Below, piece by piece: positions 1-28,511 of a stretch of DNA of 28,511 nucleotides. Within the stretch, counting starts at the first letter, position 1. Each line of letters begins with the position of its first letter. The notes under the pieces are model-generated. The model saw only the letters and a list, made by a program, of their open reading frames with translations, had not been told where the DNA came from and made no database searches. Where the stretch lies: IMG/VR virus record IMGVR_UViG_3300047462_000720, positions 1 to 28,511 of that record. The stretch is one strand, 5' to 3'. Made by a program: the position numbers and the translations under genes. Source of the stretch: a virus.

Positions 1-15
1 TCAAAATGGCGCGTC

Positions 16-402
16 GTGTTGGTCAGAATTCAGGGCGTTATGTTAATCACAGCGATAAATAAAACGCTAATCGATCAAAAAACTCTCAAATTGCATCCAG
101 AGCCGTGCCTTTTCCTTGTGTTTTGTCCAGAAGAGGATGGAAGTCAGTCGAACGTCGCTGCCGGAAAACAGCTTTTAAAAGTGTCTTCCAAAGACGGATA
201 TCTTAACCTCCGCGATGGACCCGGCACTGGCCATACCTTAATATCATCTATGCCGGCTGGCTCTATCGTGCGACAGGTCGGCAGATGCGTAAAGGGCGAC
301 GATAATGTCACCCGCTTTAAGTGGTGCAACGTCGAATGGAATGGTAGCACCGGATGGGCATCGGCCTACGGGCTTGAACTTGCGGAGGCGAAACCGGAAT
401 GA
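16..402 (+). CDS. Bacterial SH3-domain protein, 5' end uncertain
   Basis: The C-terminal two thirds (about residues 57-122) match a bacterial SH3 (SH3b) fold: GYLNLRDGPGTGH, then a hydrophobic strand with SMPAGSIV, and a final WNGSTGWASAYGLEL. SH3b domains usually bind peptidoglycan or sit beside cell-wall enzymes; no catalytic domain is visible here. The first start is GTG at 16, but the frame is open to the window edge and an ATG at 40 is equally possible, so the N-terminus is unknown. No clear signal peptide is seen. The gene is on the plus strand, opposite to the late-type phage genes beside it. It may be a lysis accessory or a cargo gene; only the domain assignment is well supported. Confidence 0.65.
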   Translation: MLVRIQGVMLITAINKTLIDQKTLKLHPEPCLFLVFCPEEDGSQSNVAAGKQLLKVSSKDGYLNLRDGPGTGHTLISSMPAGSIVRQVGRCVKGDDNVTRFKWCNVEWNGSTGWASAYGLELAEAKPE

Positions 403-632
403 GGCATTAAATCGATGGTTGCGCGTCCATTGAGCTTCGGGACATGAACTTGAAGCTTTTGTTTCGGGTTCCGCGTTACCAAGCTTCGCTCTAGCCATCT
501 CGTCGAGCGGTCGCAAGTGACTGAGCCTTTCTTTTCGGCGCCGTCGGCCCGGTCGAAGCGCCACCATGAAAGCCGCAAGGAGTGCCTCGCCGTGTTTTCG
601 CCGCGCATCTGCGTTTCACAGCCCTCGTCTTG

Positions 633-2831
633 CTAAGCTGTTGCGTGCTCGGTGTGGTCATGGTCATAGCGGCTTCTGGCTAAGGCAATAAGCTGGCGCT
701 TCGTAAGGCCAAGCGGCGGATCGATATGCCCCTCGTTGACGGCCTTCCCCAGAAAATGAACCGCCCAAATGTCATGCTTCGTTTGTTCATGCCGATTTCG
801 GGCCGTAGCCAAAGCCTGCCTCGCGTAGGGGTTTGCATTGTGCCCGTTGGCCCTCTCGAAGCGCTCGATTTGAGCAACCTCCTTGTGAAGGTCGGCTTCA
901 AGACTTTTTGCCACCGTAGAGAGCGCGGAATTCATCGCGTGGGTCTTCGAGCGGACACCGCCTCCCGATGCGAAAGCCTGCGCGTCATGGCCGTGTGCGT
1001 GACCGGGATTGTATCGGCTGCGAGCAAGCCGGATAAGGCTTTCGCGAGCGAGGTGGAGTTGAGGCATGTGATTACCCTCTTCGACCTCACGGCCCAATGA
1101 GTTCAACGCCATGACATCTTGCGCAAGGGCTTCCCTTTTCGCTTTGGCGCGCTTGATCATGGTCTCGGAATGCAGGTTTGGCGCCCGGAAGTGCTTGCTT
1201 TCGAAGTTGGACAGCAAGCGCGTGGCTTCCTTGAGTTCACCCTCCAAGCCCTTTCGCACCTCCAAAATGGCGCGAAGCAATGATTTCGTTTTGTGGTCTT
1301 GGCCTGCGTGAAGAGCGCCGCCTCGGGAGAAGCCTTCTTGCGGAGCCTGCGCTTCTTTCAGAATGTCGCCGGCATCTTGAATATCTTCTCTAATCGAAGG
1401 GCCGATCATTGCCGCTGGCCTTGGGAGAGGAGTATTATTGCCTGCGGCGACTTGATCAATGCCCCCTGGGCGCTCTCCTGAAAGGCGTACAGCGCGTTTT
1501 ACAGGATCTTCCTCCCGGCGATGCTCCATGAAGGCTCGCATGGGATGATCGCGGCGCTCGATTTCCTTGCGGCCTCTATCCCAATATTCGGAATCCGCAA
1601 GGTCTTCGTCGGAGGGGTTGTAACCTTCGATGGCTGCGCGGCCAATATCGGCGGTCAGTCGAGCTGGGCCAACATAGGGCCCTAGATAACTTGCCTCGTT
1701 CGCGGCTTCTCCCAAGAAGCGTCCCGTATGAGGCGGAAGCCTTATGCCGCCATCTTCATCAAGGCCAGAAGACCCTCCATCGCCTCCGGGGCCTTCTTCA
1801 CGCCCCTTGGCCGCCCGTAGTGCGCTTTGAATGGCTTCGTCTTGGGCGCTTCTTGCTTCGGCAGGCGTCGAATACATGGATGACAAAGCTGCCCCACCAA
1901 GTAACCCGGCGCCGACTAGACCGGGAAGGCGCCGGTAAGGAGGACTAAACGCCTTTGAAACCGAGCTTATATCCCTCGGATTGAACCGATCATGGCTTGC
2001 CAGGATTTCATCGACAACGGACTTCGGCGTATTCGGGTTATTGAGGACGGATTCTATGATCTTTCTGTTCTCAGCCAAGTCTTTCCCAGGAGGAATGCCA
2101 AGCCGATTGAGAATTTGAACGGCGGCCTCTTTTGGCCGGAGGTCTCGGCCACGTAAGTCGAAATCGCTAGGTCCTTGGCTTTTCGGCGGCACTGCATCGT
2201 TGCTGCTGCCGCCGCCAGAACCCTCTTCTGGAGGTGCGCCCTTTGCGGCTTTAAATATTCCTCCGAGGACAGATCCAGCGCCCCATCCTTCGCCCACGTT
2301 TCCCCAAAATCTGTCAACATCCGCGCCTTCAGGGTCTGTCTTTTCTATCTCGCCAGCTCGCTTTAACGCTCCATACCCGAGCAAACCTGTTGCAAGGCCT
2401 TCCGCTATATACGGGGTCAAAATGCGCGCCGTGCTGGCTCCGGGTTTTGGCGTATCAGCAAAACGGTTAAACATTGTCGAAACCACGCCGGGAATAAGCG
2501 CGGCTGGTTCGCCTCCATATTTTCGATACCAATCATGCGTCGGTCCCTCTAGATATCTTTGATTTTTCCCGAGCGCGTTGGTTGTCAGTTCAGTTTCCGC
2601 AGCGCCTGCCTTCAGCATTTTGCCCTGCGGACCTTCATCAAAGGCCTTTAGCTGGTCGTCAATTTTCTGGTTCTGTTCCTTGAATGCTGCTTCGCCGCCG
2701 ACAGCCGGATTCCATATCCATTTTTCGTTGCCGTTTTTATCCAGCACCTTTTTTTGAAAATCGGTCGCAGGTCTGCGCCTCCGGTCAATTTCTTGCCTTT
2801 GTTCAAGAAGCTTGTTAATATCAATAGGCAT
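633..2831 (-). CDS. Probable large phage virion-associated (internal/ejection-type) protein with duplicated C-terminal module
   Basis: This is a 732-aa protein without a recognisable enzymatic motif. It has Gly/Ala-rich hydrophobic stretches (AEGLATGLLGYGAL and GLVGAGLLGGAAL) separated by charged, low-complexity segments. That composition is typical of internal or ejection proteins of alphaproteobacterial phages. Residues about 501-619 and 620-732 are two copies of one helical module; both start with a Phe-x-x-Gly-Gly motif (FSRGGA, FASGGG) and end in LARSRY followed by a His-rich tail. The ATG start at 2831 has a GGAG-like sequence close by. It follows the 707-aa zincin-like protein in the same direction. 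The virion role is inferred from composition and context, not from a named family. Confidence 0.6.
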   Translation of the reverse strand: MPIDINKLLEQRQEIDRRRRPATDFQKKVLDKNGNEKWIWNPAVGGEAAFKEQNQKIDDQLKAFDEGPQGKMLKAGAAETELTTNALGKNQRYLEGPTHDWYRKYGGEPAALIPGVVSTMFNRFADTPKPGASTARILTPYIAEGLATGLLGYGALKRAGEIEKTDPEGADVDRFWGNVGEGWGAGSVLGGIFKAAKGAPPEEGSGGGSSNDAVPPKSQGPSDFDLRGRDLRPKEAAVQILNRLGIPPGKDLAENRKIIESVLNNPNTPKSVVDEILASHDRFNPRDISSVSKAFSPPYRRLPGLVGAGLLGGAALSSMYSTPAEARSAQDEAIQSALRAAKGREEGPGGDGGSSGLDEDGGIRLPPHTGRFLGEAANEASYLGPYVGPARLTADIGRAAIEGYNPSDEDLADSEYWDRGRKEIERRDHPMRAFMEHRREEDPVKRAVRLSGERPGGIDQVAAGNNTPLPRPAAMIGPSIREDIQDAGDILKEAQAPQEGFSRGGALHAGQDHKTKSLLRAILEVRKGLEGELKEATRLLSNFESKHFRAPNLHSETMIKRAKAKREALAQDVMALNSLGREVEEGNHMPQLHLARESLIRLARSRYNPGHAHGHDAQAFASGGGVRSKTHAMNSALSTVAKSLEADLHKEVAQIERFERANGHNANPYARQALATARNRHEQTKHDIWAVHFLGKAVNEGHIDPPLGLTKRQLIALARSRYDHDHTEHATA

Positions 2832-2845
2832 GGAGTTCTCCGATC

Positions 2846-2953
2846 ATGTCTCGATTTACTGAGTCCGTTGGCGGTCTAAGTAATTGGAAATTTCCGTTAA
2901 TTGCGACGGCTGTCTGGGCTGTTATCTTTTTTGCGCTCTATCTTTCTCATTGA
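2846..2953 (+). CDS. Possible small single-span membrane protein (35 aa)
   Basis: An ATG preceded by GGAG (10-nt spacing) opens a 35-residue frame. Its second half is a clean membrane segment, FPLIATAVWAVIFFALYL, after a short polar N-terminus with one Lys. It lies in the gap between two large minus-strand late genes but on the plus strand, which argues for caution. A 17-bp palindrome (CTTTCTCA-T-TGAGAAAG, 2942-2958) overlaps its stop codon. If real it could be a holin-like or other phage membrane peptide. There is no family assignment. Confidence 0.33.
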   Translation: MSRFTESVGGLSNWKFPLIATAVWAVIFFALYLSH

Positions 2954-3002
2954 GAAAGTCGAAAATCATAACGAGACAACCCGCACAGCCGTTTAACAGT
3001 CT

Positions 3003-5126
3003 TCATTCGAGCAACCCTTTCCGACGCAGTTCCTGAATGATATCCGGCGCGACCGGTTCGCGTGGCTCCAATTGCGGTCTTAGAAGCCTGACGATCTGCT
3101 GTTCGAAAGGCACGTCCTCAGTCTCCCATGGCGGCTTGGCGCGCCGCTCCTCCGGCGTCATGTTCAGCCGCTTCTCGACATTTCGAGCCTCGACTTCACC
3201 GGCTAACCTCTCATAGAGGCCGACCCGAGCTTCGCTTGGATGCGTTTGGTAGACGCCAAAGATATCGTCTGGATTGTCTTCTAGCTCCTGATAGAGGCGT
3301 GCTCGCTCGCCAGCGACCTGCTCGGGCGTGAACAGCTCGGGACTGCCGCCAGGGGTGAAGCCTTCGCGCATTTGCACAGCGTGCTGAAGCTCATGCGCCA
3401 GTGTGGATTTGGCATCAGCCGGTGACCGGCCCTTTGCCCGGATGTAACCCGTGCGCATGACCGGGTGCATTGTGTCCGGGTCAAAATCGCGAGCGGCCTG
3501 GACGTAGGCACCTTCATTGCTCGGCCCTATCGACCCCTGAATTCGCTCCGGAAATTCATAGGCTCGCTTCAACATAGGGTGCGCGAAAGCGCTAAAAGTC
3601 GTGGGCCGGTAACCCTTTGGGTTCTCGTTGACTCTGCGCAGGTCCAATTTGTCATCTGGGATTTCGAAACGCCATCGCCCGTCAATGCCACGAAACCATC
3701 CTGTCTCACGCCAGATATCATCACGGGTGCGGCCGGCCGCTTCAAGCTCCTTGGCTCGGTCCATCGCTTTGAGATCGGCCGATCGAGCGCGAGGCCCGGC
3801 GAATATGTAGGCGGGACCCGAAGCATTTTCCCTTACAATTTGCTTTTCAAATGGATGGCTTTGCGTTTCCCATGGTGGTGTCTCCCGGCGTTCGTCCGGC
3901 GTCATGTCGCGGCGCGTTTGCACGTTGCGGGCTTCGACTTCCGCCGCGTTCCGGCGATAGCGATTGAAGGCAATTCCGTCTACCCAGGACGATGGCATGA
4001 AACGGCCAAGAGTTGTGTCTTCGAGGCGTTCGGCTTCTTGATACGGACTAAGCGGCGTTGCGAAGCCTTCACGTTGCTGAATGGCGTGCTGAAATTCGTG
4101 CAAGCTAACGCTTCTAGGGTCTATCGTTTCGGGCGCGTCCGCCCTCACTGCAAGATGTCTACTCTCAGGATCATACGCACCCCCTGGGATTATTTCGCCC
4201 GGTCCATAATTTGCCGGGTTCGGCCGGAAATATTCGAGCTTGCTTTCCCTTAATTCGGGGTAGGCATTGAACAGCTCGGGATGGTCAAGAAATTCCGACG
4301 CTTGCCCAACGCGGGCTTTACCAAGCGGTACACTCTGCCAGTCCGGGCCTTTCCATATCGCTCCATTATCGGGGATTTCGAAACGCCATTTCTGATCAAG
4401 CGGATGCTGAAACCAGCCGGTTTCTTTGAAAATGGTATCCGCGTCATGCCCGGCAGCCTGCATCGATTTCGCGGCGTTCAGCTTGTCAAGGTTCGCGGTT
4501 TTGGCGGATGGCCCCGCCAACATGCCGACTGCTGGTGCCACATTTTCGAGATAGTTTTGCGCTGACGGCGATGGTTTTCCGGCAAATGGATTTATGAGCT
4601 GGTTTACGACTTCGACGCCTGTCCCAATAGGATTTGAACGGGATGGCGCTGGGGTAGCATTATCTCCTTGCTGTTTTCGTACACGGTCAAGCCCCTCTTG
4701 CAGCGAAAAGGGAACGTCAATCAGAGGGTTCAAGCGAGGAACTTCCGAGAACGCGTTATAAAGCCGCTTCGAACTCTCCGGTGCATAGCCTTCCCATTGC
4801 CGATTTTCCCAGTCCGAAACAGAGTTGGCTGCACCAAGGATGCCCTGTTTGAGGTAATCCGCTGCTGGCGATTTTAATCCTGTTCCGCCTTGAGGGGATG
4901 GCATGCCGGTCGGATCGAGGCCTTCATAAGTGTCGTAAGCCGCCATCGGCAGGGCTGGAATGGGGTTTACCCTTAGGCCCTGCTCTCCGGAGTCTGAAAA
5001 CGAGTTGATGAGGTTAGCCGCTCTGCGCTTCCACGCGTCCAAGCTGAGCATGCCGCCGTCTGGCGTACCATTCGTGTATTGGTCTTCGAACGGGTCATGA
5101 TCGACCTGAGCGGTTTGGTCGGTCAT
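3003..5126 (-). CDS. Phage polyvalent-type protein with two tandem HExxH zincin-like domains
   Basis: This is a 707-aa protein. The N-terminal 200 residues are a Pro/Gly-rich virion-like region. Two homologous units follow (about 212-432 and 450-682). Each starts with ETGWF and WRFEIPD, carries a zinc-metallopeptidase motif (HEFQH at 343-347; HELQH at 578-582) followed by REGF, and ends with EVEARNV, an MTP(D/E)ERR segment, PPWET and a QIVR segment. The Glu residues of EVEARN are candidates for the third zinc ligand. The architecture resembles zincin-like domains of the large polyvalent proteins of phages and conjugative elements. The ATG at 5126 overlaps the stop of the preceding gene (ATGA), so translation is coupled. 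A packaged peptidase or processing enzyme is plausible; the substrate is unknown. Confidence 0.65.
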   Translation of the reverse strand: MTDQTAQVDHDPFEDQYTNGTPDGGMLSLDAWKRRAANLINSFSDSGEQGLRVNPIPALPMAAYDTYEGLDPTGMPSPQGGTGLKSPAADYLKQGILGAANSVSDWENRQWEGYAPESSKRLYNAFSEVPRLNPLIDVPFSLQEGLDRVRKQQGDNATPAPSRSNPIGTGVEVVNQLINPFAGKPSPSAQNYLENVAPAVGMLAGPSAKTANLDKLNAAKSMQAAGHDADTIFKETGWFQHPLDQKWRFEIPDNGAIWKGPDWQSVPLGKARVGQASEFLDHPELFNAYPELRESKLEYFRPNPANYGPGEIIPGGAYDPESRHLAVRADAPETIDPRSVSLHEFQHAIQQREGFATPLSPYQEAERLEDTTLGRFMPSSWVDGIAFNRYRRNAAEVEARNVQTRRDMTPDERRETPPWETQSHPFEKQIVRENASGPAYIFAGPRARSADLKAMDRAKELEAAGRTRDDIWRETGWFRGIDGRWRFEIPDDKLDLRRVNENPKGYRPTTFSAFAHPMLKRAYEFPERIQGSIGPSNEGAYVQAARDFDPDTMHPVMRTGYIRAKGRSPADAKSTLAHELQHAVQMREGFTPGGSPELFTPEQVAGERARLYQELEDNPDDIFGVYQTHPSEARVGLYERLAGEVEARNVEKRLNMTPEERRAKPPWETEDVPFEQQIVRLLRPQLEPREPVAPDIIQELRRKGLLE

Positions 5127-5467
5127 GGCGCAGCCTGCGGCCTCTTAGAGGCCTCGAAGCGCTTCCGGCCTTCGCTGATCTTGAGTTTGGTCTCGTTGCT
5201 CTGACAACGGCTTTCAGGAGGGCGCCGCTTCTGGGCTTCGACGATGCGAGCCCGGCCTTCGGGGGAAAGAGGCCGGCCGTTTGCCCAGCGTGTCTCCCAA
5301 AGGTGCTGCATGGTCTCGCGCGCGCGTACTGCTTGGCGTTCTCTTGCCTCGGGCGTCGAAGGTCCGCCAGGCACGATGCCGGAGTGAACGGCGCAAAATC
5401 CCGTCTTAAGCGACTGCGCTTTGCAGGGCTCGCCGCGCCGGGTTTTCGCTTGGCATCTCGGACGCAT
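5123..5467 (-). CDS. Small Cys/His zinc-finger-type phage protein (HGG-like family)
   Basis: The conserved core is RCQAKTRRGEPCKAQ followed by GFCAVHSG, a Cys-x(n)-PC-x(n)-C-xx-H arrangement like the small HGG-motif proteins common near phage packaging genes. A Lys/Arg-rich helical C-terminus follows. I chose the internal ATG at 5467 (GGAG about 12 nt upstream) because the open frame further upstream gives unrelated Arg/Phe-rich sequence. The stop overlaps the start of the next gene by ATGA. The window holds a second member of the family at 15222-15518. Function is not known; zinc and nucleic-acid binding are inferred. Confidence 0.6.
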   Translation of the reverse strand: MRPRCQAKTRRGEPCKAQSLKTGFCAVHSGIVPGGPSTPEARERQAVRARETMQHLWETRWANGRPLSPEGRARIVEAQKRRPPESRCQSNETKLKISEGRKRFEASKRPQAAP

Positions 5468-5660
5468 GCCGCGCGGCAGCTCCGTCAGCTTCAATTCCGC
5501 TGGTATTTGCACGTTCACGCCCCGTAAGGCGCAGATATTCCACGAAGTCCGCAGCGGCGCGCGGCGGGAACGAAAAACAAAAGGTCGAAAAATTCCTGCG
5601 CAGTTGATTATGCCAAACAAATATCATGCTTACGCGCGTATTTCAAATAAAAAGATGTAA

Positions 5661-5698
5661 CAACACCGCGAGTTTAACATGGTTTGGTTGCGGTGTTG
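5661..5698 (-). terminator. Inverted repeat, possible terminator after the 5721-6077 gene
   Basis: CAACACCGC and GCGGTGTTG form a perfect 9-bp stem around a 20-nt loop. On the minus strand the hairpin lies just after the stop at 5721 and is followed by TTACATCTTTTTATT. The loop is long and the T-run is displaced, so this is a weak terminator candidate; it could instead be an operator. Confidence 0.35.
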
Positions 5699-5720
5699 CT
5701 TGCCTAAACTGTGCTTTGCT

Positions 5721-6077
5721 TCATTCAGGCGCTGTTTTTTGTTCCAACTCTATGGCTGCCCCTGCAGTGGCAAGCCTCAACAGCGCCGTCTCAAGCAGTT
5801 TGGCCGCAGCCTCGAAAAATTCCTGCGCGCCAATCAGATCCGAAACAAGACAATCCCCTAAAGGCTTTTCACCGCCCACAAAATCAGTCTGGCTAGCCAA
5901 GCCTTTAACCTTCTCCTCAAGCCGGGACTTATCGAGTTCCAAAAGGCGCAAGCCGAATTGTAGCATAGTCAGGTGATGCGCGGCGCATTCAGCGGAAGGC
6001 TGTTTGATCGGCGGGACGGGCTCGAATTCAACAGCCGCCCAGGTGGCGAGTTCCGAGGGCGTTTCGTTAGACAGCAT
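5721..6077 (-). CDS. Hypothetical phage protein, helical
   Basis: This 118-aa protein has no recognised family. The C-terminal half (QFGLRLLELDKSRLEEKV onward) is Leu/Glu/Ala-rich and probably forms an alpha-helical bundle. The ATG at 6077 is preceded by a strong ribosome-binding site (GGGGGAGGTG, 5-6 nt before the start), which supports it as a real gene although it overlaps the upstream gene by 109 nt in another frame. It lies in a minus-strand run of small unknown genes upstream of the zincin-like protein. Confidence 0.55.
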   Translation of the reverse strand: MLSNETPSELATWAAVEFEPVPPIKQPSAECAAHHLTMLQFGLRLLELDKSRLEEKVKGLASQTDFVGGEKPLGDCLVSDLIGAQEFFEAAAKLLETALLRLATAGAAIELEQKTAPE

Positions 6078-6619
6078 GGCGCACCTCCCCCTGAGAGCGA
6101 GGTCTTTGCGCTCCTGATCAAATCCGCCGCTCTAAGGAGAACGGCTTCATCGGTCCACTCCTCGGACTCACGATAACTCGCAAGGCCAAGGTCTTCGGCC
6201 TTGATTCCCGCTTCCTTTTCAAGAAACCCCGTCACTGCGCTAATTAACCGTTCGACGGCCTCCGACTCCTCTTGGCCAGCATTGGCCGTCCGGTGGCCGA
6301 CGAGAAGCGTCAAAATATAGGCTTCGCGCAGAGTGTTGGGCACCTCATAGCTTACCGCATCTTCGAGCGCCGCCTTACGACTCCACACCATTCGTTCTCT
6401 GGCTTGAAGGTTAAAGATAAGGGGGCGGGCTCGCTTGGCGTCCTCCCCTTCACCATTCTCAATCTCGCTAAGTCGCACCCTAAGCGCTTCAATCTGTTCC
6501 CCGAGCGCCTGGAGTTTGGCGATCTCAGCCGCGAAGTCTTCAATGCGGCTAGGCTTTTCCGTGGGAATAAGCGCCCGTTTTTCGGCCCGGCGCGGTTCGA
6601 TACGGTCGGAAGTAATCAT
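5969..6619 (-). CDS. Hypothetical phage protein, coiled-coil N-terminal region
   Basis: This 216-aa protein has the start ATG at 6619 with GAGGAG about 8 nt upstream. Residues about 25-95 are rich in heptad-like Glu/Lys/Leu (IAKLQALGEQIEALRVRL) and likely coil; a second helical region spans about 110-175. The last 35 residues, where the frame overlaps the next gene, turn into a Pro/Ser/Arg/Asn-rich stretch (SPPGRLLNSSPSRRSNS) that looks like translation of the wrong frame. The true C-terminus may therefore be altered by a frameshift, or the two genes may really overlap. No family recognised. Confidence 0.55.
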   Translation of the reverse strand: MITSDRIEPRRAEKRALIPTEKPSRIEDFAAEIAKLQALGEQIEALRVRLSEIENGEGEDAKRARPLIFNLQARERMVWSRKAALEDAVSYEVPNTLREAYILTLLVGHRTANAGQEESEAVERLISAVTGFLEKEAGIKAEDLGLASYRESEEWTDEAVLLRAADLIRSAKTSLSGGGAPCCLTKRPRNSPPGRLLNSSPSRRSNSLPLNAPRIT

Positions 6620-6691
6620 TTACATCTCCTCAATACGAAAGGGCAAGTCTGCGCTTTGAGCGAAAGCTCTGCTATAGCGCGAGGGTAACAG

Positions 6692-6895
6692 TCAGGAAAG
6701 ATCGCCGCCGGGCCGGGCAAGGATGATCCGCGCCACATAATCCGCCTCGTTATCGAGGCGGTTGCTGATCTCGCCAACGCGAGCGGCCAGATCGGCATCT
6801 TCGGCGCGGAAGAAATCGCGGACGCCTTCGCAGAGCGCCCTGGCTTGCCGCAAGAAGCTCGCGGCGACTTTCAGTTCTTGGAGACTTAGAGGCAT
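6692..6895 (-). CDS. Hypothetical 67-aa protein
   Basis: The ATG at 6895 has AAAGGA about 7 nt upstream. The product is short, soluble and helical (LQELKVAASFLRQARALCEG), with an acidic middle. An upstream extension of the frame exists but runs through the divergent promoter region and is rejected. It is transcribed divergently from the XRE gene, so the operator pair at 6980-7020 may control both. No family recognised. Confidence 0.5.
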   Translation of the reverse strand: MPLSLQELKVAASFLRQARALCEGVRDFFRAEDADLAARVGEISNRLDNEADYVARIILARPGGDLS

Positions 6896-6977
6896 GTTCG
6901 GTCCTTTCGGGCAAAGCTTCGCCGTTCGCCGAATCCTGGGGAATTCGGTGGTTTTTCCCTGTATCGAGAAGCGAAAT

Positions 6978-7022
6978 CTTGATACGTTCAGGATCATAAG
7001 GCATGATACTAAACGCATCAAG
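6978..7022. promoter_or_regulatory. Double operator in front of the XRE gene
   Basis: Two 17-bp dyads of the form TGAT-N9-ATCA lie at 6980-6996 and 7004-7020, 24 bp apart centre to centre. Together they form a larger imperfect inverted repeat: arms 6978-6997 and 7003-7022 match at 17 of 20 positions around a 5-bp spacer. The right arm touches the ribosome-binding site and the XRE start codon follows 5 nt later. The geometry fits autoregulation by the XRE protein and control of the divergent gene at 6895. The binding protein is inferred from position. Confidence 0.65.
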
Positions 7023-7027
7023 AGGCA

Positions 7028-7261
7028 ATGCCGACAATTGAACAGATAAAGGCAGCGAGGGCGTTGCTGGGCTGGTCGCAGGAGGATTTGGCCGCTCAAT
7101 CGAGCGTATCAGTTCCAACAATTAAACGCTTGGAAGCGCCGGGGAAATTTCGGGTTTCAGATGAAGCGAAGGCCAAAATCGTCAGCGCACTTCAGGCAGC
7201 CGGCATAGAATTCACAAACGGCAAGAAGCCGGGCGTTCGGTTAAACAAGGGGGGAAGCTGA
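7028..7261 (+). CDS. XRE-family helix-turn-helix regulator
   Basis: This 77-aa protein is almost entirely one Cro/CI-type HTH: IKAARALLGWSQEDLAAQSS, then VSVPTIKRLE as the recognition helix, and a C-terminal KIVSALQAAGIEFTNG segment, common in short alphaproteobacterial XRE regulators. A purine-rich AAGAGG just before the ATG overlaps the operator. It is the first gene of a plus-strand run with the genes at 7263 and 7752, opposite to most of the element. It probably represses its own operon and the divergent minus-strand gene. It could also be the antitoxin-like partner of the next gene, but nothing in that gene identifies a toxin. Confidence 0.85.
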   Translation: MPTIEQIKAARALLGWSQEDLAAQSSVSVPTIKRLEAPGKFRVSDEAKAKIVSALQAAGIEFTNGKKPGVRLNKGGS

Positions 7262-7262
7262 G

Positions 7263-7688
7263 ATGAATGATTTGATAGATAACCTCAAACGAATGGGCCG
7301 TTGGTTAGACGCGGAATCCGTCCGTCTATTTCACGAGGTCGCATTACGAGGCCACATCTTACGAAGTGAGTTCGACGACGAGGTTTTGATCGAGAGGTTC
7401 GGGATGGACTATTGGACCGTCACGCCCTTTGATGAGAATGGCCAGCCGTGCGGAGAGTCCCTAGCCATGGCATACTTCGCTTTCGACGATGGCGACATCG
7501 AAGGATGGCTCAAGCGGACGCCGGTTATCTACACCGAGGCAGACATTCCGGCCCGCATCAAGTCTATGGATGTTTACGGTCGAACCTCCGATGAGGAGCG
7601 CGAGGCCGACAAGGCGCGCCGAGAGAGGGAAATGCGCGAATACGAATACGAATTAATGCTGTGCCAAGCTGACGGCACTATGCACTGA
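7263..7688 (+). CDS. Hypothetical acidic protein downstream of XRE regulator
   Basis: This 141-aa, mostly acidic protein begins 1 nt after the XRE stop, so the two are almost certainly cotranscribed. The C-terminal region is a highly charged helix (SDEEREADKARREREMREYE) ending near Cys and His residues. No catalytic motif or known family is visible. The tight link to a small XRE regulator makes a regulator/effector pair possible, without further support. Confidence 0.6.
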   Translation: MNDLIDNLKRMGRWLDAESVRLFHEVALRGHILRSEFDDEVLIERFGMDYWTVTPFDENGQPCGESLAMAYFAFDDGDIEGWLKRTPVIYTEADIPARIKSMDVYGRTSDEEREADKARREREMREYEYELMLCQADGTMH

Positions 7689-7751
7689 ATGGGGATGTGC
7701 CCGGCGTGCGCAGGCACTTGCGTTAAGACTGGCAGAAGGGCACAATTCACC

Positions 7752-7988
7752 ATGGCTGACGAACCGGAAAATCATACGCTCCGGCTGCTTCGCGAAATCC
7801 GCGAAGAGCAAACCTCGTTCCGTGCCGAGATGCAAATCGCGGTGGTCACTCTTTCGGCCGATCTAAAGATCGTCAAAGAGAAGGTCGAGTCGATCGATGA
7901 CCGGCTCGAAACGATCGAAGGGCGGATGAATTCGGTGGAGCGCCGGCTGGGCCGCATCGAGACCCATACCGGCATGGTGAAGGCTTGA
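7752..7988 (+). CDS. Small coiled-coil protein
   Basis: From the ATG at 7752 (AGAAGGG about 11 nt upstream) the frame gives 78 residues. After a short polar start it is an almost continuous coiled coil: LRLLREIREEQ, then repeated KEKVESIDDRLETIEGRMNS heptads. Small coiled-coil proteins of this type are frequent in Hyphomicrobiales accessory DNA; the role is unknown. A longer reading from 7689 would add a Cys-rich N-terminus without a ribosome-binding site, so I prefer the shorter form. Confidence 0.6.
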   Translation: MADEPENHTLRLLREIREEQTSFRAEMQIAVVTLSADLKIVKEKVESIDDRLETIEGRMNSVERRLGRIETHTGMVKA

Positions 7989-8118
7989 TGCGGCCCGCAA
8001 CTGTTCCAGTTGTTGAATTCAACGCTATAACGCGTCTCCTGCTTGACCGTAATGCGTGGGCCTAATAATGGGAAGCCTTACTGGAGCGTAGCATAACGCT
8101 TCCATCGCCGCGCGTTAC

Positions 8119-8131
8119 ATCTGTCACAGAT
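8119..8131. promoter_or_regulatory. ATCTG-N3-CAGAT dyad (copy 1)
   Basis: The 13-bp dyad ATCTGTCACAGAT has the same arms and spacer length as two dyads at 11838 and 11858. If the insertion sequence is removed, it lies about 59 bp upstream of the ATG of the small gene at 10100, a normal operator position. It is inferred to be a site for a regulator shared with the metallophosphoesterase operon. Confidence 0.5.
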
Positions 8132-8177
8132 CGCAAATCGCTAGGTTAGTTTGGGACAGCGCAGTTCAAACCGCTAA

Positions 8178-8185
8178 TTTGAGAA
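8178..8185. repeat. Target-site duplication of the IS, left copy
   Basis: TTTGAGAA directly precedes the left terminal repeat; the identical octamer follows the right terminal repeat at 10087-10094. An 8-bp duplication is the size expected for the IS1595 family. Confidence 0.95.
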
Positions 8186-8210
8186 CCCTTGTATCGGGTT
8201 GACATACGTA
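8186..8210 (+). repeat. Left terminal inverted repeat of the IS
   Basis: The 25-bp sequence is the exact reverse complement of 10062-10086. It contains the -35 hexamer of the transposase promoter. Confidence 0.95.
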
Positions 8211-8227
8211 CCGGCCTGAACTATATT
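8199..8227 (+). promoter_or_regulatory. Transposase promoter
   Basis: TTGACA (8199-8204, inside the left terminal repeat) and TATATT (8222-8227) are separated by 17 bp, a near-consensus sigma-70 promoter. It lies about 23 bp before the preferred transposase start at 8250. Confidence 0.75.
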
Positions 8228-8249
8228 AACAGGCATGGAGGACATACCC

Positions 8250-9110
8250 ATGTCTAAGATCACAACGGTAAAGCAGTTCCTGGAGCAGTTTCCCGATGAT
8301 GATGCCTGCTTGGCGCATCTGATGGAGACCCGTTTCGGCTCGGAACTTGACTGCCCGAAGTGCGGCAAGCACGGCAAGTTTCACCGCATCCGCAGTGAGC
8401 GCGCTTTCGGCTGCCAGTGGTGCGGCCATCACATTCACCCAAGCGTTGGAACGCCCTTCCACCGCAGTCATACGCCGCTGCACAGTTGGTACTATGTCAT
8501 GTACCTGTTCAGCGTCACGCGCCACGGCGTGTCCGGTAAGGAAATTCAGCGCCAGCTCGGTTGCTCGTATGAGACGGCTTGGCGCATGGGCCATGAAATC
8601 CGCAAGTACCTCGGGCAGATCGACGGCAACGGCCCGCTTGATGGCGATGTTGAAGCCGATGAGGCTTATGTTGGCGGCGCGCGTCCCGGCAAGCGCGGCC
8701 GCGGCGCTGGCGGCAAGGCAGTTGTCTTCGCGATGCAGGACCGCGATGGCGAAATGATTGCCAAGGTCGTTCCGAACGCCCAAGGCGAAACGCTTAAGGG
8801 CGAAATCGAAGCGCATGTAGTTAAAGGGTCTACCATTCATACCGACGAATGGAGCGCTTATCGTGGGCTTGATAAGAAGGGTTACACGCACAGCACAGTT
8901 GACCATGGAAAGAAGGAATACGCCCGCAACGGAAGCCATGTGAATACCGTCGAAGCGTTCTTTGGCATCTTCAAGCGCTCGATCCGGTCCACCCACGTCG
9001 CGATTAGCCAGAAACATTTGCCTAAGTATCTGATGGAGTTTGAGTTTCGTCAGAACCTTCGGAAGGTTCCGCATCTGATGTTTCTTCGGATGATTGCTTT
9101 CCCGTTATAA
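8250..9110 (+). CDS. IS1595-family transposase
   Basis: This 286-aa protein cuts and joins the IS ends. Near residues 35-70 there is a zinc ribbon (CPKCGKHGKFH then GCQWCGHHIHP), as in Zn-ribbon IS1595 transposases. The DDE-type domain follows with DEAYVGG, then HTDEWSAY and HVNTVEAFFGIFKRS for the acidic residues. The C-terminus (KYLMEFEFRQN) matches the usual end of the family, so the protein looks complete. I chose ATG 8250 because GGAGG lies 8 nt upstream; an ATG at 8235 would add five residues. The last 89 nt overlap the convergent passenger gene at 9022-9231. Confidence 0.93.
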   Translation: MSKITTVKQFLEQFPDDDACLAHLMETRFGSELDCPKCGKHGKFHRIRSERAFGCQWCGHHIHPSVGTPFHRSHTPLHSWYYVMYLFSVTRHGVSGKEIQRQLGCSYETAWRMGHEIRKYLGQIDGNGPLDGDVEADEAYVGGARPGKRGRGAGGKAVVFAMQDRDGEMIAKVVPNAQGETLKGEIEAHVVKGSTIHTDEWSAYRGLDKKGYTHSTVDHGKKEYARNGSHVNTVEAFFGIFKRSIRSTHVAISQKHLPKYLMEFEFRQNLRKVPHLMFLRMIAFPL

Positions 9111-9231
9111 GGGAAAGCAATCGCCAGAAGCGGGATTCGCCTTCGGGGTGCGGATCTTTTGGCTCGTGCTCGGCGGCAAACTCTTCAAGCTTGCCTTCTC
9201 TAATCGCTTGCTTGAGGTTCAATGTTGCCAT
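9022..9231 (-). CDS. IS passenger gene: small acidic protein
   Basis: This 69-aa protein begins MATLNLKQAIREGKLEEF and ends in a Ser/Glu/Asp/Thr-rich tail (SSEETSDAEPSEGSDE). A strong ribosome-binding site (GGGAGTAGGA) precedes the ATG at 9231. It starts 3 nt after the stop of the membrane-protein gene upstream and is probably cotranscribed with it. Its 3' end overlaps the transposase 3' end by 89 nt on the opposite strand. No function known; it is part of the IS cargo by position. Confidence 0.65.
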   Translation of the reverse strand: MATLNLKQAIREGKLEEFAAEHEPKDPHPEGESRFWRLLSLITGKQSSEETSDAEPSEGSDETQTPSDT

Positions 9232-9234
9232 TTC

Positions 9235-9741
9235 CTACTCCCTCTTTTCGCGGGAGGGAGATTGGTCAAGCTGTCGCCTTAACAGTTCCAATATCAACCC
9301 AAATTGCTTGGCGTTTTCTTCTTGCTGTCGCCTAATCTCAAGCACCTGCTTAGCATTCTCGTCATTTAACCGCTTGTTCTCAAGCGTCTGTCCAACAATG
9401 CCGCCAGCAAATTGAGTTCCGCTGTCAAACCTTGCGCTTCCCAAAGCAATAATACCAATAGCAACGCCTATTATTGCGATTGCTGTTACAGCAAGAGAAC
9501 CAATTAATTGACCAAGCGTTGGAAGATTACCTAGTTTTGCATCTATCCGACTCTCAAGTGTATCAATTTTACTGTCTGTTCTCTTTTCCGACGCCTCTAT
9601 CATGGTGTTCATCCAATGATAAAGAGCTGGATCGATTGCGCTGTTCCCGCCGACCCCTGTTTGGGGAGTAATGATATTGGAAAGCGCTGCGTCTGCCGCT
9701 TCATCAGGCGGCGTTGGGTCCTTAGACCTGCCCCTAGCCAT
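9235..9741 (-). CDS. IS passenger gene: membrane-anchored coiled-coil protein
   Basis: This 168-aa protein has a polar N-terminus, then a heptad-rich segment (SEKRTDSKIDTLESRIDAKL). One long hydrophobic segment follows (LIGSLAVTAIAIIGVAIGII, about residues 83-102), and then a second charged coil (NDENAKQVLEIRRQQEENAK) to the end. It looks like a single-span inner-membrane protein with coils on both sides. The start ATG overlaps the end of the 9734-10012 gene by 8 nt. It is the middle gene of the three-gene cargo operon in the IS. No named family. Confidence 0.65.
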   Translation of the reverse strand: MARGRSKDPTPPDEAADAALSNIITPQTGVGGNSAIDPALYHWMNTMIEASEKRTDSKIDTLESRIDAKLGNLPTLGQLIGSLAVTAIAIIGVAIGIIALGSARFDSGTQFAGGIVGQTLENKRLNDENAKQVLEIRRQQEENAKQFGLILELLRRQLDQSPSREKRE

Positions 9742-10012
9742 TGGACTGGCTCTTTGCGATTTGAGCCAAAAATGACTCTTCCACCGGCTTGAGCATTACA
9801 CTCAAGAGGTTCTTCAATTCGATCGCGTCTTGATAACTTAAGAGGATCGCTGTTCTGAACTCGGAGGCCGCTTCCGGTGCACGGCGCTCCAAGAGCCCAA
9901 TTCTCACACCGGATGGGTGAAAGGTAACTATAAACCTGTTCACAAGCGTTGCTGGTCCAGAAAACGACACTTCTAAGTCTGGATCGAGCGTCGTACTTTT
10001 GTCCTCTGCCAC
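9734..10012 (-). CDS. IS passenger gene: small soluble protein, DUF3467-like pattern
   Basis: This 92-aa protein starts at GTG (10010-10012) with AAGGGAG about 8 nt upstream. The pattern NRFIVTFHPSGVRIGLLE, followed by AILLSYQDAIELKNLLSVML and PVEESF, resembles the two-strand-plus-helix layout of DUF3467 proteins; this is a resemblance, not a confirmed match. It is the first gene of the passenger operon, reading inward from the right end of the IS. Function unknown. Confidence 0.6.
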   Translation of the reverse strand: MAEDKSTTLDPDLEVSFSGPATLVNRFIVTFHPSGVRIGLLERRAPEAASEFRTAILLSYQDAIELKNLLSVMLKPVEESFLAQIAKSQSNG

Positions 10013-10061
10013 AAGGTCGCTCCCTTTGATTGGTAAGGAGCGAGGGATCGCACATATCCCA

Positions 10062-10086
10062 TACGTATGTCAACCCGATACAAGGG
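10062..10086 (-). repeat. Right terminal inverted repeat of the IS
   Basis: Exact reverse complement of 8186-8210 over 25 bp. A TTGACA hexamer here faces inward on the minus strand and might serve the passenger operon, but I see no convincing -10 at the right distance. Confidence 0.95.
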
Positions 10087-10094
10087 TTTGAGAA
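10087..10094. repeat. Target-site duplication of the IS, right copy
   Basis: TTTGAGAA, identical to 8178-8185, abuts the right terminal repeat. Confidence 0.95.
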
Positions 10095-10099
10095 TTCGC

Positions 10100-10279
10100 A
10101 TGAGAAAGAAGCTTCCCAAACACTTGGGGTACGTTCCCGAGACGATCGACGGCGTGAGTAATCTCATGGTGAACCTCTCCGCCGATGGTGGGGCCGAGAT
10201 CGGGAGACGCATCGAAGCGCGTAAGAATCACGCTGCTATCGCCGTGGGCCACGCCAAAGCCAAGGCCTCATCGTCCTGA
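10100..10279 (+). CDS. Small basic hypothetical protein, separated from its upstream region by the IS
   Basis: From ATG 10100 the frame gives 59 residues beginning MRKKLPKHLGYVPETIDG, with a basic, Ala/Lys-rich end. The open frame extends back into the IS terminal repeat, but that part belongs to the insertion. Before insertion the start was directly preceded by TTTGAGAATTCGC, where GAGAA may be the ribosome-binding site, and by an ATCTG-N3-CAGAT dyad about 59 bp upstream. The IS has probably removed it from its native promoter. No family recognised. Confidence 0.5.
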   Translation: MRKKLPKHLGYVPETIDGVSNLMVNLSADGGAEIGRRIEARKNHAAIAVGHAKAKASSS

Positions 10280-10338
10280 TACTCAATTGCTCCGGGACGT
10301 GGCAGTGGCAAGTCTCATGCGATCTGGCCATAACACGG

Positions 10339-10932
10339 TCATTCCTCGTCGTCATTCAGATGCTTCAAGAACTTAGCTAGATCGTCGCCCTTGAGCGTGC
10401 TTTTCGCAATATCGTTCCAAATCGTCTTGGCATCGTGGCGAGAGATGATCTGTTCATCGGTGGATCGCAGGTGAAATACCAAGTCATAGGGGTTGGTGAT
10501 ATTCCGGCTCGTCGATGTCCAGGCGAAGACTGTGAACGTCTTTAGATTGGGGTCGAACACGGTGGGAATGGGGCTGATGGCATTGTTCTTCGAAGATTTC
10601 TTGCTGCCGGCGCGAATGGCGGCGAGCGTCTGATCGATCCGGCCCTTATCACCTTGCAGGCTTACCTCCACGGTTCCGTCCGGATTATTCCGAGCGAAAC
10701 CGGCGAGATTGTACATGATCGCCTCCTTTTGGATCATGGCTCGGAAGCCGACCTTCTGAAGGTTCGCGCCGCGTACACTGCCTTTAAAGGCTTGTTGCTG
10801 CGCACTGGCGTCGCCTGCGGCCAAGATGGCGCCTCCACTTGAAAGAACTGCGGCAAGCAGCAGGGCAAAACGATATCCGGCCCGTTTCCAGACCCTTACT
10901 CGACTTGGATTAAAAAACCAGGGCAATGTCAC
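10339..10932 (-). CDS. Exported acylphosphatase-like protein
   Basis: This 197-aa protein has a Sec signal peptide: Arg/Lys start, hydrophobic core FALLLAAVLSSGGAILAAG, predicted cleavage after ASA near residue 44. The mature N-terminal half matches the acylphosphatase fold: GANLQKVGFR (Arg64), then NLAGFARNNPDGTVEVSLQG with the family Asn at residue 82. Acylphosphatases hydrolyse carboxyl-phosphate bonds and are usually cytosolic and about 90 aa. Here the phosphate-binding loop is one residue longer, reads QK where QG is usual, and an extra C-terminal region of about 80 residues follows. Activity is therefore uncertain. The start is GTG; the gene follows the metallophosphoesterase by 17 nt, probably one operon. 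Confidence 0.75.
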   Translation of the reverse strand: MTLPWFFNPSRVRVWKRAGYRFALLLAAVLSSGGAILAAGDASAQQQAFKGSVRGANLQKVGFRAMIQKEAIMYNLAGFARNNPDGTVEVSLQGDKGRIDQTLAAIRAGSKKSSKNNAISPIPTVFDPNLKTFTVFAWTSTSRNITNPYDLVFHLRSTDEQIISRHDAKTIWNDIAKSTLKGDDLAKFLKHLNDDEE

Positions 10933-10949
10933 AACCTACCCAAATGGCC

Positions 10950-11708
10950 CTAAACGCCGTTACCCCCGACGTAAGTCCTTGCAAAGCCCGTGGCCAGGAA
11001 ATGAGCCCACGACGCACTGCCGTTCTCTTGGGCGCGCTTCGACGCAAGGAGGTGGTCATACGGAACCGTAATCATCTCAACTTCGACCCGATCGGCCTGA
11101 AAGTCGATGATGGCATACCGCGCATGCGGGCTGCCGGTCTCCGACACGTGGGCTGGCGGCGTTAGATCCTCGTAGGCGGGTAGACCGACACTTGCGGGGT
11201 TGACAATGACGCAATCGTCAATCGTTACCACTCGGGCAATGTGGCTGTGACCACATAAGACAACCGTTGCGTCTATGGCTCTGATCCGTTCGGCAATTTC
11301 TTGCCGAGATGCTAGAGCAAGCCGGCCGCCAACGACATTTTCTAACATGTATGCGTTGTCATCGTCGGCCCGGCCATGGCAAGCGAAGAGGCCGTCTGCG
11401 AGCTTCAGCGTGGAAGGCAAGGCGCGAAGCCACACAAGCTGTTCGGAATTCAACGTTCGCAGCGCGAAGGCATCGGATGGATATTGTTCAGTAGCCGCTC
11501 GTTCTGTGACCCACCGATCATGATTGCCGCGCACAGTCGGCCAACCCAACCGTATCAGCAAATCCGCCGTTTCTCTCGGCCACAAAGGCCCAGAAACACA
11601 GTCTCCGAGATTGACGACCTCATCCGCGCGACGATTTCGCAAATCTCCGACAACAGCTTCGAGGGCCGGAAGATTGCCGTGGATGTCTGCAAGGACTGCG
11701 ATACGCAT
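10950..11708 (-). CDS. Calcineurin-like metallophosphoesterase (YfcE/MJ0936-type)
   Basis: All metal-binding motifs of the family are present in order: LADIHGN (residues 6-12), LGDCVSG, GNHDRW, a mid-protein CHG, and CGHSH. These proteins hydrolyse phosphodiesters using two metal ions and are cytosolic. The ATG at 11708 is preferred because the product then begins directly with the first strand (MRIAVLADIHGN); an in-frame TTG at 11723 would add five residues. The acylphosphatase-like gene follows closely. Two operator-like dyads lie about 130-160 bp upstream. The gene sits between the large terminase gene and the IS, where a phage would usually have its portal gene, so it is probably element cargo. 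Confidence 0.85.
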   Translation of the reverse strand: MRIAVLADIHGNLPALEAVVGDLRNRRADEVVNLGDCVSGPLWPRETADLLIRLGWPTVRGNHDRWVTERAATEQYPSDAFALRTLNSEQLVWLRALPSTLKLADGLFACHGRADDDNAYMLENVVGGRLALASRQEIAERIRAIDATVVLCGHSHIARVVTIDDCVIVNPASVGLPAYEDLTPPAHVSETGSPHARYAIIDFQADRVEVEMITVPYDHLLASKRAQENGSASWAHFLATGFARTYVGGNGV

Positions 11709-11837
11709 GCAATCAGCATACAAAACTTACAAGCCAAACTGCCAGTCGCTTTTTTGCCGCTTCGCACCCTTATGCGCGGCCGGGCACGGCACGCCTCCGC
11801 AAGGCGCTGACGGAAAAGGGAAAAATCTGTTTAGGCC

Positions 11838-11872
11838 ATCTGTATCAGATTGGCAGCATCTGAAACAGATGC
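11838..11872. promoter_or_regulatory. Tandem ATCTG-N3-CAGAT dyads (copies 2 and 3)
   Basis: ATCTGTATCAGAT (11838-11850) and ATCTGAAACAGAT (11858-11870, extended to 7-bp arms at 11856-11872) are spaced 20 bp centre to centre, about two helical turns. They lie in the 251-bp gap between the terL stop and the metallophosphoesterase start. The same dyad at 8119 precedes the small gene at 10100. They are likely binding sites for one dimeric regulator. A further half-site, ATCTG, lies at 11825-11829. Confidence 0.55.
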
Positions 11873-11959
11873 AAGCTCGCCAGCCAGCACATCGGATTGG
11901 GGGTGCAGGGAGCAGGTGTAAGCGCCGACGCCCGCCGGTAGTCCGGCAACGGGGAAACT

Positions 11960-13639
11960 CTATACCGGATAGAGCGGGCCTGTGTCTGTCCGGTATTGCC
12001 TGGAGGCACGCTGCCGCTTATCAAACTGTTCGGTGCGCCGGCTCAAGAAGCCGTGCTCCCTCAGCCACCATAGGGCTTGCGTGGCGCTGTCGGTGATATC
12101 CGAGAACCTTCCCCTCGGGAAACTAGCCATTTCATCAATTGCGGTGGCAGCCCATCTGCGCCAGTTTCCGCTTGCAAACGGGTCTTTATGATCATCTGGC
12201 ACCCACGGCGCCCAAACCTGGTCCGCCGAAAAGATGGGCTGAACGCGGTAGGCGCGTGCGATTTTGTCGAGCCCCTTCGGATCCACGAGTTCGAATGAAC
12301 ATTTCCCGCGATAGAGCCGGATCATCTCAGTGTTCACATCGATGCCAGACGCCTTGTTTTCGATAAGGAGCCGGTCAACTTTGAATTGCTCGATCGCGTC
12401 GGTGACGTGTTCGACGAGACCCCAGCCTGGCTTTGTTCGCGCCTTATACTGTTCATTTGTTTCGCCCTGTTCACGCTCCTCCGTAGGACCATGAAGGACA
12501 AGCCATTTACGCCATGCCTGAAGGAGCATAACGCAACGCTCCCCTTCCCATTCGAAGGTCCCCCAAACGGTAAGCGCGGACGGATCATTTTGCTGCTTTG
12601 CGGTGAATGCGGGATCAAGAGACGCAATAATGTAATCGCAAGCAGGCCATTTCTGCTTTCCGCTGGCGTCGATTTTAGGCGCCCAAGGCTGCCAGTATTC
12701 CCGCTTGAAAATACCGCCGCCTCTAGGCTCTGGCCGTTGCTGATATTGGCCAGCGAATGCAAAGTCGCCCATGCGTTTCGCCTCCGCTACGGCTGCGGGC
12801 GGATAGCGTTCAGGCCAAAAGCATTCACCGTCCTCGGTTCGAGGATCGCTCCATCCGATTTCGGTTTCACAGCGGCGCCCTTCCTCAAACAGCAGCGGAA
12901 TATATAGGTGGACGTAGGGCAGCTCATCACTGAGGATGATGCCGCTCACGTCTTCTTCATGCGATCTTTGCTGAATGACGATGATTACGCTCTTCACCAT
13001 GTCGTTCAGGCGGTTTGAGGCTGCCTCTCTAAACTTGGTGCCGGTCGATTTACGGATGGGGTCCGACTCGATGTCCGCGACGTTGTTGGGGTCATCGAGG
13101 ATAAGAAAGTCCGCACGCTTTCCGGTAACACTCCCGCTCATGCCGACCGCCTGCTTAAAGCCGGTCCGGTCGTTCTCGATGAGCTGCTCGCCGGCCTTTG
13201 TCAGCGTAAACACGTCGCCGTAAAGCCGCTGATATTCCTCGCTCTGAACGAGATTTATGAGCTTCCGGTTGTCTCGCTCTGGATTTTCGGTGCTGTAGCT
13301 CATGCACAGAAAACGGATAGCGGGCTTTTGCTTTGGTCCCCAGAGCCAAGCCGGAAAAAAGACCGACGACAGGAGCGATTTCATCGCACCCGGCGGCACA
13401 TTTTCGAGCAGACGCTTGATCCGGCCGTCTTCGGTCGCCTCAAGATGGAGCGCAATTGCTTCCAGCGCCCATCCTTCAACAAATTCAGTCTCGGGCTCTA
13501 GGATGTGCCAAAAGTAACGAACGAAATGCAGCAGGCCGCCGGGGCCGCTGTGCAAATCAATCGCGGCGCGGCGCTCCTTCTCCTCAAGCACTTCGAGGAG
13601 TTCAATTTTCTTCGATCGCGGTAATTGCTTTAAATCCAT
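11960..13639 (-). CDS. terL: Phage terminase large subunit
   Basis: This 559-aa motor and nuclease translocates phage DNA into the prohead. The ATPase domain has a Walker A-like VPPGAMKS (81-88) and Walker B LILDDP (about 179-184). A Gln-rich coupling segment and the nuclease domain follow, with SLDPAF, LLIENKASG and a late SDITDSATQALWW. These are the RNase H-like acidic sites of large terminases. ATG 13639 is preferred over an in-frame TTG at 13648. It overlaps the small-subunit gene by 38 nt. The length and motifs look intact, but no portal gene follows. Confidence 0.92.
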   Translation of the reverse strand: MDLKQLPRSKKIELLEVLEEKERRAAIDLHSGPGGLLHFVRYFWHILEPETEFVEGWALEAIALHLEATEDGRIKRLLENVPPGAMKSLLSSVFFPAWLWGPKQKPAIRFLCMSYSTENPERDNRKLINLVQSEEYQRLYGDVFTLTKAGEQLIENDRTGFKQAVGMSGSVTGKRADFLILDDPNNVADIESDPIRKSTGTKFREAASNRLNDMVKSVIIVIQQRSHEEDVSGIILSDELPYVHLYIPLLFEEGRRCETEIGWSDPRTEDGECFWPERYPPAAVAEAKRMGDFAFAGQYQQRPEPRGGGIFKREYWQPWAPKIDASGKQKWPACDYIIASLDPAFTAKQQNDPSALTVWGTFEWEGERCVMLLQAWRKWLVLHGPTEEREQGETNEQYKARTKPGWGLVEHVTDAIEQFKVDRLLIENKASGIDVNTEMIRLYRGKCSFELVDPKGLDKIARAYRVQPIFSADQVWAPWVPDDHKDPFASGNWRRWAATAIDEMASFPRGRFSDITDSATQALWWLREHGFLSRRTEQFDKRQRASRQYRTDTGPLYPV

Positions 13640-14126
13640 GGTTCTCAATCAATTTTGCCAGCCGTTCGTCAAGTTCGTCATCGGCGAGCCCGTCAAGGGG
13701 AGTGCGCGAAACGTTGAGGTCGAGCCGGTCACTGAATTTTCGCGGATTTTCCTTGGAAGCGAGCCAGCGCTCAGCCTCAATTGCGACCCGTGCCGAGGCC
13801 GGATCGATTTTTCCTTCAATCACGTCCGCCTTGATTTCATCGATCCGGTCCGCCCGGAAGTCCGCACGCAACTCGCGGGCTCTGGAGAAGCGCTCGGCGA
13901 AATCGTCGTGAGCGTCGAGCCAATTATACAGCGTGCGAGCCGTCGGCATGTCCGGCAGGAGCGCTATCTTGGCGAACGACGAACCCTGGCTTATCAGCCA
14001 ACAAATTTCATTACCAAGATCCTCGGTATAGCGTGAGGGCCGGGGAGCGCGTTTTTTCGTAACCGGCTCCGCTATGGGCTCGGCTACGGCGGTCTCTTTC
14101 TTGGCGGTCTTGCGCGCCATGTGCAT
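13602..14126 (-). CDS. terS: Phage terminase small subunit
   Basis: It recognises the packaging start site and recruits the large subunit. A basic N-terminus (KKRAPRPSRYTED) leads into a helix-turn-helix region: EICWLISQGSSFAKIALLPD, then MPTARTLYNWLDAHDDFAER. A long helical oligomerisation region with RADFRADRIDEIKADV follows, as in small terminases of the Sf6-like type. Two ATGs (14126 and 14120) lie downstream of AAAGGA; the first has the tighter spacing. The gene overlaps terL by 38 nt, the normal terS-terL order. Confidence 0.8.
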   Translation of the reverse strand: MHMARKTAKKETAVAEPIAEPVTKKRAPRPSRYTEDLGNEICWLISQGSSFAKIALLPDMPTARTLYNWLDAHDDFAERFSRARELRADFRADRIDEIKADVIEGKIDPASARVAIEAERWLASKENPRKFSDRLDLNVSRTPLDGLADDELDERLAKLIENHGFKAITAIEEN

Positions 14127-14278
14127 GCGTTCCTTTAGGGTTTCGACAACTCCGAACGCAACAACAAGCGTGCCGATTATTGCCGGACCAACCAAGTCAC
14201 CGAGTTGGCGACTTGCTCGAAGCCAGCGCGGCTCATTTGCGGCAACTCAAAAGCAACAGAACGCCGCTAACGATATTT

Positions 14279-14833
14279 TTATGCCAATGGCTCGATAACG
14301 CGGTAAACGCTACGGCGTCCGATGTTGAGGCGCTTCGCAATCTCCGTGGCGCCTAAACCTTCGTCCATAAGCTTGCGGACCTCATCCGCCTTGGCGCGGG
14401 CCGTGGGCTTCCTGCCTTTGTATTTGCCCTCAGATTTCGCCTTCGCAATACCTTCACGCTGGCGTTCAAGCATGATTTGCCGCTCGAATTGCGCAATCGA
14501 CGCGAGGATGTTGAACGTCAACTCCTCGGCAGGCGTCGCGTTGCTCAGGCGCGGATCGAGGATCAAGATCGCGGCGCCCTTTTGCCGGAGCCGCTTGGCG
14601 ATCTCGACCACGTTCGAAACACTCCTCGCGAGGCGGTCGAGCTTGGTGCAGATCAATACGTCGCCCTCCCGGCAAAACTCAATAGCAGCCTCAAGCTGAG
14701 CGCGGCCTCCATCGACGCTCGAAAGCTGCTCCTGGAATATCTTCTCGCATCCGGCTGCCTTCAGATCGCGGACTTGGGCATCTAGCCCTGCGACCTGTTC
14801 GACCGTGCTCGTTCTCGCATAGCCGATCTTCAT
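14279..14833 (-). CDS. Serine recombinase of the resolvase/invertase family
   Basis: This 184-aa protein has the usual length of the small serine recombinases. The nucleophile Ser9 is in YARTST; the conserved TKLDRLARS motif and the linker helix ILASIAQFERQIMLERQREG are intact. The C-terminal helix-turn-helix (LGATEIAKRLNIGRRSVYRV) binds DNA. The ATG at 14833 has AAAGG upstream. It lies between the replication genes and terS. It could resolve multimers, invert a segment, or be an independent passenger; no paired crossover sites are seen next to it. Confidence 0.92.
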   Translation of the reverse strand: MKIGYARTSTVEQVAGLDAQVRDLKAAGCEKIFQEQLSSVDGGRAQLEAAIEFCREGDVLICTKLDRLARSVSNVVEIAKRLRQKGAAILILDPRLSNATPAEELTFNILASIAQFERQIMLERQREGIAKAKSEGKYKGRKPTARAKADEVRKLMDEGLGATEIAKRLNIGRRSVYRVIEPLA

Positions 14834-14898
14834 TTTGTGCCTTTCTGAGCCTTTGAAGTCTTAGACTATGTGGCCTGATGCGTGTCAAAAGTCAAATC

Positions 14899-15225
14899 CT
14901 ATTTCAATGGCACAGAAAGCGCCATCTCTGCCTTTGCGCCGTTAGACCTAGGTCTATTGGCACGCCAGCGGCGCATGTATGCCGCGTGATAATCCCGATG
15001 GCGATCCAGGTTCTTCGCCCTCCATCTCAGGTTTCGCGCTACCGCTCCTTTTTTTTCGTGAGGTGACGCGTGAGGTGATGTTGGCGCCGTGTGAGGTGAC
15101 GCTTGCGTTGGGTGAGGTGATGGGGCTGGCGCGAGAGTAGGGCTTGACGCTTTCCTCATACACGAGTGCACGCCGATCTTCGCCACCATGTTATCGCACC
15201 GGCTGCAATAGCGCAGATCGCTCAT
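14899..15225 (-). CDS. Hypothetical small Cys-motif protein with Ser-Pro-His repeats
   Basis: From ATG 15225 the product has 108 residues. An N-terminal knuckle, RYCSRCDNMVAKIGVHSC, could bind zinc. It is followed by a low-complexity linker of repeated SPH units (coded by four GTGAGGTGA repeats on the plus strand at 15058, 15070, 15091 and 15112) and a basic C-terminus (RWRAKNLDRHRDY, MRRWRANRPR). Its start overlaps the stop of the gene at 15222-15518 by ATGA. Nucleic-acid binding is likely from composition; function unknown. Confidence 0.55.
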   Translation of the reverse strand: MSDLRYCSRCDNMVAKIGVHSCMRKASSPTLAPAPSPHPTQASPHTAPTSPHASPHEKKGAVARNLRWRAKNLDRHRDYHAAYMRRWRANRPRSNGAKAEMALSVPLK

Positions 15226-15518
15226 TCCGCAACCTCTGCCTTGACCCATCTGCCGCGAACTCTTGGCTGCCCGGCTGCCTTCTCTCGCAGAAACGCTTTG
15301 ACCTCTTTGCTATGCGGAGGCGTCGCGCCGCCGTGGAATTTGCATCTGCGCTTTCCAGGAAGCGGACGGCATTGGCAGGGTTTCCCTTGACGGTTTCTTG
15401 CGCCGCAACGGAAATTCGCATCGGCCATCGCCTTCGCAGCGGGCCATGACGGTGCTTCGCCCGAATAAAGAAGGCGTCGCGCCTCGCTATCGATCTCTTG
15501 CCGGAATTCAGAGCGCAT
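15222..15518 (-). CDS. HGG-motif zinc-finger-type phage protein
   Basis: This 98-aa protein has the core CGARNRQGKPCQCRPLPGK, RRCKFHGG, that defines the small HGG family found near phage terminase genes. The ending is basic. A second, more divergent member is at 5123-5467. It is translationally coupled to the gene at 14899. The exact role of the family is unknown; its regular place before the terminase suggests a role in DNA metabolism or packaging. Confidence 0.7.
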   Translation of the reverse strand: MRSEFRQEIDSEARRLLYSGEAPSWPAAKAMADANFRCGARNRQGKPCQCRPLPGKRRCKFHGGATPPHSKEVKAFLREKAAGQPRVRGRWVKAEVAE

Positions 15519-15584
15519 TTTGGATCGCCCATGCCGCGCATGCGGGAGACGGTGAAGGCGATGAGGCGAAAAGCGTGCTCATTT

Positions 15585-15797
15585 TCAATGTCTTATCCGT
15601 AGCTTGTCGAGGTCTTCCTTCGTCAGACGCGGGTAATAGAACTCGTACCCGGCGCAATGGTGCTCAGGGGCAGTGAGGCTTTCGATCAAATCGCACAGTG
15701 AGGGCGGCAGGGTGCCGTCGTCGTTTGCTGGAGGTATTCGCCAGTACCGGCAGGAGCCACAGGCTGGACTTGGATTGGAAGAGGTTGGCTTATTCAT
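15585..15797 (-). CDS. Small Cys-rich protein
   Basis: This 70-aa protein has CGSCRYWR near the N-terminus, then a Cys in SLCDLIE and HHCAGYEFYYPR. Four spaced cysteines plus His suggest a metal-binding knuckle, as in many short phage proteins. The ATG overlaps the preceding stop (ATGA at 15794-15797), so it belongs to the coupled replication-region operon. No family name. Confidence 0.6.
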   Translation of the reverse strand: MNKPTSSNPSPACGSCRYWRIPPANDDGTLPPSLCDLIESLTAPEHHCAGYEFYYPRLTKEDLDKLRIRH

Positions 15798-16102
15798 TTT
15801 TTGACACCTGTTCCCATCTCATCCACGGCAAGGGTTGTCACGAGCAGATCGATGGCGGCGAATTTGAGCGCCTCGTTTACCTTCCTGACCATGCCCTCCA
15901 TTGCGAGACCGAAGATCACTTGGCGGCGCTCTTCATCGCTCCGGCCGCTGGCGAGAAGCTTTTTCATGAAGTGATCCGCTGTGGCTTCGGGCTCGACCTT
16001 GTCGATGTGCGTCTCCAGCATCTTGAGTAGTTCCGGCAGCACATCGTCGCCCCAGAACCCGTCGGCCAACAGTTCTGATGTTTTTAAATCTTGGGCAATC
16101 AT
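15794..16102 (-). CDS. Hypothetical helical phage protein
   Basis: From ATG 16102 (GAGG upstream) the frame gives 102 residues, mostly helical and acidic (LPELLKMLETHIDKVE, DHFMKKLLASGRSDEE). It overlaps both neighbours by ATGA (16099-16102 and 15794-15797). No motif recognised. Confidence 0.6.
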   Translation of the reverse strand: MIAQDLKTSELLADGFWGDDVLPELLKMLETHIDKVEPEATADHFMKKLLASGRSDEERRQVIFGLAMEGMVRKVNEALKFAAIDLLVTTLAVDEMGTGVKK

Positions 16103-16317
16103 CGGTGGGCCTCGTTCCATTTTGTCGCCAATGCCTCGCAATGAAAGGTGACGGCATCCTCGACGATTTCGCCCACCGTTTGAACGGGCTGCCCCTCACG
16201 GATTTGACGCGCGATCTCTTCGCGAATAAGCCGGGTGGCTTTCGGGCTAAGGGTGATTTTCAGGCGGTCGTGAAGGTGGATGACGTTTGCTGCCGGTGTG
16301 GTCTGACCTTCGGCCAT
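16099..16317 (-). CDS. Small protein with ribbon-helix-helix-like region
   Basis: From ATG 16317 (GAGGAAA upstream) this is a 72-aa product. The segment LKITLSPKATRLIREEI followed by GQPVQTVGEIVEDAVTFH looks like a ribbon-helix-helix DNA-binding domain of the CopG/ParD type. It lies directly downstream of ssb and overlaps the next gene by ATGA. It could regulate the replication operon or be an antitoxin-like protein; no toxin partner is evident. Confidence 0.6.
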   Translation of the reverse strand: MAEGQTTPAANVIHLHDRLKITLSPKATRLIREEIARQIREGQPVQTVGEIVEDAVTFHCEALATKWNEAHR

Positions 16318-16328
16318 GGGCGGTTTCC

Positions 16329-16784
16329 TCAAATTGGCAGTTGGTCATTGAAGTCGTCGCGGCCCGTGACGCGAGGTGCCTGCCGGTGGATCGATCCGGC
16401 GAAACTCGCCATGCCCGGCCCTGAATCTGAGGATTCGCGCTTGGGCTTGTTGCGGCCAATGGCTGACACGCCAACCTTTTCGACCTTGAAGGCTGAGACG
16501 CTCAGCCCGTGCTTTTGCTCGCCCTGCTTGTCTTGCCAATGGTCAAGTTTAAGATTGCCTTCGATGTAGGCGCGATCCCCCTTCTTGAATGAGGACGCTA
16601 CCCGCTCCGCAGTGTCTCCGAAGCAGGAGACGCGAAGCCAGGTCAGCACATCTTTGCCATCGTCAGTGACAGCGGTCATTACCCCGATATTGAAACTGGC
16701 CCAGGCATTTCCGCCGCGGGATGTTCGCAGTTCTATGCTCTCTGAGCCGATGACGCCGAAGAAGGCGCACTCGATACTTTTCAT
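16329..16784 (-). CDS. ssb: Single-stranded DNA-binding protein
   Basis: This 151-aa protein has an OB-fold SSB domain: FFGVIGSESIELR, GGNAWASFNIGVM, WLRVSCFGDTAERVASSFKK, GDRAYIEGNLKLDHW. The C-terminus, DDFNDQLPI, is an acidic tip like the partner-binding tail of SSB (usually ending DIPF). It protects single-stranded DNA during element replication. The ATG overlaps the upstream stop by ATGA and has GAGGAAA about 6 nt upstream. Confidence 0.9.
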   Translation of the reverse strand: MKSIECAFFGVIGSESIELRTSRGGNAWASFNIGVMTAVTDDGKDVLTWLRVSCFGDTAERVASSFKKGDRAYIEGNLKLDHWQDKQGEQKHGLSVSAFKVEKVGVSAIGRNKPKRESSDSGPGMASFAGSIHRQAPRVTGRDDFNDQLPI

Positions 16785-16996
16785 GATGATTTCCTCTTCG
16801 CCGCCGCGATGCCCTTCATGGCAGCGGCGGACGCTTGTGTTTCTGGGATGTTTTCACGCACTGACGCAACGAGACGCGCGACGATATCGGCTTCGGTCAT
16901 CAAGCCGGTGCGAGTATAGTTTTCGTAATCGATGAAGGCCTTTGCACATATGGCGCCGTTCGGAGCGCGAAGGAGGCGGGCGAGAACAGCGCTCAT
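16781..16996 (-). CDS. Hypothetical 71-aa protein of the replication operon
   Basis: A strong ribosome-binding site (AGGAGG) precedes the ATG at 16996. Both ends overlap neighbours by ATGA: prim-pol upstream, ssb downstream. The product has RLLRAPNGAICAKAFIDY in the N-terminal half and a basic C-terminus. No family recognised; its position suggests an accessory replication role. Confidence 0.65.
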   Translation of the reverse strand: MSAVLARLLRAPNGAICAKAFIDYENYTRTGLMTEADIVARLVASVRENIPETQASAAAMKGIAAAKRKSS

Positions 16997-17790
16997 GATT
17001 GCCTCCTGACCGCACTATTTACGGTCGAGATCGCTTTGGGCCTTTCTTCCCCAGCGGAGACTGCCGCGGCTATGAAGGCTTGCTTGGCGGAAGATGTTAG
17101 AAGCCCTTGCTCCTCGGCGCGGCGCGCGGCCCAGTACAACGCGTTGTTCCTATTGCCTTGCCGAGCATGTGCAACATGATCGACGAGGTGGCGGATATCT
17201 CCCGGTGCGGCCATCGCTTGGCGTGGAGGAGGTGGAGGCGGCAGAAGCCTTTCCTTCATCCAAGCCGGCATCCGGGGGAGCGGTGCATCGAAGGGTGAAA
17301 TGTCCCAGCGATAAAAACCACCGGGACCTTGATCTGAGGCCCGTGTCCAAGATGGAGTAACGAGGATAAAGCCTCCGCCTTTTTTGATATCGACGCCCTT
17401 TGCGAACTTGCCGCGGGCCTCCTTGAGCCAGTCCTCCCATTGGAACAGCAGATGAAATCCGCCATTTCCGGTCTTTTGGCGCGGGCAAGTGGGGAAGGCA
17501 TAGCCCGAGGCCGCAAGCGACCGGATTGAGACATCTCCGCCATTTCGGGGATCTACGTCGAGAACCGCGAATCCGCTATCGGGGCCGCATGCCGCCCCTA
17601 TGTTCCCGCCGGGGCACATCTTGGCTAATTCCCGGAGGCGGTCCGGTTCGTTCGTGGCGTCATAGACGCCGCTTCCGCCTTTCCACTTCGCAAGAAATGG
17701 CCGCTTCCATCCACTCTCAAGGAGCAGGACACGCCAGTTAAGTCCCTCAACATAGGGAAGGGCGCCGGCGAGAAAATCGACCTTCATCAT
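16993..17790 (-). CDS. Prim-pol type DNA primase/polymerase
   Basis: This 265-aa protein matches the bifunctional primase-polymerase (archaeo-eukaryotic primase) domain. The metal-binding pair is in FAVLDVDPRNGG (Asp78, Asp80), the GNGGFHLLF motif has His113, and GVDIKKGGGFILVTPS carries Asp134. It makes primers, and possibly short DNA, for element replication. There is no helicase domain fused to it; that role falls to the DnaB-like gene just upstream, with a 4-nt overlap. A C-terminal helical region of about 80 residues follows a Pro-rich linker (LLPPPPPPRQ). Confidence 0.88.
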   Translation of the reverse strand: MMKVDFLAGALPYVEGLNWRVLLLESGWKRPFLAKWKGGSGVYDATNEPDRLRELAKMCPGGNIGAACGPDSGFAVLDVDPRNGGDVSIRSLAASGYAFPTCPRQKTGNGGFHLLFQWEDWLKEARGKFAKGVDIKKGGGFILVTPSWTRASDQGPGGFYRWDISPFDAPLPRMPAWMKERLLPPPPPPRQAMAAPGDIRHLVDHVAHARQGNRNNALYWAARRAEEQGLLTSSAKQAFIAAAVSAGEERPKAISTVNSAVRRQS

Positions 17791-19169
17791 GCGTACCTCT
17801 GATCAAGATTGCGGATGACGTTGCAGGGCATGTCGCAAAAGACATCGAGCGTTGATGTCTCGTCGTTCCTGGCTTTGGCGATGGAGATTTCGAGAATGTG
17901 CCGTGTTGCGGCGAGGGCCGCTTTGCGGGCCTCCTCTTCGGCCGGCTTATCTTCCTTGGACCTTTCGAGGTAATAGGCCGCCCGGTAGACGAAAATCACA
18001 CAATCGGCGTCTTGCTCGATATTGCCGCTTTCGCGCAGGTCTGAGAGTTGCGGGCGCTTATTGTCCCGGCCTTCAACCTGCCGGTTGATCTGCGACAAGG
18101 CCACAACCGCGATGTCTTCGGATTTAGCCAGGTTCGCGAGGCCGTTTGTTATCTCGCCAAGCTCGTAGACGCGATTGCCCTTGTAAGTCTTCGACGGCTT
18201 CACCTTTCCAATGTGGTCCACAATGACGAGACCGAGGCGCTTTCCGGCTTCGGCAAAATCGCGCGCTACTTTCCGTGTCTTCGCCGCGATCTCCGCAACT
18301 GTAAGATCCGCCCGTTCCTCGATCACGCTGGGCAGGCCGGCGCGTTTTGATCCGGCTTGAATGAAGCGCTCAAGCTCACGGTCGTCGAGTTGTTTCTTGA
18401 TTGCCCGGCTATAAGGGATGCCCGCTCCGTTCGTCCATGTGGCCTCACTTGCGACACGGGCGAGCCAAGCGTCTGACGACATTTCCAGCGAGAAGATCAG
18501 GACGCCATGGCCTGCGAGCGCCGCGGACGTTCCCCAATTAACGCCAAGCGCTGATTTGCCCATGGAAGGACGGCCAGCGAGGATAATGAGATCACCGCGC
18601 CCAAAACCGCCGTTGATGTCGTCCAAGTCGGATATGCCGGTTGGGATTCGATCAGCATCGCCTGGCGCCTGCAAACGCTCCAGCGCTGCGGACATCGCGT
18701 CAGCGAATGTAAACGTCGTCTGACGCTCTGCTCTCAATCTGCCGATAAGCGCTTCGACCTCGCCCATATGCGCGGCGAGTATTTCTGCTGTGGGAGTGCG
18801 GAGGTTGGCGACCTGCTGAGCAAGCCACTCGCCTTGCGCTACGCTTGACCGGCGAAGACTGAGATCAAACAATGTGCTCGCAATGTCCGAAGCCGGCGGC
18901 AAATCTTCACCGAACTGGACGGTACGAAGCGTGTCGATAATGCTGGCACCACCTAAAGGATCGCTGCCGGTCAAGGCTGCGAGCGTCGCGATGTTGATCG
19001 GCCGGCCATCTTGACGCAAATCCCGCATTGTTTCGAAAACGGCGCCTCTTACCGGATCGTGAAAGTCCGATGGTTGAAGGTGGGCAACGCTATCGGCAAG
19101 CGCGTTGTTGCGGATGATCATCGCAAGGAGGGCGTTTTCGAACGCATCATTGTGAGGCATCTCAGTCAT
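17787..19169 (-). CDS. dnaB: DnaB-family replicative helicase
   Basis: This 460-aa protein is the usual size for DnaB. The N-terminal helical domain starts DAFENALLAMI; the RecA-like ATPase has Walker A GRPSMGKS (199-206), Walker B LGLVIVDHIG, and the DnaB signature LSQINRQVEGR, KRPQLSDLRESG, IEQDADCVIFVYR. ATG 19169 has GAGGTG upstream and overlaps the initiator gene by 8 nt. It unwinds the fork, presumably loaded at the iteron region in the gene before it, as lambda O and P deliver DnaB. Here the phage brings its own helicase. Confidence 0.93.
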   Translation of the reverse strand: MTEMPHNDAFENALLAMIIRNNALADSVAHLQPSDFHDPVRGAVFETMRDLRQDGRPINIATLAALTGSDPLGGASIIDTLRTVQFGEDLPPASDIASTLFDLSLRRSSVAQGEWLAQQVANLRTPTAEILAAHMGEVEALIGRLRAERQTTFTFADAMSAALERLQAPGDADRIPTGISDLDDINGGFGRGDLIILAGRPSMGKSALGVNWGTSAALAGHGVLIFSLEMSSDAWLARVASEATWTNGAGIPYSRAIKKQLDDRELERFIQAGSKRAGLPSVIEERADLTVAEIAAKTRKVARDFAEAGKRLGLVIVDHIGKVKPSKTYKGNRVYELGEITNGLANLAKSEDIAVVALSQINRQVEGRDNKRPQLSDLRESGNIEQDADCVIFVYRAAYYLERSKEDKPAEEEARKAALAATRHILEISIAKARNDETSTLDVFCDMPCNVIRNLDQRYA

Positions 19170-20262
19170 GATGCACCTCATTGGCCCTCGCGGCGTTGGC
19201 CCTTTTCTCGCGTTGTTTTCTGAGGTGGTCGCGGATCAGCTCCATGCCCTGGTCATGGTCTCGCCTAGATTGCCGTATCTTGCGACCGATGTCGGTTTGG
19301 GCGAAACGGGTGACTTCAGCCTCGAAATCATCAAGGGAGGCGGAATTGGCCCGGCTTTTTGCCCTGTTAAACAGCAGCGACAGCCAGTCCTTGCCATTAG
19401 TTTTGAGGAGATAGTCGAGCGACATGCCATCGCCGAGCTTCTTGAGATAGTCGTCGTCGGGGGCGGCTGAGAGCGCGAGCAGTACGTTCGCTGCGCCGTC
19501 GAGCTGGTTGATCCTCGACTTGATCCATCCCCGCTTTTTCGGTGGGGTCACTATCTCCTGGACCCAGCCCATTCTTTGGGCGTGGACGTTGTACTCGGCA
19601 ATCACGCTATCGACCTCACGCTCGTCGCCGGTCGGCGAAGGACCGCGTGTTGCGTGTGTTATCTTCCTTTTAGAGTTCTTATTAAGAGTTATGCCCGCAT
19701 GTTTGCGGGAAACCGGCTGCAAATTTGCGGGAAACGGAGCTTCAAACTGCATTTCTGCGGTTTCCGAAACCTGCAAATCTGCGGTTTTGGTTTCCCGCAT
19801 TTTTGCGGGTTTCAAAAGCGCTGAAAGCTCCGCGGTAGCCCTTTGTTTGGACTCGTGCACATCGAAGGAACGAAGCGAGGTTGTGTCCTTACGGCGGGTT
19901 GAAATCTGGTAGTTGTCCTGCTTATCTTTGCTGCGTTCAAGTCCTTTGCTCGCTCGTTCGATGGCCGAGGTAGACCTATTCAGCAATGCCGCTTCTTTAT
20001 CGGTGGATTGAATATAGTTGTCGCACGCCTCATTGCAGAAATAGAGCCGCAAGCGCATCAGCCGGTACTCGGCGTCGGTGACATCTGGATCAATTATCGA
20101 GCTGGCGTCGATAAGTTGTTTCTTGGTGGCCTTCGGCCCAGCATGCCTATTGAGAAATTCGGCGCGCCAACGTTCTGGTAACGTCAACTCCCGAACAGTC
20201 CTTTCGATATCGAAAAGCCGCCCGCTTAGTTCCGCACTTGGCGCTTCGGTTCTGTGCCCCAT
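19162..20262 (-). CDS. Putative replication initiator with internal origin
   Basis: This protein is 366 aa from ATG 20262. No motif-level family assignment can be made, but position (directly before dnaB, overlap 8 nt) and the iteron array inside its coding region argue for an initiator like phage lambda O. The N-terminal part (PERWRAEFLNRH, DAEYRLMRLRLYFCNEACDN) is helical; the middle, coded by the iterons, is variable and low in structure; the C-terminal half is basic (KKRGWIKSRINQLDG, GRKIRQSRRDHD) and could contact DNA or helicase. An upstream in-frame start at 20283 would overlap the preceding gene. The role is inferred from context. Confidence 0.6.
   Translation of the reverse strand: MGHRTEAPSAELSGRLFDIERTVRELTLPERWRAEFLNRHAGPKATKKQLIDASSIIDPDVTDAEYRLMRLRLYFCNEACDNYIQSTDKEAALLNRSTSAIERASKGLERSKDKQDNYQISTRRKDTTSLRSFDVHESKQRATAELSALLKPAKMRETKTADLQVSETAEMQFEAPFPANLQPVSRKHAGITLNKNSKRKITHATRGPSPTGDEREVDSVIAEYNVHAQRMGWVQEIVTPPKKRGWIKSRINQLDGAANVLLALSAAPDDDYLKKLGDGMSLDYLLKTNGKDWLSLLFNRAKSRANSASLDDFEAEVTRFAQTDIGRKIRQSRRDHDQGMELIRDHLRKQREKRANAARANEVHHD
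19657..19813. other. Putative replication origin: AT-rich stretch plus five iterons
   Basis: Five imperfect 18-bp repeats start at 19696, 19718, 19748, 19772 and 19796 (for example TGCAAATTTGCGGGAAAC). The approximate consensus is YGCAWNTYTGCGGKWWWC; the spacings are 22, 30, 24 and 24 bp. An AT-rich segment (about 19657-19692, with cttattaagagtt) lies on one side. Repeats 1 and 5 also form short hairpins (CCCGCA/TGCGGG). Iterons plus an unwinding element inside an initiator gene next to a helicase gene is the lambda-type origin layout. Confidence 0.7.
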
Positions 20263-20267
20263 AATGC

Positions 20268-20627
20268 TCACGCTTCCCCCCAATGGTCATCGAAAATGGA
20301 GGGGACGGGCGCAATGGCATCACTAGGAACAACAAGGCATTCAAAATAGGCAACAGCCTCTTGATCACACTCTGACGTGATATCAAGCTTTGACGCTTTG
20401 ATTCGGACGCCATAATGTTGATAGAGATGTAATGCGACGACGCTGGGACGATACCCGTTTCCAAGCATGGAGAGAGATCTATTCCAGAGTGTAAGTCCAG
20501 CCGCCGTACGCACAAACATGTACCGGGCCCGGTCGAATTCTATGAATGGATCAGTTTTCTTCGATTTACCGCGGCGTTTTTCCGCGCGATTAGCTGGCGC
20601 GCTCTTCGCCTCTTGGATATTTTGCAC
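20268..20627 (-). CDS. Hypothetical protein upstream of the initiator
   Basis: The product is about 119 aa if translation begins at GTG 20627; a TTG at 20678 gives 136 aa but would leave almost no leader behind the TATAAT at 20687-20692. A Lys/Arg-rich N-terminus (NRAEKRRGKSKKTD) precedes a helical region (GYRPSVVALHLYQHYGVRI) that might be a helix-turn-helix. It ends 5 nt before the initiator ATG. It may regulate or assist initiation; no family recognised. Confidence 0.5.
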   Translation of the reverse strand: MQNIQEAKSAPANRAEKRRGKSKKTDPFIEFDRARYMFVRTAAGLTLWNRSLSMLGNGYRPSVVALHLYQHYGVRIKASKLDITSECDQEAVAYFECLVVPSDAIAPVPSIFDDHWGEA

Positions 20628-20686
20628 TTGAAATTCTTTTGCATTGCAGCGCAGAAATTTTTCTATTGTAAAATGCAAGGAAATGT

Positions 20687-20692
20687 ATTATA
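20687..20692 (-). promoter_or_regulatory. Candidate -10 box for the replication operon
   Basis: On the minus strand this is a perfect TATAAT in an AT-rich setting. The -35 region is poor, so the promoter may need an activator, for example the AlpA-type protein encoded just upstream. Confidence 0.4.
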
Positions 20693-20777
20693 TCGTAAAT
20701 ACCGCTATTCACGATGCGCATTTCCGAGCGATTTTTGTCTTCTGCACTGGTTGATTGCCCGGAGGGCAGGTTCACTC

Positions 20778-20856
20778 GCCAGCGGCGCGCTGGCTGCACA
20801 TTTGACGCAAACACGCAACCAAAGTCACCGCTCCCGGGCGCCGGGGGCGGTTTTTT
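20778..20856 (+). terminator. Rho-independent terminator on the plus strand, with a preceding hairpin
   Basis: CCGCTCCCGG (20828-20837) and CCGGGGGCGG (20841-20850) pair at 9 of 10 positions around a 3-nt loop and are followed by TTTTTTA. A second perfect hairpin, GCCAGCG-GCG-CGCTGGC, lies at 20778-20794. No plus-strand gene ends here, so the terminator may close a short untranslated RNA. The T-run overlaps the stop codon of the convergent AlpA gene. Confidence 0.6.
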
Positions 20857-21082
20857 ATGCTGCGGCGATGCCCGCCTGCTTCGCCAGAAAACGATCAACG
20901 GTAGCACGGGGCCAACCTACTCGATTTCGAGTAATGCGCACCTGCGCAGGAAACCGCCGATCGCGAATTTCGCGGTACAACGTGGCTCGCGAAACTGGAT
21001 AAAGCTCCAAAATTTGTTGAAGGGAATAAAATCCGAGCTTTTGAGCGCTGTCGCTATGTAACGCGCTGTTTTTAATAGTCAT
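20855..21082 (-). CDS. AlpA-type helix-turn-helix regulator or excisionase
   Basis: This 75-aa protein from ATG 21082 has LGFYSLQQILELYPVSRATL, YREIRDRRFPAQVRI and VGWPRATVDRFL. That is the winged-helix pattern of AlpA and related excisionases (RVGW plus a variable domain). Such proteins activate integrase or bend DNA at the attachment site during excision. The gene sits one gene away from the integrase, which suits a directionality factor. A TTG start further upstream is possible but less likely. Confidence 0.82.
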   Translation of the reverse strand: MTIKNSALHSDSAQKLGFYSLQQILELYPVSRATLYREIRDRRFPAQVRITRNRVGWPRATVDRFLAKQAGIAAA

Positions 21083-21171
21083 TGATTGCCCGCGTCTTGT
21101 TGTTCTCGGGCAAGACCTAATGGCACTCAATGAGATCAGTCAAAGGAGAACTTTTATTTATTATTTTCCGC

Positions 21172-21765
21172 TTAATTTTCAATCACATAATGGAATAAAT
21201 GTTCTCCAGGAAGTGCCTTAGCCTCTTGCCTTCCTGCGTCACGCCCCTCGGCATAGCCCTGACGATATCCCTCATTATACCCGTCTCGCCAAAATACTGG
21301 TTCCTGAGGCTCCTCGTCCCCGTCAGTCTCAATGAATTTATATACTGGGCGGCGTTTCATAGCCAAATCGACGCGTTTTCGCGGAGCATCACCATACATA
21401 CCTCGAAACAATTCGGGGTATTCGCGAGTCAACGTTGTATTCGTCGGCTCTCTGCCGGCGGCTACCATTTGATCCCAACAGTTCCGGATTTTCTGGTCTA
21501 GTTGGAGATCTCGCGCCCCTCGCGCGCGAGGAAGTTTCTTCTCACCCGCCTTAATGAGTTGCTCAAAAATGACATTAAATCTCTTTCTCGCCTCTCGAAG
21601 ACCCTTTGTTGTGCCATTCTCGCCATACTCGCTAATTGTATGGAGAGCCACCACTGCAATCGATGCGCGAATGAAATTATCGCCGTTCGTTCCCTTATCA
21701 ATAGGATCTCCAAGACGCCTACATAGATGAAACATTTCGTCGATAAAGGGATTCTCGGAAGTCAT
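21172..21765 (-). CDS. Hypothetical protein next to integrase
   Basis: From ATG 21765 (GAGGT about 9 nt upstream) this is a 197-aa protein that starts 4 nt after the integrase stop. The first 100 residues are helical (MFHLCRRLGDPID, IRASIAVVALHTISEYG). A basic middle follows (GEKKLPRARGARDLQ), and the end repeats GYxxGYxxGRDAG before a short tail. No known family. Its tight coupling to int suggests a role in element maintenance or control. Confidence 0.55.
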   Translation of the reverse strand: MTSENPFIDEMFHLCRRLGDPIDKGTNGDNFIRASIAVVALHTISEYGENGTTKGLREARKRFNVIFEQLIKAGEKKLPRARGARDLQLDQKIRNCWDQMVAAGREPTNTTLTREYPELFRGMYGDAPRKRVDLAMKRRPVYKFIETDGDEEPQEPVFWRDGYNEGYRQGYAEGRDAGRQEAKALPGEHLFHYVIEN

Positions 21766-21769
21766 TTGA

Positions 21770-23005
21770 TTATACCTCAAGGACATGCAGTAGATGTTGT
21801 TCCCAGGCCCCAATAAGTTTACGCTTTTCTGGCAAGTAGGTAGCGTGATTATATCCGACTCCAATCTTGTCCTCCGGCCGTACGTGATTTGTGACAAGGT
21901 CAATCTCAAAACGGTGAAACCCGAGATTGCCCAGCCCAGTCGAGATCGTGTGCCGCAGATCATGGACGCGGATGTCGTTCAAGCTTCCCATTGAACTTCG
22001 CGAGCGGTTCCAGCCTCTCGATATTGCGCTCTCTCCGATTGGACGTGTCTGGTCATAGGGACTCGGAAATAAAAACGGGCTGTGGCCGGACAGCTCCAAC
22101 GCTCGTTCGATCAGTTTTAATGCAAGATGCGGAAGCGGAAGCGTATGATCACGCCGGTTTTTGGTGCCGCCGTCCTCGTGCTTATGTTTGAGAAGGCGCG
22201 TGCCCGGGATTGTCCATAGCTTCGCCTGAAGATCGAACTCGCGCTTGTAGGATTCCGCAATTTCATTGATTCGGCAGCCAAGAACGAGTGCGATCTTCAT
22301 CGCGATTTGAAGCGGTTCCGTCATCTTTGAATTTGCCAATCCATCCCAGAAGATACGAATTTCTGCGTCCGTCATCGGGCGCTTCCGCTGCTTTTCGACA
22401 CCGCGCTTTTGAATGCCGGACGCTGGATTCGAGCCGAGCAGGTCTTCTGCAACTGCGAATTTGAAGAGCTTGTTGCAGAGTGCGAGCACGCGGTTGCTCT
22501 GGTAAGAGGCGCCGCGGTCGAAGACCTTATCGCGAATGCATATGATGTCGCGCTTGGTTACATCAGCGAGCAAGAGTTTCCCTATCGCGGGAACGATATC
22601 GGCATCGGCGATATATTGATCGTTCCGCCAGCTCCGTTTTCTGGGCTTCGCATGCTGTTCTATATACTTCTCAACGAGAGCGGCGACGGTGTAAGCCTTA
22701 GAAACTCGCTGACGATCGGCAGCCGGATCTGATCCCGTGCGAGCCTGGCTTCGGAGGCGCCCTGCTTCATCTTTGGCGGACTTGAGAGTAAGCGCTGGAT
22801 ATTCACCAAGGGCAATTCTTATCCGCCGCCCATCTGCCTTCCGGCGGTAAAGGAGGCTCCAGACCTTCCTTGGGGGATCGCCTGAAGTGACCCGGAGACG
22901 AAGCCCCGGCGAACCCTTGATAACAAAATCCGCACGTGATCCATCAACGTTCGGCTTTGCGGATTGCACGCCTCTATCAGTAGAAATTGCTTCGTTAACT
23001 GGCAT
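21770..23005 (-). CDS. int: P4-type tyrosine integrase
   Basis: This enzyme inserts and excises the element at a tRNA gene. The N-terminal arm-binding domain has PGLRLRV and IALGEYPALTLKSAKDEA, as in P4-like integrases. The catalytic residues, numbered from the alternative GTG start at 23029, are Arg253 in GCRINE, His356 and Arg359 in HDLRHT, His382 in TNHV and Tyr393 in GYNHATYL. ATG 23005 or GTG 23029 are possible starts; neither has a strong ribosome-binding site. The gene points away from the tRNA fragment 168 bp to its right, the usual arrangement for tRNA-targeting integrases. All catalytic residues are present, so it should be active. Confidence 0.92.
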   Translation of the reverse strand: MPVNEAISTDRGVQSAKPNVDGSRADFVIKGSPGLRLRVTSGDPPRKVWSLLYRRKADGRRIRIALGEYPALTLKSAKDEAGRLRSQARTGSDPAADRQRVSKAYTVAALVEKYIEQHAKPRKRSWRNDQYIADADIVPAIGKLLLADVTKRDIICIRDKVFDRGASYQSNRVLALCNKLFKFAVAEDLLGSNPASGIQKRGVEKQRKRPMTDAEIRIFWDGLANSKMTEPLQIAMKIALVLGCRINEIAESYKREFDLQAKLWTIPGTRLLKHKHEDGGTKNRRDHTLPLPHLALKLIERALELSGHSPFLFPSPYDQTRPIGESAISRGWNRSRSSMGSLNDIRVHDLRHTISTGLGNLGFHRFEIDLVTNHVRPEDKIGVGYNHATYLPEKRKLIGAWEQHLLHVLEV

Positions 23006-23114
23006 TGTCCCGGGTTTCGTGGGTTCCACATGGGTTCCAAAAATGCGGCGCTTGAGTGTTACGCTTTGGGTTCGGACGATACCAGATGAGACAAGCTTAA
23101 TCCATGAATATCAA

Positions 23115-23173
23115 TGAGTTTTCCACTCCCAACACGTCTCAATACGTTTCATACGAAATCGCGGGAAAACTCA
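23115..23173. repeat. Inverted repeat beside the attachment core
   Basis: TGAGTTTTCC (23115-23124) and GGAAAACTCA (23164-23173) are perfect 10-bp inverted repeats separated by 39 bp. The right arm ends where the tRNA-derived core begins. They are likely protein-binding arms of the attachment site. Confidence 0.45.
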
Positions 23174-23218
23174 CTTTTAATCAGAGGGTCGATGGTTCGA
23201 ATCCATCTGGGCTCACCA
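23173..23218 (+). other. 3' half of tRNA-Lys(UUU): right attachment site core
   Basis: The stretch starts at the anticodon loop (CTTTTAA, anticodon TTT), followed by the 3' anticodon stem TCAGA. It continues with variable loop GGGTC, a perfect T arm (GATGG-TTCGAAT-CCATC), the 3' acceptor strand TGGGCTC, and ACCA. The 5' anticodon stem is not complementary (ACTCA instead of TCTGA) and no D arm precedes it, so this is only a fragment. This is the copy left at the far end when an element integrates into a tRNA 3' end; the intact gene should lie at the left end, outside the window. Confidence 0.88.
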
Positions 23219-23270
23219 ATTTGCTACAAATCTGCGAGCCGCTCATTTTGCCCCGCCTGACTCACATCGG

Positions 23271-24254
23271 CTACGCGGTCCACTCGCTTTCGCCAGGCGG
23301 ATAGGCCGTGCTTGTCACATCCGGTACGCTGACCGGCCAACTGAGGGCGGTGTCCCCGATTTTTTCGAAGGAGACCACCGTCATCAGAAAACCAACATGG
23401 AAGGGAGCAAAGTTTATCGTGGAGTGCAGCTTGCGGGCGACCATTGAGCATGGCTCGCCCATCTCCGATTCGAGGATGCGAAATCCAGTTGCAGGATTGA
23501 GCAGACCCTGAAACGCATGCTTGGAGAATCGGAAGAAATCCCAAGGCTCATCGTGCATGGGCCACGCCTGCGGAGTTATGAAAAGCCCGATTGCTCCGGA
23601 CGACATGACCTTGTTCAACTCGATGATGAACTTCCATGGCATGATAAGGTGTTCCAGAACGGAAAGGGCCATGACCGCGTCGAACTTTCTGGAGGGAAAG
23701 ATGCGGGATAATTCGTGCGCATCGCCGGCTACATCGACGTTGGGCCCTTCCAAGACGTCGAGGCCTGTGTAGTGCCAGGCGGCCGGCAGCAGATCGCGGC
23801 GAGTAATGCCGGAGCGAGCGCGCGAGCCAATCTCCAGGAAGCGGCCCGGCGGTCTTTGTTGAATGAGATGGAGGAAGCGCGAAAATATCGCGTGGGTCTC
23901 CTCCGATGAGGGATTGCCCAGCCCGCCGATAACGCCCGGTTCACCCTCTGCGAAGATCACCTTGAGTTTGGAACCTACGATCTCTTCCGAAGATGCTGCC
24001 GTGGTTATGAACTCATCGAAACGAACGGCTTGAGCGGCTGGGCCGAAGCCCTTCGCGGCGACATCGGGGCTGGAAAGTCCGTAGCTGCGGATTTCAACGG
24101 GGTCGCGGTTCTTCACGAGGAGATGCAACGCCTCAATAGGGCGATTCTGGCAGAAAGCCCATCCTGCGAGGTGAATGGAATTGTTGAAATACGAGAAATT
24201 TTCGACCGCAAATTGAAGGCCGGATGATTCACGCTCTATCATGTGCGCTCGCAT
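23271..24254 (-). CDS. Class I SAM-dependent methyltransferase, polysaccharide-associated
   Basis: This 327-aa protein has an N-terminal beta-rich region of about 110 residues (SIHLAGWAFCQNRPIEALHL) and then a Rossmann methyltransferase domain. Motif I is FLEIGSRARSG, motif II includes TGLDVLEG, and the later ALSVLEHL resembles methyltransferase 11 proteins. Such proteins methylate sugars or other groups in surface-polysaccharide clusters. ATG 24254 has GAGGAA close upstream. It lies next to rfbB and rfbA in the same direction, 69 nt downstream of rfbB. Confidence 0.75.
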   Translation of the reverse strand: MRAHMIERESSGLQFAVENFSYFNNSIHLAGWAFCQNRPIEALHLLVKNRDPVEIRSYGLSSPDVAAKGFGPAAQAVRFDEFITTAASSEEIVGSKLKVIFAEGEPGVIGGLGNPSSEETHAIFSRFLHLIQQRPPGRFLEIGSRARSGITRRDLLPAAWHYTGLDVLEGPNVDVAGDAHELSRIFPSRKFDAVMALSVLEHLIMPWKFIIELNKVMSSGAIGLFITPQAWPMHDEPWDFFRFSKHAFQGLLNPATGFRILESEMGEPCSMVARKLHSTINFAPFHVGFLMTVVSFEKIGDTALSWPVSVPDVTSTAYPPGESEWTA

Positions 24255-24323
24255 GGTTCCTCAGGCTCGTGTGAAGCTGGGGCTAATCGTGGCGGCGGTG
24301 AGCACCCTCGCGATTGATGGTCC

Positions 24324-25430
24324 TCACGCCCTCGCTAATGCCGGGACGAAATTCGGGCATTCATAGGCTTGAACGCCAATACGATTGGCTTGGTAGCCAT
24401 TTTTCAGAATGGACTGCCACCAGGTCTGATTTTCGATATACCAGAGCACGGTGGCCGCCAGCTTTTCTTCGAAATTCTCCGGACTCGTCCAGCCGAGCTT
24501 ACTCTCGATTTTTTCCGGATCGATTGCGTAACGCCGGTCGTGCCCTGGGCGGTCCGCCACAAGGGTTATAAGCTCCCTTCGCGGCGAGCGCGAAAGGGGC
24601 AGGAATTCATCCAGAAGATCGCAAATCGTTTCGGCCACCTGGAGATTTGTTCGCTCATTTCTCCCTCCGATATTATAGCTTTCGCCTATGGAACCATGCG
24701 CGAGCACATGCAGGAGGGCCCGCGCGTGATCCTCGACATAGAGCCAGTCCCGCACGTTTTGCCCATCCCCATAAATGGTGAGCGGCTGCTCCAGCAGACC
24801 CTTGATGATCGTATGCGGTATGAGCTTTTCAGGGTGATGATAGGGTCCATAATTATTCGAGCAATTCGTTATCAGCACAGGCAGTCCGAAGGTGTGATGC
24901 CAAGCCCTGACAAGATGGTCAGCGGCAGCCTTACTCGCGGAATAAGGAGAATTGGGCCGGTATGCGCTTTCTTCGGTGAAGGCGCCCGTGGCGCCAAGGG
25001 AGCCGAACACTTCATCGGTCGAAACATGGAGAAAGCGGAAGCTACCGGCCTGCGCGCGCCTCAACCCGGTCCAATAGCGGCGCGCCTCCTGGAGCAAGGT
25101 AAAAGTGCCCATGATGTTGGTTGTCATGAATACCAGCGGGCCGTCGATCGAACGGTCGACATGGGTCTCGGCCGCGAGATGCAGTACCGCGTGAGGCCTA
25201 AACTCGTCGAAGGCCTTTCGCACTGCCGCGGGATCGGCAACGTCCGCCCTGAGAAAGCAATAGCGCGGATTTTCTGAAGCGGTTGGAATTGAGCCGAGAT
25301 TCGCCGCGTATGTGAGGGCATCCAAGTTGAGAATGCGATGGCTCGTTTCCTGAAGAATGAGGCGGATCAGCGCGGAACCGATGAAGCCGAAGCCACCAGT
25401 TATCAGCAAGCGTTGCGCTTCCATTGTCAT
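24324..25430 (-). CDS. rfbB: dTDP-glucose 4,6-dehydratase
   Basis: This 368-aa protein (RmlB) converts dTDP-glucose to dTDP-4-keto-6-deoxyglucose, step two of dTDP-L-rhamnose synthesis. The NAD-binding TGGFGFIG is at 11-18, the STDEVFG motif at 137-143 and the catalytic YSASK at 163-167. ETHVDRSI and NCSNNYGP are also typical of the family. Its ATG overlaps the rfbA stop (ATGA), so the two are coupled. The length fits the family. Confidence 0.95.
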   Translation of the reverse strand: MTMEAQRLLITGGFGFIGSALIRLILQETSHRILNLDALTYAANLGSIPTASENPRYCFLRADVADPAAVRKAFDEFRPHAVLHLAAETHVDRSIDGPLVFMTTNIMGTFTLLQEARRYWTGLRRAQAGSFRFLHVSTDEVFGSLGATGAFTEESAYRPNSPYSASKAAADHLVRAWHHTFGLPVLITNCSNNYGPYHHPEKLIPHTIIKGLLEQPLTIYGDGQNVRDWLYVEDHARALLHVLAHGSIGESYNIGGRNERTNLQVAETICDLLDEFLPLSRSPRRELITLVADRPGHDRRYAIDPEKIESKLGWTSPENFEEKLAATVLWYIENQTWWQSILKNGYQANRIGVQAYECPNFVPALARA

Positions 25431-26341
25431 GCCACCTTCGCAAGGCTGCCGGCGCTGCCGCCAAAGAGCTCCGGTGCAACGTTCGGCAATGAAAGCAAAT
25501 ATTTCCCGTAGCTGCTTCTTTCGTAGCGCCGGGCCGTCGCGAGGAAGGCATCGGCGGTGATGTATCCCAAACGCAGGGCGATTTCCTCGGGACAGCAGAT
25601 TTTCAGCCCCTGCCTATGCTCCATGACCTGCATGAAGTGAGCGGCTTCGAGCAGCGATTCATGCGTGCCCGTATCAAGCCATGCAAACCCCCGTCCCATG
25701 ATCTCGACATGGAGATCGCCGAGGCCGAGATAGGCTGAATTTACATCGGAAATCTCAAGTTCGCCTCGCGCCGAGGGGCGCAGAGACTTGGCAATCTCCA
25801 ATGCTCGCTTATCATAAAAATAGAGCCCCGTGACGGCGTAGTTCGACTTCGGATGTTTTGGCTTCTCTTCAATCGAAAGAGCGGAACCCCGGCCGTCGAG
25901 CTCGATTACGCCGTAACGCTCCGGGTCTCTAACGGCATATCCGAATATAGTAGCCCCGGCGGTCCGCGCGCTTACCTTCGCAAGCAGCTCCTGCAGTCCA
26001 TGCCCATGAAAAACGTTGTCGCCGAGGATCAGGCAAAACGGCCCGTCCCTGACAAAATCCTCGCCAATAAGAAGAGCCTCCGCAACCCCGCCAGGACGAT
26101 CCTGCTTCGCGTAGGTGATCGACAGTCCGTAACGGGATCCGTCGCCTAATAGCTGCGCAAACGCAGGCAAATCCCTGCGGGTCGAAATCAAAAGCACATT
26201 TCGCACGCCAGCAAGCATCAACGTGCTGAGGGGGTAATAAATTAGCGGTTTATCGAAGACGGGAAGCAGCTGCTTTGAAACAACCGCCGTTGCTGGGTAG
26301 AGCCGCGAACCGCTACCGCCCGCCAGAAGAATTCCGTTCAT
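25427..26341 (-). CDS. rfbA: Glucose-1-phosphate thymidylyltransferase
   Basis: This 304-aa protein (RmlA) makes dTDP-glucose from dTTP and glucose-1-phosphate, the first step toward dTDP-L-rhamnose. The nucleotide-binding LLAGGSGSRLYPAT and SKQLLPVFDKP motifs, LILGDNVFHG and IEEKPKHPKSNYAVTGLYFY are all present. The loop before the active site reads DRPGGVAEAL where the family more often has SPDGLAQAF. It is the first gene of a coupled rfbA-rfbB pair; rfbC and rfbD are not in the window. Confidence 0.95.
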   Translation of the reverse strand: MNGILLAGGSGSRLYPATAVVSKQLLPVFDKPLIYYPLSTLMLAGVRNVLLISTRRDLPAFAQLLGDGSRYGLSITYAKQDRPGGVAEALLIGEDFVRDGPFCLILGDNVFHGHGLQELLAKVSARTAGATIFGYAVRDPERYGVIELDGRGSALSIEEKPKHPKSNYAVTGLYFYDKRALEIAKSLRPSARGELEISDVNSAYLGLGDLHVEIMGRGFAWLDTGTHESLLEAAHFMQVMEHRQGLKICCPEEIALRLGYITADAFLATARRYERSSYGKYLLSLPNVAPELFGGSAGSLAKVA

Positions 26342-26440
26342 AAGTGAGACACTCGACTTGCCAGGATTCTGATACGGCTGTACTCCAGCTTCTTGCTACT
26401 ATTAGTAGTTGTTTAAGACTGCCGCAACCTGAAATACACC

Positions 26441-26707
26441 GTGGCATGTACAAGCTGGGGACAACCGAAAGTTGCGAGCGTGGCGGAAGTAACTTCCGCA
26501 GGCATAGAAGAAGTGAAAACATCGGCATCCACCGAAGCTCGCGGCCGCCACGCCTTTCATGCTGGAGTTTATGCGTCCGCGGGACTCTCAGAGAACGCCG
26601 TTCGTTGGTTCTCCGCGGCCTCCAGCTTCTATAGGACGGCCCGGGAACAAGAGGCGGAGAACGTCTTCGACGCAATGCGGGGCAACACGCGGGAGCACCG
26701 TCCATGA
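26441..26707 (+). CDS. Possible small protein coupled to the glycosyltransferase
   Basis: An 88-aa frame starts at GTG 26441 and its stop overlaps the glycosyltransferase ATG (ATGA at 26704-26707), which favours a real gene. The product is Ala/Ser/Glu-rich and helical (GLSENAVRWFSAASSFYRTA). No ribosome-binding site is clear and no family is recognised. If it is not a gene, the 362-bp stretch 26342-26703 is just the divergent promoter region of the polysaccharide genes. Confidence 0.4.
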   Translation: MACTSWGQPKVASVAEVTSAGIEEVKTSASTEARGRHAFHAGVYASAGLSENAVRWFSAASSFYRTAREQEAENVFDAMRGNTREHRP

Positions 26708-27591
26708 CCTCTATCGGTATTGTGGTGGTTACCTTCAACAGCGCGCAAGTTCTGACAGCTTGCTTGAATAGTATTCCCATGCCGCGCAATCTCGTGGTCG
26801 TCGACAATGCCAGTCGCGACGATTCGGTCGCCATTGCCCAAAAATTCGGGGCGCAAATCCTGCGCAACAAGAGAAATCTCGGTTTTGGCGCCGCTTGCAA
26901 TCTGGGAGCGGCGCTTTCAACGGCCCCCTATGTCTTATTTCTCAATCCCGATGCGGTGATGGCGGATAACGCGATTTCCGAGTTGCAAAAGGCGATCGAG
27001 CTATATCCAGCGGCCGGCGGTTTCGCTCCGGCAGTAAATATCATCGGCAGCACACGATCTTTCCGGAAGACTTCCTACGTCCAGGATCAAGGCAGCCGGT
27101 ATATCGCCGATGCCGAGGCGCCTAAGAGCTACGCGGAGGTCGATTTTATCGACGGCGCGGCATGTCTCTATAACCGCGATTTATTTTTGAAATTGGGGGG
27201 CTTCGATGAAAGCCTGTTTCTTTATTTCGAGGACGACGATCTGAGTTACAGAATGAGACAAAGCGAGAAGAAACTTATCTATGTTCCTCAAGCGCTCATT
27301 CTGCATAAAAAGAAAGCTTCTTCGGGCCGGAGAATAGACCTGGTTTATAAGCGATCCTGGCATGAGACAGCGTCGAGACTGAGGTTGAATAAAAAATATG
27401 ATATTCATTGTGACATCAACATGGAAAGGAAGAGGGCTCGAATTCGACTAATGCGAGCACTGATTACGCTAAATCCGTATAAGGGGCTTCGATATCTAGG
27501 GACTCTAAGAGCACTCTCCGCATTCGCGGGCAAACAGAAAACCTATGTGCCGGAGAGGCCTCTGCCGGCCTATAACTTTGGCGACCGATAG
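26704..27591 (+). CDS. Family 2 glycosyltransferase (rhamnosyltransferase-like)
   Basis: This 295-aa GT-A fold enzyme has IGIVVVTFNSAQVL at the start, LVVVDNASRDDSV, RNLGFGAACNLGA, the metal-site region VLFLNPDA, and the acceptor motif GGFDESLFLYFEDDDLSYR. These are hallmarks of WbbL-like rhamnosyltransferases that add a deoxysugar to a lipid-linked O-antigen intermediate at the cytoplasmic membrane. Neighbouring rfbA and rfbB make a precursor of dTDP-rhamnose, which fits. Exact donor and acceptor cannot be read from sequence. Confidence 0.85.
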   Translation: MTSIGIVVVTFNSAQVLTACLNSIPMPRNLVVVDNASRDDSVAIAQKFGAQILRNKRNLGFGAACNLGAALSTAPYVLFLNPDAVMADNAISELQKAIELYPAAGGFAPAVNIIGSTRSFRKTSYVQDQGSRYIADAEAPKSYAEVDFIDGAACLYNRDLFLKLGGFDESLFLYFEDDDLSYRMRQSEKKLIYVPQALILHKKKASSGRRIDLVYKRSWHETASRLRLNKKYDIHCDINMERKRARIRLMRALITLNPYKGLRYLGTLRALSAFAGKQKTYVPERPLPAYNFGDR

Positions 27592-27734
27592 CCGTCCGCG
27601 TGCACCGTGCCGCGTTGCAACACATCCGTCGCGCGCGAGGCCAGAAGAATGTGAGATTACATTTTCTAATGATTGGTTGTTATAGCGCTCTCAATTGAGC
27701 GGTGGACGAAGCTCGCGATCTCGGTTGGTGACAA

Positions 27735-28511
27735 ATGCAATCTGTTAATATTCTCGATTCATATATCAGAACGGCTCCATCCTCTCAATCCATGATCGAT
27801 TTATTTAAGGGGGAGTGGTCGTCGGCGATGCCCTCCGGCTCTGGCCTTCAAACACAGCCTGGATTTGCAGGGCTTTTCGAGGATGCGCGCATCGACTGGG
27901 CCGCGTCCGTTTTGAATGGCTTCCAAGGTGAAAATATTTTGGAACTCGGACCCCTTGAGGGTGGACACTCTTATATGCTGCAGATGAAGGGAGCAGACAG
28001 GGTCACTTCGATTGAGTCTAACTCACGCGCCTTCCTTAAATGTCTGATTATTAAGGAGATCTTTAAACTAAACAAGGTGGAGGTCTTGCTGGGCGATTTC
28101 GTTGAATATCTAAGGAATGATCCGCCTGAATACGATAGCCTAATTATGTCTGGAGTTTTGTATCACATGACTAATCCGGTGGAATTGCTGAGATTGGCAA
28201 GCCGCGTATCCAAAAAGCTGTTCATTTGGACCCATTACTTCGATCCAGACATACTGAAAGGAAAGGAACAGTTTAAGGGTGAAACGATCGATATTGATGG
28301 CGGGCGGTTTTCCGGCTCCAAGCGACATTACGCCGATGCTTTGGACTGGCCGGGCTTTTGTGGCGGTAGTTCCGAGTACGCAATTTGGCTCGGCCGCGAT
28401 GAGATTCCCGGTCTCTTGCATCAACTTGGATATAACCGGCTAGAGATCGGCTTCGATCACGCGGATCATCCTAACGGCCCGGCATTTGCGATTTGCGCCG
28501 TTAAGGGATGA
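27735..28511 (+). CDS. Class I SAM-dependent methyltransferase
   Basis: This 258-aa protein has motif I ILELGPLEGGHSYML, a following acidic strand with SIESNSRAFLKC, motif III/IV VEVLLGDFVEYL and SLIMSGVLYHM. The sequence most resembles methyltransferases of polysaccharide or lipid clusters; the substrate is unknown. The stop is the last codon of the window, so the gene is complete. It is separated from the glycosyltransferase by 143 bp that include a short palindrome (CGCTC/GAGCG), so it may have its own promoter. Confidence 0.75.
   Translation: MQSVNILDSYIRTAPSSQSMIDLFKGEWSSAMPSGSGLQTQPGFAGLFEDARIDWAASVLNGFQGENILELGPLEGGHSYMLQMKGADRVTSIESNSRAFLKCLIIKEIFKLNKVEVLLGDFVEYLRNDPPEYDSLIMSGVLYHMTNPVELLRLASRVSKKLFIWTHYFDPDILKGKEQFKGETIDIDGGRFSGSKRHYADALDWPGFCGGSSEYAIWLGRDEIPGLLHQLGYNRLEIGFDHADHPNGPAFAICAVKG

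Follow-up and report, generated by a model that had tools for sequence, protein, structure and literature searches.

An IS1595 subgroup that appears to combine a constant two-gene chassis with an exchangeable cargo cassette

We describe an intact insertion sequence (IS) whose IS1595 subgroup very probably acts, as judged from sequence comparison, as a standard cargo carrier in which a constant chassis, made of the transposase and one small gene, is joined to an exchangeable cassette. Insertion sequences are usually regarded as transposase-only parasites and their passengers as oddities. In this subgroup, cargo appears to be obligatory, is attached at a standard junction and is drawn from an open-ended pool. 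The element lies in a window of 28,511 nucleotides (the whole stretch of DNA analysed, from IMG/VR virus record IMGVR_UViG_3300047462_000720) which looks like a prophage from its large terminase, replicative helicase and integrase frames (recognised by eye, with homology for the terminase). Apparent host sugar-nucleotide genes are seen at the right side of the window.

The element spans positions 8186 to 10086 (1901 bp). A first-pass annotation of this DNA had described perfect 25-bp terminal inverted repeats, a perfect 8-bp target duplication, an intact zinc-ribbon/DDE transposase and three open genes on the opposite strand, and all of these were confirmed: the repeats (CCCTTGTATCGGGTTGACATACGTA) are identical at 25/25 bp and the duplication (TTTGAGAA) at 8/8 bp on both flanks. 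By chance, 28.5 kb would contain about 4e-7 exact inverted pairs of 25 bp, the target duplication not yet being counted. The features of the element are as follows.

8178-8185, no strand: left copy of the target duplication TTTGAGAA (sequence).
8186-8210, plus strand: left terminal inverted repeat, 25 bp, with the family core TATC...TTGACATACGT (sequence, relatives).
8199-8227, plus strand: transposase promoter, with TTGACA at 8199-8204 (within the terminal repeat), 17 bp, then TATATT at 8222-8227 (sequence).
8235-9110, plus strand: IS1595-family transposase, zinc ribbon and DDE domain, likelier start ATG 8250 (Pfam).
9022-9231, minus strand: gene for a small helical protein of 69 aa, apparent second core gene (all 78 delimited elements, purifying selection, linkage to the transposase).
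9084-9130, no strand: hairpin spanning the transposase stop codon, possible two-way terminator (20-nt arms, 85% complementary, z -4.9).
9235-9741, minus strand: cargo gene 2, 168 aa, coil, single membrane span, coil (sequence; distant non-IS homologues L113 and L114).
9734-10012, minus strand: cargo gene 1, 92-aa soluble protein, GTG start, predicted four strands and one helix (sequence, model).
10062-10086, minus strand: right terminal inverted repeat, 25 bp, same as the left one (sequence).
10087-10094, no strand: right copy of the target duplication TTTGAGAA (sequence).

The transposase matched PF12762 (DDE_Tnp_IS1595) at 8.8e-45 over positions 2-153 of the 153 of the profile, and its N-terminal zinc ribbon matched PF12760 at 8.9e-10; the element thus unites the DDE domain, zinc ribbon, 8-bp duplication and terminal inverted repeats expected of IS1595. 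Siguier, Gagnevin and Chandler reportedly distinguished in 2009 the IS1595 groups ISPna2, ISH4, IS1016, IS1595, ISSod11, ISNwi and ISNha5. Translation more likely begins at ATG 8250, with GGAGGA at 8237-8242. A -35 hexamer conserved at 5/6 positions or more is found at the left end of 69/76 distinct elements of the group and at the right end of 13/76, and the transposase would be driven from the TTGACA of the left end. The window element keeps TTGACA in both ends, the right end having mostly lost it across relatives. The three minus-strand frames converge on the transposase, with an 8-bp overlap between cargo genes 1 and 2 and a 3-bp gap between the 168-aa and 69-aa genes, and the 3' ends of the 69-aa gene and the transposase overlap antisense by 89 bp. 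The hairpin at the transposase stop, strong in the window, is possibly a two-way terminator between these convergent genes. It was not retained as a universal feature, the signal being modest across the family (mean z -0.8; 14% below -2 versus 3% in control windows). A short phage gene (ATG 10100; window 10087-10279) starts a few bases downstream of the IS, and the insertion probably cuts it off from its promoter. Further on, positions 10339-10932 encode a predicted exported protein with an acylphosphatase domain match (9.4e-15), an unusual gene for a phage.

The first relatives were collected by a single scan with the transposase only, requiring exact 8-residue matches, which yielded 87 loci, 80 of them in genomes and 7 viral, with transposases 43-61% identical. 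Elements were delimited by both ends and the 8-bp duplication, which was possible at most of these loci, and a search with the small gene added further ones, giving 78 delimited elements (76 distinct) of 1564-3010 bp. All delimited members share one layout: left end, transposase, convergent small gene, cargo cassette and right end. Besides the transposase and the small gene, a cargo ORF of at least 80 aa is present in 78/78 elements, and a bare transposase in none. The elements reside in chromosomes or prophages, and most hosts have a single copy; in the plasmid collection, only two records contain the transposase of this IS group. A search of viral contigs for an empty-site junction and for the exact end sequence found neither. 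One genome holds two identical complete copies of 2434 bp (L100 and L101) flanked by different duplications, TCGAGAAA and TAGAGTTA, which indicates that chassis and cargo transpose as one unit.

By its distribution, the 69-aa gene is a second core gene of the IS group and not cargo. The first-pass annotation had proposed a three-gene passenger operon; an IS1595-family element with cargo is indeed present, this cargo consisting of genes one and two, and the third gene is part of the chassis, since it occurs in all 78 delimited relatives. Of the 87 loci of the first scan, 85 contain it (77 matches at E<1e-6, the others weak and correctly placed), and in the two remaining loci the contig ends at or inside the transposase. 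In 44 whole genomes, all 45 small-gene matches adjoin a window-type transposase. Of 385 alphaproteobacterial genomes, chosen irrespective of cargo, 20 contain the small gene, and when 20 small-gene loci were fetched (18 from this draw and 2 extra) the transposase was adjacent in 19. The exception, L094 (2962-3806), is a remnant which has the right end, intact cargo and the small gene and has lost the transposase; the small gene is therefore not purely a transposition gene. Save for this remnant, it appears to be exclusive to the window-type transposase. The divergence of the two genes is also correlated (Mantel r 0.74; best of 999 permutations 0.09).

The 3' third of the small gene is antisense to the transposase (median overlap 71 bp), and conservation in the corresponding C-terminal part of the protein is not apportionable between the two genes. 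Outside this overlap, pN was below pS in 463/463 pairs, with a pooled pN/pS of about 0.34 and, in the closest pairs, a pN of 0.05 versus a pS of 0.60, which clearly points to purifying selection at the sequence level. The protein family is helical and about 60 aa long (pLDDT 68 for the window model). Pfam holds no family for it, and a PDB sequence search with its profile gave as best match only 21 residues of an unrelated chain. The window protein, earlier called small and acidic, does carry a net charge of about -9, but acidity was rejected as a family trait (of 78 proteins, 35 have a negative and 41 a positive net charge).

The junction between cargo and small gene is standard as well. In 59/78 elements the cargo stop lies within -30 to +20 nt of the small-gene start, with overlap peaks at 14, 4 and 1 nt, so the coupling is kept whatever the cargo. 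As required of type II toxin-antitoxin pairs, the two genes overlap or abut at this junction.

The cassette itself changes from one element to another. Considering pairs with homologous chassis (left parts aligned over more than 800 bp), cargo is unrelated in 197 of 203, and in these 197 the left block of homology ends at or before the small-gene start, never overshooting it by more than about 20 bp. DNA homology does not return until the right terminal repeat, over a block with a median of 25 bp, and cassettes differ even where the chassis DNA is 72-89% identical. The strand opposite the transposase carries 95 of the 105 cargo ORFs (95:10). The 76 distinct elements provide about 72 cargo families, 59 of them singletons, and the Chao1 estimate of about 357 families is rough; some families could prove to be remotely homologous and merge, and a small number of singletons may not be genuine ORFs. 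Families with several members are scattered on the transposase tree, requiring 3-7 changes, nearly one per member: the 8 elements of ImmA type need 7 changes and the three-member families 3 each. Membrane spans are predicted in 52/90 cargo proteins versus 77/314 neighbouring genes. ImmA/IrrE peptidases occur in 8 elements, always with a membrane partner; the other recognisable cargo includes PDC-S42-like (best 1e-52), trypsin-like, retropepsin-like, Fic/Doc and PemK/MazF proteins, and many cargo genes encode membrane-anchored proteins of unknown function. Five elements (L009, L031, L048, L070 and L091) have extra genes between the transposase and the small gene (trypsin-like, retropepsin-like, PemK/MazF, Fic/Doc), which form a second cargo site. 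The first-pass annotation had named in advance relatives with similar ends and unrelated cargo as an outcome that would count against it; such relatives were found as regards genes one and two but not gene three. Inside the shared ends it is the 69-aa gene that recurs (78/78), the two upstream genes being exchanged.

We propose that cassettes would be captured from chromosomes and, judging from the breakpoints, reshuffled among elements by recombination in the left block that they share and in the terminal repeat; it is the products of capture and exchange that were compared. In the 385 genomes, the pair formed by ImmA and its membrane protein was found in 7 loci without a transposase and once inside an element, and is thus clearly present in chromosomes as a free two-gene module. 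The cargo promoter would drive the cargo and, through translational coupling, the small protein. Because it is linked to the transposase, the small protein may modulate transposition, as a chassis accessory that restrains or coordinates it when the cargo is expressed. The cargo would persist by benefiting or addicting the host, in line with the single copy per genome in most hosts.

The main alternative would be that the small protein pairs promiscuously with the cargo, as an antitoxin, immunity protein or chaperone, the element then being an addictive unit of toxin-antitoxin type with one constant and one hypervariable member. The coupling of cargo stop and small-gene start, the L094 remnant that retains cargo and small gene intact after loss of the transposase, the occurrence of Fic/Doc and PemK/MazF among the cargo and the single copy per genome all fit this reading, and one antitoxin domain associated with many toxins has a precedent (PMC10440598). 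It is also favoured by the nearest outgroup. Among IS1595-family transposases drawn from 74 genomes, those nearest to the window group have the small gene, and the next nearest (L131 and L137, with the viral L157, L159 and L160) have no separate one. In its place these five loci encode a trypsin-like protease that resembles the small protein in its last 25 residues; this tail, NPxHxEDFxRLLxAAAxxxPxxDQT, is a weak match (E 6e-4 and 0.016) and is partly antisense to the transposase. Such a cargo protease fused to a tail like the small protein is a hint that small protein and cargo may be functionally tied. However, the cargo is chemically very diverse and many of its families are not toxin-like, the toxin-like genes of L070 (Doc) and L048 (PemK) lie between the transposase and the small gene and not upstream of the latter, and the small gene diverges together with the transposase. 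We consequently regard a cargo partner as improbable beside the chassis accessory proposed above.

Other IS1595 elements carry cargo of other kinds too. In L158, after position 4885, the sister element is apparently followed by a gene with a Panacea (SocA-like antitoxin) domain (PF13274, 2.5e-14), the ends of this element not having been found. L147, from another IS1595 group, has a 175-aa gene co-directional with that of the transposase, HEPN-like by eye, whose only Pfam match is below threshold and to a family other than HEPN.

The cargo of the window element is a pair of genes. The 168-aa protein has one hydrophobic span with a coil on each side, in agreement with its initial description as a single-span coiled-coil membrane protein. 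The 92-aa protein had been called DUF3467-like, which did not hold: it has no Pfam match at E<=1, and a direct search of the window with PF11950 gave none at E<=10, control genomes being positive; the same profile found nothing in the L113 and L114 genomes. Its model (pLDDT 66) gave only weak PUR/PC4-like matches in Foldseek (E>=0.3), and comparison with the PUR/PC4/Whirly fold by VIA gave a Z of at most 6.3, a level that common arrangements also reach. Neither cargo protein was matched in plasmids, in viral contigs or by DNA similarity, and a single match of the 92-aa protein in the 385 genomes (E 0.009) was not upheld on closer look. Outside any IS, the 168-aa protein has weak relatives of 28-29% identity in L113 (7e-6) and L114 (3e-4), which share its layout of coil, span and coil and a motif after the span. 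In both loci, the coil/membrane gene directly follows a small soluble gene of about 110 aa; the latter and the 92-aa gene are too divergent for sequence comparison to establish homology and were matched by gene order and size. The window cargo was therefore probably captured from elsewhere as a two-gene module. L085, a member of the IS group, has a similar-looking gene pair, with a weaker likeness than L113 and L114. Occurrence of the three genes mainly outside any IS had also been named in advance as contrary evidence; pairs like the window cargo are indeed free in L113 and L114, but the 69-aa gene is linked to the transposase.

As to its role, the window cargo is most likely, to judge from its predicted proteins, a membrane-anchored two-component module of stress or phage response, in which the 92-aa protein would be the soluble partner of the 168-aa protein; a role as sensor, in defence or in host interaction, as first suggested, is possible. 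Membrane-anchored coil proteins are common in defence. This background, the prophage location and PADLOC candidates in some related elements (capP-like ImmA, PDC-S42) would suit a phage-defence module brought into the prophage by the IS for inter-phage competition. We consider this specific scenario unlikely, given that the PADLOC models gave 0 matches at E<=1 for the three window proteins, that many PADLOC matches in the set stem from broad peptidase domains and that the non-IS homologue L113 sits amid metabolic genes. In L009, matches of a trypsin-like protein to the RT-protease, HamA and LmuA models probably reflect a shared domain and not defence systems.

Finally, it is very doubtful that the element is an ordinary transporter IS, with random host genes trapped between its ends and a small ORF that arises as a by-product, antisense to the 3' end of the transposase gene: passenger-carrying elements such as ISNha5 are described in IS1595 (PMC11891212) and the 3' third of the small gene is antisense to the transposase, but selection outside the overlap disfavours this explanation, the small gene is in every element and lacking from less similar IS1595 transposases, and the cargo orientation and coupling are not random.

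Since the small gene marks the chassis, it is usable as bait for listing many cargo modules, mostly of unknown function, some of which resemble toxin, protease or defence components. The carrier architecture also poses the question of why a simple IS always keeps a second gene coupled to changing cargo. As a tentative extension, these transposons of about 2 kb might form a natural cassette-exchange platform, in which the coupled constant small protein would be a universal partner (regulator or promiscuous antitoxin) and hundreds of unrelated membrane or enzyme modules, many of them defence or addiction systems not yet known, would be mobilised through one junction.

Passenger-carrying IS1595 elements are thus already known, and it is the universal small gene and the cassette architecture that appear to be new; in the open-access literature, we found no IS1595 element described as pairing a constant second gene with an exchangeable cassette. 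The subgroup shares with its family the zinc-ribbon and DDE_Tnp_IS1595 transposase, the 8-bp duplication and the terminal repeats, features summarised in PMC8101967. According to the same source, IS1595 members usually consist of a single transposase gene, whereas here a second conserved gene and cargo are present in every member. Transporter IS, including ISNha5 of IS1595 with transcription regulators, carry inside their ends genes dispensable for transposition (PMC11891212 and PMC7986276, both citing the 2009 work of Siguier and co-workers). The window element likewise has two cargo genes inside its ends, exchangeable between relatives and also found outside IS. Transporter IS have been described singly, as members of several families; here, the chassis and the junction are common to an entire subgroup, whose cargo pool is very large.

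If the small protein were a cargo partner, the Panacea (PanA) network would offer a parallel, with one constant small protein and many unrelated partners (PMC10440598), although the present protein has no Pfam match and neutralisation by it is putative. The toxin-antitoxin passengers of the Tn3 family are also exchangeable small modules at a fixed place beside the transposition genes (PMC7157771); they belong to another transposase family, and in our elements the diversity of cargo is much greater, and between cargo and transposase stands a constant small gene. Tn7-like transposons resemble the subgroup in that 96% carry cargo, enriched in defence, toxin-antitoxin and other modules (PMC8649781), but they are multi-gene transposons, whereas the carrier described here is an IS of about 2 kb with one transposase gene.
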